A DNA stretch of 64,000 nt. It comes from Thioclava nitratireducens. Lineage in GTDB: Bacteria; Pseudomonadota; Alphaproteobacteria; Rhodobacterales; Rhodobacteraceae. The stretch lies in the NCBI RefSeq assembly GCF_001940525.2, contig NZ_CP019437.1, positions 2,144,501-2,208,500 of the forward strand. Direction: 5' to 3'. The position numbers were made by a program, and so were the translations under genes. Below the pieces are notes generated by a model. It did not search any database. It was not told the DNA's origin and saw only the letters and a program-made list of their open reading frames with translations. Shown in pieces: positions 1 through 64,000 of this stretch. Positions within the stretch are counted from its first letter, which is position 1; each line of letters opens with the position of its first letter.

Positions 1-553
1 CCTTTCGATCAACCTCGCCGTAGTCGCGGCGCAAGCGGGGCAGCGAGTTTGTCTGATCGATGCAGATATGCGCAAAGGCTATCTCGCGCGGTTCCTGCAT
101 CTGCCGAAGACGGTGGAGGGCCTTTCGGATTATCTCGGCCACGAGAAGGCGCTGGAAGAGGTAATGCGCGACGGGCCGGTCGAGGGGCTGAAGGTGATCA
201 CCTCGGGCCGCTACCCTCCGAACCCGTCGGAACTGCTGATGCGGGCCGAGTTCGGGACCATGCTTCGCCAGCTCGACAGCGAGTTCGATCTCATCATCGT
301 CGATGCGCCGCCCGCGCTTGCGGTCACCGATCCGGTGGTGATCGGGCGCTCCGTAGGCGCGAGCATCGTGATCGCGCGCCATCTTGAGACGATGCAGGGC
401 GCGGTGCGTGCCGTGCAGGCGAGCTTCGAGGCGGCGGGCACGTCGATCACGGGCGCGGTCCTCAACGGCTTCAAGGCCGAGGCGGCCGAGCGTTATGGCG
501 GTCATTACCAATATCACTATAACTACCGCTACAGCTACAAATCCGACGATTGA
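1..553 (+). CDS. BY-kinase / CpsD-CapB family tyrosine autokinase, C-terminal part (truncated by window edge)
   Basis: The reading frame is open from base 2, so the start lies outside the window. Visible motifs are the Walker A' segment LIDADMRKG at the left edge and the Walker B-like IIVDAPP. The end carries a tyrosine-rich tail (seven Tyr in the last 18 residues), the autophosphorylation cluster typical of bacterial tyrosine kinases. In this family the cytoplasmic domain controls the length and export of exopolysaccharide or capsule through a Wzc-type membrane partner. Whether the membrane (Wzz) part is fused upstream cannot be seen. A short GC-rich hairpin follows the stop codon. Confidence 0.88.
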   Translation, partial: LSINLAVVAAQAGQRVCLIDADMRKGYLARFLHLPKTVEGLSDYLGHEKALEEVMRDGPVEGLKVITSGRYPPNPSELLMRAEFGTMLRQLDSEFDLIIVDAPPALAVTDPVVIGRSVGASIVIARHLETMQGAVRAVQASFEAAGTSITGAVLNGFKAEAAERYGGHYQYHYNYRYSYKSDD

Positions 554-863
554 GCAGGGCCATCCCGGTCCGTGACCGGGGCGGGAGGCGCGACTGCTGC
601 GAAAACTGCTGGGCCGGGCGAAAATCTCGAAGCTCGGGATCACCACGCCCGAACCGCGACCAGGCCGCCATGGCATCCCCGGGAGCGGGTGCCGCATTTG
701 TTGAAACCGATCGCGACCACGCGCGGTAGGAAAGGCGGTTGCGCGGAAGCGGCGCGATCCGGCATGGCGACGTCGGGAGCAATGGAGCGGCCAAAACGTG
801 GCCTCTCCTTTCCCATCTTGCGCGGATTGTTTCGATTGCGCTTTGCGCGCGTTGGGAGGCCCC
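554..863. other. intergenic stretch, 310 bases
   Basis: It lies between the kinase stop and the convergent end of the TadG-like gene. It holds a hairpin near its left end (listed separately). I see no recognisable gene on either strand; the frames open here look like chance GC-rich frames with Arg/Ala-rich translations. Confidence 0.6.
564..580 (+). terminator. hairpin after the tyrosine kinase gene
   Basis: CCCGGTC, loop CGT, GACCGGG makes a perfect 7-bp stem 11 bases after the stop codon. No T-tract follows, so it may be a weak or Rho-assisted terminator or a 3'-end stabiliser. Confidence 0.4.
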
Positions 864-2210
864 TTACATCCGCAGGCGGAAGTAGCTCATCTCGATATTG
901 CTCTCCATGCCGGTATCGCAATGACCGAAGCGCGAGTTGGAGGTGCCGTCGATCTTGCCGCCAGAGACGATCGCGACTCCTTCGATCCCGTCTGCCTGCG
1001 CCGAGAAGCTTACATCCTTCATCGCGAGGATCTGACCGCCGTAGAAGGAAATTTTTGCCGCCGAAGAGACACCGCCCATCGTGATCAGCTTCGCGCCGCC
1101 ATCGGGTGCGCAATTGTCGTCGCGCCCGATCCTCAGCCCCTGCGGCGCCGAGAAGCTGCGATCATCGGTCGAGGTGTTTGCGAAGATCGCATTTTCCAGC
1201 GCGACGCCATTGCCGAATTTCACCGGGCAGTTCGCGATAACCGCGACCTCGGAGATCACGCTCGGGTCGGTCGTCACGGACCCGTCGACCTTGTTCGGGA
1301 CCGAGATCGTCACGCTCGAGTTGCAGTCGAGTATGTAGAGATTGCCGGGCGCGAAATCGGTGGTGTCGAGCTTCGTCCCGGTGAGGAAGGTCGGCGTCCG
1401 GTTCGTGATATAGGAGGGCAAATAGCCAGTGCCGTCGCGCATGGATTCGATGATCTTCGGAATGCGGTCGAGCACGCGCAGCTTGTAGAAGGAGGTGCGC
1501 AGCGCCTCTTGCAAGCCGTCGTTCTGCGTGAAGCCGGATGCGGGGATGTCGAGCTTGCTGGTGTCGGGCATCGACACGATCGCGCCGCTCTCGAACATGT
1601 TGTTCTGGTTGAGCGACACGTATTGCGCCGCGTAGAGGCAGAAGCCCGACGCGAAGCTGTTGCCCGATTGCAGATCGATGACACCTTTCGCGGCCAAGCC
1701 TTCGGTGAGGCAGGCGGGCTGGTATGCTTCGGCGACGGCGCCGGTATTGATCTGCCACCCGTCCTGACCGATCACCTTACCGAAGAAGGTGGGCGCTGCG
1801 TTCGCGCGGTCGGTGGTGCGATGCGCCATCACGCGCACCGCGGGGCTGAGATCGAGGTCGGGGGCGTAATCCGTAAGGAAGCGATTGTTGGTCGCGTCGT
1901 AATAGCCGAAGGTCACATCGTCTTTGGTGATGACCGAAGTCGCATCGTCGGAGCCGAGGTTGGAATGGGCCAGCTCGGCCGCGCGAGTCCTCGCCTCGTC
2001 TTTGGTGATCAGGGGGTCGGAAGCAAGATACATCGCACCGAGCGCGGCGGCATCCGTCGCATCCTGCATCTGCACCCGCTCGCGATAGCCATTGGAGACG
2101 TCGAGCGCGAGACTGCCGACGGCGAGGAACAGGATCGTCCAGAACAGCGAGAGCTGAGTGATCATGCCATCTTCTTCAGCGGTGAAATCGGTAATCGTTA
2201 CGCGGCTCAT
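864..2210 (-). CDS. TadG-like pilus-assembly/secreted protein
   Basis: 448 residues. The N-terminus has a short polar leader (about residues 1-16) and one hydrophobic segment (about 17-38, LSLFWTILFLAVGSLALDVS). After it comes the YRERVQMQDATDAAALGAMYLA pattern of TadG/TadE-like pseudopilin-associated proteins, then a long extracytoplasmic region. In the Tad (Flp) system these proteins are anchored by the N-terminal helix and act in pilus assembly. The gene starts one base after the stop of the TadE-like gene, so the two form an operon. No other tad genes are in the window, so this may be a satellite pair working with a Tad machine encoded elsewhere. The family call is firm; the exact role is inferred. 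Confidence 0.8.
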   Translation of the reverse strand: MSRVTITDFTAEEDGMITQLSLFWTILFLAVGSLALDVSNGYRERVQMQDATDAAALGAMYLASDPLITKDEARTRAAELAHSNLGSDDATSVITKDDVTFGYYDATNNRFLTDYAPDLDLSPAVRVMAHRTTDRANAAPTFFGKVIGQDGWQINTGAVAEAYQPACLTEGLAAKGVIDLQSGNSFASGFCLYAAQYVSLNQNNMFESGAIVSMPDTSKLDIPASGFTQNDGLQEALRTSFYKLRVLDRIPKIIESMRDGTGYLPSYITNRTPTFLTGTKLDTTDFAPGNLYILDCNSSVTISVPNKVDGSVTTDPSVISEVAVIANCPVKFGNGVALENAIFANTSTDDRSFSAPQGLRIGRDDNCAPDGGAKLITMGGVSSAAKISFYGGQILAMKDVSFSAQADGIEGVAIVSGGKIDGTSNSRFGHCDTGMESNIEMSYFRLRM

Positions 2211-2211
2211 C

Positions 2212-2589
2212 TCAGGACTCCATGTAGCGGTAGTCGCGGACCGTGAGGTCCATGTTCAGAACTCTGGTGAAGAGGCCCGTCGCGACGAGTTCGGACATCG
2301 GGATCGTCACGCGGGTCTCGATGATCCCGTCGGTGACGCTCGTGTCGAGCGTGTAGGTGTTTTGGTCATAGGGAAGGAGCGCGCGCAGCCGCGCCATGGT
2401 GTCTTCGTCATTCTCGAACCGCCCGACCGAATAGGCGCGATCGACGTCTTGCACGATGCCGAGGATGCGGGACTGGGCGTTGAAAATGAGGGAAACGTCG
2501 ACGGTTACCGCCAGCATTCCGACGAAAAGTGGCAACCAGAGCAGCGCCTCGATCGTCGTGGCGCCGTCTTCGGCGGACAGAAAACTCAT
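2212..2589 (-). CDS. TadE-like pilus-assembly protein
   Basis: 125 residues from ATG at 2589. The N-terminal part reads SAEDGATTIEALLWLPLF, the typical TadE/TadG pattern of an acidic residue, GA-T-IE and then a hydrophobic helix (about residues 10-35). A short extracytoplasmic domain follows. A TTG four codons upstream (2601) would give an N-terminus MKRLMSFL that also resembles family members. Neither start has a clear Shine-Dalgarno site. It is the first gene of the TadE-TadG pair and is divergent from the RsmB-like gene, with about 240 bases between them. Confidence 0.8.
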   Translation of the reverse strand: MSFLSAEDGATTIEALLWLPLFVGMLAVTVDVSLIFNAQSRILGIVQDVDRAYSVGRFENDEDTMARLRALLPYDQNTYTLDTSVTDGIIETRVTIPMSELVATGLFTRVLNMDLTVRDYRYMES

Positions 2590-2831
2590 TAATCGTTTCA
2601 AGGAGGGATACCCCGTGGCTGAAAACGTCCTTTTACATGTTCCTTAGGGAGAAAAAGGGAGTTGTCGCGGCGTAAATGTGGCAAAAAGTGGGTTACGATC
2701 AATAAATTAAGGTTTAACAGCAAGATTCTACGAGCGTGTGGCCCGGGAGCGGTCTTTGTCGCGTGGCATTGCGCCGCCCAGCCGGCGCGCCTAGAACCGG
2801 GCCAGATCACAGCCCGCCTCGGAGCCCACCC

Positions 2832-3992
2832 ATGACGCCAGCCGCGCGCTATGCCGCCGCCATCGATATTCTCGACCGCATCCAGTCGGGCGAGGTGGCC
2901 GAGCGCGCGCTGACCAACTGGGCGCGCAGTCACCGTTTCGCGGGTTCAAAGGATCGCGCGGCGATCCGCGATCACGTCTTCGACGTGCTGCGCTGCAAGG
3001 CAAGCGCAGCGCTTGCCGGAGGCGGGGCTGCGGGGCGCGCGCTCGTCGCCGGGTTGCTGCGCCTGCGAGGCGTCGATCCCGCGACGATCTTCACCGGGGA
3101 GGGCTTTGCGCCTGACCCCTTGTCCGAAGTCGAGCGCGCCGCGCTGACCCATGCCTTGCCCGACGATATTGCCCAGCTGGACTGGCCCGATTGGCTGCGT
3201 GATCAGCTCGCTTCCGATCTTGGTGCGGATTTCGACGCCATCTCCGAGGCGATGCGCGCCCGCGCACCGGTTTTCCTCCGCGTCAATCTTGCCAAGACGG
3301 ACCGCGAACGTGCGATCGCGGCGCTCGCGAAGGACGGGATCGAAGCCACGCCCCACCCGCTGGCCGCGACCGCGCTGGAACTCGGCGCGGGGGCGCGGCG
3401 CATTCAGCAGGCCGCGGCTTACAAGGACGGTCTGGTGGAGTTGCAGGACGCGGCCTCGCAAGCGGCGATCGCGTCGGCGCCGCTCGGGCCCGGGGAGCGT
3501 GTGCTAGATTATTGCGCGGGCGGTGGCGGCAAGTCGCTGGCGCTGGCGGCAGCCTGTCCGGAGGCGCTGATCGCAGCGCATGACATCGATGCGGGCCGAA
3601 TGCGCGATTTGCCCGCGCGCGCGAAACGGGCCGGGGCGAAGGTGTCCCTGCGCGCGCCGGGGGATCCGGGGACGGGCTACGATCTGGTTCTGGTCGACGC
3701 GCCATGCTCGGGCTCGGGAACGTGGCGACGCACGCCGGATGCGAAATGGCGTCTGAGCGCCGCGCGGCTGTCGGAACTGGTCGCCTTGCAGAGCGAAATC
3801 CTCGACGCCGCGCGCGGCTTTGTCGCCCCCGGCGGCCGCCTCGTCTACATGACCTGCTCGCTGCTTACGGTCGAGAATGGCGCGCAAATCGCCAATTTCG
3901 CCATGCGCCACGGCTGCGAGGTGCTGTCGCAGCGCCAGATCACGCCGCTCTCGGGCGGCGACGGGTTTTTCGTGGCCCATCTCCAGCTTTGA
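2832..3992 (+). CDS. RsmB/NOP2-family SAM-dependent RNA (cytosine-5) methyltransferase
   Basis: 386 residues. The N-terminal region is helical and NusB/RsmB-like, with a Rossmann methyltransferase domain after it. SAM-binding motif I is seen as LDYCAGGGGKSLALA. The PCSGSGTWRR segment (motif IV) and the MTCSLL segment (motif VI) give the two cysteines used by m5C methyltransferases of this family. The ATG at 2832 is chosen because the open frame upstream is Arg/Pro-rich and unlike the family. The likely substrate is 16S rRNA or another structured RNA; the exact target base cannot be read from the sequence. Confidence 0.88.
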   Translation: MTPAARYAAAIDILDRIQSGEVAERALTNWARSHRFAGSKDRAAIRDHVFDVLRCKASAALAGGGAAGRALVAGLLRLRGVDPATIFTGEGFAPDPLSEVERAALTHALPDDIAQLDWPDWLRDQLASDLGADFDAISEAMRARAPVFLRVNLAKTDRERAIAALAKDGIEATPHPLAATALELGAGARRIQQAAAYKDGLVELQDAASQAAIASAPLGPGERVLDYCAGGGGKSLALAAACPEALIAAHDIDAGRMRDLPARAKRAGAKVSLRAPGDPGTGYDLVLVDAPCSGSGTWRRTPDAKWRLSAARLSELVALQSEILDAARGFVAPGGRLVYMTCSLLTVENGAQIANFAMRHGCEVLSQRQITPLSGGDGFFVAHLQL

Positions 3993-4126
3993 GTTTCCCG
4001 AACGGGCGCTCGCTTTCTCACGGTCGCGTGATTGACTCGCGCGTTCGCTGAAAGTCTAGTCTCGTTAATTGGGTTTTAAGTTTTTTGCCGCGCTATGGGA
4101 CGAAGACGTCAGGCAGGGAGGAGAGT

Positions 4127-6526
4127 GTGGGGCGGAACGAATTGATGCTGCAGCCACTCTCTAAGACGATGGCCGCGCTGGCGCCAGGTGCGGTTTATCT
4201 GCTGCTTGCTGCAGGGATCGCGGCTGCGGTTGCCTTCGTGATGCCCGACGAGGTTGTGACCTGGGCCATGTTTTCCGTCGCCGGCACGCTCGTGATCACG
4301 GCGGGCTGGTTGCGGCTCGCCTTGGCGCAGGAGCGAAGGCGACGGGCGCGGCAGCAGGAAACGATCGCGAATTTCGTCGCCCATGACGCCGCGCCCAGCT
4401 TCACCACGGACCCGGAGGGCGAGATCGGCTATCAAAACCGCGCCGCGCTGGACCGGTTCGGCTCTCGCGGCGGGCAGGGGCTGGCGCGAACCCTTGCGGA
4501 ACTTTTCGCCGATCCGGGCGCGGTGCTGCGTCGATTGCAGAGCAAGGCGGAGGCGAAGGGGGCCGCGCGCGAGGATCTGGTGACCCGGCGCGGCCATCTG
4601 CGACTCTCGGTGCACCGCATCGGCTCTGGCGATTTTCTGTGGCGTCTCGAAGACATGGCCGAGAGGGCGATTGGCGGGCGCGGTGCGGAAACGATCAGCC
4701 TGCCGATGCTCACCGTCTCCAAGGGCGGCACGATTCTGTTCATGAACGAAGCGCTGAGGCGGCTCGTCGGAGAGCGGGTGCGGTCTCTCGACCGCATCTT
4801 CACCGATCTTCCGCTGCGCTCGGGCGAGGAGCATGAGATCAAGGGGCAGGATGGCCCGGTCACGGCAGTCGTAGCGCAGCTTCAAGGCGCAGGAGGACGA
4901 TCCGAGGTCTATCTGCTCCCGATCCCCGGACCGCGCGCGGCAGAGGAGGGCGCGAATTTCGAGGCGCTGCCCGTCGCGATGCTGCGTCTTTCCGCGCATG
5001 GCCGGGTGCGCGCGGCCAATCGCGCGGCGCGCGGCCTGTTGGGCCGGATCGAGCCGCAGTCCCGTCTGTCGGACTTGCTCGAAGGGCTCGGCCGTCCGGT
5101 CTCGGATTGGGTGAACGATGCCCTCGCCGGTCGTGCCGATGGCCGTCCCGAAGTGCTGCGCGCCCGACGCGGCGACAAGGAGGTCTTCCTGCAGGTCACC
5201 CTGTCGCGGATCGTGGAAAACGGACGCGCGGGGCTGCTGGCGGTGCTGTCCGACGCGACGCAGCTCAAGACGCTCGAGGCGCAATTCGTGCAAAGCCAGA
5301 AGATGCAGGCGATCGGCCAGCTCGCGGGCGGGGTCGCGCATGATTTCAACAACCTGCTCACGGCGATCTCGGGGCATTGCGACTTGCTGATGCTGCGCCA
5401 TGACAAGGGAGATGGCGATTACGCCGATCTTGACCAGATCAGTCAGAACGCCAATCGCGCCGCGGCGCTCGTCGGCCAGCTACTCGCCTTCTCCCGAAAG
5501 CAGACGCTGAAACCCGAAACCCTCGATCTGCGCGACACGCTGTCAGACCTGACCCATCTGCTCAACCGGTTGGTCGGCGAGAAGGTCGCGCTGAGCGTCA
5601 GGCACGAATGTGATGCCGGACGGGTGCGTGCGGATAAGCGGCAGCTCGAACAGGTCATCATGAATCTCGTGGTGAATGCGCGCGACGCGATGCCCGGCGG
5701 CGGCGAAATCCGGATCGAGACCGAAGCGTTCCATCTGGCCGAGAACCGCCAGCGGGACCGCGTCACGGTGCCCAAGGGCGATTATGTTGCGATCAAGGTC
5801 ACCGATACCGGCTCCGGGATCCCCGCCGACAAGCTCGGCAAGATTTTCGAACCTTTCTTCACCACGAAACGCACGGGCGAGGGGACCGGGCTCGGCCTCT
5901 CCACCGCCTATGGCATCGTGAAGCAGACCGGGGGCTACATTTTCTGCGATTCCGTCATTGGCACGGGGACGAGCTTCACGATCCTGCTGCCCGCCTATGA
6001 CTTGGCGGAGGAGGCCGAGGTGTCGCAATCGGCCGAACCCGCGCCCGAGCTCGAGCCTGCGACAAAGGCGCCGGTGCCGCCACGCGCCGCAGCATCGACC
6101 ATCGCGCCCAAGGTGGAGATCGCACAAACCTCCGTCCCTGACAGCCACGTCATCGCCGGTGACGCGACGGTACTTCTCGTCGAGGATGAACCGCCGGTTC
6201 GCGCCTTCGCCTCGCGCGCGCTCCAGCTGCGCGGCTACACCGTGCTCGAGGCTGAGAGCGCCGAAGAGGCGTTGGAATTGCTGGAAGACTCGGAGCTGAA
6301 GGTGGATATCTTCGTCACCGATGTGATCATGCCCGGTCTCGACGGGCCAAGCTGGGTGAGGCAGGCGCTCGAGGCGCGGCCGGGCACGCGCACGGTCTTC
6401 ATGTCGGGCTATGCCGAGGAGGTGTTCCAGAACGGCAGCTCGCCGGTGCCCGACTCGGTCTTCCTGCCGAAACCTTTCTCGCTTGGCGAATTGACCGCGA
6501 CTGTGCAGGAGCTCCTCTCACGCTAA
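4127..6526 (+). CDS. cckA: cell-cycle hybrid histidine kinase CckA
   Basis: 799 residues from GTG at 4127, which has GGAGG five bases upstream; the TTG at 4085 lacks such a site. Order of domains: two N-terminal membrane helices, PAS-like sensor regions, a histidine-kinase core with GQLAGGVAHDFNNLL (phospho-acceptor His near residue 405), an ATPase domain with the NLVVNARDAM N-box and GTGLGLSTAYG, and a C-terminal receiver with Asp near residue 732 in TDVIMPGLDGPSW, followed by FMSGYAEE. This domain order and the receiver signature are those of CckA. In alphaproteobacteria CckA feeds phosphate through ChpT to CtrA and controls cell cycle, motility and gene-transfer-agent functions. The 3' end overlaps the convergent sulfotransferase gene by nine bases. 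Confidence 0.93.
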   Translation: MGRNELMLQPLSKTMAALAPGAVYLLLAAGIAAAVAFVMPDEVVTWAMFSVAGTLVITAGWLRLALAQERRRRARQQETIANFVAHDAAPSFTTDPEGEIGYQNRAALDRFGSRGGQGLARTLAELFADPGAVLRRLQSKAEAKGAAREDLVTRRGHLRLSVHRIGSGDFLWRLEDMAERAIGGRGAETISLPMLTVSKGGTILFMNEALRRLVGERVRSLDRIFTDLPLRSGEEHEIKGQDGPVTAVVAQLQGAGGRSEVYLLPIPGPRAAEEGANFEALPVAMLRLSAHGRVRAANRAARGLLGRIEPQSRLSDLLEGLGRPVSDWVNDALAGRADGRPEVLRARRGDKEVFLQVTLSRIVENGRAGLLAVLSDATQLKTLEAQFVQSQKMQAIGQLAGGVAHDFNNLLTAISGHCDLLMLRHDKGDGDYADLDQISQNANRAAALVGQLLAFSRKQTLKPETLDLRDTLSDLTHLLNRLVGEKVALSVRHECDAGRVRADKRQLEQVIMNLVVNARDAMPGGGEIRIETEAFHLAENRQRDRVTVPKGDYVAIKVTDTGSGIPADKLGKIFEPFFTTKRTGEGTGLGLSTAYGIVKQTGGYIFCDSVIGTGTSFTILLPAYDLAEEAEVSQSAEPAPELEPATKAPVPPRAAASTIAPKVEIAQTSVPDSHVIAGDATVLLVEDEPPVRAFASRALQLRGYTVLEAESAEEALELLEDSELKVDIFVTDVIMPGLDGPSWVRQALEARPGTRTVFMSGYAEEVFQNGSSPVPDSVFLPKPFSLGELTATVQELLSR

Positions 6527-7120
6527 GGCGCGGGTGACCCGATCGTAGAGCGCGAGATCTTCCTGCATCGCGGTCCGCAGCGCCTCCTCGGTCTCGGGGG
6601 CGAGCCCGGTCTCGACTGCAGGCGGCACGTTCACCCGCGGCAGGGTTATCGCGAAACCGAGCCGATCTTCGAGGAAATGCACGAAATCCTCGATCCGCTC
6701 ATAGGGAAAAATCCGGTCGACCAGCGTGTTGCCATCGTCGTCGCACAGGAACGCCGACTGACTGGGCACGTCGCTGAACCCGGCGCGCGGATCGTCGATA
6801 TAATCGCGCGCGAACTGGTCGAAGGAATAGCCGGCGGAGATGTCGCTCTCCTCGATCAAGTCGCGCAGCCGAAAGCGATAGAGCGAACGCAGCCAGTCGA
6901 GCGGCTCGCGCATCAGCGCGACCGTGGTAAAGCTCGCATCGGTTTTCGCGGCAAGAAGCGGCTCGAGATGGTCCCGGAAATTGCGGGCGGAGGTGTGTTT
7001 GAGAACCGCCGGACGGGTCAGCGCGACATCGGCGAGGGACTCCAGAGCGGTCTCGACCGCCGAGGAGCCCGCTTTCGGCGTGGCCAGAAAGACGAGTTTT
7101 TGTGTCCAGAAAATCAGCAT
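6518..7120 (-). CDS. sulfotransferase-family protein
   Basis: 200 residues. The N-terminus has FLATPKAGSSAVE, which fits the 5'-phosphosulfate-binding loop of PAPS-dependent sulfotransferases. The later MREPLDWLRSLYRFRL fits the 3'-phosphate-binding segment. Proteins of this size and type are often encoded near polysaccharide genes and may sulfate glycans or lipids, but the acceptor is unknown. The gene is transcribed toward cckA and shares its last nine bases with it. Confidence 0.78.
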   Translation of the reverse strand: MLIFWTQKLVFLATPKAGSSAVETALESLADVALTRPAVLKHTSARNFRDHLEPLLAAKTDASFTTVALMREPLDWLRSLYRFRLRDLIEESDISAGYSFDQFARDYIDDPRAGFSDVPSQSAFLCDDDGNTLVDRIFPYERIEDFVHFLEDRLGFAITLPRVNVPPAVETGLAPETEEALRTAMQEDLALYDRVTRALA

Positions 7121-7225
7121 CTTGGCGGGTCTAGCTCCTAACTCCGCCGGTGATAATCATTCGGTTCGCGTCGGTAAACCGTTTCTTAAGAGTAAATGCG
7201 GTTCAGTAGGGCTATCAGAATTTTA

Positions 7226-7254
7226 TTGTAATGTTCATGTTTCGTGCGCATAGT
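7226..7254 (+). promoter_or_regulatory. probable recA promoter
   Basis: A -35-like TTGTAA (7226-7231), a 17-base spacer and a -10-like CATAGT (7249-7254) place transcription start near 7261. That is one base before the LexA box, which fits an SOS-controlled promoter. Confidence 0.5.
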
Positions 7255-7261
7255 GCAAACA

Positions 7262-7276
7262 GAACATGAGGTGAAC
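7262..7276 (+). promoter_or_regulatory. LexA (SOS) box of the alphaproteobacterial type
   Basis: GAACATGAGGTGAAC is a perfect GAAC-N7-GAAC direct repeat (equal to GTTC-N7-GTTC on the other strand), the known LexA operator of Rhodobacter and relatives. It lies 61 bases before the recA start codon and over the inferred transcription start. Confidence 0.88.
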
Positions 7277-7336
7277 ATCCGCGCGAGGGCGTCGCATTGC
7301 CGACCGGCCGTCGCTGTGAAATAAGGAAGCGGACAA

Positions 7337-8404
7337 ATGGCAGTAGCGAAGCTTTTCGACATGGATAAATCTCCCAAGGCAGACAAGCAGAAGGCGCTCG
7401 ACTCGGCGCTGGCGCAGATCGAGCGGCAGTTCGGCAAAGGCTCGATCATGAAGCTCGGCGGCGAGACGCCCGCTCGGGAAATCGAAGCGACGTCGACCGG
7501 CTCGCTCGGTCTGGATATCGCGCTCGGGATCGGCGGTCTTCCGAAAGGCCGGATCGTCGAAATTTATGGGCCTGAAAGCTCGGGCAAGACGACGCTGACG
7601 CTCCACGCGATCGCGGAAGAGCAGAAGAAGGGCGGCGTCTGCGCTTTCGTCGACGCCGAACACGCGCTCGACCCGCATTATGCACGCAAGCTCGGAGTCG
7701 ATCTCGACGAGCTGCTGATCTCGCAGCCCGACACGGGCGAACAGGCGCTGGAAATCGTCGATACGCTGGTACGCTCCGGCGCGGTCAGCCTCGTGGTGGT
7801 CGACTCGGTCGCGGCGCTCACGCCGAAGGCCGAGATCGAAGGCGATATGGGCGACCACACCGTGGGCGCGCAGGCCCGCCTGATGAGCCAGGCGATGCGT
7901 AAGCTGACCGCGTCGATCGGGCGTTCGAATTGCATGGTGATCTTCATTAACCAGATCCGGATGAAGATCGGCGTGATGTTCGGCTCGCCGGAAACGACCA
8001 GCGGCGGCAACGCGCTGAAATTCTACGCCTCCGTGCGCCTCGACATCCGCCGCATCGGCTCGATCAAGGATCGCGACGAGGTGGTGGGCAACCAGACCCG
8101 CGTGAAAGTGGTCAAGAACAAGGTCGCCCCGCCGTTCAAGCAGGTCGAGTTCGACATCATGTATGGCGAGGGAATCTCGAAGATGGGCGAACTGGTCGAT
8201 CTGGGCGTCAAGGCGGGGGTCGTCGACAAGGCCGGCGCCTGGTATTCCTACGGGGACGAGCGGATCGGGCAGGGCCGTGAAAACGCGAAAACCTTCCTGC
8301 GCGAACATCCCGATGTCGCCTACGAGATCGAGGATAAAATCCGCGCCAGCCACGGGCTCGAATTCGACAATCTGTCCGAAGACGACGCGCTGACCGAAGA
8401 CTGA
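7337..8404 (+). CDS. recA: recombinase RecA
   Basis: 355 residues, full length for the family. Walker A is GPESSGKTT. The conserved central parts [19 protein letters not shown] and the L2-region [32 protein letters not shown] are all present. RecA forms the ATP-dependent filament on single-stranded DNA for recombination, and it triggers LexA self-cleavage. ATG at 7337 has AAGGAAG upstream. A LexA box and promoter precede it and a strong hairpin terminator follows, so it is a monocistronic SOS gene. Confidence 0.98.
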
Positions 8405-8424
8405 TCTTCGCCGCGAATTCTTGC

Positions 8425-8455
8425 AAAGGCCGGGAGCGCAAACTCCCGGCCTTTT
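8425..8455 (+). terminator. intrinsic terminator of recA
   Basis: AAAGGCCGGGAG, loop CGCAAA and CTCCCGGCCTTT form a 12-bp stem ending in a T-tract, 21 bases after the recA stop. Confidence 0.88.
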
Positions 8456-8528
8456 GCGATTGCTGGACAGGGGGAAGGGCGGGCGTTAAACGGGAGCGAA
8501 CAAGCCCGATCAGGCGAGACAGGACACT

Positions 8529-11183
8529 ATGCCCAGCCTTAACGAAATCCGCTCCACTTTCCTCAATTACTTCGAGCGCAACGGCCACCGGGTCGTTGAT
8601 AGCTCGCCCCTCGTTCCGCGCAACGACCCGACGCTGATGTTCACCAATTCCGGCATGGTGCAGTTCAAGAACTGCTTCACCGGGGTGGAGAAGCGTGACT
8701 ACAACCGGGCGACGACTGCGCAGAAATGCGTGCGCGCCGGGGGCAAGCATAACGACCTCGACAATGTCGGCTACACTGCGCGCCACCATACCTTCTTCGA
8801 AATGCTGGGGAATTTTTCCTTCGGCGACTATTTCAAGGACGGCGCGATCCCCTTCGCCTGGGAGCTGCTGACCAAGGATTTCGATATTCCGAAAGAAAAG
8901 CTGCTGGTCACGGTTTACCATACCGATGACGAGGCGGCGGAGATGTGGAAGAAAGTCGCGGGTCTGCCGGACGAGCGGATCATCCGCATTCCGACCTCGG
9001 ACAATTTCTGGCAGATGGGCCCGACCGGGCCGTGCGGCCCCTGCACCGAGATTTTCTTCGATCACGGCGATCACATCTGGGGCGGCCCGCCCGGCTCGCC
9101 CGAGGAAGATGGCGACCGCTTCATCGAGATCTGGAACCTCGTTTTCATGCAGAACGAGCAGTTCGAGGACGGCTCGATGCGCGCGCTCGACATGCAGTCG
9201 ATCGACACCGGTATGGGGCTCGAGCGGATCGGTGCGCTGCTGCAGGGTAAGCACGACAATTACGATACCGACCTGATGCGCCACCTGATCGAGGCCTCGG
9301 CCAATGCGACCGATGGCGCGCCGGACGGGCCGGGGAACGTGCATCACCGCGTGATCGCGGATCACCTGCGTTCGACCTCGTTCCTGATCGCGGATGGCGT
9401 GATGCCCTCGGCGGACGGGCGTGGTTACGTCCTGCGCCGGATCATGCGCCGCGCGATGCGTCACGCGCACCTGCTGGGCGCGAAGGATCCGGTGATGCAC
9501 CGTCTTGTCCCCTCGCTGATCCGGGAGATGGGCGCGGCTTACCCCGAGCTTGGCCGGGCGCAGGCACTGATCGAAGAGACCCTTCTGGGCGAGGAAACCC
9601 GCTTCAAGACCACGCTCGATCGCGGGCTCAAGCTGCTCGACGAGGCGCTTCTGGACCTGCCCGAAGGGTCGAAGCTGCCGGGCGAGACCGCGTTCAAACT
9701 CTATGACACGTTTGGCTTCCCGCTCGATCTGACGCAGGACGCTCTGCGCGAGCGGGATCGCGAGGTCGACACCGAAGGGTTCGACTCCGCGATGGAAGAG
9801 CAGAAGGCGAAGGCGCGCGCCAGCTGGTCCGGCACGGGTGAAGCCACCAATGCCGCGATCTGGTTCGATCTGTCCGAGAAACTCGGCGCGACCGAATTCC
9901 TCGGCTATGACACCGAGACTGCCGAGGGGCAGATCACAGCGTTGGTAACGGACGGAGCCGAGATCGACACAGCGACCGGCGAGGTTCAGGTCGTGGTCAA
10001 CCAGACCCCGTTCTACGCTGAAAGCGGCGGCCAGATCGGCGATCGTGGCTGGATCGTGACCGACACAGGTAAAGCCGAGGTTACCGACACCAAGAAAGTC
10101 GCTGGCGTGTTCATCCATTTCGCGCGTGTGACCGAAGGCGAGATTGCGAAGGGGCAGGGCGCGAAGCTGGAAGTCGACCACGCCCGCCGCAGCGCGATCC
10201 GGGCGAACCACTCGGCCACGCACCTGCTGCACGAGGCGCTGCGCCGCACGCTGGGCGATCACGTGGCCCAACGCGGCTCGCTCAATGCCGAGGATCGTCT
10301 GCGCTTCGACTTCTCGCACAACAAGGCGCTCAGCCCGGAGGAAATCGCGAAGATCGAGCGCGAAGTGAATGAATTCATTCGCCAAAATACGCCGGTCGAC
10401 ACGCGGATCATGACGCCGGATGATGCTCGCGACCTGGGCGCGCAGGCGCTGTTTGGCGAGAAGTACGGCGACGAGGTGCGCGTCGTCTCGATGGGCGAAC
10501 TGGCCAATTCCGGCAAAGGTACAACCGGCAATGTCTATTCGCTCGAGCTGTGCGGCGGCACCCATGTGAAGCGCACCGGGGATATCGGTACTTTCGTGCT
10601 GACGAGCGAAGGCGCGTCGTCGTCTGGCGTGCGCCGGATCGAGGCGCTGACCGGCGATATCGCGATGGCCGAACTGCGCCGCCGCGACAAGCTGCTCACC
10701 GAGATCGAAGGGCTGATCAAGACCTCCGAGCAGGATGTGCTCGGGCGTCTGCAGGCGATCCTCGACGAGCGCAAGGCGCAGGCCAACGAGATCGCGCAGC
10801 TGCGTCGCGAACTTGCGATGGGCGGTGGTGCTTCCGGCGGCCCGGACGTAAGTGAAATCAATGGCTTGAAGTTCGTGCCTCAAGTGGTGTCCGGCGTGAC
10901 CGGCAAGGACCTTCCCGGCATCGTGGACGAGTTGAAGGACAAGGTCGGTTCCGGCGTGATCCTCGTCGTCGCGGATGCGGGCGGCAAGGCGGCCGTGGCG
11001 GCTGGCGTGACCAAGGACCTGACCGAGCGTGTGAGCGCGGTCGACCTGGTGAAGGCCGCCGCGCAGGCTCTTGGTGGGAAAGGCGGCGGTGGCCGTCCCG
11101 ATATGGCGCAAGCCGGCGGGGCCGATCCATCGAAAGCCGGGGAGGCCGTTGCGGCCGTGAAAACTTTGTTGGAGGAACTTTGA
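8529..11183 (+). CDS. alaS: alanyl-tRNA synthetase
   Basis: 884 residues, normal for the family. It charges tRNA-Ala. The class II aminoacylation domain is N-terminal ([16 protein letters not shown], then [18 protein letters not shown]). The editing domain has the zinc-binding [10 protein letters not shown] and [13 protein letters not shown] motifs. A C-terminal coiled-coil and oligomerisation domain ends the protein. ATG at 8529 gives the usual [15 protein letters not shown] start. The stop overlaps the ATG of the DUF1330 gene (TGATG). Confidence 0.98.
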
Positions 11184-11488
11184 TGGCAGGCGCATTCTGG
11201 ATCGCCCATGTAACCGTGAAAGACGCCGAGGCGTATGGCAAATATGCCGAAGGCGCGGGGCCCGCGATCGCGAAACATGGCGGGCGGTTCCTCGCCCGTG
11301 GCGCGCGCTACGTGCAGCTGGAAGGCAATGACCGGGCGCGCAACGTGGTTGCCTGGTTCCCCTCGCTGGAGGCGGCCGAAACCTGCTACCGCTCCGACGA
11401 CTATCAGGCGGCGCTGGCCCATGCCGAAGGCGCGGCCGAACGCGATCTGGTGATCGTCGAGGCGATGGACGACGTCGAGTTCAAGTGA
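11183..11488 (+). CDS. DUF1330 domain protein
   Basis: 101 residues from ATG at 11183, preceded by GGAGG at 11171-11175 inside the end of alaS. The pattern AFWIAHVTVKDAEAYGKYA followed by GGRFLARG matches the DUF1330 ferredoxin-like (dimeric alpha-beta barrel) fold. Its start codon overlaps the alaS stop, so it is translationally coupled to alaS. No function is established for the family; ABM-like fold proteins are often small-molecule enzymes. A terminator follows. Confidence 0.87.
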   Translation: MAGAFWIAHVTVKDAEAYGKYAEGAGPAIAKHGGRFLARGARYVQLEGNDRARNVVAWFPSLEAAETCYRSDDYQAALAHAEGAAERDLVIVEAMDDVEFK

Positions 11489-11519
11489 AGATCGTCGCGT
11501 AAATCGCTGATCAGAAGTC

Positions 11520-11554
11520 CGAAAAGGGGTGGCTGGGGCTGCCCCTTTTCGTTT
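11520..11554 (+). terminator. intrinsic terminator of alaS-DUF1330
   Basis: CGAAAAGGGG and CCCCTTTTCG make a 10-bp stem around a 12-base loop, followed by TTTT. It separates this unit from the cysS leader region. Confidence 0.82.
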
Positions 11555-11576
11555 TCGGGCGCGCCCAATTTTGCTC

Positions 11577-11606
11577 TGGACCTTTGGGCGGGCGGCGGCT
11601 TATCTT
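11577..11606 (+). promoter_or_regulatory. candidate promoter for the cysS leader transcript
   Basis: TGGACC (11577-11582), an 18-base spacer and TATCTT (11601-11606) resemble -35 and -10 boxes. The start point would be near 11613, exactly at the ATG of the short leader ORF. Both boxes are imperfect, so this is an inference. Confidence 0.35.
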
Positions 11607-11612
11607 CTCGCC

Positions 11613-11654
11613 ATGACCACGAAGACCATCATCATCTGCTGCATTATCCGCTGA
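11613..11654 (+). CDS. leader peptide [13 protein letters not shown] (candidate Ile/Cys attenuator)
   Basis: This 13-codon ORF ends 89 bases before cysS. Five of its residues are Ile and two adjacent ones are Cys, so 7 of the last 8 residues before the final Arg are Ile or Cys. The operon it precedes encodes cysteinyl-tRNA synthetase and citramalate synthase, the first enzyme of the threonine-independent isoleucine pathway. The codon content thus matches both downstream products. There is no Shine-Dalgarno site, but a -10-like box six bases before the ATG suggests a leaderless ORF. Ribosome stalling at these codons could control folding of the 89-base spacer. Translation is not proven. Confidence 0.55.
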
Positions 11655-11663
11655 CATCGTCAC

Positions 11664-11711
11664 GCGGGCCGGTCTTCTCTTTCCAAAAACGACATGACCT
11701 TGTAAGCCCGC
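11664..11711 (+). promoter_or_regulatory. candidate hairpin in the cysS leader
   Basis: GCGGGC (11664-11669) can pair with GCCCGC (11706-11711), and the inner GGTC (11671-11674) with GACC (11696-11699). The structure starts ten bases after the leader-peptide stop, where a translating ribosome would interfere with it. No T-tract follows, so if it regulates, it may act on cysS translation or Rho access and not as an intrinsic terminator. Confidence 0.35.
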
Positions 11712-11743
11712 CGGCAGGTGCCGCCGACCCTTTGCGAGGACTT

Positions 11744-13144
11744 ATGACCCAGATCCGTTTGCGCAATTCCCTGACCCGGAAGGTCGAGGATTTCCATCCC
11801 ATCGATGCGAAGAACGTGCGGATGTATCTCTGCGGGCCGACCGTTTACGACCGCGCCCATCTCGGCAACGCGCGGCCCGTGGTGGTGTTCGACGTGCTCT
11901 ACCGGCTGCTGCGCCACGTCTACGGGCCGGAACACGTCACCTATGTGCGCAATTTCACGGATGTCGATGACAAGATCAACGCGACGGCGCTGGCGCGGAA
12001 GGAAGCCGGGGCCGAAGGGTCGCTCGAAGAGCTGATCCGCGCGCGGACCGAGGAGACCATCGGCTGGTATCATGCCGACATGGATGCGCTCGGCGCCTTG
12101 CGCCCCGATCAGGAACCGCGCGCGACGGATTATATCGGCGCGATGATCGCGATGATCGAAAAGCTGATCGAAGACGGTCACGCCTATGCCGCCGAGGGGC
12201 ATGTGCTGTTCCGGGTGCGCAGCTACAAGGACTATGGCGCGCTGTCGGGGCGGACGGTCGACGACATGATGGCGGGCGCGCGGGTCGAGGTCGCGCCCTT
12301 CAAGGAAGACCCGATGGATTTCGTGCTCTGGAAACCCTCCGACGAGGGGCTGCCGGGCTGGGAGAGCCCGTGGGGCAGGGGCCGTCCGGGCTGGCATATC
12401 GAATGCTCGGCCATGTCTTACGAGCTGCTGGGTGCGTCTTTCGACATCCATGGCGGCGGCATCGACCTGCAATTCCCGCACCACGAGAACGAGATCGCGC
12501 AAAGCTGCTGCGCGCATCCCGAGGGCTCTTTCGCGAACTACTGGCTGCATAACGAGATGCTACAGGTCGAGGGCAAGAAGATGTCCAAGAGCTTGGGCAA
12601 TTTCTTCACCGTGCGCGATCTGCTCGACGGCCATGACGGCGAGAAGGGCATTCCCGGCGAGGTGATCCGGTTTGTGTTCCTGCAGACGCATTATACGAAG
12701 CCGATGGACTGGACGGCGGAGAAGGCGCGGACGGCGGCTGCGACCCTGCGCAAGTGGCGGACAACTGTTGATGGGGTCACACCTTCACCCGAGGCGGCGC
12801 CGGAAGTGATCGCTGCGCTCGCCGACGATCTTAACACGGCGGGTGCCATCGCGGCGCTGCATAAAATCGACGATCCAGCAGTTCTGAAGGCTTCCGCTGC
12901 GATGCTCGGCCTGCTTGACGATGGGATGGGCGATTGGGTCGCGGCACCGGAGGCCGATCTCTCGGGGCTCGCCGACAAGCTCGTTGCTTTGCGTGCTAAT
13001 GCGATGGAAACCAAGGACTTCGCGCCGGTCGATGCAATGAAACAGGCGCTCGTCGCGGCAGGTGTCGAGGTGCGCATGTCGAAGGCCGGGGTGGAATTGC
13101 TGCCCGGATCCGATTTCGACCCCGCCAAGCTGGAGGGTCTGTGA
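11744..13144 (+). CDS. cysS: cysteinyl-tRNA synthetase
   Basis: 466 residues. It attaches cysteine to tRNA-Cys. YLCGPTVYD holds the first zinc cysteine, and HLGNARP is the HIGH-type motif. [10 protein letters not shown] and [10 protein letters not shown] supply the other zinc ligands, and [10 protein letters not shown] is the KMSKS loop. ATG at 11744 follows GAGGA. The stop overlaps an ATG (TGATG) that opens a 58-codon frame reaching the cimA start, so cysS and cimA look co-transcribed. The Ile/Cys leader ORF lies upstream. Confidence 0.97.
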
Positions 13145-13320
13145 TGGCTTACGCAACGCAGGTTTGCCCCCGGCCCGAGGGTGGGGGCATCTTCGCCCCC
13201 GCCCTGGGGGGCGGGTCGGGGGCGAACCGGATCGCAAGCGATCCGGTGGTTCTTGGACCCTTAGGGCGCGGCCCGACGTGCCGCTTGGCGGAACGTAACC
13301 TCGACGGAGGCAACCAATGA
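13144..13320 (+). CDS. 58-codon open frame bridging cysS and cimA (doubtful gene)
   Basis: It begins in the TGATG overlap with cysS and ends in an ATGA overlap with cimA. The product would be Gly/Pro/Ala-rich and low in complexity, with no known family. It also contains the 22-base inverted repeat at 13226-13247. It may be chance in GC-rich DNA. If read, it would carry ribosomes from cysS to cimA and keep the operon coupled. Confidence 0.2.
   Translation: MAYATQVCPRPEGGGIFAPALGGGSGANRIASDPVVLGPLGRGPTCRLAERNLDGGNQ
13226..13247. repeat. intergenic inverted repeat (REP-like hairpin)
   Basis: ACCGGATCG, loop CAAG, CGATCCGGT form a perfect 9-bp stem in a G/C-block stretch between cysS and cimA. 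Such hairpins are scattered in Rhodobacterales intergenic DNA. A related GC-rich hairpin is at 63187-63201. Confidence 0.6.
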
Positions 13321-14939
13321 CCAAACAACGCCTCTATCTCTACGACACGACGCTCCGCGATGGGCAGCAATCGGCGGGCGTCCAGTTCTCGGTGCCTGAG
13401 AAGATCGAGATCGCCAAGGCGCTCGACGCAATCGGCATCGACTATATCGAAGGCGGCTGGCCCGGGGCGAACCCGACCGACAGCGATTTCTTCGAAGCGC
13501 GGCCCGAGACGCGGGCGACCTTCACGGCTTTCGGGATGACCAAGCGGGCAGGGCGCTCGGCCGCGAATGACGACGTTCTCGCGGGCGTGATGAACGCGAA
13601 TACGCCCGCCGTCTGCCTCGTCGGCAAGACGCATGACTACCACGTCACCACCGCGCTCGGGATCACGCTGGAGGAGAACCTAGAGAATATCCGCGCCTCG
13701 GTCGCGCATATGGTGGCGCAAGGTCGCGAGGCGCTGTTCGATGCGGAGCATTTCTTCGACGGCTACAAGGCGAACCCGGGCTATGCGCTGGAGTGCTGCC
13801 GTGCGGCCTTTGAGGCGGGCGCGCGCTGGATCGTGCTTTGCGACACCAATGGCGGCACGCTGCCGGGCGAGATCGGCAAGATCGTCGAGGCGGTGATCGC
13901 GGCGGGCATTCCCGGCGACCGTCTCGGCATCCATTGCCATGACGATACCGGCAACGCCGCGGCGGGCAGTCTCGCCGCGGTCGAGGCCGGTGCGCGCCAG
14001 ATCCAAGGCACGCTCAACGGTCTGGGCGAGCGCTGCGGCAACGCGAACCTGATCACGCTGATCCCGACGCTGCTCTTGAAAGAGCCTTACGCGTCGACGC
14101 TCGACACTGGCATCAGCCATGAGAGCCTGCGCGGGATCACCAAGCTCTCGCGCAAGCTCGACGATATCCTGAACCGGGTGCCGCTGCGCTCGGCGCCCTA
14201 TGTGGGCGCCTCGGCCTTTACTCATAAGGCTGGTCTGCACGCTTCGGCGATCCTCAAAAATCCAGACACTTACGAGCATATCGATCCGGCTGTGGTGGGG
14301 AATACGCGGCTGATCCCGATGTCCAACCAGGCCGGCCAATCGAACCTGCGCGCGCGGCTCAAGGGGATGGGGATCGAGGTCGAAAAGGACGATCCGCGCC
14401 TCGCGCGTATCCTCGATCTGATCAAGGAACGTGAGGATCAGGGCTATGCCTATGACGGCGCTCAGGCGAGTTTCGAGCTGCTCGCGCGTGCCGAACTGGG
14501 GCAGCTGCCGAATTTCTTCGAGGTGAAGCGCTACAAGGTCACTGTGGAGCGTCGGAAGAACCGCTACGACAAGATGGTTTCTATTTCGGAAGCCGTCGTG
14601 GTGGTCAAGGTCGGCGGCAAGAAGATGCTCTCGGTCTCGGAAAGTATGGACGAGCAGGGCCATGACCGCGGCCCGGTGAACGCACTCTCGAAAGCCCTGT
14701 CGAAGGATCTGGGCCCCTATCAGAACCTCATCGACGACATGAAACTGGTCGATTTCCGGGTCCGTATCACCCAAGGCGGCACCGAGGCCGTGACCCGCGT
14801 CATCATCGACAGCGAAGACGGCGCAGGCCAGCGCTGGTCCACCGTGGGCGTGTCGCCGAACATAGTCGACGCGAGTTTCGAGGCGCTCCTCGACGCGATG
14901 ATCTGGAAACTGCTGCGCGACGGGGCGCATCCGGCATGA
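13317..14939 (+). CDS. cimA: (R)-citramalate synthase
   Basis: 540 residues. It condenses pyruvate and acetyl-CoA to citramalate, the entry to isoleucine synthesis that bypasses threonine. The HMGL-like TIM barrel starts YDTTLRDGQQSAGVQFS. Metal-binding HCHDDTGNA and the glycine-rich NGLGERCGNANL follow. The C-terminal LeuA-type allosteric domain (about residues 400-540) would bind the feedback inhibitor. The length and the GGWPGANPTD pattern separate it from LeuA. ATG at 13317 follows GACGGAGG. It overlaps the next gene by four bases (ATGA). Confidence 0.93.
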   Translation: MTKQRLYLYDTTLRDGQQSAGVQFSVPEKIEIAKALDAIGIDYIEGGWPGANPTDSDFFEARPETRATFTAFGMTKRAGRSAANDDVLAGVMNANTPAVCLVGKTHDYHVTTALGITLEENLENIRASVAHMVAQGREALFDAEHFFDGYKANPGYALECCRAAFEAGARWIVLCDTNGGTLPGEIGKIVEAVIAAGIPGDRLGIHCHDDTGNAAAGSLAAVEAGARQIQGTLNGLGERCGNANLITLIPTLLLKEPYASTLDTGISHESLRGITKLSRKLDDILNRVPLRSAPYVGASAFTHKAGLHASAILKNPDTYEHIDPAVVGNTRLIPMSNQAGQSNLRARLKGMGIEVEKDDPRLARILDLIKEREDQGYAYDGAQASFELLARAELGQLPNFFEVKRYKVTVERRKNRYDKMVSISEAVVVVKVGGKKMLSVSESMDEQGHDRGPVNALSKALSKDLGPYQNLIDDMKLVDFRVRITQGGTEAVTRVIIDSEDGAGQRWSTVGVSPNIVDASFEALLDAMIWKLLRDGAHPA

Positions 14940-15700
14940 GCGATCTGGCCGCCTCCCTGCAAGCGTCAGCCGAGGCCGTGCGCCAGGGCGATCCCGATCG
15001 CTTCGCCGCGACGATGGCCGCGCCCGCCGAACTGCGCGACCGCCTCTGGCCGCTCTACGCCGCCAATCTCGAGATCGCGCGCGCGCCCTGGGCTTCGTCA
15101 GAGCCGATGGTCGCCGAGATGCGACTGCAATGGTGGGTCGATGCCCTCGAGGCGCTGTCCGAAGAGCGGGAGCCCCCGCACGAGATCGGCCCCGCGCTGG
15201 TGTCGGTCGCAGCGCCCGCCCGCCATCTGATTGCTGCCGCCGAGGCTCGACGCGCCGACTGTTGGCCCGAACCTTTCGACGATATTTCAAGCCTTTGGGC
15301 CTATCTCGACCAGACCGCCGGAGCGCTGTACTGGGCCGCTGCCGAGGCGCTCGGCGCGCCGAATGAGGCCGAGATCGCGGTGCGCAGTTTCGGCGCGGGC
15401 GCCGGGTTGGCGGCGCTTCTGCAGGCATGGTCCGACCTGGCTGCGCGCGGTCGTCCGCCACTCGCTGCGCCCGACGCTGCGACCTTGCGCCAGCTCGCGG
15501 CCGAGGGGCAGGCGCGCCTCGAGCCCGCGCGCAAGCTGCGGCTCGGCGCCGCCAAGGCCGCGCTTCTACCGGGATGGCAGGCGAGAGCCGTCCTCGCGCG
15601 CGCGCACGGCTCAGATGACCCGCTCGCGCCGGGCGCATTGGTGCTGTCGGAATTCCGGCGTCGCTCGGGCCTTCTGCGCGCCGCCTTGCTTGGTGTCTGA
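14936..15700 (+). CDS. squalene/phytoene synthase-family protein
   Basis: 254 residues, shorter than true phytoene synthases. The fold is recognisable from RLWPLYAANLEIARAPW, MRLQWWVDALE and YLDQTAGALYWAAAEALG. The usual double DxxxD prenyl-diphosphate motifs are weak or absent (QWWVDALE is the only remnant). It resembles the NDUFAF6-like branch, which in mitochondria helps complex I assembly, more than carotenoid enzymes. It is translationally coupled to cimA. The function is uncertain. Confidence 0.72.
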   Translation: MSDLAASLQASAEAVRQGDPDRFAATMAAPAELRDRLWPLYAANLEIARAPWASSEPMVAEMRLQWWVDALEALSEEREPPHEIGPALVSVAAPARHLIAAAEARRADCWPEPFDDISSLWAYLDQTAGALYWAAAEALGAPNEAEIAVRSFGAGAGLAALLQAWSDLAARGRPPLAAPDAATLRQLAAEGQARLEPARKLRLGAAKAALLPGWQARAVLARAHGSDDPLAPGALVLSEFRRRSGLLRAALLGV

Positions 15701-15825
15701 GCGCGTCTGCATCGTAGAGCGCAGGAAATTTTCCGAAGTTAGAGGAATCTTCAACTCTTCGCCGGATGGTGACCGCGATTGCCCCGATCTGTCGGGTCGC
15801 TTCCGCAGTTCGCCGGAGGACGTTG

Positions 15826-18800
15826 ATGCGCTTTTTCGACAATCTCAAACTCGGATTGAAGTTACCGCTGATGCTGGTGGCGATCGCAATGGTCGCACTG
15901 ACGATCATGGGAATTTCTGCCTATCGCACCGCGCATGGGTTGCTGGAAAGCGAGGGGAGGCAGCGTCTCGGGCGGACGCTCGAGGCGCGCGCGGCGCTGG
16001 TGGAAGACTGGGCGCAGCGGCTTGCTTCCAACACGCGCACGATCTCGGCCAATCCCGACACGGCCCGGGCGCTTTACGAGTTCACAAGAAGCGTTGACAA
16101 CCTCGACTCCGCGGCGATCGATAGTTTGAGAAACGGGACGGCCGAGGCCGGCGCGTCCGCGGGCGAAGTGAGCGGCCCTCTGCGGGACTACCGCCTGCTG
16201 CAGGACCGCTATGGCCCTGTGATCGAACAGATTTTTGCTGAGCATGGATTGGACGATCTTTATCTGGTCGATCGCGACGGTCGCATCGTCTTCGCGGTTC
16301 GTGATCACGCCGCGATCGGCCACCCCCTCAGGGACGAGCCCGCCGGCCTGAAGGAGGCCGCGACAAAGGCTTTGGACTGGTTGAACGCGCCGCGGCGCAT
16401 GGTGTCGGCAAGCACCGTCGCCGTGCCTCCGCCGCATTTCAACGCCGGCGAGGGGCGGTTTTTCGCAGCGCGCCCCGTGCGCAGCGGCACCGGCCTCAAC
16501 CTCGGAGCGGTGGTCTTGCAAAAGCCCATGACACAGCTTGGGCAGATCATGGCCAACCCGCGCGGCATGGGCGAGACCGGGGAGGGGTTCCTGATCGATG
16601 CGGAAGGTCGGCTGATGAGCGACCTTCGCTTTCCTGACGCCGCACCGAAGCCGGGGGAGGCTTTGCCCGAGGCCACCTTGAATGCCGTGAAACAGGGGCA
16701 GGATGAAGTGACTTCGCTTTCGGGACACCCGGCAATCGAACGAACATTGGCGCTCACCCTGTTCGATGAAGCCTATTGGGCGGTCGTGGAACAGGACAGG
16801 GCAGAGCTTTTCGCGCCAGCTACGTCGCTCGCCCGCTCGATGCTTTTCAATGCGTCCTGGCTCATCCTTCTGCTTGCGGCGCTGTCGACCTGGATGGCGC
16901 GATCCGTCTCCAATCCCCTTAAAGGACTTGAGAAGTCCATCCGCAAGATTAGCGAAGGGGATTACACCGGTGAGATCGTGCAGACCCGTCGCGGCGACGA
17001 GGTCGGCGCGATCACCTCGGCGCTGAGCAACCTGCGCAATGAGCTCGATCGTGCCGAAGCCATCCAGCGCGAGGCGACCCGACAAGGCGCAGCCTTTGCG
17101 AATGCCTCCGCCGCGCTGATGATCGTCGATCAGGATTTCCGCATCACGCATGTCAACCGAGCGCTGGTAGAACTGGTCGCATCCCGGATCAAGGAGTTTC
17201 GCGTCGTCAGTCCCGACCTTGATCCCGACGGTCTCGTTGGCCGGTCGATGGACGACTTCCATGCGGAGCGGCATCACGCGCGTGCGCTGCTCGATGATCC
17301 CGGCAAATTGCCGCTTCATGTCGATATCAAGGTCGGTGATGGCCGTTTCGGAGTCGACGTCACCAACTTTGTCGATGCCGACGGCAATCAGGCCGGTTTT
17401 GTCGTCGAATGGCAGGATGTCACCGAGCGTCGCATGAAGGATGCGCTCGTTTCGGCCATCGAGCGTGGCCAACTCGTTTGCGAAGCGGACCCTGCGGGCC
17501 TGGTGACGCGAATGAACGCAAATATGCAGACGCTCCTTGGAGCGCAGGCGCAAAACCTGACAGGGCAGCCGCTGAAGGAATGGCTGAGCCCTATCGATGG
17601 CAGCGATCCTTGGCCCACGGTCGCCGCCGGGCAGTCCGTGACCGCCCGCTTCACGATGCGCGCCCCGGAGGGAGATGCCTACCTGCTCGACGGCACGCTG
17701 AATGGGATCTCGGACAAAGCCGGTCGCTTGATGAAGATTTTTCTCATGGCGAATGACGTGACTGCGGCAGAGACCGCTCTCACCGCCGCGCAGAACCGCA
17801 ACCTTGCAATGCTGGAGGCGCAGAAATCCGTGGTCGAGTCCTTGCAGGTCGGCCTTGCCGCCCTCTCGCGGGGCGACCTGAGCCTGACTCTCGACATGGA
17901 GTTCACCGAGGAATACGAGGCGCTGCGCAATGACTTCAATGATGCAGCGCGAAATCTCGCTGCAGCAATCGAAACCGTGATAGACAACGCGGCGGCTATC
18001 GATACCGAGGCCCGTGAGATCGCGTCGGCTTCTGACGATCTCAGTCGCAGAACCGAACAACAGGCCGCCACGCTCGAAGAAACGGCTGCCGCGCTCGATG
18101 AATTGTCATCGTCTGTCACAACCTCGGCGCAAGGGGTGGCCGAAACGGATCGCGTGGTCTCCGAGGCCCGTAATAGCGCCGAGACATCGGGCGAAGTGGT
18201 GAAACAGGCAATTCAAGCTATGGGCGAGATCGAAACCAGCTCGCTTCAGATTTCCAAAATCATCGGCGTGATCGACGAAATCGCGTTCCAGACCAACCTT
18301 CTCGCACTTAATGCCGGCGTCGAAGCTGCGCGCGCGGGTGAAGCGGGGCGCGGCTTCGCCGTCGTCGCCTCAGAGGTGCGTGCCCTCGCGCAGCGCTCTT
18401 CGGAGGCCGCTCGCGAGATCGATGCCCTGATCACCGCGTCGAGCGAACAGGTTACGCGCGGCGTCGGCCTCGTCCATGAAACCGGTCGCGCCCTCGAGGG
18501 TATTCTCGGCGCGGTGATGAACATTTCAACGCGCGTTTCAGAAATAGCGGGCGGCGCGCGTGAACAGGCGGAAGGACTCAAGGAGATCAATACTGCGGTC
18601 AATCAGCTCGACCAGGTGACCCAACAAAACGCTGCAATGTTCGAAGAAACCACAGCGGCGAGCCACGCCTTGACCACAAACGCGACTTCACTGCGCGACA
18701 TCACAGCGCAATTTACAGTCAATACGCAGTCACTCTCGCCGCCTGCGCGCGAGCGCTCCGAGTTGTCGCAAGTAACATCGAACGAAAAAGACGGGAACGT

Positions 18801-18876
18801 CGAGCTTTCGCGCGCGGTCGGCGACACGACGCCGCGCGCCGCCAGCTTTGCAGCCGAAGACTGGGAAGAATTTTGA
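15826..18876 (+). CDS. methyl-accepting chemotaxis protein with PAS domains
   Basis: 1016 residues from ATG at 15826, with GGAGGA five bases upstream. Membrane helix 1 lies at about residues 13-33 and helix 2 at about 338-360, enclosing a large periplasmic sensor domain. HAMP follows ([19 protein letters not shown]), then two PAS-like regions. The signalling domain has the conserved tip [21 protein letters not shown]. The protein ends DWEEF, which fits the xWxxF tether that binds CheR or CheB. It is the first gene of mcp-cheB-cheD and the receptor most likely served by the neighbouring Che proteins. Confidence 0.94.
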
Positions 18877-18896
18877 GTTCGCGCGAAGGAAAACTG

Positions 18897-19961
18897 ATGC
18901 CGGATGATTTTGCTTCCGCCAAACGGGTTCTCATCGTCGATGACTCCGCTACGATGCGTAAGCTTATTCGGGCGCGCCTCGCGACGGACCGGCGGCTTGT
19001 CGTGGTCGGCGAGGCGGCAGACGCGTTCGAGGCGCGCGAAAAAATAAAAATGCTTTTGCCCGATGTGATCACGCTCGATGTCGAGATGCCGCGAATGAGC
19101 GGTCTCGTTTTCCTCGAACGCCTCATGCGTTTACGGCCGATCCCCGTGGTCATGGTGTCGACAGAAACACATAAAGGATCGCGTGCGGCAATCGAAGCGC
19201 TCGCCCTCGGAGCGATCGACTGCGTTGGAAAGCCTCGGTTCGGTAATCTCGAAAGAAGTTTCGAAGTGCTTCCGGAAATTCTTCTCGCAAGTGCGAACGC
19301 GCGACTACCTCAAAGAGCGCGTGATCGCGCCGCGATTACACCCGCGCGAAACTTTCGGTGGGACGGTCAAATCGTGCTTATCGGTTCCTCGACCGGTGGT
19401 GTCGACGCGCTTGAGACGATACTGAAAGGGTTTCCCGGGAATTGCCCTCCCACCCTCATCGCGCAACATATGCCGGAAAGCTTCCTCGCGAGCTTCGCCG
19501 AACGACTCGATCGCATGATAGCGCCAAACGTTCGCCTCGGCATGACGGGGACGTGTCTTGAGCAAGGTCATGTTTATCTCGCGCCTGGTGGCGCAACGCA
19601 TCTCACGGTTCGAAACGCGAAAGCTCCTGAACTCGCATTGATCGAGAGCGAGAAGCGAAACGGGCATCGCCCGTCAGTAGATGTGCTATTCGAATCTGCG
19701 GTCGAGATAGCGGCGAAGGCGGTCGCTGTTTTGCTCACCGGTATGGGAAGGGACGGGGCGGAGGGAATGTTGCAACTTCGCAGAGCTGGTGCACATTGTT
19801 TCGCCCAAGATGAAGCGACATCGATCGTTTTTGGAATGCCGCGTGCTGCTCTTGAACTTGGAGCCGCGTCCTATTCGGTTCCGCTGCAAGAGATTTCGCA
19901 AGAAATTCTGACTAGATCTGCTCAGATTTCCGCGCCGGACGGCAAGGTGGGTGGTACATGA
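18897..19961 (+). CDS. cheB: chemotaxis protein-glutamate methylesterase/deamidase CheB
   Basis: 354 residues. The N-terminal receiver has VLIVDDSATMRK and the phospho-acceptor in TLDVEMPRMSG. The C-terminal methylesterase has the catalytic triad motifs GSSTGG (Ser), AQHMPESF (His) and GMGRDGAEGM (Asp). It removes methyl groups from receptors and resets their activity. ATG at 18897 follows GAAGGA; a TTG at 18873 overlapping the mcp stop is less likely. It overlaps cheD by four bases. Confidence 0.95.
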   Translation: MPDDFASAKRVLIVDDSATMRKLIRARLATDRRLVVVGEAADAFEAREKIKMLLPDVITLDVEMPRMSGLVFLERLMRLRPIPVVMVSTETHKGSRAAIEALALGAIDCVGKPRFGNLERSFEVLPEILLASANARLPQRARDRAAITPARNFRWDGQIVLIGSSTGGVDALETILKGFPGNCPPTLIAQHMPESFLASFAERLDRMIAPNVRLGMTGTCLEQGHVYLAPGGATHLTVRNAKAPELALIESEKRNGHRPSVDVLFESAVEIAAKAVAVLLTGMGRDGAEGMLQLRRAGAHCFAQDEATSIVFGMPRAALELGAASYSVPLQEISQEILTRSAQISAPDGKVGGT

Positions 19962-20479
19962 GCGCCGTTGCTTCAGGTCGGCCAATCCACATTTCGCAAG
20001 GTGAGTTTCTTGTCGCAGGAGCGGGAGCGCAATCTATCACGACCATCCTTGGTTCCTGTGTGGCCTGCTGTCTTTACGATGGGAAAGCGCGTGTTGGCGG
20101 AATGAATCACTTTCTCTTGCCAGATACCACCGGCTCAACTTTTCAAGCGGCGAGCTTTGGTGTGAACGCAATGGAACTGCTGATAAATGAACTGATCAAG
20201 CAGGGTGCGCAACGTGGTGACCTTTGCGCGAAGCTCTTCGGTGGCGCGCGCATGGTCAATGGACTATCGGATATCGGATTGAAGAACAGCAAGTTTTCAA
20301 TCGAGTTCCTCGCCAAGGAGGGTATCCCCTGTGTCAGCCAAAGCCTAGGGGGCTCGCAAGCTCGTCGGATAGTGTTTTGGCCTGACACCGGGCGAGCGCG
20401 CCAGAAGCTGCTCGGGGATGCAAAGGTTCTTGAACGCGAGATTGCACCAGCGCCGTCTCTCGACATCGAGTTGTTCTAG
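19958..20479 (+). CDS. cheD: chemoreceptor glutamine deamidase CheD
   Basis: 173 residues. The CheD signatures are present: GSCVACCLYD with the catalytic Cys and GGMNHFLLP with the catalytic His, followed by KLFGGARM. CheD deamidates glutamines in receptors before methylation. Its ATG overlaps the cheB stop. It is the last gene of the forward che unit and converges on the reverse che operon. Confidence 0.95.
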   Translation: MSAVASGRPIHISQGEFLVAGAGAQSITTILGSCVACCLYDGKARVGGMNHFLLPDTTGSTFQAASFGVNAMELLINELIKQGAQRGDLCAKLFGGARMVNGLSDIGLKNSKFSIEFLAKEGIPCVSQSLGGSQARRIVFWPDTGRARQKLLGDAKVLEREIAPAPSLDIELF

Positions 20480-20566
20480 TACGTCAGATGAAAAACCCGT
20501 TGCCTTCCTTCGTAGTTCGGGCATGGCTTAATCGAGTCTCAAAATGTATTCGGAAGCTCAGCTACT

Positions 20567-20929
20567 TCAAAACCAACTGACGTCACCGTCAGTGGCGCGT
20601 TTTTGAAACTCGGCAAAATTCTCGGGATCGAGAGCTGCTGCAAGGTCTTGAAGCCGAAGTGAGGCAAAAACCGTGTCTGCGTCGCAGGCGAGGTCGGGCG
20701 ATATCTGCTCAGAGAGCTTGTTGACGAGCGCCCCGAGGTCTTCAAGAGATTGACTTATGAAATCAATGCTTTGAAGCTCACGAACGATATGCGGCGAGAG
20801 ATCGCCATCAATCACGCTTGCTGAAAGCGTTTTCTGGAGTGAAACCGACAAGCGAGCGAGCGTTTCCAATTCTCGCCCGACGCGTGCGGTGATGTCTCTG
20901 ACTGGGAGTTGGCGGGCGTATTGCCGCAT
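20567..20929 (-). CDS. small che-operon protein, possible CheZ/CheT-like CheY phosphatase
   Basis: 120 residues, predicted almost wholly helical. Its ATG overlaps the stop of the upstream cheY (TAATG), and a GTG ten codons earlier is less likely. A central segment reads ELQSIDFISQSLEDL. The D56-x3-Q60 pair matches the DxxxQ catalytic signature of CheZ phosphatases, set in the same kind of amphipathic helix. The family is not otherwise recognisable. Small che-operon proteins of this kind have been called CheT in rhizobia (from memory). The position as last gene, coupled to a cheY, supports a role in CheY dephosphorylation. This is a hypothesis. Confidence 0.6.
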   Translation of the reverse strand: MRQYARQLPVRDITARVGRELETLARLSVSLQKTLSASVIDGDLSPHIVRELQSIDFISQSLEDLGALVNKLSEQISPDLACDADTVFASLRLQDLAAALDPENFAEFQKRATDGDVSWF

Positions 20930-21315
20930 TACAAACGTCCCACGACGGCTTCGATACACGCTTTCAGTTCGGGCGGGGTGAATGGTTTTTTGATGAAGTT
21001 GTTCATTCCAAGACGTCGGCCAGTCTCGATGATTTCGCGATCGGCTCGTCCGGTGATCAGGATAAATCCTAGCCCCTTCGTGCGTGCGTTCTTTCGCATT
21101 GCCTGAAGGAACTGCAAGCCGTCCATTCCGGGCATGTTGTAGTCAGAGATCACAAGATGAACGGGCTTGGCTTCGAGGCTCTGAAGTGCGCTTTGACCGT
21201 CGGTCGCGTATCCGACCTGTCGAATTCCCATCGCGTCGAGCGCTTGCATAATGAGACCTCGACTCGTCGACATGTCGTCGACCACGAGGATACGCAATTG
21301 GTCTCTCAATGCCAT
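20929..21315 (-). CDS. cheY: chemotaxis response regulator CheY
   Basis: 128 residues, a single receiver domain. VVDDMSTSR gives the acidic pocket, D58 in VISDYNMPGMDG is the phospho-acceptor, and ILITGRAD and KKPFTPPEL hold the conserved Thr and Lys. It is of the motor-type CheY class. It follows the broken cheR by four bases and overlaps the small CheZ/CheT-like gene. The window has a second cheY at 24897-25262, so one may act as a phosphate sink. Confidence 0.93.
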   Translation of the reverse strand: MALRDQLRILVVDDMSTSRGLIMQALDAMGIRQVGYATDGQSALQSLEAKPVHLVISDYNMPGMDGLQFLQAMRKNARTKGLGFILITGRADREIIETGRRLGMNNFIKKPFTPPELKACIEAVVGRL

Positions 21316-21319
21316 GAAG

Positions 21320-22178
21320 TCAGATCCTGCTGGTTCGATTTGTCAGTTGATAGGTCGTGACGCCTGCGGTTCGGAGATTCGAGTGTTTCCCGTCCGTTAC
21401 CCGTTCAGAATGGCCAACAAAGAGGTATCCCCCTGGTGTCAGCTGTTCTTCGAACCGCTCCCAGAGCAGGGCCTGCGCTGCCGGCGCGAAGTAGATGACG
21501 ACGTTGCGACAAAAAATCACGTCGAATTTTCCGCGCATTGGCCAGCGCTCGTGGAGATTGAGTTCACGGAACTGCACAAGACCGCGAAGATTCGGATCAA
21601 CTTGATAATCTTCGCCTTCCTTTCGAAAATATTTTTTGCGCAGGTTCTCTGGCACCGCCTCAAGCGCAGCTGCGGGATAAATCCCCTTCGCGCCCTGTTC
21701 GATCATGAGAGGATCGATGTCGGTTGCGAGGATGCGCAGGTTCAGGGTCGCGAAATCGGGAGCGAGCTCGGCGATTGTCATGGCCATCGAGTAGGCTTCT
21801 TGACCGTTCGAGGATCCCGCTGACCACAGACGAACGCGGCCACCGCAGCGGGCTTCTTCCAGGAGGGGGGGGGAGCACTACTTGGCGCAGTGTCTCGAAG
21901 TGGTGGTTCTCACGGAAGAAATGGGTGACATTCGTCGTGAGAGCCGAAACCATGCGACGGCATTCGTCGCGCCCCCCCTCGGAGCTCACGAGCGCAATAT
22001 AATCCTTGTAGGTTGCGAGCCCCAAGGCCCTGAGCCGTTTAGCAAGACGGCTTTGGACCATCGAGGTTTTGCCGGGCGCGAGCACAATGCCCGTCGTGTC
22101 GGAAAGGAGCTGTGCGATCGCTCTAAATTCCGCCTCTGTCGGCGCGACTTGCCCCAATGTGGACTGCGGAGCGTTCAT
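21320..22178 (-). pseudogene. cheR: chemotaxis protein methyltransferase CheR, interrupted by one frameshift
   Basis: The N-terminal half reads from ATG at 22178 (MNAPQSTLGQVAPTEAEFRAIA) through TTNVTHFFRENHHFETLRQVVLPP. The rest continues in another frame from LLEEARCGG to the stop at 21320, with the CheR motifs ILATDIDPLMI, NLHERWPM and VIFCRNVVIYF. The switch is at a run of nine G (21866-21874 on the plus strand); eight would restore the frame. It lies just before SAM motif I (LWSAGSSNGQEAY), so the product would be inactive. Causes could be a sequencing error, a real mutation, or slippage-based on/off switching. The ATG overlaps the cheW stop. Confidence 0.88.
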
Positions 22179-22645
22179 GCGGCCTCGATCGCCTCTTGCG
22201 GGAGTACGGACGTGAGGTCGAGGATCCGGATCATTCGGCCTTCGACGATCGTGAGCGCCGAAATGTAGCGTTGCGAGATGTCGGCGTTGAGATCGGGCGG
22301 AGGTTGCATCTCCGACCGGGGGAGGGCGAGGATGTCGGAGACCGCGTCGACGAGGAGGCCTGCAGTTTGCCCGCCGACCTGAACGACGATTATCACGTTG
22401 CGAGCATCGCCTGCGACCGGTTCCATTCCCAGGCGAACGGAAAGATCTACAACGGGCAGAACCGTGCCACGCAAGTTGATCACGCCGCGTACGAAGGTGG
22501 GCGCGTGGGGCAGTGGGGTGGCGCGGGTCCAACCGCGGATCTCGCGGACCGACATGATGTCGACGCTGTATTCCTCTTCGCCCAGACGGAAGGAGAGGAG
22601 CTCGACTTCGGCGGCTTCAGATTTGGACGAAATGTCTTCGGTCAT
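22175..22645 (-). CDS. cheW: chemotaxis coupling protein CheW
   Basis: 156 residues with the two-part SH3-like CheW fold: LLSFRLGEEEYSVDIMSVREI, then VRGVINLRGTVLPVVDL and AGLLVDAVSDIL. It links receptors to CheA. It lies three bases after cheA and overlaps cheR by four. Confidence 0.95.
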   Translation of the reverse strand: MTEDISSKSEAAEVELLSFRLGEEEYSVDIMSVREIRGWTRATPLPHAPTFVRGVINLRGTVLPVVDLSVRLGMEPVAGDARNVIIVVQVGGQTAGLLVDAVSDILALPRSEMQPPPDLNADISQRYISALTIVEGRMIRILDLTSVLPQEAIEAA

Positions 22646-22648
22646 GGC

Positions 22649-24886
22649 TTATCCTGCGAGTGAGAGATCGATGGCGCGGGTGTTGCCCGAGGCGGTTTGC
22701 ACGAGATCGGCAGGGTCGAGAATGAGCGCGATCTGACCATCGCCGAGGATTGTCGCCGCAGCGACGCCCGGAATGTGGCCGTAGGACTGCTGTAGGCCTT
22801 TGATCACCACCTGCCGTTGCTCGAGTATTGAATCGACGACAAGTGCGGATCGGGCGCCGTCTTCCTGCGCTGTGAGCAGGACGACATCTCCGCTATAGGA
22901 GTTCTTCGGGTCTCGGTATCCGAGTTCCGCGCCGAGATCGAAAAGGGGCACGAAGGCACCGCGCAGGTGGATCACATTGGTCGATGGCCCGAGTGCGCGG
23001 ATGTCTTCACTCGTTAGCGTGGCCGTTTCAAGGATCGACGAGAGAGGCACGACGAGGGTTTCTCCGGCGACGTTGACGACCATGCCGTCGAGCACGGCGA
23101 GTGTCAGCGGCAGGGAAATCGAAAAGCAGCTGCCTTTGCCGGGGGCGGAGGTGATCGAGATTCGACCGCCGAGGGATTGAATCGAGCTTTTGACGACGTC
23201 CATGCCGACGCCCCGACCTGAAAGCGCCGAAACCTGATCGGCGGTGGAGAAGCCGGGCAGGAAGAGCAGGTTGTCGATTTCGCTGTCCGAGAGTTGGGCA
23301 TCGGCGGCGATCAGGCCTTTTTCGACGGCTTTGCGGAAGACTTTCTTGCGGTTGATGCCGCCGCCGTCATCGCTGACTTCTATGACGACCCGGCCGGAGC
23401 GATGGTGGGCCGAGAGGGTGACGATGCCTTCGCGTGGTTTGCCTGCGGCCACGCGCGTGTCCGAGGCTTCGAGACCATGATCGACGGCGTTGCGGATCAT
23501 GTGGGTGAGTGGATCGGCGAGGCGTTCGATGACGGTCTTGTCGACCTCGGTGGTCTCCCCTTCGGTCTTGAGGCGGACATCCTTTCCGATTGCCGAGGAG
23601 GCCTCGCGAACGATCCTGGCCATTCGCTGGAACAGCGGTTTGACCGGCTGGGCGCGGATCATCATTACGCTGTCCTGGATGTCGCGAGTGAGCATCATGA
23701 AAGCTTCGAGCCCAGTATTTACGGCTGAATTGGGCGGAAGCCCGGCTTCGGCGACGGATTGGGCGAGCATCGCTTGGTTGATCACCAATTCGCCGACAAG
23801 GTTCACCAGACGATCGATACGCTCGATGTCGACGCGCACTGTGGCACCGTGTTCGGCGGCCGGCGCGGGGGTGGCGGCGGCTGCGGGCTGCGCAGCGGTT
23901 GGCTTCGCAGTCTCAGCTTGATGCCCGGTGGGGGACGGATCGGCCTTGCGCGAGGGGGGTGCGGGCTCGGCCTCGGCTCCCTCTTCCGCTCGGGGAGGGG
24001 CGGCGTTTTCCGAACTCTGCGCCTCCGATTCAAGATCTTGGCCGTCGTCTTCCTCTTCGTGGGCGTATTCGCGCAGTTCGCTATCGATGTCGGGGAGCCC
24101 CGCGGGGGGCACTTCGGGTGTTTCTAGTGTCGGGGAGATATCGAGCTGACAGACATCTTCGACGAATTCGAAGACCTCGCGAATTTCGTCTTCTCCGATA
24201 TCCCCGGTGATCTGTACCGACCAGCCGAGATGGTTCTCCTCGGCGTCGAGCGCGTCGAGCGACGGGACCGCAGTCGTGTCGGTCACGACGGAGATATCTG
24301 CAATATCGGAAAGGGCTCGCAGGAGTTGGAGCGGTTCGTTGCCAGAGGCGTAGAGAGCGGTATCCGGGCGGAACTCCAGGTTGAAGCCTGACGGAGGTGC
24401 TTCCACCGGCGCGAAATCGAAGTCGAGATCGAGCGCAAGACCCATCGGTTGGAAATCTGAAACCTCATCGTCTTCCGCTTCCGCCACGCGCTCTGCCCCG
24501 CTCTCGCCCAAAAGCGCTTCGAGAGACTGCAGGCAGGCCGCGGCGGTTGCGGGTTCAGGTGAGCCTTCGCGGGCGGCATGGATCTCGTCGGTGAGCAAAT
24601 CGGCCGCCTGAAAGAATAGTTTCACCGCTTCGGGCGTGAGGGCGAGCCTGCCTGAGCGCAGTTCGTCCAGCACGGTTTCGAAGCGATGGGCGAAAGCGAC
24701 CAGCGCATCGAGGCCGAAGGCGCCGGCGCCGCCCTTGATCGAATGGACCGCCCGAAAGACGACGTTGATCGTTTCGCCATCGTCGGCCCCTTCGTCGAGG
24801 TCGGAGAGCGCGTCTTGCAGGCTTTCGAGCAGCTCTTCGCATTCGATGAAGAAGGACGTTTTGATTTCTGCCATCGGGTCGGACAT
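22649..24886 (-). CDS. cheA: chemotaxis histidine kinase CheA
   Basis: 745 residues from ATG at 24886, which has AAGGAG six bases upstream; TTG at 24907 is rejected. The P1 HPt domain has VFRAVHSIKGGAGAFG with phospho-accepting His48. A linker and P2-like region with Pro/Ala/Glu-rich stretches follows (about residues 130-340). Dimerisation domain P3 includes RIDRLVNLVGELVINQAM. The ATPase domain P4 has MIRNAVDHGLE, VSDDGGGI and SGRGVGMDVV. P5 is CheW-like. CheA phosphorylates CheY and CheB under receptor control. Confidence 0.97.
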   Translation of the reverse strand: MSDPMAEIKTSFFIECEELLESLQDALSDLDEGADDGETINVVFRAVHSIKGGAGAFGLDALVAFAHRFETVLDELRSGRLALTPEAVKLFFQAADLLTDEIHAAREGSPEPATAAACLQSLEALLGESGAERVAEAEDDEVSDFQPMGLALDLDFDFAPVEAPPSGFNLEFRPDTALYASGNEPLQLLRALSDIADISVVTDTTAVPSLDALDAEENHLGWSVQITGDIGEDEIREVFEFVEDVCQLDISPTLETPEVPPAGLPDIDSELREYAHEEEDDGQDLESEAQSSENAAPPRAEEGAEAEPAPPSRKADPSPTGHQAETAKPTAAQPAAAATPAPAAEHGATVRVDIERIDRLVNLVGELVINQAMLAQSVAEAGLPPNSAVNTGLEAFMMLTRDIQDSVMMIRAQPVKPLFQRMARIVREASSAIGKDVRLKTEGETTEVDKTVIERLADPLTHMIRNAVDHGLEASDTRVAAGKPREGIVTLSAHHRSGRVVIEVSDDGGGINRKKVFRKAVEKGLIAADAQLSDSEIDNLLFLPGFSTADQVSALSGRGVGMDVVKSSIQSLGGRISITSAPGKGSCFSISLPLTLAVLDGMVVNVAGETLVVPLSSILETATLTSEDIRALGPSTNVIHLRGAFVPLFDLGAELGYRDPKNSYSGDVVLLTAQEDGARSALVVDSILEQRQVVIKGLQQSYGHIPGVAAATILGDGQIALILDPADLVQTASGNTRAIDLSLAG

Positions 24887-24896
24887 GTCGCGCTCC

Positions 24897-25262
24897 TTAT
24901 CCGGCAACCATGTTGAGCGCCTTGACCAGCTTGGTCGGGTCGAAAGGCTTCACGATCCAGCCGGTCGCCCCGGCGGCGCGGGCGCGGGCTTTCAGCTCTG
25001 CCGCGGATTCGGTGGTGAGGACGAGGATCGGGGTGGCGCGGTGGCGTTCCTGGCCGCGCACAGCCTCGATGAAGCCGAACCCGTCGAGGCGCGGCATGTT
25101 GATGTCGGAGATGATCGCGTCAGGCTCCAGCCCGTCGAGAACCTCCAGCCCGTGCACGCCGTCTTCGGCGAGATAAAGCTCCATCCCGGCGTGTTCGAGG
25201 GTGAGTTTGAGCATGTCGCGAATGGTGCGGCTGTCGTCGACCGCGAGGACTTTCAGGGTCAT
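24897..25262 (-). CDS. CheY-like response regulator
   Basis: 121 residues, one receiver domain. AVDDSRTIRDML gives the acidic pair, IISDINMPRLDG the phospho-Asp, VLTTES the Thr region and VKPFDPTKL the Lys. Start ATG at 25262 overlaps the STAS gene stop (ATGA). It lies ten bases before cheA, so it is part of the same operon. It is a second CheY next to the one at 20929-21315. Confidence 0.92.
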   Translation of the reverse strand: MTLKVLAVDDSRTIRDMLKLTLEHAGMELYLAEDGVHGLEVLDGLEPDAIISDINMPRLDGFGFIEAVRGQERHRATPILVLTTESAAELKARARAAGATGWIVKPFDPTKLVKALNMVAG

Positions 25263-25543
25263 ACGGCCTCCGCATCCGGCTGATGTTGCAGATCGGCGCG
25301 CGAGAGGCCGAACCGGGCGAGCGCGCTGTCGAATGCCTCGGAGCTGGATGTGATCTCGAGGCGATGGCCCGCGCCTCGTGCGGTTTTCGCCGCGGACACC
25401 AGCAGCTGTAGCCCAAGCGCCCCGAGATGGGTCACGTTGGAGGCATCTAGCGCGACGTCCTGCGTCGCCACGCATGTCAGCGACTCATGCAGCGAGCGCA
25501 CGGTCGCAAGATCGATCCGGTCGGGCAGGGTAAGCGCAGTCAT
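25259..25543 (-). CDS. STAS-domain protein of the che operon
   Basis: 94 residues. The pattern LPDRIDLATVRSLHESL, then VALDASNVTHLGALGLQLLVSAAKTAR fits a STAS (anti-sigma-factor antagonist) domain with the conserved Asp-Ala-Ser/Asn-x-Thr switch loop. It is the first gene of the reverse che operon and overlaps cheY. STAS proteins also occur at the head of some other che operons. The partner is unknown; it may tune CheA or a receptor. Confidence 0.78.
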   Translation of the reverse strand: MTALTLPDRIDLATVRSLHESLTCVATQDVALDASNVTHLGALGLQLLVSAAKTARGAGHRLEITSSSEAFDSALARFGLSRADLQHQPDAEAV

Positions 25544-25656
25544 GGCGCCACCGGAAAGTCACGAAGGCAGGGCGTACGCATCGGCAACCTCTTTCAAACA
25601 CATCCGTGCAAGAGGTCTAAGTCCAAGCCGTTAAAATAGGCTTGACGGAAACGCGC

Positions 25657-26613
25657 CTATCGCGACATCCGCGAAGAAAGATAGGAGGCGCAGCCCTGCA
25701 GCGCTGCGTAATCGTCTTCGATCACATAGACCGGGAAGGCGCGCAGGAACTCCGAGAAGCGGCCCTTGGCCTGCATCGCTTCGGCGAAGCCGAATTCCTC
25801 GAGCCACGGCACGACGCCGCGCGCCGCCCCACCGATCAGGTAGATGCCGCCGAAGGGCAGGTGGGTCAGCGCCAGATCACCCACGACACGGCCCAGCATC
25901 TGAACGAACAATTGCCCCGCCGCGACGGCTTTCTCCTCGCCACGGGTGATCGCTTCGAGGATTTCCTGCCCGGACGTGGTCGCGTCTTCCTCTCCCCGGA
26001 GATAGGCGTAGAGACGTTCCAGACCGCGGCCCGACACGACATGCTCGACGCTGGCGAAATCATGTTTCGCATCGAGATAGGTCTTGAGCGCGAAATCGGC
26101 CTCGGTCTCGATCGGCAAGGTGGTGTGTCCGGCCTCGGAAGGGGGGACGACGCGGCCGCCGGGGCCCTCGTGCACGGGAGCCGCGTTGAAGCCGGTGCCT
26201 ATGCCGACCACCAGCCGCGCGGAGCCTTCCTTCGCGGGCAGCCCGGGCAGGATCGGACGCACGGCATCCTCGGCGAGACTTCCCAGCGCATGACCCTGCG
26301 CCTGCAGATCGTTGAGCACGAAGACCTGATCCGTCCCGGTCAGGCGCGCGATATTGTCGGCACGGATTATCCAGGCGAGATTGGTCATCTCGGCTACGTC
26401 GTCGCGCACCGGGCCGGCGGCGGCCACGCAGGCACCCGCAATGGGACCGCAATCCTCGTCGCGGATATATTCAGCGAGAATCTCCTCCAGCGCACCGCGG
26501 CCCAGATTGGGATAACGACGGATCGTTGAATGGATCAGCTTGCCGTCGCGGGCCATCGCGACCCGGGTATTGGTGCCGCCGATATCGGCCAGCAGGGTGA
26601 TTTGATCGCTCAT
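25657..26613 (-). CDS. glk: glucokinase
   Basis: 318 residues. It phosphorylates glucose released from glucosides. ADIGGTNTRVAM is the phosphate-1 loop, LNDLQAQGHAL the sugar-binding region with catalytic Asp, GIGTGFNAAPV the second phosphate loop, and PSEAGHTTLP the following Glu/His motif. ATG at 26613 overlaps the stop of the GH1 gene (ATGA), so it is the third gene of aglR-GH1-glk. Confidence 0.94.
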   Translation of the reverse strand: MSDQITLLADIGGTNTRVAMARDGKLIHSTIRRYPNLGRGALEEILAEYIRDEDCGPIAGACVAAAGPVRDDVAEMTNLAWIIRADNIARLTGTDQVFVLNDLQAQGHALGSLAEDAVRPILPGLPAKEGSARLVVGIGTGFNAAPVHEGPGGRVVPPSEAGHTTLPIETEADFALKTYLDAKHDFASVEHVVSGRGLERLYAYLRGEEDATTSGQEILEAITRGEEKAVAAGQLFVQMLGRVVGDLALTHLPFGGIYLIGGAARGVVPWLEEFGFAEAMQAKGRFSEFLRAFPVYVIEDDYAALQGCASYLSSRMSR

Positions 26614-27938
26614 CCGCGGCTCCCCAATGCGTCTTTCCACGCCAGATAGGACGCTTTCGGGGTGCGCTGCAAGCTGTCGAAGTCCACGTGGACGAGCCCG
26701 AAGCGTTTCTCGTAGCCCAAGGCCCATTCGTAATTGTCCATCAGTGACCAGCCGATATAGCCCTTCACGGGGGTGCCCTCGGCGATCGCGCGCTGCACGG
26801 CGGCGAGGTGCTCGCTGTAATAGGCGATGCGATGCGGGTCCTCGACCTTGCCATCCTCGACCACGTCGGGCGCGGCCATGCCGTTCTCGGTCACGTAGAG
26901 CGGCAGGTCACCGGTATACTCGCGCGAGAGACGGGTCAGGAACTGATAGAGCCCCTCGGGATAGATCTCCCAGCCCATCGCGGTTTTCGGCAGCGGGCCG
27001 TCGACCTCGTGATGCGCGGGCCACGGGCCTTCGGTGGGCGCGATCCGCTTGCAGGTGTAGTAATTGAGCCCCAGCCAGTCGAGCTTCTCGCCGATCAGAG
27101 CGAAATCGTCTTCCCAGTTATGCGGCATGTGCGGCGCGAAGGCTTCCATCACCTGCTCGGGGTAACGGCCCTTGAAGATGCCCTCAACGAAGAACCGGTT
27201 GTAATAGGCGTCATAGAGATCTGCAGCGGCGGCGGCCTCGGGGCTGTCATCGGCGGGGATCGGGTATTCCAGATTGCATACCGCGCCGAGGTTCTTCATC
27301 CCGTGCGCGCGCATCACACGCGTCGACTTGCCATGGGCGAGCAGAACGTGATGCATCGCATGCGCCGTCGCGCGAATGTCGCGCAAGCCCGGCGCGTGAT
27401 GGCCGAGGAAGTGGCTCAGCCAACTGACGCACCAAGGCTCGTTGATCGGGGCGGCGGACCAGATCCGGTCGCCCAGACGATCCGCGATGACCTGCGTGAA
27501 GTCGGCGAACCAGGAGGCGATATCGCGGTTGCGCCAACCACCCTTGTCGGCGAGCGGCGCGGGCAGCTCCCAGTGATAGAGCGTGAGCGCCGGTTTCAGC
27601 CCGCGCTCCAGCATTCCGTCGACCAGCCGGTCGTAGAAATCCAGACCCTCGCGATTCACCGGGCCGCGCCCTTCGGGCATCACGCGCGCCCAGGAGGTCG
27701 AGAAGCGGTAGATGTCGAATCCTGCATTGGCGATCAGGTCGAGGTCTTCTTCCCAGCGGTGGTAGTGATCGCAGGCCACGGCGCCATTCTCGGCGCGCAC
27801 GACATTGCCCGGTGTGGCGGCGAATGTGTCCCAGTGGGTCGGGCCTGCGCCACCGAAGGAATGGCCCTCGATCTGGTAGGAGGAGGTGGCAACGCCGAAC
27901 TGGAAATCGGCAGGAAAATCAGAGCGTTTCGGAAGCAT
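26610..27938 (-). CDS. GH1 family beta-glucosidase
   Basis: 442 residues. FGVATSSYQIEG is the family N-terminal motif. The acid/base Glu is in INEPW (the usual form is xNEP), and the nucleophile Glu in VTENGMA. WSLMDNYEWALGY is the aglycone-site pattern. It hydrolyses beta-glucosides in the cytoplasm. ATG at 27938 has AGGA five bases upstream; the ATG two codons earlier (27944) lies too near it. A beta-glucosidase next to an alpha-glucoside cluster suggests the regulon serves more than one type of disaccharide. Confidence 0.93.
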   Translation of the reverse strand: MLPKRSDFPADFQFGVATSSYQIEGHSFGGAGPTHWDTFAATPGNVVRAENGAVACDHYHRWEEDLDLIANAGFDIYRFSTSWARVMPEGRGPVNREGLDFYDRLVDGMLERGLKPALTLYHWELPAPLADKGGWRNRDIASWFADFTQVIADRLGDRIWSAAPINEPWCVSWLSHFLGHHAPGLRDIRATAHAMHHVLLAHGKSTRVMRAHGMKNLGAVCNLEYPIPADDSPEAAAAADLYDAYYNRFFVEGIFKGRYPEQVMEAFAPHMPHNWEDDFALIGEKLDWLGLNYYTCKRIAPTEGPWPAHHEVDGPLPKTAMGWEIYPEGLYQFLTRLSREYTGDLPLYVTENGMAAPDVVEDGKVEDPHRIAYYSEHLAAVQRAIAEGTPVKGYIGWSLMDNYEWALGYEKRFGLVHVDFDSLQRTPKASYLAWKDALGSRG

Positions 27939-27984
27939 CTTCATCCTGTGTGTAAAATTGGTTTCAATTCGGGCGCGGCGCGCC

Positions 27985-29016
27985 TCATTGTGCGGGGACG
28001 GGTCCGGTGGACTGGCCGAGAACCAGAACCGCCTCCATCAGTTCGTGGCGCGGTCTGCGGTCGCCGCTCTCGATCTGCTCGATCAGCAGCGCCGCGCAGC
28101 GTCGTCCCGCCTCGCGCACCGACGAGCGCGTCGCAGTGAAGATCGGCTCTTCCGCCGTGCCGTTTCTCAGGTACCCCAGCTCGTCGTCATGGGTCACGAT
28201 TGAGACATCGCGCCCCATCACCAGCCCGGCCTCTTCGATGCCGCGTCGCGCCCCCATCGCTGAGAGCAGCGAGGCGGTCAGGAAGGCGGTCGGCGGGTCG
28301 GGCCATTGCAACATCTCGCGCGCCGCATCATGGCCCTGTGCCTCGGTCATCTCGCCCTCGACGATCAGGTCGGGATCGACCGGAAGGCCGCGCGCCCGGA
28401 GCGCCGCCTCGTAGCCGCGTCGACGCCTGCAGGCGAAATCCATCTCTTTGATGCCGTTGATCAGCGCGATCCGCCGATGACCCAGATCGAGCAGGAAATT
28501 CGTGGCCCGCTCGAAGGCGCGCTTGTTGTTCACATCGACCCAGCTGAAGGCGGAATCCGATCCGCTGACCCGCCCGTGCAGTACGTAAGGCAGCCCGAGC
28601 GCGTCTAGCATCTCGATCCGGTGATCCCCGACTTTCGGGGCGTGGATCAGCACGCCGTCGACATTGCCTTTCGAGCGCAGTTCGGCATAGGCGCGGGCCT
28701 CGGAATCGTCGGGCACGATCGTCATGACCATGTCGTAGCCCCGCTGCGCATAGACTTCACCCGCGCCAGCGATGAAATCGGCGAAGACCGGGTTCACGAT
28801 CTCGTGCCGATCCGAGATCGGGATGATGTGACCGATCGCCATCGTCCGTCCCGTCGCAAGCCGTTTCGCCTGCGTATTGGGGTGGTAGTTCGCGGCCTCG
28901 GCAGCTTCGCGCACGCGGCGGCGCGTGGCTTCCGAAACTTCCGGATAGCCATTGAGCGCGCGGCTCACCGTGGTGGGGGACAGCCCCAGTTCCTGTGCCA
29001 AGGTCTTGAGATTCAT
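27985..29016 (-). CDS. aglR: LacI-family transcriptional regulator, AglR-like
   Basis: 343 residues. The N-terminal helix-turn-helix reads LAQELGLSPTTVSRALNGYPEVSEATR, followed by the hinge helix and a periplasmic-binding-protein-like ligand domain. The start and position match AglR, repressor of alpha-glucoside uptake genes in rhizobia and Rhodobacterales. It is divergent from aglE. Palindromic operator-like sites lie in front of both genes, which suggests it represses itself and the transport operon. Confidence 0.88.
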   Translation of the reverse strand: MNLKTLAQELGLSPTTVSRALNGYPEVSEATRRRVREAAEAANYHPNTQAKRLATGRTMAIGHIIPISDRHEIVNPVFADFIAGAGEVYAQRGYDMVMTIVPDDSEARAYAELRSKGNVDGVLIHAPKVGDHRIEMLDALGLPYVLHGRVSGSDSAFSWVDVNNKRAFERATNFLLDLGHRRIALINGIKEMDFACRRRRGYEAALRARGLPVDPDLIVEGEMTEAQGHDAAREMLQWPDPPTAFLTASLLSAMGARRGIEEAGLVMGRDVSIVTHDDELGYLRNGTAEEPIFTATRSSVREAGRRCAALLIEQIESGDRRPRHELMEAVLVLGQSTGPVPAQ

Positions 29017-29031
29017 ATCGGGTTCTAAAAG

Positions 29032-29045
29032 CCAAACCGCTTTGG
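29032..29045. promoter_or_regulatory. LacI-type operator near aglR
   Basis: CCAAACCGCTTTGG is a near-perfect palindrome with a central CG, 16 bases before the aglR start codon. It matches the site at 29223-29236 in 13 of 14 positions. It is likely an autoregulatory AglR operator. Confidence 0.65.
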
Positions 29046-29184
29046 ATTGGAGGCGAGACTAGGCTTAGCCTCGCACGCCGTCAATGCTGCGCGCGCGGCG
29101 TTCCTCCCGCTGCGCCGCGGCGTGCAGCTGCGCGCAACCAACGACGATATAGAGTATATTTGAACACGACGAGAGCGCGTTTTG

Positions 29185-29236
29185 TTGACATCGCTGCGAG
29201 GCTCTGAAACGGTCGCAGACGTCCAAAGCGCTTTGG
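29185..29236 (+). promoter_or_regulatory. aglE promoter region with perfect operator
   Basis: TTGACA at 29185-29190 is a good -35 box; the -10 region near 29206-29211 is poor. The perfect 14-base palindrome CCAAAGCGCTTTGG at 29223-29236 falls just after the expected transcription start, where repressor binding would block RNA polymerase. Glucoside-derived inducer binding to AglR would release it. Confidence 0.65.
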
Positions 29237-29284
29237 GTCGGGCGAGTCGCCAAGCCGAAAAGCGCGACACACCGGGAGGATTTC

Positions 29285-30649
29285 ATGACCAAACATCTGA
29301 TGCTTGGGATCGCGGCGCTGGCGCTGTCGGCCGGGCTCGCTAACGCGCAGGATCTCAAATTCGCGCCGGGCAGCGACGGCGACAAGTTCGACTGGCAAAG
29401 CTATGACCAATTCAAGAGCGACACCGATCTGAGCGGCGAGACGCTGACGATCACTGGCCCGTGGACCGGCAATGACAAGGCGCTCTTCGAGAGCGTTCTG
29501 GCTTATTTCGAAGCCGCGACCGGGGCCAAGGTGAACTACTCGGGGTCGGAGAGCTTCGAGCAGGATATCGTGATCGCCGCCAAGGCCGGCACGCCCCCGA
29601 ATATCGCGGTGTTCCCGCAGCCGGGCCTCGCATCGGACATGGCCCGCCAGGGATACCTGACGCCGATGCCCGACGGGACGGGCGACTGGATCAAGAACAA
29701 CTACGCCGCCGGAAAATCCTGGGAGGATCTGTCCACCTACAAGAACAAGGATGGCGAGGCGCAGACCTTCACCTTCCCGTTCAAGGCGGACCTGAAATCG
29801 CTCGTCTGGTACGTGCCGGAGAACTTCAAGGAAGCGGGCTACAAGGTGCCTGAGACCATGGAGGATCTGAAGTCGCTGACCGAGCAGATCAAGGCCGATG
29901 GCGGCACGCCGTGGTGTATCGGTCTGGGTTCGGGGGCGGCGACCGGCTGGCCCGCGACCGACTGGGTCGAGGATATCATGCTGCGCACGCAGTCGCCCGA
30001 GACCTATGACGATTGGGTCACCAACAAGCTGAAGTTCAACGATCCCAAGGTCGTCGAGGCGATCAAGGATTACGGTTGGTTCGCCAAGACCCCCGGCTTC
30101 GCCGAAGGCGGCGAGCAGGCGGTGGCCACCACCGACTTCCGCGACAGCCCGAAGGGTCTCTTCGACTTCCCGCCGAAATGCTACATGCACAAGCAGGCGA
30201 GCTTCATCCCGACCTTCTTCCCCGAAGGGACCAAAGTCGGTCAGGACGTGAACTTCTTCTACTTCCCGGCCTATGCAGACAAGGATCTGGGTAAACCGGT
30301 TCTCGGCGCGGGCACGATGTTCGGCATCACCAAGGACTCCAAGGCTGCCGAGGCCTTCATCAAGTTCCTCGAGACGCCGATCGCCTCGGAAATCTGGATG
30401 GCACAATCGGGCTTCCTGACGCCGAACAAGAACGTCAATCCGGCGGCCTTCGCCAATGACGTGCAGCGTCACATGAACTCGATCCTGCTGGACGCCACGA
30501 CCTTCCGCTTCGACGGGTCGGACCAGATGCCGGGCGAGATCGGTACCGATGCGTTCTGGAAGGCGATGGTCGCCTACACGACCGGTGACGAGACCGCGCA
30601 AGAGGCCGCCGACGCGGTCCAGAAGCGCTGGGACAGCATCCAGAAGTAA
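29285..30649 (+). CDS. aglE: alpha-glucoside ABC transporter, substrate-binding protein AglE
   Basis: 454 residues. A signal peptide is clear (MTKHLMLGIAALALSAGLANA, cleavage before QD). The mature part is a family 1 sugar-binding protein: LTITGPWTGNDKALFESVLAYFEAATG, then FPFKADLKSLVWYVPENF. It binds alpha-glucosides such as sucrose, maltose or trehalose in the periplasm and passes them to AglFG. It is the first gene of aglEFG-aglA-aglK. A strong hairpin follows it, which would give it more transcript than the genes behind it. Confidence 0.94.
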   Translation: MTKHLMLGIAALALSAGLANAQDLKFAPGSDGDKFDWQSYDQFKSDTDLSGETLTITGPWTGNDKALFESVLAYFEAATGAKVNYSGSESFEQDIVIAAKAGTPPNIAVFPQPGLASDMARQGYLTPMPDGTGDWIKNNYAAGKSWEDLSTYKNKDGEAQTFTFPFKADLKSLVWYVPENFKEAGYKVPETMEDLKSLTEQIKADGGTPWCIGLGSGAATGWPATDWVEDIMLRTQSPETYDDWVTNKLKFNDPKVVEAIKDYGWFAKTPGFAEGGEQAVATTDFRDSPKGLFDFPPKCYMHKQASFIPTFFPEGTKVGQDVNFFYFPAYADKDLGKPVLGAGTMFGITKDSKAAEAFIKFLETPIASEIWMAQSGFLTPNKNVNPAAFANDVQRHMNSILLDATTFRFDGSDQMPGEIGTDAFWKAMVAYTTGDETAQEAADAVQKRWDSIQK

Positions 30650-30659
30650 CCAACGCCTG

Positions 30660-30689
30660 CGCCCCCGGAGCGTTTTTCCGGGGGCGTTT
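30660..30689 (+). terminator. hairpin between aglE and aglF (partial terminator or 3' stabiliser)
   Basis: CGCCCCCGGA, loop GCGTTTT, TCCGGGGGCG makes a 10-bp stem followed by TTTG, 10 bases after aglE. Such hairpins after a binding-protein gene commonly give an excess of binding protein over permease. Confidence 0.65.
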
Positions 30690-30722
30690 GCATCTTCACA
30701 CGCCGGTTCGGGGAGGGACCTG

Positions 30723-31700
30723 ATGTCACCGATCTTGCAGGGGCTGATAACGATCGCGCTCGGGGTGGGCGGTTGTGTGGCCTATTTCTACGCCGCCAAC
30801 ATCGTCCTCGACCGAGTCATCTTCCCGCCGAAAGGCGCCGATCCGGGGCGCAACATCAACCGCGCGAACATGGTCCGCCCCTGGCTGTTCCTGTTCCCGG
30901 CGATCTTCGCGCTCGGTCTGTATCTCGCCTATCCGGTGGTGGGCTCGTTCTGGCGCTCGCTGTTCAACCGCGATGGCGGGACCTTCATCGGCCTTGGCAA
31001 TTACGAGCGGCTCGCGATGGATGCGAGCTTCCGTCAGGCCGTGTTCAACAACTTCCTCTGGGTGCTTGTCGTGCCTGCGCTCGCGACCTTCCTCGGTCTG
31101 CTGGCCGCGCAGCTCACCGACCGCATCAAGTGGGGTAACATCGCGAAATCGCTGATCTTCATGCCGATGGCGATCTCTTTCGTGGGTGCTTCGCTGATCT
31201 GGAAATTCGTCTATGCGGTGAACCCCGATATCGGGATGATCAACGCGATCCGCGTGGCCTTCCACATGCAGCCGCTCGACCCGTTGCAGGTGCCGTTCTG
31301 GAACAACTTCTTCCTGATGGTGATCCTGATCTGGATCCAGACCGGCTTCGCGATGGTGATCCTGTCGGCCGCGCTGCGCGGGATCCCCGAGGAGACGATC
31401 GAAGCCGCGGTGCTCGACGGGGCGAACCCGTTCCAGCTGTTCTTCAAGATCAAGGTGCCTCAGATCATGCCGACGATCGTCGTGGTCTGGACCACGATCA
31501 CGATCCTCGTGCTCAAGGTCTTCGACATCGTCTACGCAACGACGGGCGGGAATTTCGGCACCCAGATCCTGCCCAGCTACATGATGCAATACATGTTCCG
31601 CGACGACGGGCGCGCGACGGCTGTGGCCTTCGTCATCATGATCATCGTGCTGCCGGTGATGATCTGGAACATCATTCAAGCCCGTAGGGAGACGCGCTGA
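30723..31700 (+). CDS. aglF: alpha-glucoside ABC transporter permease AglF
   Basis: 325 residues from ATG at 30723, behind GGGAGGG. An N-terminal helix (ILQGLITIALGVGGCVAYFYAANIV) precedes the six-helix permease core. The cytoplasmic EAA loop reads EAAVLDGANPFQLFFKIKVPQIMP. It forms the channel with AglG. The gene ends in a TGATG overlap with aglG. Confidence 0.94.
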   Translation: MSPILQGLITIALGVGGCVAYFYAANIVLDRVIFPPKGADPGRNINRANMVRPWLFLFPAIFALGLYLAYPVVGSFWRSLFNRDGGTFIGLGNYERLAMDASFRQAVFNNFLWVLVVPALATFLGLLAAQLTDRIKWGNIAKSLIFMPMAISFVGASLIWKFVYAVNPDIGMINAIRVAFHMQPLDPLQVPFWNNFFLMVILIWIQTGFAMVILSAALRGIPEETIEAAVLDGANPFQLFFKIKVPQIMPTIVVVWTTITILVLKVFDIVYATTGGNFGTQILPSYMMQYMFRDDGRATAVAFVIMIIVLPVMIWNIIQARRETR

Positions 31701-32857
31701 TGGCCGCTATCGCAGGACAGAAATCGCGCCTGACATGGGCGGTGCAACTCTCGGTCGTCTTCATGGTGGTGCTTTGGCTCGTGCCGACGGTGGGGCTCCT
31801 GGTCAGCTCCTTCCGCACAACGGACCAAATCAGTCAGTCGGGCTGGTGGGACGCGGCATTCTCGGTCGAGAAAGCCTTCCGCGACCGCATCCCGGCCGAC
31901 GGTGAGAAACAGGTCGACGGGCTCTACGTACTCGAGGGCGATCTGCTCAATAACGGGCAGAACGCGAATGACCTGAAACCGGGCACGACGATCACCGCCT
32001 TCGGCACCTCGGGCATCAAGCCGGGCGCCTACAAGGCGGGCGAGACGGTCGATACCGGCGATGGCGGCACGCTGAGCGTCGCCAAGGACGGCACCTACAA
32101 GGCCACGTCGAAGACGAGCTTCGAGGGCTCGGGCCCGCGGGTCTATTTCGTGGCCGAGATGCCGCCCGCCTTCACGCTGGCCAATTATCGCAACGTGCTG
32201 TTCTCCGACGGCATGGGGCAGGCCTTCATGAACACGCTGACGGTGACGATCCCGGCGACGATCATCCCGATCCTCGTCGCGGCTTTCGCGGCCTATGCGC
32301 TGGCCTGGATGGAGTTCCCGGGCCGCGGCCTGTTGATCGCGGCCGTTGTGGGCCTTCTGGTCGTGCCGCTGCAGCTCGCGTTGGTGCCGCTTCTGCGGCT
32401 CCATCAGGAGATCGGCATCGGGCAAAGCTTCCTCGGGATATGGCTGGCCCATACCGGCTTCGGCTTGCCGCTCGCGATCTACCTGCTCAGGAACTACATG
32501 GTGGGTCTGCCGCGTGACATCATCGAGAGCGCGAAGGTCGACGGGGCGACAGATTTCCAGATCTTCATGAAAATCGTGCTGCCTTTGTCATTCCCGGCGC
32601 TCGCTTCTTTTGCAATCTTCCAGTTCCTCTGGGTCTGGAACGACCTACTTGTCGCGAAAGTCTTCCTTCCGGCCAATGACGCGTCGAAGGTGATGACCGT
32701 GAAGATCGCCGACGACCTTCTGGGGTCGCGCGGCGGCGATTGGGGTATTCTGGCGTCCGCCGCCTTCATCTCGATCGCCGTGCCGCTCCTGGTGTTCTTC
32801 GCAATGCAGAAATATCTCGTCCGCGGTCTGCTGGCGGGTTCGGTTAAAGGTGGTTGA
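31700..32857 (+). CDS. aglG: alpha-glucoside ABC transporter permease AglG
   Basis: 385 residues. Helix 1 lies near residues 10-34. A periplasmic insertion of about 115 residues follows (about 38-155), a feature of AglG. The other helices come after it. The EAA loop reads ESAKVDGATDFQIFMKIVLPLSFP. It pairs with AglF and is energised by AglK. It overlaps aglF and the GH13 gene by one base each. Confidence 0.94.
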   Translation: MAAIAGQKSRLTWAVQLSVVFMVVLWLVPTVGLLVSSFRTTDQISQSGWWDAAFSVEKAFRDRIPADGEKQVDGLYVLEGDLLNNGQNANDLKPGTTITAFGTSGIKPGAYKAGETVDTGDGGTLSVAKDGTYKATSKTSFEGSGPRVYFVAEMPPAFTLANYRNVLFSDGMGQAFMNTLTVTIPATIIPILVAAFAAYALAWMEFPGRGLLIAAVVGLLVVPLQLALVPLLRLHQEIGIGQSFLGIWLAHTGFGLPLAIYLLRNYMVGLPRDIIESAKVDGATDFQIFMKIVLPLSFPALASFAIFQFLWVWNDLLVAKVFLPANDASKVMTVKIADDLLGSRGGDWGILASAAFISIAVPLLVFFAMQKYLVRGLLAGSVKGG

Positions 32858-34497
32858 TGAAAACCCTTACAAAGAAAGAAGACTGGTGGCGCGGAGCAGT
32901 GATCTACCAGATCTATCCGCGCAGCTTTCAAGACAGCAATGGCGACGGCATCGGCGATCTTCTCGGGATCGTCAGACGCCTGCCGCATGTCGCGAGCCTC
33001 GGGGCGGACGCGGTCTGGATTTCGCCTTTCTTCACCTCTCCGATGAAGGATTTCGGCTATGACGTCAGCGATTACACCGATGTCGATCCGATGTTCGGCA
33101 GCCTTGCCGATTTCGACCAGGTGATCGCGACGGCCCATGCGCTGGGTCTGAAGGTGATGATCGATCTGGTGCTGAGCCATACCTCCGATCAGCACCCGTG
33201 GTTTCAGGAAAGCCGGTCGAGCCGGGATAACCCCAAGGCCGACTGGTATGTCTGGGCCGATCCCAAGCCCGATGGCACGCCGCCCAATAACTGGCTGTCG
33301 ATTTTCGGCGGGCCGGGCTGGCATTGGGACAGCCGGCGCGAGCAGTATTACATGCACAACTTCCTCGTGGAGCAGCCCGATCTGAACTTCCACAATCCGG
33401 AAGTGACGCAGGAATTGCTCAACGTGGCGCAGTTCTGGCTGGAGCGCGGCGTCGATGGCTTCCGCCTCGACACGATCAATTTCTACATGCATGACGACGA
33501 GCTGCGCGATAACCCGCCGCTGCCGCCGGAAGAGCGTAACGATCAGACCGCGCCCAAGGTGAACCCCTATAATCACCAGCGCCACATCTACGACAAGAAC
33601 AACCCCGAGAACCTGCGCTTCCTGCGCAAGCTCCGGACGCTGATGAACAATTACAACGCCGCAGCCGTCGGCGAAGTGGGCGACAGCCAGCGCGGGCTGG
33701 AGATCCTTGGCGAATACACCTCCGGCGCGGACAAGATGCAGATGTCCTACGCGTTCGAGCTTCTGTCGGGGCACGAGCCGCTCAAGGCGGAGTTCATCAA
33801 ATCCGTGTTCGACAAGGTCGATGCGGTCGCCAAGGACGGCTGGGTCTGCTGGGCCTACTCGAACCACGACGTTGAGCGCCATATTTCTCGCTGGAACCTG
33901 ACGCCCGCCTCGGCACGGCTCTATACGACGCTGATGATGTGCCTGCGCGGATCGCTCTGTCTCTATCAGGGCGAGGAGCTCGGGCTGCACGAAGCGGAAC
34001 TGTCCTTCGAAGATCTGCAAGACCCCTACGGCAAGGAGTTCTGGCCCGAGTTCAAAGGCCGCGACGGCTGCCGGACCCCGATGGTCTGGGAGCGCGACGC
34101 CGCCTATGCGGGCTTCTCGCAGGCGCGCCCGTGGCTTCCGGTGCCGACCACGCACCAGAATATCGCGACCGATGTGGCCGAGCACGACCCGGCCTCGCTC
34201 CTGCACCATTACCGCCGCGCGATCGCGTTCCGTCGCAATCACGACGTGCTTCGGACCGGCGCGATGGAGGATATGTATTGCTCCGGCGACCTGCTGGTCT
34301 TCACGCGCAGGAACGAGGAGGAGACGATCCTGTGCTATTTCAACCTGTCCGATCATCCGGTGAACGCCACCGTTCCGCCGGGCAACTGGGTGACGGTCGG
34401 GGGCGAGCTGGGCTCGATCCGCCCGATGCCCGATCACACTTTGCATCTCGGCCCGTGGCAGCCGAGCATTCTGCGCCTCGACGAACACGGGGCTTGA
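32857..34497 (+). CDS. aglA: GH13 alpha-glucosidase AglA
   Basis: 546 residues from ATG at 32857, overlapping the aglG stop (TGATG), with AAGGTGG upstream. GH13 motifs appear in order: AVIYQIYPRSFQDSNGDGIGD, DLVLSHTSDQHPWF, the nucleophile Asp in GVDGFRLDTIN, the acid/base Glu in AAVGEVGD, and SNHDVERH with the transition-state Asp. It hydrolyses imported alpha-glucosides in the cytoplasm; glucose then goes to the glucokinase of the facing operon. Confidence 0.95.
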   Translation: MKTLTKKEDWWRGAVIYQIYPRSFQDSNGDGIGDLLGIVRRLPHVASLGADAVWISPFFTSPMKDFGYDVSDYTDVDPMFGSLADFDQVIATAHALGLKVMIDLVLSHTSDQHPWFQESRSSRDNPKADWYVWADPKPDGTPPNNWLSIFGGPGWHWDSRREQYYMHNFLVEQPDLNFHNPEVTQELLNVAQFWLERGVDGFRLDTINFYMHDDELRDNPPLPPEERNDQTAPKVNPYNHQRHIYDKNNPENLRFLRKLRTLMNNYNAAAVGEVGDSQRGLEILGEYTSGADKMQMSYAFELLSGHEPLKAEFIKSVFDKVDAVAKDGWVCWAYSNHDVERHISRWNLTPASARLYTTLMMCLRGSLCLYQGEELGLHEAELSFEDLQDPYGKEFWPEFKGRDGCRTPMVWERDAAYAGFSQARPWLPVPTTHQNIATDVAEHDPASLLHHYRRAIAFRRNHDVLRTGAMEDMYCSGDLLVFTRRNEEETILCYFNLSDHPVNATVPPGNWVTVGGELGSIRPMPDHTLHLGPWQPSILRLDEHGA

Positions 34498-34507
34498 GGG
34501 GGAGACA

Positions 34508-35593
34508 ATGGCCGAACTCAAACTGGAAAACGTCGCGAAAAGCTATGGCGAGGTGTCGGTCCTCAAGGACATCAACCTCGACATCAAGGCCGGAGAGCTG
34601 ATCGTCTTCGTGGGCCCCTCGGGCTGCGGGAAATCGACACTTCTGCGGATGATCGCGGGGCTGGAGAAGATCACGGGCGGGACGCTCGAGATCGACGGGG
34701 TACGGATGAACGACGTGCCGCCCTCGAACCGCGGCATCGCGATGGTCTTCCAGTCCTACGCGCTCTATCCGCACATGACGGTGCGCGACAACATGGCCTT
34801 CGCCCTGAAGATCGCGAAACAGTCGAAGGAAGAGATCAACGCCGCCGTCGAGAAGGCCGCGAAGATGCTGCAACTGACCGATTATCTCGACCGTTTGCCG
34901 AAGGCGCTCTCGGGTGGTCAGCGGCAGCGCGTAGCCATCGGGCGCGCCATCGTGCGCGACCCGAAGGTGTATCTCTTCGACGAGCCGCTCTCGAACCTCG
35001 ATGCGGCGCTGCGCGTCGCGACCCGGATCGAGATCGCCCAGCTGAAAGAGGCGATGCCCGATCGCACGATGATCTACGTCACCCACGATCAGGTCGAGGC
35101 GATGACGCTCGCGACGCGGATCGTGGTTCTGGCCAACAAGGGGATCGCGCAGGTCGGCACGCCGCTGGAGCTATACGAGAAGCCGCAAAACGAGTTCGTC
35201 GCACAATTCATCGGCTCGCCTGCGATGAACCTGCTGTCGGGCGAGATCACCGAGACGGGTGAGATGACCACCGTGAAACTCGATGGTGGCGGCATCGCGC
35301 GATCCACCATCGCGACCCGTCCGGAAGACCTGTCGCGCCGGGTCAATATCGGCGTGCGCCCCGAGGATTTCGAGCCCGTCGAGGGCGAGGGGATCTACAC
35401 CGGAAAGGTCGATATCGTCGAAGCTCTGGGCGAGGTGACGCTGCTTTACTTCGAGGCGGAGGGCGGTCATGAGCCGATCATCGCGAAACTGCCCGGCATC
35501 CATCACGACCGTCGCCACAGCGAGATTAAGCTCGGCGCGGATCCGTCCAAGGTACACCTCTTCGCGGACGGTCAGTCGCTTCTCTACCGCTGA
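34508..35593 (+). CDS. aglK: sugar ABC transporter ATP-binding protein AglK
   Basis: 361 residues. Walker A is GPSGCGKST, the signature is LSGGQRQRVAIGRAI, Walker B is VYLFDEPLSNLD, and the switch His is in YVTHDQVEAMT. The C-terminal MalK/UgpC-type regulatory domain has NIGVRPEDFEPVEG. It drives AglFG transport and lies 10 bases after aglA, as the last gene of the operon. Confidence 0.95.
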   Translation: MAELKLENVAKSYGEVSVLKDINLDIKAGELIVFVGPSGCGKSTLLRMIAGLEKITGGTLEIDGVRMNDVPPSNRGIAMVFQSYALYPHMTVRDNMAFALKIAKQSKEEINAAVEKAAKMLQLTDYLDRLPKALSGGQRQRVAIGRAIVRDPKVYLFDEPLSNLDAALRVATRIEIAQLKEAMPDRTMIYVTHDQVEAMTLATRIVVLANKGIAQVGTPLELYEKPQNEFVAQFIGSPAMNLLSGEITETGEMTTVKLDGGGIARSTIATRPEDLSRRVNIGVRPEDFEPVEGEGIYTGKVDIVEALGEVTLLYFEAEGGHEPIIAKLPGIHHDRRHSEIKLGADPSKVHLFADGQSLLYR

Positions 35594-35664
35594 CGGACGC
35601 AAACAGGCCATCGCGTATCCCTCTGCCCGTTAGTTTGAGGTGAGATAAACGGGCGGAGGCAATC

Positions 35665-37221
35665 ATGGCCGATTCGGATTTGGGTGAACGTGTAGGGCGT
35701 CGCGCGCGCGGTGGTGGCGGGGCAGCCCGTCGGGCCGAGCGCACGGCCGTGAAGGTGGAGTTCTCGCGCTTCATCACGCGCAATATTCCCGACATGGAAA
35801 TCCTGAACGAGGAAGCCCTCGAGATCATCGAGCATAATGCGGAAACCGTGCTCGAAGAGATCGGCGTGAACTTCGTCGAGAACCCCGAAGCCCTCGAGCG
35901 TTGGCGCGAAGCCGGCGCCTCGATCGAAGGCGAACGCGTGCGCATCCCGCGCGGTCTGGCCCGCAAGCTCTGCGCGACCGCGCCGTCGCAATTCACCCAG
36001 CACGCCCGCAACCCCGAGCGCAATGTCGAGATCGGCGGCCGGAACCTCGTGCTGGCCCCGGTCTATGGCCCTCCCTTCGTGCGCGACGCGCAAGGCGGTC
36101 GCCGCTACGCGACGATCGCGGATTTCCGGAACTTCGTGAAGCTCGGATACATGTCGAAATGGCTCCACCATTCCGGCGGCACCGTCTGTGAGCCGACCGA
36201 TGTGGCGGTGAACAAACGTCACCTCGACATGCTCCACGCCCATATGACGCTGTCGGACAAGCCCTATATGGGCTCTGTTACCGAACCTTCGCGCGCCGAG
36301 GATAGCGTCGAGATGTCGAAGATCCTCTTCGGCGAGGAGTTCGTCGACAACAACCCCGTGATGACCTCGCTCATCAACATCAACTCGCCGTTGACCTTCG
36401 ACAACACGATGATGGGCGCGCTGGAAATCTACGCCCGCAACAATCAGGCCTGCATCATCTCGCCCTTCATCGTGGGCGGCGCGATGGCGCCGGTCTCGGT
36501 CGCGGGCACGCTGACGCAGGTGCTGGCCGAGGTGCTGGCGGGCGTGGCCTATTCCCAGCTGATCCGTCCCGGTGCGCCGGTGATCTTCGGCGCGTTCGTG
36601 ACCTCGATCGACATGAACTCGGGCGCACCCACGTTCGGCACGCCGGAAGCCTCGCTGATCACGCTTGGTGCGGGTCAACTCGCACGCCGTCTCAACCTTC
36701 CTTACCGCTCGGCTGGCGGCTTCACCGGCTCGAAACTGCCCGATGCGCAGGCCGCGTACGAGAGCGCCAACACGCTCAATAATGGCCTCTATGCGGGCGT
36801 GAACTTCATGCTCCATGCCTGCGGCTGGCTCGAAGGCGGGTTGGTGTCGTCCTATGAGAAATTCGTGATGGATGCCGATCAACTGGGCGTCCTCCATCGT
36901 CTGGCGCAGGGCGTCGACGCCTCGGAAAACGGGCAGGCGATGGACGCGATCCGCGAGGTTGGCCCGGGCGGTCACTATCTCGGCTGCGCCCATACGCAGG
37001 CCAATTTCAAGGACGCGTTCTGGCGCACGCAGCTGCTCGATTACCGTCCCTTCGAGACCTGGGAAGAGCAGGGCGCACCCGACACGATGGCGCTCGCGAC
37101 GAAGCGGGTCGAGAAGATGCTCAGCGAGTATCAGCAGCCCGCCATGGATCCGAGCATCGCCGAGGCGTTGGCGGCTTATGTCGCACGAAAGAAGGCAGAA
37201 GTGCCCGACGCTTTCCTGTAA
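35665..37221 (+). CDS. trimethylamine methyltransferase (MttB)-family protein without pyrrolysine
   Basis: 518 residues, one uninterrupted frame, so there is no in-frame TAG for pyrrolysine. The family is clear from NAETVLEEIGVNFVENPEALERWREAGA, LVLAPVYGPPFVRD and the later NAFM-like stretches. Non-Pyl members in anaerobes demethylate quaternary amines such as glycine betaine with a corrinoid protein. The alphaproteobacterial members are common but poorly assigned, and no corrinoid protein gene is adjacent here. A hairpin (GCCCGTT 35625-35631 with AACGGGC 35648-35654) sits directly before the GGAGG ribosome-binding site. Confidence 0.88.
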   Translation: MADSDLGERVGRRARGGGGAARRAERTAVKVEFSRFITRNIPDMEILNEEALEIIEHNAETVLEEIGVNFVENPEALERWREAGASIEGERVRIPRGLARKLCATAPSQFTQHARNPERNVEIGGRNLVLAPVYGPPFVRDAQGGRRYATIADFRNFVKLGYMSKWLHHSGGTVCEPTDVAVNKRHLDMLHAHMTLSDKPYMGSVTEPSRAEDSVEMSKILFGEEFVDNNPVMTSLININSPLTFDNTMMGALEIYARNNQACIISPFIVGGAMAPVSVAGTLTQVLAEVLAGVAYSQLIRPGAPVIFGAFVTSIDMNSGAPTFGTPEASLITLGAGQLARRLNLPYRSAGGFTGSKLPDAQAAYESANTLNNGLYAGVNFMLHACGWLEGGLVSSYEKFVMDADQLGVLHRLAQGVDASENGQAMDAIREVGPGGHYLGCAHTQANFKDAFWRTQLLDYRPFETWEEQGAPDTMALATKRVEKMLSEYQQPAMDPSIAEALAAYVARKKAEVPDAFL

Positions 37222-37225
37222 CGGC

Positions 37226-37501
37226 TCAGTCTTCCTCGATCTGATAATCCCGCGCGATCCCCTGGGTCGCGCGGCCCCATTCCGAAGCCTGCACCCGCGC
37301 CTGATGCGCCTCGAACGCGGCCCGGTCGGTGAAGCGTTCCGAGACCGTGAAGACCAGCGGATCGGCTCCTTGCCTGACTTCGAACATCTCGCATCCCGGC
37401 TCGGCATGGGTGAGCGCGATGTGCTCGGGCAGATGGGCACGAACGATCCCGACCTCGGCAGCATCGGCGCAGATCAGGCGCCCGGTTAGTTTGACGACCA
37501 T
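37226..37501 (-). CDS. ABM-domain protein, putative quinol monooxygenase
   Basis: 91 residues. The pattern LTGRLICADAAEVGIVRAHLPEHIALTHAEPGCEMFEV, then FTVSERFTDRAAFEAHQAR fits the antibiotic-biosynthesis monooxygenase (dimeric alpha-beta barrel) family. The E-R-F with nearby His is typical. The substrate is unknown. It is convergent with the MttB-like gene, with only four bases between the stop codons. Confidence 0.82.
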   Translation of the reverse strand: MVVKLTGRLICADAAEVGIVRAHLPEHIALTHAEPGCEMFEVRQGADPLVFTVSERFTDRAAFEAHQARVQASEWGRATQGIARDYQIEED

Positions 37502-37510
37502 CTTTGTCTC

Positions 37511-37548
37511 CCCAAAAGAAAAGGCCCGCGCCTTTCGGACGCGGGCCT
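37511..37548 (-). terminator. intrinsic terminator of guaA
   Basis: On the minus strand, AGGCCCGCG, loop TCCGAAAGG and CGCGGGCCT form a 9-bp stem followed by TTTCTTTT, five bases after the guaA stop. Confidence 0.85.
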
Positions 37549-37553
37549 GAAAT

Positions 37554-39116
37554 TCACTCCCACTCGATCGTGCCGGGGGGCTTCGAGGTGATGTCGTAGG
37601 TCACCCGGTTGATGCCTTTCACCTCGTTGATGATCCGCGTCGCGGTCTCTCCGAGGAATTCGTGGCTGAACGGGTAGTAATCCGCGGTCATGCCATCAAC
37701 GCTCGTCACCGCGCGTAGGGCGCAGGCGTAATCATAGGTCCGCCCGTCGCCCATCACGCCGACGGTGCGCACCGGCAGGATCGCGACGAAAGCCTGCCAG
37801 ATCTCGTCATAGAGACCGTGCTTGCGGATCTGGTCGATATAGACCGCGTCGGCCTTGCGCAGGATTTCCAGCTTGTCGCGGGTGATCTCGCCGGGGCAGC
37901 GGATCGCGAGGCCGGGGCCGGGGAAGGGGTGGCGGCCGATGAAGGAGGCCGGCAGACCCAGCTCGTGACCGAGCGCGCGGACCTCGTCCTTGAACAGCTC
38001 GCGCAGCGGCTCGACCAGTTTCAGGCCCATCTTCTCGGGCAGACCGCCGACGTTGTGGTGCGACTTGATCGTGACGGAAGGACCGCCCGAGAAGCTCACC
38101 GATTCAATGACATCGGGATAGAGCGTGCCCTGCGCGAGGAATTCCGCGTTCTCGATCTCGCCCGCGTATTTCTGGAACACGTCGATGAAGAGGCGCCCGA
38201 TCGTCTTGCGCTTCACTTCAGGGTCGGTGACGCCTTCCAACTCGCCTAGGAACAGCTCGCTCTCGTCGGCATGGATCAGCTTGATATTGTAATGGTCGCG
38301 GAACATCGTGACCACTTCTTCGGCCTCGTTATGCCGCAGCAGCCCGTGATCCACGAAGACGCAGGTCAGCTGATCGCCGATCGCTTCGTGAAGCAGGATC
38401 GCGGTGACCGAGCTGTCGACGCCGCCGGACAGGCCGCAGATCACATGGCTGTCGCCGACCTGCTCGCGGATCTGCTTGATCGCCTCGTCGCGATAGGCAT
38501 CCATCGTCCAGTCGCCGGTGAAGCCCGCGTCGCGCACGAAGTTCTCATACAGCGTCTTGCCGTTCGGCGTGTGATGCACCTCCGGGTGGAACTGCACCGC
38601 GTAGAAGCGACGGCTCAGATCGGCGGTGATCGCGTAAGGTGCGCCCGGCGAGGTGCCATAGACCTCGAAGCCAGGCGCGATGCGGCTGACATGGTCGCCA
38701 TGGCTCATCCAGACCTGCTCGCGGCCCGCGCCATCCATGAACCAGCCGGTGAGCAGATCGATCCGCGTCTCGGTCGGCGTCACATAGGCGCGCCCGAATT
38801 CGGCGGAGCCGTGCTTGGCCTCCACCAGACCGCCCAGATCCTGCATCATCACCTGCTGGCCGTAGCAGATGCCGAGGATCGGCACCCCAAGCTCATAGGC
38901 CGATTTCGGCGGCCGCGGAGAGCCCTCTCGCGTGACCGAATCCGGCCCGCCCGAGAAGATGATCGCTTTCGGGGCGAACTCTTTCAGGAAGGCGTCGGTG
39001 ACGTTCTGATAGGGATGGATTTCGCAATAAACATTCAGCTCGCGAAGCCGCCGCGCAATCAGCTGCGTGACTTGAGAACCGAAGTCGATGATGAGGAGGC
39101 GCTGATGGTCTGTCAT
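37554..39116 (-). CDS. guaA: GMP synthase (glutamine-hydrolysing)
   Basis: 520 residues from ATG at 39116 ([15 protein letters not shown]). The glutaminase domain has the catalytic triad Cys84 in LGICYGQQ with His177 and Glu179 in QFHPEVHH. The synthetase P-loop is SGGVDSS (230-236), and the dimerisation domain ends [18 protein letters not shown]. It converts XMP to GMP. The upstream open frame to 39152 is not needed. Confidence 0.97.
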
Positions 39117-39209
39117 GCCGATGGCATTAGGACGCGTTTTCGCGCTTGGCAAGAGGGCAGCTTGCGCAACGGTTGTTTATCGCGCGTGTTGCTTCTTCGA
39201 CATCGCCGC

Positions 39210-40532
39210 TCAGCTCTCCGGATAGCCTCCCGGGATCAGTGGCCGGATCTTCAGCCGGGTGATCCGGTTGTCCTTGCGGCCCGCGACCTCGAAGCGGAAG
39301 CCGTGGAAGGAAAAGACCTGACCCTCGGTCGGGATGGTCTGCGCCTCGTGGATCACCAGACCGGCGACGGTGTTGGCCTCGTCATCGGGCAGCGTCCAGT
39401 CGGTCTCGCGGTTCAGGTCGCGGATCGTCATCGCGCCGTCGACGATGTAATCGCCGTTCTCGGTGGGTTTCAGGCGTTTCTCGGACTTGGGATCGAACTC
39501 GTCGGTGATCTCGCCGACGATTTCCTCGAGGATGTCCTCCAGCGTCAGCAGACCGCGCAGATCGCCATATTCGTCCACCACGAGCGCGAAATGGGTGCGA
39601 CGTTTCAGGAACTCCTGCATCTGTTCGTCGAGGGGCGTCGTCTCGGGGACGAAATAAGGCTTCATCATCACTTTGGAGATGTCGAGATCGGCCACGCTCT
39701 CCAGCGTCCCGTCGCCCCCGCGCACGACTTTCTCGACCGCGCGCAGCAGGTCTTTCGAGTGGATCACGCCCACCACGTTCTCGCGCTCGCCGCGATAGAG
39801 CGGCAGCCGGGTATGAGGTGAGGACAGCACCGCCGTGAGGATCGCATCGGGGTCTTCCTCGATGTCGATCATCTCGATCTGGCTCCGGTGGAGCATGATC
39901 TCTTCGACCGTGCGATTGCCAAGGTCGAGCGCGCCCAGCAAGCGGTCGCGATCTTCCTTGTCCACCGTGCCCTCGGATTGCCCCAGCGCCAGCGCGCCCG
40001 CGATTTCCTCGTGGATCGAGAACATATGGGTGTTCTTGTCGGTCCGCATCCCGAAGGCATAGAGGATGCCGCGCACGATCATCCGCACGATGGCGACGAT
40101 CGGGGCGAGGACGAGGGTCACGACGCGGATCGGGCCCGCGACTTTCGAGGCGACTTTCTCCGGCAGGGTGATTGCGTAGGTCTTGGGCAGGACTTCCGAG
40201 AAGACCAGCACCAGCACCGTCATCACCAGCGTCGCAAGCGCCACGCCCGATTGCCCGAAGACCCGCGTAAGCAGCGCGGTTGCCAGCGAAGCCGAGAGGA
40301 TGTTGACCACGTTGTTGCCCAGCAGGATCGCGCCGATCAGACGCTCGCTATCCTCGGTGACCTCCAGCGCGGTTTGCGCGCCACTTTCGCCCTTGTCGGC
40401 CTGCGCGCGCAGCTTCGCGCGGCTGGCCGCGGTCAGTGCGGTTTCCGAGCCCGAGAAGAAGGCCGAGAGCGCCAGCAGCAGAATGATCGAACCGGCGGTG
40501 AGCCAGAAGGCAAAATCGAGAGTGTTTTCCAT
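39210..40532 (-). CDS. CNNM/CorC-HlyC family transporter-like protein
   Basis: 440 residues. A CNNM-type membrane domain (about residues 1-180, with FFSGSETALTAASRAKL and VVNILSASLATALL) is followed by a CBS pair and a C-terminal CorC_HlyC domain with the FALVVDEYGDLRGLLTLEDILEEIVGEI pattern. Family members are linked to Mg2+ or Co2+ efflux and were once called haemolysins. It follows xerD with 33 bases between. Confidence 0.92.
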   Translation of the reverse strand: MENTLDFAFWLTAGSIILLLALSAFFSGSETALTAASRAKLRAQADKGESGAQTALEVTEDSERLIGAILLGNNVVNILSASLATALLTRVFGQSGVALATLVMTVLVLVFSEVLPKTYAITLPEKVASKVAGPIRVVTLVLAPIVAIVRMIVRGILYAFGMRTDKNTHMFSIHEEIAGALALGQSEGTVDKEDRDRLLGALDLGNRTVEEIMLHRSQIEMIDIEEDPDAILTAVLSSPHTRLPLYRGERENVVGVIHSKDLLRAVEKVVRGGDGTLESVADLDISKVMMKPYFVPETTPLDEQMQEFLKRRTHFALVVDEYGDLRGLLTLEDILEEIVGEITDEFDPKSEKRLKPTENGDYIVDGAMTIRDLNRETDWTLPDDEANTVAGLVIHEAQTIPTEGQVFSFHGFRFEVAGRKDNRITRLKIRPLIPGGYPES

Positions 40533-40565
40533 GATGTCAGGTTATGGGGCGCGGGCAGGACGCAT

Positions 40566-41543
40566 TCAAGCGGTGCCGTCACTTTTGCCGCGCGGTTTCG
40601 CCAGCGGGTGATGGGTCAGCACCAGCTCCTTGAGCCGTTCGTCCAGCACATGGGTGTAGATCTCCGTGGTCGACAGGTCCGCGTGCCCCAGAAGCATCTG
40701 AATCGCCCGCAGATCGGCACCGCCTTGCAGAAGATGGGTGGCGAAGGCGTGGCGCAAGACGTGGGGCGTGACCTTGGCGGGGCTCACCCCGGCCTTGACC
40801 GCGATATCCTTCAAGAGCTTGTGAAAGCCCTGTCGCGTGAGGTGACCTTCCTTGCCGCCCGACGGGAAAAGGTAGCGCGAGGGCGGCGCGCGGTGTTCGA
40901 TGCGCGCCTGTTCCTCGGCCTCGTCGCGCGCGGTCAGCCAGTCGGCGAGCGCCTCGCGAGCGGGGGGCGAGAGCGGCACCATCCTCTCCTTGTCGCCCTT
41001 GCCGCGCACGAGTAGCATCCGGGGGTCGCCGCGCGCGGAGGAAACGGGCAGGGAGACCAGCTCGGACACCCGCATCCCGGTCGCGTAGAGCAGTTCCATC
41101 AGGCAGCGATTGCGGATCTGGTCCTTTTGCGAGCGGCCCTGATCGCGGGCAGCCTCCAGCAGAGCCTCCACCTCCTCGAGGCTCAGCGTCTTGGGCAGGC
41201 GCTGCGCGCGCCCGGGGCCGGAGATGCGGATCGCCGGATTGTCCGCGCGCCAGCCTTCCTCATAGGCGAAGCGGTAAAGCTGCCGGATCGCGGAGAGTCT
41301 GCGCGCGCGGGTCGATTTCGCCAGACCCTCTGCCTCGCAGCGGATCAGGTAGGTCTCGATATCGGCGCGAGTGAGGCTGGCGTAGCTAAGCCCCTTTGCC
41401 TGAAGAAACCCCGCGAAGTCATTGAGATCACGCCCGTAACTCAGGATCGTGTTGCGTGCTGCGCCCGCTTCGGCGGCCTGAGCATCGAGGAAGATCGGCA
41501 GCCATTGCGGATCGGGCGGCGCGTCTGAACCGGGGCCGGTCAC
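40566..41543 (-). CDS. xerD: site-specific tyrosine recombinase XerD
   Basis: 325 residues. All catalytic residues are visible: Arg158 in TGMRVSEL, Lys182 in RGKGDKERMVP, His261 and Arg264 in HVLRHAFATHLL, His287 in LGHADLSTTEIY and Tyr296. The N-terminal core-binding SAM-like domain is present. It resolves chromosome dimers at dif with XerC. ATG overlaps the stop of the unknown secreted protein gene (ATGA). It belongs to the chromosome core, not to the island. Confidence 0.95.
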   Translation of the reverse strand: MTGPGSDAPPDPQWLPIFLDAQAAEAGAARNTILSYGRDLNDFAGFLQAKGLSYASLTRADIETYLIRCEAEGLAKSTRARRLSAIRQLYRFAYEEGWRADNPAIRISGPGRAQRLPKTLSLEEVEALLEAARDQGRSQKDQIRNRCLMELLYATGMRVSELVSLPVSSARGDPRMLLVRGKGDKERMVPLSPPAREALADWLTARDEAEEQARIEHRAPPSRYLFPSGGKEGHLTRQGFHKLLKDIAVKAGVSPAKVTPHVLRHAFATHLLQGGADLRAIQMLLGHADLSTTEIYTHVLDERLKELVLTHHPLAKPRGKSDGTA

Positions 41544-43144
41544 GGGGTGTCTCCGAGTACAATCATCTCGATCGCGGCGCGCCGGGCGACGGTTTCCAGC
41601 CCGGCGAGCCGTAGTAGGCTCAGACCCTCCCGAAGCCGCGGGTAATCGCCTTTCGATCCCTCGCTTACATCGCCGATCGCTTCGATCAGGGCGAGGCCCA
41701 GCTGGTCGGGCAGCAAGCTCTCGTAGCGAGCAGGCGGCGCAGCGGGGGACGCATCAAAGACGGATTTAAGCACCTGATCGCGGGCCCCGGTCGCTGGCGC
41801 GGTTCCGGTATCGCCCGCAGCGAGAGCCTTGAGCAGCTTGGCCCGCGGTGACTGCGGCGCCGATTTCAGGGCGTTCTCTTCGTAATTCGGGGTGAGCAGG
41901 CTCAGCTCATAGGCGATGCGCCCGGCGCGGCCCGGCAGGTCCATGCCCGCGAGCCGGTCGCCGAACAGGGTGCCCAGCACCGGGACCAGGTCTTCCGGGG
42001 CCATCGCATCATAGGCGGCGGGCAGGGCGGTCGCGATCGCATCGGCTTTGCCGCTCTCCAACGCATCATCCAGCGCGCTCACCGCCGACACGCGATCCCA
42101 GAGCGCGCCCGACGCGGCTGCCTTGCGCTCGGTATAGAGCCCCAGCAACTGGTTCGGGTCGAGCACACCCGCGCGGGCCAGTCGCTCGGCGGCCTCCAAT
42201 TGCGACTTCCAGCCGTTATTCTCGGTCAGATCCGCCTGTGCGAAGGCCAGCGGCAGCGTCGCAGTAGGCAGCGGCTGACCGATCGCCTCCATCATCTTGA
42301 AAGCCAAGGGCGTGACGTGATCGGGCGGCGGCGCATCGCCGGCCTCCTCGGCCAGCGCCGGATCGAGGAATTGCTCCAGCAGCGACTGGTCCTCTGCCGG
42401 GATCTGCCCCAGCGCACTGCCGGTGCCATAGGTCAGCTCGGCCGTGTCCCATTGCCCGTTGCGCGCTAGGCAGAACACCCGCGCCGCGTAGGATGGTGCG
42501 ATGCCGGGAGTGCGCTCGATGATCTTGCAGGCGCGGTTTTCCTGCCCGAGAAGCAGCGCTACGTCGAAGCTGCGGCGGAAAATCTCGGGGCTCGCCGTGC
42601 CTGCCTGTCCCAGAAGGGCATTCGCCTGTTCCAGCGCACCCATGTCCAATAGCCGGTCGATCCGGGCGAGGAAGAGCTGGTTGCGTTGCGCCGGCGTCTC
42701 GATCTGGGGCGGATTCAGTTCCGCCAGCAGAAGCGTCAGGCTCAAGCCCTGAAGCGCGGGCAGCTGATCGAGCGGCATTGCCCGCAGCGCCTGCGCCAGT
42801 TCCGGCTCGGGCGTCTTGCCCCAGAGATCGCGCGGCAATCCGGTGCGATCCGGGGTCAGAAGACCCAGGCTGTCGGCGGAGGGCGCATCGAGCGAGAGCA
42901 CCGCGATATCCTCGATCCCGCCCGCGCCGGTGACCGGAGCTTGCGAAGAGGTCGAGCCGCCGCGCGGCGTGGTCGCCAGCGAATGTGAAAGCCAGTCGAT
43001 TGCGGACATCGGGCTGCCGGTCGTCGCGGAGGCATCCACCGGCGTCGTCGATTGCGCGGCGGCCGGATCCGCCACGAGACCGCCAAGCGCGAAACCGCTC
43101 AGCCAGATCAGGCCGAGGATCGCCGGACGGCGATCAGTTGCCAC
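41540..43144 (-). CDS. secreted protein of unknown function
   Basis: 534 residues from GTG at 43144, which has GGAGAT seven bases upstream. From that start the protein has a clean signal peptide (ILGLIWLSGFALGGLVADPAAA, cleavage before QS); the longer frame from 43222 would put a charged tail in front. The mature part is Ala/Leu-rich and helical, with repeated short helices (ALEQANALLGQAG, AAERLARAGVLDPNQLLGLY) that look like a TPR/HAT-type alpha solenoid. I know no named family. It overlaps the small membrane protein gene upstream by 11 bases and xerD downstream, so all three are co-transcribed. Confidence 0.75.
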   Translation of the reverse strand: MATDRRPAILGLIWLSGFALGGLVADPAAAQSTTPVDASATTGSPMSAIDWLSHSLATTPRGGSTSSQAPVTGAGGIEDIAVLSLDAPSADSLGLLTPDRTGLPRDLWGKTPEPELAQALRAMPLDQLPALQGLSLTLLLAELNPPQIETPAQRNQLFLARIDRLLDMGALEQANALLGQAGTASPEIFRRSFDVALLLGQENRACKIIERTPGIAPSYAARVFCLARNGQWDTAELTYGTGSALGQIPAEDQSLLEQFLDPALAEEAGDAPPPDHVTPLAFKMMEAIGQPLPTATLPLAFAQADLTENNGWKSQLEAAERLARAGVLDPNQLLGLYTERKAAASGALWDRVSAVSALDDALESGKADAIATALPAAYDAMAPEDLVPVLGTLFGDRLAGMDLPGRAGRIAYELSLLTPNYEENALKSAPQSPRAKLLKALAAGDTGTAPATGARDQVLKSVFDASPAAPPARYESLLPDQLGLALIEAIGDVSEGSKGDYPRLREGLSLLRLAGLETVARRAAIEMIVLGDTP

Positions 43145-43358
43145 TCGCAGTATCTCCGTCGGTCCCGGCATCGGTACCCGTCTTGGTGCTCGCATCGGAA
43201 CTACCCGCGCCCGCCGCGGCACCCGTGCCGTCGGGCAGGGTGACCTCGATACGCTGTTCCTGACTGTCGGGGCTCATGTCGCCCAAGTAAGCAAAGCCGA
43301 TCACGCCGATCGCGCCAAGCACCAGAAGGATGACGATAAGCTTGAAGATGCGCCCCAT
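43134..43358 (-). CDS. small membrane-anchored protein of unknown function
   Basis: 74 residues. One N-terminal membrane helix (FKLIVILLVLGAIGVIGFAYLG) is followed by an acidic, then Ala/Gly/Ser/Thr/Asp-rich low-complexity tail outside the membrane. No family is recognised. It is the first gene of the unit with the secreted solenoid-like protein and xerD, and is divergent from aroK. It may present or recruit the secreted partner. Confidence 0.7.
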   Translation of the reverse strand: MGRIFKLIVILLVLGAIGVIGFAYLGDMSPDSQEQRIEVTLPDGTGAAAGAGSSDASTKTGTDAGTDGDTASGN

Positions 43359-43590
43359 AATCTCTCTTTTCTGCCGTCTGTCGCGGCCCGTCCCAGATCG
43401 TGTCTCTCGGCGGGCGGGCCGTTCTTGGTTGCGGTTTCGCGTTGATCATATATGGCATTTCAGGGAAGTTCACGCCATTCAAGGGGTCCTGCGTCACGAT
43501 TGTGCAAGGCTCCGCCGATGGCAAGCCTTGTCCGCCCCGCCGGGATTGACAGGGCAGGAATACCGCAGGCGACGCGAGGCAGGGGGCGCA

Positions 43591-44163
43591 GTGGAAGGCG
43601 AAACCGGGAAAGTGGGCCATCTGACGCGCTCCGTCGTGCTCGTGGGCATGATGGGGTCTGGAAAGACCGCCGTTGGTACCGCGCTGTCCAAGATGCTCGA
43701 TTCGCCGTTTCTCGACAGCGACCACGAAATCGAACGCGCCGCCCAGATGACCGTGGCCGAAATTTTCGCCCGCGATGGCGAGCCGTTCTTCCGCGCCCGC
43801 GAATCGGAAGTGCTGGAGCGGCTGCTGATGGGGCCGCCCGGCGTCATCTCCACCGGAGGCGGGGCTTTCCTGTCGGAAAAGAACCGCGAGTTGATCAACC
43901 GGCTGGGCGTGTCGGTCTGGCTGAAGGCGGATCTGGATATCCTGTGGAATCGCGTGCGCCACAAGAACACGCGGCCCCTGCTGCGCACAGCCGACCCGAA
44001 ACGGACGCTGAGCGACCTGCTCACGGCGCGCCTTCCGCATTACGAGAAGGCCCAAATCGTGGTGGAGGCCGAACCGGGCCTCTCCGTGCTGGGGATGGCG
44101 CGCAAGGTGGTGAGCCATCTGCGCGAGGTGGATGGATTGATCGAAGAGGTGAAAGATGCGTGA
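43591..44163 (+). CDS. aroK: shikimate kinase
   Basis: 190 residues from GTG at 43591 (AGGGGG nearby). A second GTG at 43612 is possible. Walker A is LVGMMGSGKTAVG, shikimate binding is LDSDHEIE, and TGGGAF and RPLL hold the substrate and lid arginines. It phosphorylates shikimate in aromatic amino acid synthesis. Its stop overlaps the aroB start by eight bases, the usual aroKB operon. Confidence 0.92.
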   Translation: MEGETGKVGHLTRSVVLVGMMGSGKTAVGTALSKMLDSPFLDSDHEIERAAQMTVAEIFARDGEPFFRARESEVLERLLMGPPGVISTGGGAFLSEKNRELINRLGVSVWLKADLDILWNRVRHKNTRPLLRTADPKRTLSDLLTARLPHYEKAQIVVEAEPGLSVLGMARKVVSHLREVDGLIEEVKDA

Positions 44164-45262
44164 GATCGTGCCGGTCGAGCTGGGCGAGCGTTCCTACGAG
44201 GTGCGCATCGGCACCGGGCTCTTGGAAAACGCAGGCACCGAGATCGCACCCTTGCTGCGCCGTCCGCGCGTGGCCGTCGTCGCCGATCAGACGGTGGCCG
44301 ATCTGCATCTCGCAACCCTGCGCCGCGGTCTTGGCGATATCGAGATGGTCTCGCTGACCTTGCCGCCGGGCGAGGGTACGAAGAGCTGGCCGCAATTCAC
44401 CCGCACCGTCGAATGGCTGCTGGAGCAGAAGGTCGAGCGCAAGGATATCGTCATCGCTTTGGGCGGCGGCGTGATCGGCGACCTGGTGGGGTTTGCGGCC
44501 GCCGTGCTACGCCGGGGCGTGCGCTTCGTGCAGATCCCGACCTCGCTCCTCGCGCAGGTCGACAGCTCCGTGGGCGGCAAGACCGGGATCAACGCGCCGC
44601 AGGGCAAGAACCTGATCGGCGCCTTCCATCAGCCCTCGCTGGTGCTGGCCGATCTCGACGTGCTCGGCACGCTCGAGCCGCGTGACTTCCTCGCGGGCTA
44701 TGGCGAGGTGGTGAAATACGGCCTTCTGGGCGATGCGGATTTCTTCGACTGGCTCGAGGCGAATGCGCCAGCTATGGCGCAAGGCGACATGGAAAAGCGC
44801 CTGCATGCTGTGAAACGCTCGGTCGAGATGAAGGCCGAGATCGTGGCGCGCGACGAGACGGAGGAGGGCGACCGCGCACTCCTCAACCTTGGCCACACGT
44901 TCTGCCACGCGCTGGAGGCCGCGACAGGCTATTCCGACCGCCTCCTGCATGGCGAGGGCGTGGCGATCGGCTGCGCGATGGCGTTCGAGCTCAGCCAGCG
45001 CCTCGGCCTGTGTTCGCAAGAGGCACCGAGCCGCGTGCGTGCGCATCTGCGCGACATGGGGATGAAGACCGATCTGGCCGATATCGAAGGCGATTTGCCG
45101 GGGCGCGACGCGCTGATCGACCTGATGGCGCAGGACAAGAAAGTGCTCGATGGCAAGCTGCGCTTCATTCTCGCGCGCGGCATCGGGGAGGCTTTCGTGA
45201 CGTCGGATGTGCCGCGCGACGTGCTGGCAGGCGTGCTCGACGACGCGCTCGCCGCGCGGTAA
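44156..45262 (+). CDS. aroB: 3-dehydroquinate synthase
   Basis: 368 residues. NAD-binding [14 protein letters not shown], then [19 protein letters not shown], and the metal ligands in [24 protein letters not shown] and [10 protein letters not shown] are all present. It makes 3-dehydroquinate from DAHP, the second step of the shikimate pathway. It overlaps aroK. Confidence 0.97.
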
Positions 45263-45275
45263 GCCGATTTCCCAG

Positions 45276-45303
45276 TTGCGAGCCGCGCGCTCCTTCTTTA
45301 TAC
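45276..45303 (+). promoter_or_regulatory. candidate promoter of tRNA-Arg
   Basis: TTGCGA (45276-45281), a 16-base spacer and TTATAC (45298-45303) lie just before the tRNA, with the start point expected near 45310. Confidence 0.45.
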
Positions 45304-45313
45304 GCCGCTTCAG

Positions 45314-45390
45314 GCACCCATAGCTCAGCTGGATAGAGCGCTGCCCTCCGAAGGCAGAGGCCGAAGGTTCGAATCCTTCTGGGTGCGCCA
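45314..45390 (+). tRNA. tRNA-Arg (anticodon CCG)
   Basis: 77 bases including an encoded CCA. The acceptor stem GCACCCA pairs with TGGGTGC, with discriminator G. The D arm reads GCTC...GAGC. The anticodon stem CTGCC/GGCAG holds the loop CTCCGAA, giving anticodon CCG. The T arm is AGGTTCGAATCC. It lies 139 bases left of the island junction but is intact and not duplicated. Confidence 0.95.
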
Positions 45391-45477
45391 TTTCCCCCAG
45401 TTTCCGGAATTTCAGCGCCTTGGGGGCGGCACAGGCGCTATCGAGACGGCCCCGAGACAGACCCGATGAGAGATGCG

Positions 45478-45549
45478 ATGACGACAGATGACGCCCTGAT
45501 CCGCGCAGCGAAGCTCTCGGTCGCGCCGATGATGGACTGGACGGATTGA
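45478..45549 (+). pseudogene. displaced 5' fragment of dusA (original start codon)
   Basis: ATG at 45478 opens 23 codons reading [20 protein letters not shown], then WTD and a stop created by island DNA. The [10 protein letters not shown] part is the same as residues 23-32 of the dusA product encoded at 61275. This is the original N-terminal coding end, cut off by integration. Confidence 0.88.
45529..45542 (+). repeat. attL core
   Basis: ATGATGGACTGGAC at the left junction, identical to attR at 61353-61366 and lying in codons for MMDWT of dusA. Similarity between the two sides extends a few bases further with mismatches. Confidence 0.8.
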
Positions 45550-45599
45550 TCGCGGAGAGCCAATAAAACAAGGCGCATTTTAGGACCTGAGTGAGGCGC

Positions 45600-45619
45600 G
45601 TAGCACTTTTGTAGCACTT
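45600..45619 (+). repeat. direct repeats, candidate integrase arm sites (left end)
   Basis: GTAGCACTT occurs at 45600-45608 and 45611-45619, 58 bases inside attL. The same GTAGCAC core appears three times near attR, as expected of arm-type integrase or excisionase sites. Confidence 0.55.
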
Positions 45620-45693
45620 CGTTTCTCAAGATGTCTGTGAAAGGCCCGGTCATACGGAGATCGTCTCAGCATTTCCAAGACCACGCAAGCACG

Positions 45694-45721
45694 AAAAAAG
45701 GGACCGCAGTGCGGTCCCTTT
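45694..45721 (-). terminator. terminator of the PrtN-like gene
   Basis: AAAGGGACCGC, loop of three and GCGGTCCCTTT form an 11-bp stem. On the minus strand it continues into TTTTTT, just after the PrtN-like gene. Confidence 0.82.
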
Positions 45722-45744
45722 CATTTGACTTCCTGATGTTCAGG

Positions 45745-46032
45745 TTACCAGTTCAGAAGCTTTTGCCTCTCGGCCTCTGCAGCGGCTCGTTGATGGGCCA
45801 CGTAAACCGCGAAATCATGAGCGGTAATGACTTTCTTCGCTTTCTGTGAATCCCCGAGCGGAGTAATGATCAGATCGATTGTCCCTGTGTTGCACTTATA
45901 GAGCAACTTGGCTGGCGTCAGATTGAACCAACGATCTGCGAGTTCCTCGATCTCGATCAGAGGAGAGCCATCATACAAGCCCATCAGTTGCAGCTCGAGC
46001 CGCGGAACAAGGGGAGCGAATTTTTCGTTCAT
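45745..46032 (-). CDS. PrtN-family (pyocin activator-like) transcriptional regulator
   Basis: 95 residues. The pattern LQLMGLYDGSPLIEIEELADRWFNLTPAKLLYKCNTGTIDLIITPLGDSQKAKKVITAHDFAVYVAHQR, here named by its ends only, matches PrtN-like proteins: a winged-helix-type core with a conserved DSQKA segment. ATG at 46032 follows GAGGT; the longer open frame upstream is not family-like. PrtN itself activates pyocin genes, but no pyocin is present, so here it probably controls island genes or acts as a recombination factor near attL. Confidence 0.72.
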   Translation of the reverse strand: MNEKFAPLVPRLELQLMGLYDGSPLIEIEELADRWFNLTPAKLLYKCNTGTIDLIITPLGDSQKAKKVITAHDFAVYVAHQRAAAEAERQKLLNW

Positions 46033-46368
46033 TTTTACCTCATGTGAACGCTTTCCGGTGGAGCCTTCCCGTCCGCAACGCGCTGCCTGAAATAGCTTAC
46101 AGCTGGACGTTAGGCACCTCCGCCTGTGCCGACGAGATACCGCAGGTTCAGTGCACTTGGCGAATCGAGTCAAACCAGTTCCCGGAGGAGCATTGTGTCG
46201 CCGAATGTAAGTGTTCCAAGGTGAGCATTTTTCGCTTGAAGTGCCTTCTGGACCGGAAATCTCGTTGAGAGCGTTGGGGTGACGAAGTCCTTGGGAACAA
46301 ACGGAAGAATGAGGAACGCAAGATTGCGACGCCGACTCTATGACTTGCCACGACGAACGACCCACGCC
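46033..46368. other. 336 bases without a recognised gene
   Basis: It lies between the PrtN-like start and the end of the ankyrin gene. Short frames exist on both strands, but none has a ribosome-binding site or a recognisable product. It may hold the PrtN-like promoter. Confidence 0.5.
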
Positions 46369-48377
46369 TCACTCGCGAGAACGGATGTCAGCACCATGAT
46401 CGAGGAGAGTTTTCAGGAGCCACTCGTCTCCGATCTCGACAGCATAGAGGAAGGGCGTCATTTCGTGATGTTCAACGCGTTGGTTTGGATCAGCGCCAGC
46501 TTCCAGGAGCAGTGTCAAAATCTCTTTGGCCCCCGTGTGTTTATTGGGTGTGCGGCAGAAGCTCTTGGCAAGGCCATGCATCAATCCTGGATACTTTCCG
46601 AGGCTCTGGACAATCACATCTGCCTGCTCGGAAACGAATGGCGAGTTACTTGGCAACAACGGAGCAGGGATGCGGTCGATGTTGCGCGCAACTGCGTTCG
46701 GGTCGCGGAGGTTAGCGATAATTCGTTTGGCCGAGGAAAAGCCATCGACCGCGTTGTATAGTGGGCTCTGACCACGCCTTCCGGGAAGCTCGATATCCGC
46801 TCCCTTCACTATTAGGGCCTGCACCCAGTCCGGACGACATTTCGAGATCGCTTCGTGGAGCGGGCTGTGTCCTTTTTTGTGCGTGTATTGATGGTTTTTT
46901 TGGAAGTGACCGCGATCAGCTCATCGACACACGCATCGTCGCCCTCTTGAATGGCGCAAAGAAGGGCCGAACCATTACTGGCGTCCAGCATTTCTGGATC
47001 TGCTCCCGCAGCAAGAAGGGCGTTCACCTTGTCTGCTTGGCCCAGGCTGGCAAAGAGCGCGAGCTGCGGTGTTCGTGTTGGGCCAAATCCTTTGAAAAGC
47101 CGGTTCGGGTTCCGTAAGTCGGGTTTTCGGCTTCGCCAGTCATCCAAGTTAAGAGAATATTTTCCGACCGGGTTCGTATTTTGAGATGATTCAGCTTCGG
47201 GAAAGGGATCTGGAAATTCACGCATTAAGGAGAGGGCTGGGTCCGGGATCGATACCTGAAGTTCCAGTGCTTCAGCCCACCCCTTCCAGTGCGTTGCCGT
47301 CGTTTTCTTACCTCCCGCAGCTGCGACGATCAGCAAATGGTGAAGGCTTGTTTTCAACTGCACGGCGCTGCGGAACAGGAACCAATTCGCGGCACCCTCG
47401 AAAGCTTCGATTGCTTCATCGATCAGCCCCATCTGGACGAAGTAGCGCCCCCGCAACGCGCCCAACCCTGCAAGGCGCGGCTGGCCGGAGAGCGCCAAGT
47501 CAAGTTCACCCAGACATTCTTTAGCTTTCTTCGCATCACCTGGTTCTTTGCGACGATTTGGATCGGTGACATCGAGCAGGATGTTCGCTGCTTCATCCAT
47601 ACCTGGCGAAAGCTTACAACACGCAGCGTATTTCCCTGTTTGCAGTTCCTCTATCTCGTGGCGTATGCGAAATAGATTAATCGGTAGCGCTTGTTCAAGC
47701 GTGTGCTGGCTTGGGTCTACGATCGCGAGGTTACAGTAGTTTTCGTAAAGGTGAACGAGGAGCAGCGCGCGACCGAAGCGTTGATCCCAGTGCTCCATGA
47801 GCCGCAAGATCGTGTCCGTTCGCATCTGGTGCTTGGACGCGGTCCAACCGCGCAGAAGGCGGTCCCAGTGCTCGCCTTCACGACGGAGGCCGGTGATTTC
47901 GCTGAGTTCTCGCGCGAGAACGCTCGGGTTGTGGTCTTTCAGACGTGATTGCCAAAGCAGTGCTGTCGCCGTGGACGGTCGTCCGAGAATTTCGTCGGCA
48001 GAGACACCCATCCCTTGGAGTGTCGCATCGAAGAGAGCGAAGAAGAAACCAGCGGCGATCCGATCGAAAAGTTGGCGAATGGCGACCGCGGGGATCGCAC
48101 CGCAATCGAGGTGCAAACAAAGCGCGATATAGCCTTCAAGTGCTGAACGAATGTCATTGTCCCACGTGGCGGTGTTGCCATTGGCAGCTCGAAAGCGCTT
48201 CAACTTGCCGTCGAGAATATCCATCGCGGCGTCGACTGAGAGCGGCTTCCCCGTGCGCATTCTCTGCAGGCGTTTCTTCAGTTCCGGATTTGCCTGATCG
48301 TCCACATGAGAGAGATTTCGAACCAGGAAGGCGACGATCTCCGACGGTTGAGGGATTGGCGTAAGATCATGGGTCAT
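46369..48377 (-). pseudogene. ankyrin-repeat protein gene with one frameshift
   Basis: Read from ATG at 48377, the first ~500 residues give a helical N-terminal domain of unknown family and then ankyrin repeats (QLALFASLGQADKVNALLAAGADPEM). The frame then runs off at INTRTKK. One base later the ankyrin pattern continues in another frame (GHSPLHEAI, then KGADIELPGRRGQSPLYNAVDG and LLLEAGADPNQ) to the stop at 46369. A six-base A run (plus strand T 46873-46878) is one base short. The whole would be about 670 residues. It is either a sequencing error or a real break. It overlaps the HicA-like gene and is probably its operon partner. Ankyrin repeats suggest protein binding; the function is unknown. 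Confidence 0.75.
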
Positions 48378-48601
48378 GCAAATTCTCCCGTCGAAATTGT
48401 CTCTGATTGAATTCTTGAACGGCGGATCTGTCCGCGAAAATTTTGAAAGGCGCGTCGATCGCCGGGGCTCCGAGAGAACACGACTCTGGCCCCGCAGGGT
48501 AGAATGAGCTTCCCGTGCTTGGAGCCGCGAGCGTATCTCGCTCCGTTGCGCAATTCCTGCCGGACGAGGCGATCAATGTCCTTGTTGCTTGAATAAGTCA
48601 T
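48374..48601 (-). CDS. small HicA-like protein
   Basis: 75 residues from ATG at 48601; an earlier ATG at 48655 is less likely. The core RQELRNGARYARGSKHGKLI followed by LPCGARVVFSRSPGDRRAFQNFRGQIRR resembles HicA-type double-stranded-RNA-binding toxins: a Gly-Ser-x-His segment, a beta hairpin and a C-terminal helix. No HicB partner lies next to it. Its stop overlaps the start of the ankyrin gene (ATGA), so the two are made together. Confidence 0.55.
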   Translation of the reverse strand: MTYSSNKDIDRLVRQELRNGARYARGSKHGKLILPCGARVVFSRSPGDRRAFQNFRGQIRRSRIQSETISTGEFA

Positions 48602-48651
48602 GGCGTGTGCCTGTGCAAAGGGGTGACGACAAAGCCGCCACCCCAAGTATT

Positions 48652-48807
48652 TCATTTCTTCGGCGACGGTTTTGCGGCATTGGCTGCCGCGGCAGCCATC
48701 GCACGCGTCGTGAAGCTGCCTTTGGCCGTCTGGCCGCCGTTCGACTTGGCTTCGGCCGATTGAATGCGTTTGACTGCCGACATGGTCATGGGTTTCGATT
48801 TCGACAT
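48652..48807 (-). CDS. small basic protein of 51 residues
   Basis: Start ATG at 48807 has AAGGAA upstream. The product begins MSKSKPMTMSAVKRIQSAEA, followed by KSNGGQTAKGSFTTRAMAAAAANAAK, and is rich in Ala, Lys and Ser. The layout (SAVxRIQSAxAKxNGGQxxKGSFxxRAxxAAAxN) recurs in small proteins of mobile elements, to my recollection, but has no assigned function. It is divergent from hsdM and lies before the HicA-like gene. Confidence 0.6.
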   Translation of the reverse strand: MSKSKPMTMSAVKRIQSAEAKSNGGQTAKGSFTTRAMAAAAANAAKPSPKK

Positions 48808-49053
48808 ATCAGTTCCTTTCGTTTGCGATGCTCGCTTTTCTCCTGAAAGCGGCTCGGGAAGATACGGAAGTGTTGGGGACACGAATTCCGGATTTTACAT
48901 AGGCCACTGTTAGACCACGGTTTTCTTGCCCCCGGGCGAGGTCACATTTCCCCTAAAAAGCTCGCGCTCAGGTTGCCAACGCCACGTCCACAGGGCATCA
49001 ATCGACATAAGAAAACAACGCATTGGCGGGTGGCGCCAAAGGGGAGGGGGGTC

Positions 49054-50574
49054 ATGTCGATCGAGACGACGCTATTTGCGGCCGCGGACAAGATGCGCGG
49101 GTCGATGGACCCGGGCGAATACAAGCATGTGGCGCTCGGCCTGCTGTTCCTGCGCTATATCGGCGTCGCGTTTCAGCGCAAATATGACGAGCTTCTGCCC
49201 GAGGGGCAGGAGATCGCCGAGGATGTCGATGAATACCTTGCCGACGGTATTTTCTGGGTGCCGGAACCGGCGCGTTGGAAGACGCTTTCCGCAAATGCGA
49301 AGGACCCGAAGATTGGCGTTCAGGTCGACAACGCGATGCGTGCGATCGAGGCTGAGAATGAGCAGCTCAAGGGCGCGCTCCCCAAGGTCTTCGGTCGCGA
49401 GGCGCTCGATCCCGCCATCGTCACCGGGCTGATCGACCTGTTCTCGAACATTAAGTTCGACGGCACACCCAAGGATTTCGACCTGATCGGTCGGATCTAC
49501 GAATATTTCATCTCGGAGTTCGCCAGCAACGAGGGCAAGCGTGGCGGTGATTTCCACACGCCGAAACCCGTGGTCGAACTGATCGTCGATATGATCGAGC
49601 CGATGAAGGGCCGCCTTTACGAGCCATGCTGCGGCTCAGGCTCCTTCATGGTGCAGTCCGAGCGCTTCCTCGAGCATCATTCAGGCCGCCGCGCTGACCT
49701 TGCCATCTACGGGCAGGAGCGCAACCACACCACCTACGGCCTTGCGCGCATGAACCTCGCAATCCGGGGCATCGTCGCCAACATCCAGTGGAACGCTGAA
49801 GGCACGCTTTTGCGTGACGCCTTCCCGGATGAGAAGTTCGACTTCGTCATGGCCAACCCGCCCTTCAACATCTCGGACTGGTCGGGCGACATCCTGGCCG
49901 AGGATCGGCGCTGGAAATACGGCACGCCGCCGGTCGGCAATGCGAATTTTGCCTGGATGCAGCACATCTACGACAAGCTGGGCAGCACCGGCATCGCAGG
50001 CGTGGTCATGGCGAACGGCTCGATGTCGTCTGTGTCGAGCGGCGAGGGCGACATTCGCCGCGCCATGGTCGAAGGTGGCGCGGTGGATGCGATGATCGCG
50101 CTGCCGGGTCAACTGTTCTACGGGACGCAGATCCCGGCCTGCATCTGGATCTTGGCGAAGGACAAGTCGAACGGGATCGCAAAGGACGCCAAACTGCGCG
50201 ACCGGCGAGGTCAGGTGCTGTTCATCGACGCCCGCAAGATGGGCGCGCTGGTGCCCGGATCGCGCAAACAGAAGGAGCTGTCGCGCGAGGAGATTGAGCG
50301 CATCGCCGCCGCCTACCACGCTTGGCGCGGCGAGCCAGACGCGGGCGCCTATGCCGACGAGCCGGGCTTCTGCAAGGCGGCCTCCATGGAGGAGATCGCC
50401 AAGCACGACTACGTCCTGACCCCGGGCCGTTATGTCGGCGCCAGCGCGGCCGAGGAGGATGGCGAGCCTTTCGAGGAGAAGTTCGAGCGGCTGACTGCGG
50501 AGCTCCGGGCGCAGTTTGCCGAGGGGAGGCGGTTGGAGCAGGAGATCGAGGCGCGGTTGGAGGCCTTGGAATGA
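49054..50574 (+). CDS. hsdM: type I restriction-modification DNA methyltransferase HsdM
   Basis: 506 residues from ATG at 49054, behind GGGGAGGGGGG. The N-terminal HsdM domain (ADKMRGSMDPGEYKHVALGLLFLRYI) precedes the N6-adenine methyltransferase domain. GDFHTPKPVVELIVDM (about 165-180), EPCCGSGSF (190-198, SAM motif I) and NPPF (268-271, catalytic) are present. It methylates adenine in the site chosen by HsdS. Its stop overlaps hsdS (ATGA). Confidence 0.96.
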   Translation: MSIETTLFAAADKMRGSMDPGEYKHVALGLLFLRYIGVAFQRKYDELLPEGQEIAEDVDEYLADGIFWVPEPARWKTLSANAKDPKIGVQVDNAMRAIEAENEQLKGALPKVFGREALDPAIVTGLIDLFSNIKFDGTPKDFDLIGRIYEYFISEFASNEGKRGGDFHTPKPVVELIVDMIEPMKGRLYEPCCGSGSFMVQSERFLEHHSGRRADLAIYGQERNHTTYGLARMNLAIRGIVANIQWNAEGTLLRDAFPDEKFDFVMANPPFNISDWSGDILAEDRRWKYGTPPVGNANFAWMQHIYDKLGSTGIAGVVMANGSMSSVSSGEGDIRRAMVEGGAVDAMIALPGQLFYGTQIPACIWILAKDKSNGIAKDAKLRDRRGQVLFIDARKMGALVPGSRKQKELSREEIERIAAAYHAWRGEPDAGAYADEPGFCKAASMEEIAKHDYVLTPGRYVGASAAEEDGEPFEEKFERLTAELRAQFAEGRRLEQEIEARLEALE

Positions 50575-51896
50575 GTGAGGAACAACACCCGACAACTATC
50601 GGTGACGTTCTTACTGAGTTCGGCGGTGAAGTGAAAACCGGGCCGTTTGGCACTGCACTGAAGGCTTCTGAGTATACTAACTCTGGCGTCCCTGTCATTT
50701 CGGTCGGTGAAATCGGGCACGGCGTGATCCACCTCCATGATCGCACCCCATTTGTCGATGAAGCCGTTACGACGCGGCTCCCAGAATACGTCTTGCGGGA
50801 GGGCGATATTGTTTTCGCTCGTAAGGGTAGTGTCGATCGGACTGCTCTTATTGGCCAGCGAGAAGCTGGATGGTTTCTTGGTTCGGACGGCATTCGCTTG
50901 CGGCTTCCCAGCACAGTATCTTCGCGATTTGTGCGCTATTGGATCGGCTCGCCCATAGTTCGGGATTGGCTGATCCAAAATTCGACTGGGTCCACCATGG
51001 CCTCACTCAATCAGGCGACGATCAAGCGGCTTCCCATTTCATTGCCGAACCTGAAGACCCAGATTTCAATATCGAGGACCCTCGGCGCCCTCGACGACAA
51101 GATCGAGCTGAACCGCCGGATGAGCGCGACGCTGGAGGAGATGGCGCGGGCGCTTTATCGGTCCTGGTTCGTGGATTTCGACCCCGTCCACGCCCGCGCC
51201 CTCGGCCAGCCCCCCGCCCACATGGACGCCGCCACCGCAGCCCTCTTCCCCGACAGCTTCGGCCCCGACGGCCTGCCGAAGGGGTGGGACATGTCCACCA
51301 TCGGCGAGGTGGCCGAGACAGGTGGCGGCGCAACCCCGAAGACAAAGGAGCCGAGCTTCTGGGATGGCCCGCACCGTTGGGCGACGCCTCGGGACTTGTC
51401 AAAACTCGGCCAGCCCGTCCTGTTCGAGACGGACAGGACACTGACCGATGCCGGGCTCGCCAAGATATCCTCGGGCCTCTCCCCGGCCGGAACCGTCCTT
51501 CTGTCGTCGCGTGCTCCCATCGGATACGTCGCCATTGCGCAGAACCCGGTTGCGGTGAACCAGGGTTTCATCGCTCTGCGCGAAACCGCCCGGATTTCCT
51601 CAGTCGAAGCGTATTTCTGGGTTCAGTCGAACATGGACGCGATCCTTGCGAACGCGAACGGATCGACCTTCCAGGAGATTTCGAAGAAGAATTTCCGGCC
51701 GCTACCATGCGTCGTCGCACCAGACCCGGTCCGGAGCGCATTCCGCGACCTCGCCGGAACATGGTTTGATCGGGTTGCGGGGCTCTGCGCCGAGAGCGCG
51801 AACCTCGCTGCCCTCCGAGACGCCCTGCTCCCCCGCCTCATGTCCGGCGAACTCCGCATCCGCGATGCCGAGAAACAGGTTGAGGAGGTTGTATGA
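50571..51896 (+). CDS. hsdS: type I restriction-modification specificity subunit HsdS
   Basis: 441 residues. Two target-recognition domains are visible: the first begins TIGDVLTEFGGEVKTGPFGTALKASEY, the second DMSTIGEVAETGGGATPKTKEPSFW. Each is followed by a long conserved helix (ISRTLGALDDKIELNRRMSATLEEMARALYRSWFVDF, and LAALRDALLPRLMSGELRI). It sets the bipartite DNA site. Codon use and G+C drop in the first domain, as usual for exchangeable domains. It overlaps hsdM and the next gene by four bases each. Confidence 0.95.
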   Translation: MSEEQHPTTIGDVLTEFGGEVKTGPFGTALKASEYTNSGVPVISVGEIGHGVIHLHDRTPFVDEAVTTRLPEYVLREGDIVFARKGSVDRTALIGQREAGWFLGSDGIRLRLPSTVSSRFVRYWIGSPIVRDWLIQNSTGSTMASLNQATIKRLPISLPNLKTQISISRTLGALDDKIELNRRMSATLEEMARALYRSWFVDFDPVHARALGQPPAHMDAATAALFPDSFGPDGLPKGWDMSTIGEVAETGGGATPKTKEPSFWDGPHRWATPRDLSKLGQPVLFETDRTLTDAGLAKISSGLSPAGTVLLSSRAPIGYVAIAQNPVAVNQGFIALRETARISSVEAYFWVQSNMDAILANANGSTFQEISKKNFRPLPCVVAPDPVRSAFRDLAGTWFDRVAGLCAESANLAALRDALLPRLMSGELRIRDAEKQVEEVV

Positions 51897-52750
51897 CGCT
51901 GACGTCTGGAGATTTTCGAGTCTACATGCGCCAGCTCGCGGGGTGGGTCTGGAAAGAGCAATCCGCAGCGCACCAGTTCGGATTGTCATTGCAGGAAGAA
52001 ACGATAACCGAGGTGCTTCTACTGGAGATGGCTCGGAAGCTATCACCACTCGGATTGAGCGTTCGTATGTTTTCCAAGGCTCAGGAGGGTGGCCGAGTTC
52101 GAAAGACAAAAGGCGTTGCGCCCGGCGGGGTGGAGGCAGAAGCCGAAGAAGTCGTTATCGAAGCGGAGGGGGCAGACTGGGAATGGTTCTTCGAGGGGCC
52201 AGGCGGGTGCATGGCCAGCTTTCGAGTTCAGGCGAAGAAGCTCTACAAAGACAACCCGATCAAAGATGGGAGATACGGTGGCTTCAAGCCTGGAGACCGT
52301 CAGATCCAAGATCTCATCGACCGAGCAATGGGCAGTAACCCGATCTACGTTCTTTATAACCATCCCGACGTCCGTAATAGCTCTCTTTTTGGCCCCTCGC
52401 GTCAGCCTGACTTCTTCGGACGTGATTGTTGGGGGTGTGCAGTGACGACCGCTCAGTTCATGAAACACGCTACCTCGGAGAAATTGGACGCGATTAAGCC
52501 AGGGATGGTTCCTTGGCATCGCTTTTTCAGTATTGGACAGCCATGCAGGCCCAAAGGTGCAATGAATGAGATTGCCAAAAGCGCTGCGCTGCCGGATGGG
52601 GAAGAAGCTCAGACTTTTATTCCAGCAAAAAGACGCCCAGACTGGGTTGATATGTTGTCTGAAGGAGCAACCGGACTCACCGATCTCCTTGTTGAAAGGC
52701 AGCTTCAAGGCGTTGCACACATAGATTTTTCCAAAATTCGAGAAGTTTGA
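51893..52750 (+). CDS. DUF6615-like, probable PD-(D/E)xK-type nuclease embedded in the R-M operon
   Basis: 285 residues. The pattern SLQEETITEVLLLEMARKL, then GADWEWFF and FRVQAKKLYKD fits the DUF6615 group as I remember it. The residues E36, D95 and Q113-x-K115 form an E-D-QxK set like the active site of PD-(D/E)xK nucleases. A CWGC pair sits near residue 180. The gene overlaps hsdS (ATGA) and the next gene (TGATG), so it is made with the R-M enzymes. It is not a standard type I subunit. Its nuclease role is inferred. Confidence 0.6.
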   Translation: MTLTSGDFRVYMRQLAGWVWKEQSAAHQFGLSLQEETITEVLLLEMARKLSPLGLSVRMFSKAQEGGRVRKTKGVAPGGVEAEAEEVVIEAEGADWEWFFEGPGGCMASFRVQAKKLYKDNPIKDGRYGGFKPGDRQIQDLIDRAMGSNPIYVLYNHPDVRNSSLFGPSRQPDFFGRDCWGCAVTTAQFMKHATSEKLDAIKPGMVPWHRFFSIGQPCRPKGAMNEIAKSAALPDGEEAQTFIPAKRRPDWVDMLSEGATGLTDLLVERQLQGVAHIDFSKIREV

Positions 52751-53904
52751 TGTTCCAGATCGACCGTTCCGCAAACCGCCTGCGCAAACTCGAGCGCACG
52801 AGTTTCTCCGAGGTGGGATTTCGGGAGCGGGAGCATCTACAGGAATGGTTAGCCTCGATGCCCGATGCGCTATGCGAGGCGATGAGTGAGGGCGAGGAGG
52901 GGCTGCTGATCATCCAGAAGGAGTTCGACGGGTTCGACGGGACGCGCGAGCGACTCGATCTGTTGGCGCTCGATCGGAACGGGCAGCTGGTGGTTATCGA
53001 GAACAAGCTCGACGATTCCGGGCGCGATGTCGTCTGGCAGGCCCTGAAATACGCGGCCTATTGCTCGAGCCTGAAGAAGGCCGAGATCGTCGGCGTCTAT
53101 CAGCAATATCTCGACAAGCAGGGCGGCGGAGACGCTGCGGGGGCGATCTGTGAATTCCTCGGGGAGGACACGCTCGATGAAGTCGTGCTGAATGACGGCA
53201 CTAACCAACGCGTGGTGTTCATCGCCGCGAATTTCCGGCGCGAGGTGACTGCGACGGTGCTTTGGTTGCGCGAGCACCAGATCGACGCGCGCTGTATCAA
53301 GGTGGTGCCCTACAAGTTCGACGAAGAAATCTTCGTCGACCTGCAGCAGGTGATCCCGACACCCGAGGCCGCCGATTATATGATCAAGATGGCCGAGAAG
53401 GACAGCGAGGAAAAATCGGCTAAGGGTGCGCAGCGGCGTAGCCATACTCTGCGCTTGGCATTCTGGACAAAGGCGCTTGAACAACTTGGGACGCGTGGAA
53501 GCCAGCGATTCCAAAGCGTTGGCCCATCCCGCGAGAACTGGATCAGCTGCGGCACGGGGATATCAGGCTGTCCGCTTTCTCTGGTTTTCTCGCAGACCGA
53601 AGCGCGCGTAGAAATTGTTCTGCAGCGCCCAGAAAAGGCCGAAAACAAATGGCTTTTCGACCAGCTGCTTGAAAAACGCGAGAGTATCGAAGAAAAATTC
53701 GGAGCGTCTTTGGAGTGGGACCGGAAGGAAGGCCTGAATCGAGCCCTCATTCAGACACGGCACCCGTTTGACGGCTTTTCGGAAGAGAATTGGCCCGAGA
53801 TGATCCAATGGTTGGGCGATACCTATGAGAAGATCGAAGAGGCGTTTTCGGGGGATCTGGCTGATCTGAACCGTCGGTTGAAGGCTGGCGAGGCAAAGCT
53901 CTGA
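52750..53904 (+). CDS. DUF4268 protein with an N-terminal nuclease-like domain
   Basis: 384 residues from ATG at 52750 in the overlap with the gene before. The N-terminal half has [24 protein letters not shown]70, then E84-N-K86, the PD-(D/E)xK pattern seen in NucS/RecB-like nucleases, with Q97 and Y101 behind. The C-terminal half ([12 protein letters not shown] onward) is the DUF4268 domain, common in restriction and defence loci. It overlaps hsdR by one base. It may bind or cleave DNA or act as a regulator of the R-M system; this is inferred. Confidence 0.75.
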
Positions 53905-56900
53905 TGGCGTGGCTCTCGGAAAGCGATCTCGAAGACGCGATGATGGAGAAGCTGGCGGGCCTGGGCTATGTCACTGCCTCCGGCGCCGAAATTTCGCCCG
54001 AAAAACGAGATCCGGAGCGTCGAAGCTTTCACGAAGCGATCCTGCGTAAGGTGTTCGAGAAAGCCGTGCGACGTTTGAACCCGGAGTTGCCGGACGGTGC
54101 GGTTCAAGAGGTCATTGCGCGCGTGCATGACGAGAAGTTCGTTGGTGATCTCATGGCAGAGAACCGACGTCTCCACGGGCTGATTACCGATGGCGTGCCG
54201 GTCACCTACGTTCACGGGGGAGAAGAGCGTCATGATCGTGCTCGTCTGGTGGACTGGGAGGATCAGGAAAACGCTTGGCACGCTTTCAACCAGGTCGACA
54301 TGGTCGGACGAAAGCCGCGCATCCCTGATGTTGTCCTTTATCTCAACGGTCTGCCGTTGATCGTAGTTGAGTTGAAAGGAACAGAAGGGGCTGACCTTGA
54401 GGCCGCCTTCAATCAGGTCGAAACCTACAAGTCGGACATTCCAAACCTGTTCCGGACATCGCTTTTCTCGGTGATTTCGGATGGTATAAATGCGCGCTAC
54501 GGCACGCTCTCTGCTGGGTTTGATCGCTTCATGCGGTGGCGCACGATTGATGGTGATACCATCATGCCAGAGAACGAGGCGCTCGCGCTCAATACCTTGA
54601 CGGATGGGTTGTTGCAGCGGCCGGTGGTGCTGGAAATGCTGCGCTGGTTCACCGTCTTCGAGGATGAGGGCAAAGGGCCGATAAAGAAGGCCGCAGGCTA
54701 TCACCAGTATCATGCCGTGCGAAAGGCGATGGCGTCGATCCTCTCTGCGCGCGGAGACGATGGAAAGGGTGGGGTCATCTGGCACACGCAAGGTTCGGGA
54801 AAGTCACTCCTGATGACCTTTCTTGCCGGGCGCGCCATGCATCTGTCCGAGCTCGAGAACCCAACCCTTCTCGTTCTGACGGATCGCAATGACCTTGATA
54901 GTCAGCTTTTCGCGACGTTCGGTCGTTGCCGCGATCTGCTCGGCGAGGATCCAGTTCAGGCCGACAGCATCGACGATCTGAAAGATCTTCTGAACCGCGA
55001 GGTCGGCGGGATCGTCTTTTCGACGATTCAGAAGTTCCGTCCTGAGCGTGGAAAGGAATTCCCTGAGCTGACCGACCGTTCGAACGTCATCGTTATGGTC
55101 GATGAGGCGCATCGCACGCAATACGGGTTCGAAGCCAAGATCGATCGCAAGACAGGCGAGATGCGTCATGGTTTGGCTCATCACCTGCGGTCTGCCTTGC
55201 CGAACGCGGTCTACGTTGCTTTCACGGGCACACCCGTCGAGTTGGTTGGTGCTAATACGCGGTCCGTCTTTGGCGACTACATTGATATCTATGACATCGC
55301 ACAGGCAGTTGCGGATGGCGCGACAGTCCCGATTTTCTATGAAGGTCGCGTTGCGCGCGTCGAAATAGCGGATGAATTTCGCGAAAGCCTTGACGAGGAG
55401 TTCGACGAGGCGACCGAAGGCTTGGCCGAGACCGAGGCTGGAGAAGCCGCACGCAAGTGGTCTCAGGTTGAAAAGCTGGTCGGGGCGGGGCCGCGTCTCG
55501 ATGTGGTCGTCGCCGATATACTCGCGCATTTCGACGCTCGGCTTGAGGCCATCGACGGCAAGGCAATGATCGTCTGCATGAGCCGCAGAATTTGCGTAGA
55601 GGTTTACGAACGTATCGTCGCAGCGCGCCCCGATTGGCACAGCGAAGACGACGAAACCGGCGCTGTGAAGGTTGTGATGACCGGGAACGCGACCGATCCT
55701 CAGCCTTTTCAACCGCATATCCGCAGTAAATCGAAACTCGAAGCCCTGCGCAAACGCTACAAGGATACCCAGGATCCGCTAAAGCTCGTGATTGTGCGCG
55801 ACATGTGGCTGACCGGCTTTGACGCGCCCTGCATGCATACGCTCTACGTCGACAAGCCGATGAAGGGACACGGGTTGATGCAGGCCATCGCACGGGTAAA
55901 CCGTGTGTTTGCAGGCAAGCCCGCCGGGCTCGTCGTCGACTATATCGGTTTGGCTGCCGACCTGAAGAAAGCCTTGGCCCATTACTCGCAGGGAGACCAG
56001 GCGCAAACGGGTATCGACGAACGCGAGGCTGTCGCGGCTTTCATGAGCGCGTTGGATGTCGCGCGCGCGCTCTTTCATGGTTTCGATTACGCGGGCGTGC
56101 TCGGCGGTTCGGCAAGTGAGCGGCTCAGTATCCTGCCAGCGGCGACCGATCATATTTTGCGCCACGCACGCGAAGAGGCCGATGAAGGGACCAAGGAGTT
56201 CGGCAAGCGCTATTTCGACGCCGTTGCAGCGCTCGCCAAAGCCTTCAAGCTCGCCTCGGGGGCCCCTGAGGCAAAGTCCCACGCGGAAGAGGTGGCATTC
56301 TTCCTCGCTGTGCGCGCGGCGCTTCAGAAATTCGATGTCACCGGTGGCTCGAGCGGCCGCGGCTCGTCGGATTTCGCGATAGAACAGCTCCTCAACCGCG
56401 CAGTTGCTTCGACCGAAGTCGTCGACATTCTCGAAGCTTGCGGTTTTGACCGTCCCGATATCAGCGTTCTTTCCGAAGCGTTCCTGGCCGAAATCCAAGG
56501 GATGAAGCACAAAAACCTTGCCGTCGAGGCGTTGAAGAAGCTTCTGAATGGAGAAATCGCGGCGCGGACCCGTGGTAATGTCGTGCAGAACCAGAAGTTC
56601 TCGGAGCGGCTGACCGATGCGATTGCGCGCTATCATAACCGCAGCGTCGATGCCTTGCAGGTCATCCAGGAACTCATCGGTTTGGCGCATGAGCTCAAGG
56701 CGCAACCGAATGATGATCTGTCGGAGGCCGAGCGCAGCTTCTACGACGCACTCGCTCAGAATGAGAGTGCAGTCGAAGTTTTGAAGAACGAGCAGCTGAA
56801 GGTCATCGCTGCCGAGTTGGTTCGGTCCGTGCGCGAAAATTCTGGCGTCGACTGGTGGCAACGGGAAGATGTGCGCGCCAAGATGCGGGTGTCTGTGAAG

Positions 56901-56996
56901 CGCATTCTTCGCAAATACGGGTATCCGCCTGACTTGCAGGCCGAGGCCGTCCAATTGGTCCTGAAGCAAGCCGAAGCGTTGGCGCAGAACACTTAG
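53904..56996 (+). CDS. hsdR: type I restriction enzyme endonuclease/translocase subunit HsdR
   Basis: 1030 residues, full length. The N-terminal nuclease has D142, then E156-L-K158 in [20 protein letters not shown]. The helicase motor has Walker A QGSGKS (296-301), DEAH (400-403), FTGTPVE and the later [12 protein letters not shown] and QAIARVNR motifs. A C-terminal helical domain binds HsdM. It translocates unmethylated DNA and cuts it far from the site. It is the last gene of the five-gene operon. Its ATG overlaps the DUF4268 stop. Confidence 0.96.
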
Positions 56997-57147
56997 CGAG
57001 TTGTTTTGCGTCTGCTCTCGAACAGCATTTCGATTGGGGATTGCCTGTTGATTCAACAGCCTCGACCGAGCAAATAGCTAAGGCGCGTTTTTCGGCGGCG
57101 CCATGAAAGGGTCTATCTCCTTCCTGTTTGAACATCGGGAGAGAAAG

Positions 57148-57531
57148 ATGCTGACGATCGAGCAAGTCGCCCGTCACTACGGATTGTCAAATTCCACGGT
57201 AGCCCGCCGTATCAAATCCGGTGACCTTCATGCGAGCCGGGTCAATCGTTCGCTTCGTTTGACCTGGGAGGACGTCTGGGCCTGCGAACGCGGCCCCATC
57301 CCTAAAGGCGAGTCGCGAGAACGCTATCGAACCCCCTTGAAGACAAAACCTGAGCTGGCACACGCGTGCGGTTTTGGAGTCCGCACGATTGAACGCTGGA
57401 TTGAGGACGGTCTTCCAACGCGTTGTGTGTTTGGATCCGTCCGAATAAATCCGCACGACGCAAAGGAATGGCTCGCTCATCGGCATGGCTTCGAGTTCGA
57501 ATGGGATTGCGACGATGAACTCGAAGCATGA
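57148..57531 (+). CDS. tandem helix-turn-helix protein, excisionase-like
   Basis: 127 residues from ATG at 57148, behind GGGAGAG. The first HTH is MLTIEQVARHYGLSNSTVARRIKSG (helix_turn_helix 17 / excisionase type) and a second similar one is KPELAHACGFGVRTIERWIEDG. The acidic C-terminus reads DCDDELEA. Such proteins act as recombination directionality factors or island repressors. It sits between the R-M operon and the integrase end. Function inferred. Confidence 0.7.
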   Translation: MLTIEQVARHYGLSNSTVARRIKSGDLHASRVNRSLRLTWEDVWACERGPIPKGESRERYRTPLKTKPELAHACGFGVRTIERWIEDGLPTRCVFGSVRINPHDAKEWLAHRHGFEFEWDCDDELEA

Positions 57532-58025
57532 GGAAGCTTCGCACAAAGCACTTCGTCAAATCTCGACAGCAGATAGCAACGCGCGACCTTCGCACAGACA
57601 CCTCCAAACATTTATCGGGGTTATGTTCGAGAGCGTATCTGCGAAAGCTCGTCAAATGACGCCAAAAGGTGCGAAATCCCGACAGCCATAGGCGTCATGA
57701 TGCAGATATCTTATGATCGCTGTCGGCCCAAACCGGCCATTGATCCCAAGGCGCACCGCTGCGGCGCAGCGTCACCGAACCGGTCATCTGCCCCTTGCGC
57801 AGCAAACTGGTTCCGGCGGAGGTCAGCTGAGCGGACGCCGCTGCCGTTCGCCTCTGCCGCCTTGATGCTCGCTACGTGCGCATTTCCGCGTTTGGGCGCG
57901 TTCGCGAACAATCCCGTCACACCATCCGACGTCGTGGAACTCCGCTGCACGACTGCCTCAAAGTTGACATCGTGCAACAAGAACGGCACCGTCGAAAGTT
58001 GAAATGGGCCGACGAGGAGCCATGC
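57532..58025. other. 494 bases without a clear gene
   Basis: A 58-codon frame (57515-57691) overlaps the HTH gene but has no ribosome-binding site or known family. The rest (57700-58000) looks like degraded DNA with frames rich in Arg, Cys and Ala. A TTGACA at about 57963 may be part of a promoter for the GNAT gene. Nothing else is seen. Confidence 0.45.
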
Positions 58026-58550
58026 ATGTCGGATGTTTCGGTTCGGATGGCAGAAGATCCTGGTGATTTCGAAGTTGCCCAGAAGTTGTGCCGGGAATGG
58101 CTGGATTGGCATTGGCGCCACTACCCGAGCGATTGGCCGCGCGGGGCCGACAACCCGATGGACCCCATGAAATTCGAGGCGATTGTGCAGAGATTGCCAA
58201 CGCTCCATGAGCGGCCCGGTGGCGGCATCATCATCGGGTCGGTGGATGGGCAAGCCGTTGGGTGCGTGATGTATCGTGAAGCGGCAAAGGAAGCAGGCCT
58301 CGCAGAGTTCAATCGAATGTTCGTGAGCGAGAGCGGCCGGGGCCACGGACTTGGGCAGAAGATGCTGGAGCACATGTTTGAGCAGCTAATAGCAGACGGC
58401 TACCGCAAGGTATTTTTTTCCTCTGCAAATTGGCTGACTCACGCGAGAGCGATGTATGAAGCGGCCGGCTTCTCGGATATTCCGCATCCCACGGGTTTTC
58501 CGGACAAATGGCGAAACCATGTCTACTTCATGGAGCGCACCCTCATTTAG
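58026..58550 (+). CDS. GNAT-family N-acetyltransferase
   Basis: 174 residues from ATG at 58026, with GAGGAG six bases upstream. The acetyl-CoA-binding motif A reads RMFVSESGRGHGLGQKMLEHMFE, after strands GSVDGQAVGCVMY. The end is AMYEAAGFSDIPHPTGFPDKWRNHVYFMERTL. It transfers an acetyl group to an unknown amine. It is likely island cargo. Confidence 0.87.
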   Translation: MSDVSVRMAEDPGDFEVAQKLCREWLDWHWRHYPSDWPRGADNPMDPMKFEAIVQRLPTLHERPGGGIIIGSVDGQAVGCVMYREAAKEAGLAEFNRMFVSESGRGHGLGQKMLEHMFEQLIADGYRKVFFSSANWLTHARAMYEAAGFSDIPHPTGFPDKWRNHVYFMERTLI

Positions 58551-58974
58551 CAGCTGCAGACCGGTCATTCGACGCTGACCAGTCATCTGTGCGTTTCATC
58601 CGGATGGCCGCAAGATCCGCATGCGGCGCCGCAGCGGCCAGGGCCAGCCTACATGGCGGGCAACTTGGCATTCGCGGCCCTAAGCTGCCGTTCGAGCCAA
58701 GCACCGCGAATGGCCACATTTGGCTCCACAGGGATCGAGGACTGTCGTCGGCTCGCTTCACGCGCTGGGATCTTTCGCAAGCTCGAAACCGCGCAAGCGC
58801 TGAATTGCGACGCACTCAGTCATACAGTGAAGTATTGCAAAATTAGTCTTCGGGTCGAAACACCGGTTCGCTGCACGGGAGTTTTCGGCGTTTTAACCGA
58901 TTATTTACACTTAACTAACTACAGTGATTACGATTTCAGCTGAGTAGAGGACGGCATGAAATACCCACCCCAAG
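58551..58974. other. 424 bases without a clear gene
   Basis: The first part (58551-58830) looks like decayed coding DNA, with no frame having a recognisable product. The last 150 bases before the IS are A+T-rich. The C-terminal part of the integrase, which should lie here if the IS had simply inserted, is not found. Confidence 0.5.
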
Positions 58975-58987
58975 TGACCTGCCCCCC
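58975..58987. repeat. IS left terminal inverted repeat
   Basis: TGACCTGCCCCCC, matched exactly by the reverse complement of 60215-60227. Partial pairing continues a few bases inward. Confidence 0.88.
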
Positions 58988-59000
58988 TTGGGGCCCTCGT

Positions 59001-59909
59001 TCATAACGAGAGTCTGCAGGTTTGAGATTGGTAGTCGGATCGGTTGTTGTGGGCAAGCGCGCCGGGCGCGGAGCCCTCAAATTGCTCAAGCGTCCGGCGC
59101 GCTTCGAGCGGCGTCTGGTTTCCCAGAGACGAGTGCGGTCTGACGGCGTTGTAGTCGTAGCGCCAGAGCGCCAACTTGCGCCGGGCATCGTCCAGTGTGT
59201 CGAAGATCTCCTCGTTTAATAATTCGTCGCGCAGGCTTCCGTTGAAGGACTCGATGAACGCGTTCTGCTGCGGCTTGCCGGGGTCGATGTAGTGCCAGGG
59301 AATGGCGTTCTGGTCGGCCCATCTCAGGATGGCCCGGCTGGTGAACTCCGTCCCGTTGTCGCTGACAATGCAAGCAGGCTTTCCGTAGATCCGCACCAGC
59401 GCATCGAGTTCACGGGCAACACGCTTGCCCGATATACTGGTATCGGCGACCAGGCACAGGTTCTCTCTGCAACAATCGTCGATCACGGCCAAAATACGGA
59501 ACTTGCGCGAGGCGCCGAAGCTGTCCGCCAGGAAGTCGAGCGACCAGCGCGCATTGGGATGCGCCGCCGCAGGCATCGGCGTGCGTGACCCGCGAGCCCG
59601 CTTGCGTCCACGCCGTCGCTTCACCGATAGCCCTTCCTCGCGATAGAGCCGATACAGCTTCTTGTGGTTCATGGTCATGCCCTTGCGCTCAAGCAGGATG
59701 CCGATCCGGCGATAGCCAAACCGGCGCCGCTTCCCGGCGATCTCCTTCATCTCCTCGCGGATCTCGGGGCAGTCCGGCGGGCGTGTGCGCCGGACCGTCT
59801 TGGGGTCGACACCGACAAGCTGGCAGGCCCGACGCTGCGAGATGTCATGATCCCGCATCGCCCTGAGCGCCGCCTCTCGCCGCCTGGTCAATGTCGTCAG
59901 TTCTTTCCC
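59001..59909 (-). CDS. IS3-family transposase OrfB (catalytic part, made by -1 frameshift)
   Basis: About 302 residues in the OrfB frame. It contains the DDE integrase core: Asp in [11 protein letters not shown], Asp in IVSDNGTEF and Glu in [15 protein letters not shown]. It begins in the -1 frame at GGG AAA G (59903-59909) and is expected as an OrfAB fusion. Confidence 0.88.
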
Positions 59910-60160
59910 AGCAGATCCTTCAGAACCACGTTGTCGAGCATGGTGTCGGCCAACAGACGTTTGAGCTTGGCGTTTTCGTCTTCGAGCGCCTTCAGCCTGG
60001 CTGCCTCGGAGAGCTCCATGCCACCATACTTGGCCTTGAACTTGTAAAAGGTCGCCGGGCTGAGGCCATGCCTGCGGCACACATCAGCTGTCGGCATGCC
60101 TGCCTCCTGCTCCTTGATCATCCCAATAATCTGCGCCTCGGTGAAACGGCTTTTTCGCAT
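59897..60160 (-). CDS. IS3-family transposase OrfA
   Basis: 87 residues. The helix-turn-helix reads [20 protein letters not shown] with [22 protein letters not shown] after it, then a leucine-zipper-like tail ([20 protein letters not shown]). The slippery heptamer GGGAAAG lies just before its TGA, so some ribosomes move to the OrfB frame. Confidence 0.9.
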
Positions 60161-60214
60161 TCGTCTGCTCCTTCAGAGTTGGCGCAGACTCTACACTACG
60201 TTGAGGGATCCCGC

Positions 60215-60227
60215 GGGGGGCAGGTCA
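60215..60227. repeat. IS right terminal inverted repeat
   Basis: GGGGGGCAGGTCA, the reverse complement of the left end at 58975-58987. It marks the junction with the cut integrase gene. Confidence 0.88.
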
Positions 60228-61032
60228 TGTCTCGGATCAATAGTTGACCGTTTTCGTGTTCATAGTCGCACCATCGCATGCGCGTAGTTTCGCTCAGGCG
60301 TCTGCAGCCGATAATCTGAAAGAGAATGATCAGATGCATGGGAACGCATCGGCTATCAGCGCGGTTGCGTTCGAAAAAGAACTTCATGAGCTTGTCGAGC
60401 TCGTCAAGAGACGGTCGCCGCTCGCGCTTTCCTGAACGCGAAACTATCCCCAAAAATTTCAAAGTTTCGCGTGCTTCATAGAAGGCTTCATAAGGAAGCT
60501 TCTCGCCCAGGATGGTGCCCCCGTGTTGCAGAAGTGGTCCCATGTGAGAGAGAATGTTTGCAACCGTTTGTGGCTTGCGAGGTTTCTCGATGAAGTCTTC
60601 TGTCGAAGCTGCATCGATGTCGATCGGTTCAGGACGAACGCCGTTGAAAAGATCCTCTCCAAATTTGATGAAGTCTGCTGTCGTCAGAAAGCGCCAGTCC
60701 TTTTTTGCAATCGGAAACCGCTTCAGCATCTTCAAATATTGAAGCTTGGTCTTCTGCGGCTCTTCTCTATGCGCTTTCAGATAGGCTTCAATGACCGCGA
60801 TCCCTGTCGTATCAGCGCGGGCATTCCGGGCGTTTCGCGCAGACACAAACGCGTCCAGGCTGCTGTAGCTTTCGATCTCCGCCTCCATGCGCTGCATCCA
60901 GGCCTTGGCGCTCGTCTTCTTCCCAAAGGTTTTTGCGATATCGACGACGACCTTCCCGCCCTGTTTCTTGCGGATTTGAGCGGTATAGCGGATTCCGTCT
61001 TTCTTGCTCTTGCGTTGGGTGATCGAGCCCAT
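60228..61032 (-). pseudogene. island tyrosine integrase, C-terminal half lost at the IS junction
   Basis: From ATG at 61032, about 268 residues are island-derived. They contain the N-terminal arm-binding domain (MGSITQRKSKKDGIRYTAQIRKKQGGK), the core-binding domain and the start of the catalytic domain with the first Arg in GCRRLSETTRMRW. The frame then enters the IS. The Lys, His-x-x-Arg, His/Trp and Tyr motifs are missing, and no remnant is found beyond the IS. It lies next to attR, as usual for dusA-type integrases. Confidence 0.88.
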
Positions 61033-61188
61033 GAGATGTTCCTCGAACTAAGTTGTTATTTGAGGTTTTCGGGATGTGGCGGCGTATCGGATGCCGTCTC
61101 TCTCATGGGCTTAGCGGTGGTCCGCGCGCTTGGCGAATGAGGTCAAACCTGTAGCCGGAGATGGCCGCATGGAAATCGCAGGCGCGCG

Positions 61189-61233
61189 GTGCTACACGCA
61201 CTTCTCGAGTGCTACACGGTGTAGCACTTTTTT
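61189..61233. repeat. inverted/direct repeats, candidate integrase arm sites (right end) and hairpin
   Basis: GTGCTAC at 61189-61195 and 61209-61215, and GTAGCAC (its complement) at 61221-61227. The last two form a perfect 10-bp palindrome with a central G (61208-61228), followed by T6. The cores match the repeats near attL. It could bind integrase, or end transcription entering from the integrase side, or both. Confidence 0.55.
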
Positions 61234-61274
61234 GAAAAATCGCGCGAAACCGGACGAAATCGGAGCAAATCAGA

Positions 61275-62300
61275 ATGAAGCCCGAATCGAAAAACGCCAA
61301 TAAACAAGGGATTTTGGCGCTCGCCCGTGCCGCGCGGCTAAGCGTGGCCCCAATGATGGACTGGACCGACCGCCATTGCCGCTACTTCCACCGTCAGATC
61401 AGCCGCAATGCGCTGCTATACACCGAGATGGTGACCGCACCCGCAGTGATTCACGGCGACCGGGAGCGGCTGCTGGGGTTCGACGATGCCGAGCATCCGG
61501 TGGCGCTGCAGCTGGGTGGCTCGGATGCCAAGGAACTGGCCGAGGCGGCGCAGGTCGGTGCGGATTTCGGATACGACGAGATCAACCTCAACTGCGGCTG
61601 CCCGTCGGATCGCGTGCAGTCCGGGGCCTTCGGCGCCGTCTTGATGAAGACGCCCGATCTGGTGGCGGAGTGCTGCGCCGCGATGATCGCCGCGCAACCG
61701 GTTGAAGTCACGGTGAAATGCCGCATCGGGGTGGATGACCAAGACCCGCAGGAAGTGCTGCCGGAATTCATCGAGAAAGTCGCCGCCGCAGGCGTGACCC
61801 GGATCACGATCCATGCGCGCAAAGCGTGGCTGCAAGGCCTTTCGCCCAAGGACAACCGTGAGATCCCGCCGCTCGATTACCCGCTCGTCCACGCGATGAA
61901 GGCGGCCTATCCGCAGCTTCACCTGTCGATCAATGGCGGTATCAAAGATCTCGCCGCGGCCGAGGCGGAACTCGCGCAAGGGCTCGACGGGGTGATGGTG
62001 GGCCGCGCGGCCTATCACCAGCCGATGGAGGTGCTCGGCGCCGCCGATCAGCGCATCTGGGGGCAGGGCGAGGCGCGCGATCCGTTCGATGTGGCGCAGG
62101 CGATGATCCCCTATATCGCGCGCCATCTCGAGCGCGGCGGCAGGCTGCACCAGATCACCCGCCACATGCTGGGCCTGTTCCACGGCAAGCCCGGCGCGCG
62201 GCGCTTCCGGCAGATTCTCTCGGAAGGCGCGACCCGCGACGGTGCCGGGGTTGAACTTTTCGAGAGTGCGTTGTCAGCGGTACGTGAACGGGTTAACTGA
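61275..62300 (+). CDS. dusA: tRNA-dihydrouridine synthase DusA (5' end supplied by the island)
   Basis: 341 residues. FMN- and substrate-binding motifs [50 protein letters not shown] with the catalytic Cys (109), and INGGI and GRAAYHQP are intact. It reduces uridines in the tRNA D-loop. The first 26 residues (MKPESKNANKQGILALARAA...) come from island DNA; the chromosomal part begins at the attR core (61353). A GGAG seven bases before the ATG gives it a new ribosome-binding site. Confidence 0.94.
   Translation: MKPESKNANKQGILALARAARLSVAPMMDWTDRHCRYFHRQISRNALLYTEMVTAPAVIHGDRERLLGFDDAEHPVALQLGGSDAKELAEAAQVGADFGYDEINLNCGCPSDRVQSGAFGAVLMKTPDLVAECCAAMIAAQPVEVTVKCRIGVDDQDPQEVLPEFIEKVAAAGVTRITIHARKAWLQGLSPKDNREIPPLDYPLVHAMKAAYPQLHLSINGGIKDLAAAEAELAQGLDGVMVGRAAYHQPMEVLGAADQRIWGQGEARDPFDVAQAMIPYIARHLERGGRLHQITRHMLGLFHGKPGARRFRQILSEGATRDGAGVELFESALSAVRERVN
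61353..61366 (+). repeat. attR core
   Basis: ATGATGGACTGGAC, identical to attL at 45529-45542, in codons for MMDWT of dusA. Confidence 0.8.
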
Positions 62301-62325
62301 GCGGAACCCAAGGAGATTTCCCGAC

Positions 62326-63141
62326 ATGCCCGATTTCGCTACGCTCGCGCCGCTCGTCCTGATCCTGATGGCAGTGGGGGCGTTCGCAGGCGTTCTGGCG
62401 GGGCTTCTGGGCGTCGGCGGCGGGATCGTCCTCGTGCCCGCGTTCTTCTATCTTTTCAGCGGGTTGGGCTACGGGTCGAGCGATCTTATGCAAGTCTGCG
62501 TCGCAACCTCTCTGGCCACGATCATCGTGACCTCGATCCGCTCGGTCATGGCCCATAACCGCAAGGGCGCGGTCGACTGGGACATCCTCAAGCAATGGGT
62601 CGTCCCAATCGCCATCGGTGCGATCATCGGGGTGCTGGTGGTGCATCAACTGCGCTCTTCGACCATGCAGATCATCTTCGCGGTCATGGTGCTGCTGATC
62701 GCCTGCTACATGATGTTCGGGAAACAGAGCTGGCGGATTTCGGACGGGCTGCCGGGTGGCATCTTCCGCGCGTGGTTCGGCCCGCTGATGGGGTTCCTCT
62801 CGGTGCTTCTGGGCATCGGGGGCGGGTCGATCGGTACGCCGATGCAGACGCTGCATGGCATCCCGATCCACCGCGCGGTCGCAACCTCGGCAGGCTTCGG
62901 CGTGACCATCGCGCTGCCCTCGGCGATCGGCTTCCTGCTGACCCCGGTCCCCGACGCGCCGCCTTACTCGATCGGCGCGGTCAACATCCCCGCCTTCCTG
63001 ATCGTTATCGCGATGACCACGCTCACCGCCCCCCTGGGCGCAGCGCTGGCGCATAAGCTCGATCCCAGGAAGCTCAAGCGTGTCTTCGCGGGTTTTCTTA
63101 TGCTCGTCGCGCTGAACATGCTGCGCAAAGCGTTCCTCTAA
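62326..63141 (+). CDS. TauE/SafE-family membrane transporter
   Basis: 271 residues from ATG at 62326. AGGAG lies ten bases upstream. Eight or so membrane helices with the two family repeats are visible: GVLAGLLGVGGGIVLVPAFFYL and GFLSVLLGIGGGSIGTPMQTLHG. Family members export sulfite, sulfoacetate or other organosulfur anions. The substrate here is unknown. It lies 25 bases behind dusA. Confidence 0.9.
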   Translation: MPDFATLAPLVLILMAVGAFAGVLAGLLGVGGGIVLVPAFFYLFSGLGYGSSDLMQVCVATSLATIIVTSIRSVMAHNRKGAVDWDILKQWVVPIAIGAIIGVLVVHQLRSSTMQIIFAVMVLLIACYMMFGKQSWRISDGLPGGIFRAWFGPLMGFLSVLLGIGGGSIGTPMQTLHGIPIHRAVATSAGFGVTIALPSAIGFLLTPVPDAPPYSIGAVNIPAFLIVIAMTTLTAPLGAALAHKLDPRKLKRVFAGFLMLVALNMLRKAFL

Positions 63142-63186
63142 GTCTCTTCGGGCTTGCTGAAAATATCCCTGGGGGCGCGAATGCGC

Positions 63187-63201
63187 GGGGGCAGCGCCCC
63201 C
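63187..63201. repeat. GC-rich hairpin between convergent genes
   Basis: GGGGGC, loop AGC, GCCCCC: a 6-bp hairpin in a G/C block between the TauE/SafE and mazG stops. It belongs to the same class of Rhodobacterales intergenic repeats as the one near 13226 and may serve as a two-way terminator. Confidence 0.5.
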
Positions 63202-63205
63202 TCCG

Positions 63206-64000
63206 TCACTTGATCTTGCGCGCCTTAGCGTCGTTCCAGAGCGCATCCATCTCGGCCAGATCGCTGTCCTTGGGCGCTTTCCCACGCGCTTCAAGTTCGC
63301 GCTCGATATGATTGAACCGATTGGTGAATTTCAGATTGGCCGCGCGCAGGGACGCCTCCGGGTCCAGCCCCAGATGCCGCCCCAGATTGACCATCACGAA
63401 CAGCAGATCGCCATATTCCTCGGCCAGTTCCTCCGGCCCCAATTCGTCGCGCGCCTCTTCCAACTCGCGCGCCTCCTCGACGATCTTGTCCAGAACCTCG
63501 TCGGTCGAAGGCCAGTCGAACCCAACACGGGCCGCGCGGTTCTGCAGCTTGATCGCACGCGTCAGCGCGGGCAGACCCAAGGCGACCCCGTCCAGAACAC
63601 CGACACGCTCGGATTTGCCTGCAGCCTTGCGCTCGGCCGCCTTGATCGCTTCCCAATCGGCGGTCTGTTGTTCGGCGGATTTCTCGCGGCTCTCCGACCC
63701 GAAGACATGCGGATGGCGTGCCACCATCTTGGCGTTGATCGCGCGCAGCACATCGGAGATGTCGAAACGCCCGTCCTCGGACGCCATCTGCGCGTGATAG
63801 ACCACCTGCAGCGCGAGATCGCCCAGCTCTCCGGGCAATTCCGCCCAAGCCTCGCGCGCGATCGCATCGGCGACTTCATGGGCTTCCTCGATCGTGTAGG
63901 GCGCGATGGAGGCAAAATCCTGCTCCAGATCCCACGGGCAGCCGGTCTCGGGATCGCGCAGGCATTCCATGATCGCGGTCAGCCGGGTGAACTGATGCGC
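63206..64000 (-). CDS. mazG: nucleoside triphosphate pyrophosphohydrolase MazG (5' end cut by window edge)
   Basis: At least 264 residues. Both MazG repeats are present: the first with RDPETGCPWDLEQDF, EEAHEVADAI and ELGDLALQVVYHAQ, the second with VEEARELEEARDELG and EYGDLLFVMVNLGRHLG. The Glu/Asp residues bind Mg2+. It hydrolyses NTPs to NMPs and guards against damaged or mutagenic nucleotides. The frame is open above ATG 63970 to the window end, so the true start is probably outside. Confidence 0.93.
   Translation of the reverse strand, partial: AHQFTRLTAIMECLRDPETGCPWDLEQDFASIAPYTIEEAHEVADAIAREAWAELPGELGDLALQVVYHAQMASEDGRFDISDVLRAINAKMVARHPHVFGSESREKSAEQQTADWEAIKAAERKAAGKSERVGVLDGVALGLPALTRAIKLQNRAARVGFDWPSTDEVLDKIVEEARELEEARDELGPEELAEEYGDLLFVMVNLGRHLGLDPEASLRAANLKFTNRFNHIERELEARGKAPKDSDLAEMDALWNDAKARKIK

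Follow-up and report, generated by a model that had tools for sequence, protein, structure and literature searches.

A leader peptide rich in isoleucine and cysteine before cysS-cimA in Thioclava nitratireducens: a possible two-amino-acid attenuator

The genes for cysteinyl-tRNA synthetase (cysS) and citramalate synthase (cimA) of Thioclava nitratireducens are preceded by a short open reading frame (ORF) in which isoleucine and cysteine codons are crowded together, raising the question of whether one leader peptide can report the supply of both amino acids to the genes behind it. The locus was analysed within a stretch of 64,000 nucleotides (positions 2,144,501 to 2,208,500 of contig NZ_CP019437.1), termed the window, to which all positions refer. 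An earlier note on this DNA had placed an ORF of 13 codons, including five Ile and two adjacent Cys, upstream of cysS and had named cysS and cimA as the genes behind it; the coordinates and the composition of the ORF were confirmed, as were both genes by model scores above their cut-offs. The genes and signals of the region are the following.

11180-11488: DUF1330 gene, the 5' neighbour of the leader, with a terminator-like inverted repeat behind it
11613..11654, + strand: leader upstream ORF (uORF) of 13 codons, from the ATG at 11613 to a TGA that ends at 11654, recognized by sequence and conservation
11736..11740, + strand: Shine-Dalgarno sequence of cysS (GAGGA), recognized by sequence
11744..13144, + strand: cysS, cysteinyl-tRNA synthetase, with its ATG at 11744; TIGR00435, 413 bits (cut-off 340)
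13317..14939, + strand: cimA, citramalate synthase; TIGR00977, 581 bits (cut-off 450)

According to the TIGR00977 assignment, the cimA product catalyses the first step of threonine-independent isoleucine synthesis. The gap between cysS and cimA measured 172 nt in the window and a median of 102 nt in relatives, where it was at most 30 nt in 71/251 and at most 300 nt in 235/251 loci, and sigma-70 and terminator pattern scans of the window displayed neither a promoter nor a terminator pattern within it. Since the two genes lie close together in most genomes and the gap holds no such pattern, they are likely co-transcribed in the window. A gene for a squalene/phytoene synthase family protein (PF00494; 14936-15700) overlaps the end of cimA by four bases and may therefore be the third gene of the operon. 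The stretch between cysS and cimA (13145-13316) is GC-rich and inverted-repeat-like, with similar GC-rich stretches in three congener loci (L004, L010, and L011), and was not among the repeats listed by a search of the window for repeats of at least 40 nt. An Rfam scan of 11100-12100 (E up to 1) yielded two matches at 11454-11566, which were set aside because they scored far under the gathering scores and lay upstream of the leader.

The comparative analysis was based on a search for CysS in 41 relatives and in 256 family genomes taken at nearly one per genus, 249 of which gave a match. Regions were taken from the 140 better-scoring genomes and from 39 more, deliberately including some without a linked cimA, and the best 80 named loci were added; as the genomes were not chosen at random, leader presence rates differ from those of a random sample. 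Among the 164 family loci first examined, including 15 of the window's own genus (L104 was skipped before ORF choice and L097 begins near a contig end), 147 had a short ORF with Cys near its end at a similar distance upstream of cysS, and TGA was the stop codon of 142 of these. Typical leader peptides in the relatives were MKSICIICCIIPC, MNRTCIIICCIIPC, and MTRCSIIICICITD. The 13-codon leader ORF is genuine. Read in frame, the 147 leaders consisted of 29.7% Ile, 22.0% Cys, and 15.7% Thr, and the two other reading frames, rich in Ala/Pro/Ser and in Leu/His/Tyr, had neither Ile nor Cys among their top twelve residues. In a set of 210 leaders with 2,659 residues (ORFs obtained from 213 profile-positive leaders, two of the choices, L122 and L183, looking wrong), Ile was the commonest residue at 29.8% and Cys reached 21.9%, compared to base-composition expectations of 5.2% and 2.7%; the ORFs were chosen for a Cys within the last nine residues, which inflates the Cys percentage, and Ile was no selection criterion. 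At least two Ile were present in 204/210 leaders and at least two Cys in 196/210, and both amino acids occurred within codons -3 to -5 before the stop, just upstream of a hairpin described below (hairpin A), in 197/210. By these counts, comparison shows the ORF and both its codon types to be kept beside cysS-cimA, a check that the earlier note had proposed, and the leader is enriched in codons for the amino acids tied to the genes downstream, as expected of an attenuator. Threonine (15.8% of residues) was considered as a third sensed residue and not adopted as one, because it stands mostly near the ORF start or at -2, where its codon lies within hairpin A. A covariance model of the leader (R1), which held only four pairs from RNAalifold and was therefore used as the sequence profile that it mainly is, matched 4/289 genomes sampled across the class at E up to 1e-4 with stricter filters, and every match belonged to the family of the window.

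The cysteine half of this leader is already in print. The element uORFC-8-2 was described from 145 examples upstream of cysS in Rhodobacterales as a uORF beginning with AUG in which two Cys codons stand in tandem, usually at positions 14-15, together with two stems, the first holding the Cys codons, and a 3' U-run, for which ribosome-mediated attenuation through tRNA(Cys) was proposed (PMC8632094). The leader of the window shares with it the position before cysS, the taxonomic order, the tandem Cys codons, what look like stems with a U-run, and the proposed attenuation, and is almost certainly the same element, unlike the published form in that its Cys occupy positions 9-10. Matched to the text description of the published stems, the window has two helices (O and A, below) that flank the Cys codons, and a U-rich tract (PMC8632094). 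Isoleucine, citramalate, cimA, and leaderless are all absent from the available main text on uORFC-8-2 (PMC8632094), and none of the matches listed from the open-licence PMC literature described the Ile half or the pairing of cysS with cimA. What goes beyond uORFC-8-2, which in the available text concerns Cys only, is the Ile half, the association with cimA, the leaderless promoter, and helices O and B; the Ile half, its link with cimA, and the leaderless arrangement of three helices seem to be new. The earlier note, which knew of no described dual Ile/Cys leader, was written without awareness that the Cys half had been published.

In the mechanism as published (PMC8632094), the ribosome would sense tRNA(Cys) for CysS, and the Ile codons would be spacing or slow filler. 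This explanation is unlikely for the leaders studied here. Ile is more frequent than Cys in them, and Val (0.7% vs. 4.5% expected) and Leu (2.1% vs. 11.6% expected) are avoided across the 210 leaders, both of which speak against it; leaders that adjoin cimA with a single Ile, which speak for it, are rare (L101, L106, L234, and L244).

Comparison at the codon level bears on the same alternative. Between closely related leaders of equal length (49 pairs), Ile codons were identical in 214, synonymous in 54, and non-synonymous in 114 cases, and the codons of residues other than Ile, Cys, and Met in 164, 48, and 361, so that codons were kept or synonymous in 268/382 cases for Ile vs. 212/573 for the other residues (Fisher 4e-24, the comparisons being counted in both directions and non-independent). 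Synonymous change was more frequent at Ile codons than at others in these pairs, the bias that the earlier note had suggested looking for. Cys took the place of Ile in 34 cases and Val in one; an apparent exchange of Ile and Cys at a single column is partly a one-codon register shift and no proof by itself. The 210 leaders preferred ATT (452) over ATC (336) and ATA (5), unlike the cysS genes of 129 loci (ATC 1738, ATT 447, and ATA 70), and the Ile codon at -3 was ATT in 133/137 cases among the 147 leaders. Because ATC is usual in cysS, the near-fixed ATT at -3 points to an extra nucleotide-level constraint there, and both this sign and the general preference for ATT count in favour of a leader that senses Cys only. 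The order and spacing of Ile and Cys also differed among leaders (ICCII, CICI, CIIC, and GCCIIT). Ribosome arrest by the nascent Ile/Cys chain itself, triggered by a small molecule, would suit so short and strongly conserved a peptide, and is extremely improbable since the variable order and spacing and the interchange of Ile and Cys are better fitted by codon reading than by a fixed arrest sequence.

The distribution of the leader in the family followed that of cimA behind cysS. In 263 non-redundant family loci (ten non-family loci were left out, and then those with <150 nt upstream, an unknown downstream side, a short CysS, or duplicates), the leader was present in 213/251 loci with cimA behind cysS and in 0/12 without (Fisher 7e-10, kinship ignored), and 38 of the 251 cimA-linked loci lacked it. 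Presence was defined as a profile score of at least 20 bits; L278 (21.6 bits), a hairpin remnant without an ORF, was set to absent by hand, and L118 (0 bits) was counted as absent although it bears a Cys-rich ORF. On a CysS tree built with FastTree, the loss of cimA linkage amounted to 12 changes, and in eight independent pairs (starred branches) the leader changed in the same direction in a mean of 7.3 and in the opposite direction in 0 (median sign-test p 0.016). A genome scan for cimA gave no match in 17/395 family genomes, and a search for cysS in 12 of these 17 gave six informative loci (L302, L303, L304, L305, L307, and L310); G659, another of the 12, had no cysS match. The contigs of L306, L308, L309, L311, and L312 end inside, at, or soon after cysS, and all five loci have Ile/Cys leaders. 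An Ile-rich leader was found in 0/18 informative loci without cimA behind cysS, several of them congeners or apparent near relatives and all but seven (named contigs) covered by a genome-wide cimA search, which argues against Ile codons as filler. A possible exception is G125 (L173/L308), with an Ile-rich leader, no cimA in a fragmentary assembly, and a contig that runs 658 nt past cysS. Where cimA has been relocated (G072, L176), no short Ile/Cys ORF was found upstream of it. Part of the joint loss of cimA and leader could reflect a single rearrangement on both sides of cysS, although L118, L172, and L278 still have downstream portions of the leader region. Comparison among these loci shows that the Ile-rich leader goes with cimA behind cysS.

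The genus of G128 had no cimA behind cysS in the three species examined (L299-L301; 1.5 kb past cysS), and the two of these species searched across the genome, G128 and G558, gave no cimA match at all. An ORF was found at the leader position in all three species (MDWICCLCRA, MDWICCLCRA, and MEWICCPC), each with three Cys and one Ile, and the species with MEWICCPC displayed synonymous changes at the Ile and Cys codons relative to the other two. Set against the at least two Ile of nearly all cimA-linked leaders, these ORFs suggest that Cys stayed with cysS and that Ile dwindled with the loss of cimA, which again disfavours a role for Cys only; the genus is one lineage and not a proof, because single-Ile leaders also occur beside cimA. 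The helices described below do not fold in the same form in the loci of this genus. The leader profile fails to match L118, and the homology of its Cys-rich ORF to the leader rests on position and context. By eye and as a single case, L310 (G624), a locus without cimA, displayed a sequence resembling a promoter and an ORF that contains a single Cys and lacks Ile.

Alignment of 129 leaders at the ATG revealed a CTTGGC-like element at about -37 to -32, a GCTA-like element at about -14 to -11, and a C at -1 in 87%. A Shine-Dalgarno-like motif preceded 15/129 leader ORFs vs. 117/129 cysS starts, and together with the promoter-like profile at the uORF ATG, this rarity looks like a promoter whose transcript starts at the AUG. 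The corresponding elements in the window, with a further candidate nearer to cysS, are as follows.

11576..11581, + strand: -35-like element of promoter P1 (CTGGAC; CTTGGC in relatives), from the profile of 129 leaders
11601..11606, + strand: -10-like element of P1 (TATCTT; mostly GCTA/GTTA-like in relatives), from the profile of 129 leaders and the sequence
11700..11709, + strand: degenerate copy of a TTGCTAAGCC-like motif, a possible -10 element of a second promoter P2 for cysS, from the motif in loci without the uORF

The P1 elements of the window (CTGGAC and TATCTT) are a partial match to the profile of the relatives, and sigma-70 and terminator pattern scans gave no match at the leader. 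The earlier note had pointed to TATCTT six bases before the ATG and to a leaderless transcript; the element is located at 11601-11606, and an mRNA start at the ATG fits the promoter profile of the 129 relatives. The leader mRNA is probably leaderless, with its AUG at or next to +1. The sequence GCTANNNC is taken here to resemble the Caulobacter -10 consensus.

Between the leader and cysS, a TTGCTAAG-like motif recurs, also in several loci lacking the uORF, and a TTGCTAAGCC-like motif persists in several uORF-less loci (L072, L105 as a variant, and L156), which suggests a second promoter P2; such a P2-like site could bypass leader control of cysS. In some loci without the leader, a T-rich element stands about 17 nt upstream of the TTGCTAAGCC-like motif. 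Were cysS driven mainly by P2, the leader would be expressed and of minor importance for cysS, and the P1 transcript would act mainly in trans as a small RNA or peptide like rnTrpL/peTrpL of Sinorhizobium. The persistence of the motif upstream of cysS in relatives without the leader fits this explanation, as does the trans-acting product reported for another leaderless leader (PMC7298713). We nonetheless give it very little credence: the leader is associated with cimA, and one of its helices (helix B) joins the leader to sequence just past the P2 motif and covaries, which suggests selection for transcripts that span both.

The comparison of relatives also supports three helices in the predicted leader RNA, placed in the window as follows.

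11621..11627, + strand: 5' strand of helix O (GAAGACC), from the fold and from covariation between the ORF start and the U-rich tract
11628..11646, + strand: unpaired stretch from helix O to hairpin A that holds most Ile/Cys codons, from the fold
11647..11668, + strand: hairpin A (11647-11655 with 11659-11668, one bulge), terminator-like and overlapping the uORF stop, from the fold and covariation
11664..11669, + strand: 5' strand of helix B (GCGGGC), common to hairpin A, from the fold and covariation
11671..11677, + strand: 3' strand of helix O (GGUCUUC), within the U-rich tract at 11669-11684, from the fold and covariation
11706..11711, + strand: 3' strand of helix B (GCCCGC), from the fold and covariation

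Helix O joins the opening bases of the ORF, in some leaders the AUG among them, to the U-rich tract; hairpin A pairs the last codons and the stop with GUCA.GCGGG; and helix B pairs GCGGGC with GCCCGC about 40 nt downstream. Because GCGGG is common to both, O plus A and B are mutually exclusive. A hairpin with bulges had been proposed to follow the ORF directly; the hairpin itself was recovered, with one bulge, in a position that overlaps the ORF end and includes the stop. The energy of each sequence's own partner strands was compared with that of partners swapped between species, in leaders spaced on the CysS tree (206/210 leaders, 124 after spacing; 204/210 in the preceding comparison). Own partners reached -8.78, -10.71, and -15.56 kcal/mol for O, A, and B vs. 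-6.77, -9.77, and -14.33 kcal/mol for swapped ones in the 124 spaced leaders (z = -11.5, -8.4, and -8.5; 0/2,000 permutations each reached the observed value), and two control segment pairs displayed no gain over swaps in the same leaders. In an earlier control set of 204 leaders, the inner ORF paired with the U-rich tract had a small gain (-4.11 vs. -3.93, sd 0.07), and the upstream-DNA control had none beyond noise. Pair counts in 129 aligned sequences (of the 147 leaders, 14 congeners and L063, L080, L118, and L122 were left out) gave 83.5% paired cells for A and 87.2% for B, compared to means of 81.3% and 83.2% in 1,000 whole-arm shuffles, none of which was as high, and the outer pair of helix B alternated between G-C (48) and C-G (29). 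The hairpins covary in both the aligned and the spaced set, in line with the covariation analysis proposed beforehand.

The predicted fold of the window forms O and A (z -1.8 vs. shuffles for O plus A), with the whole region (z -0.6) and hairpin A alone (z -0.8) folding little better than shuffles. Blocking the ORF in the fold model increased the mean number of predicted helix B pairs across 196 loci from 3.5 to 7.6, and the number in the window (L001) from 0.13 to 1.69; even then, helix B is weakly predicted in the window. Over the relatives, the leader has mutually exclusive helices that a stalled ribosome could switch, helix B being weak in the window's own fold. In some genera (L019, L042, L053, L106, and L109), hairpin A carries an additional GC-rich inverted repeat in its loop, which may correspond to the rare form with three stems noted for uORFC-8-2 (PMC8632094).

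We consider it likely that the leader works by ribosome-mediated attenuation, in which an empty tRNA(Ile) or an empty tRNA(Cys) opens cysS-cimA. Transcription from P1 would begin at the AUG of the leader ORF. With charged tRNA(Ile) and tRNA(Cys) plentiful, the first ribosome would complete the ORF and depart, upon which helix O would form between the ORF start and the U-rich tract, and hairpin A between the ORF end and GUCA.GCGGG, giving a terminator-like structure upstream of cysS. With either tRNA empty, the ribosome would stall on the Ile/Cys stretch and cover the 5' strands of O and A (judged by footprint size, strands of O or A or both), and the GCGGGC so freed would pair with GCCCGC (helix B), letting transcription proceed into cysS-cimA. 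The Cys codons would report the CysS product and the Ile codons the pathway fed by CimA. The dual Ile/Cys reading put forward in the earlier note is supported by conservation, synonymous bias, the promoter profile, and covariation; the stalling and the regulation, with a two-state switch, OR logic, and termination as the output, are what we infer from the sequence comparison. More tentatively, and with some doubt, the leader may be a two-input (Ile OR Cys) attenuator that couples the tRNA synthetase of one amino acid to the synthesis of an unrelated other, that evolves in modular fashion, each set of codons persisting only as long as the operon contains the corresponding gene, and whose leaderless mRNA start pairs with the U-rich tract, so that only ribosome loading before the tract is made would set the switch.

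Readout by termination is the weakest step of the attenuation model. Hairpin A matched no terminator pattern in the scan of the window, and at least five T in the 8-mer starting 0-2 nt past its stem were found in 63/206 leaders, the other 143/206 failing; by pattern, hairpin A is a weak and not a textbook terminator. The pairing of the U-rich tract with the ORF start would be unusual for an intrinsic terminator, and helix B forms downstream of the tract, thus too late for the usual competition with termination. Translational attenuation, in which the switch between O plus A and B would hide or free the cysS ribosome-binding site, could account for the weak canonical terminator and for the extension of helix B towards the cysS start. 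It appears quite improbable, as blocking the leader increased the predicted accessibility of the Shine-Dalgarno sequence by >0.1 in 46 and lowered it in 35 of 196 loci, with a mean change of 0.013.

For attenuation by a ribosome that reads Ile and Cys codons, a parallel is offered by Escherichia coli, where thrL reads Thr and Ile, and ilvL reads Ile, Val, and Leu. These leaders are like that proposed for the window in that several amino acids of the controlled operon are read by one leader; their amino acids share biosynthetic steps, whereas Ile and Cys do not, and one of the genes here encodes a tRNA synthetase. Canestrari et al. 2020 reportedly described polycysteine leaderless short ORFs of mycobacteria. 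Going by the title of that work, these resemble what is proposed for the window, with a leaderless Cys-codon leader and attenuation, and differ in reading Cys only, before other genes, and in an unrelated phylum. Actinobacterial Cys leaders are likewise Cys-codon leaders with attenuation, again for Cys only, with other genes, and in an unrelated phylum, and those of Mycobacterium are described as having no conserved terminator hairpin (PMC1262725). The trpL attenuator of the alphaproteobacterium Sinorhizobium meliloti has a leader peptide of 14 residues whose ATG is the transcript start, as predicted for the window, and differs in reading Trp and controlling trpE(G) (PMC7298713).

If the dual reading is true, what was published as a Cys attenuator would sense two amino acids that are unrelated in metabolism, and there would be a reason why cysS and cimA stay together in the family. 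As suggested by the genus without cimA, whose ORF is rich in Cys and poor in Ile, the codons of a leader may track the genes of its operon, and the sensed amino acids could then be predicted from comparative data alone. In Roseobacter denitrificans on pyruvate, about 80% of Ile is made via citramalate and 20% via threonine (PMC2749216), and with citramalate as the main Ile route there, reading Ile at cimA makes sense; an Ile response, if confirmed, would provide a handle on this route. The sole threonine dehydratase match to TIGR01127 in the genome of the window (L295, G000:C1:275463-276599) scored 224.6 bits (cut-off 378.75). The same genome encodes a leader-like ORF, MDAILLVVVGAKRMGR, with Ile, Leu, and Val codons upstream of ilvB (L293), followed by a GC-rich inverted repeat and a T-run, which is probably an ordinary branched-chain attenuator.
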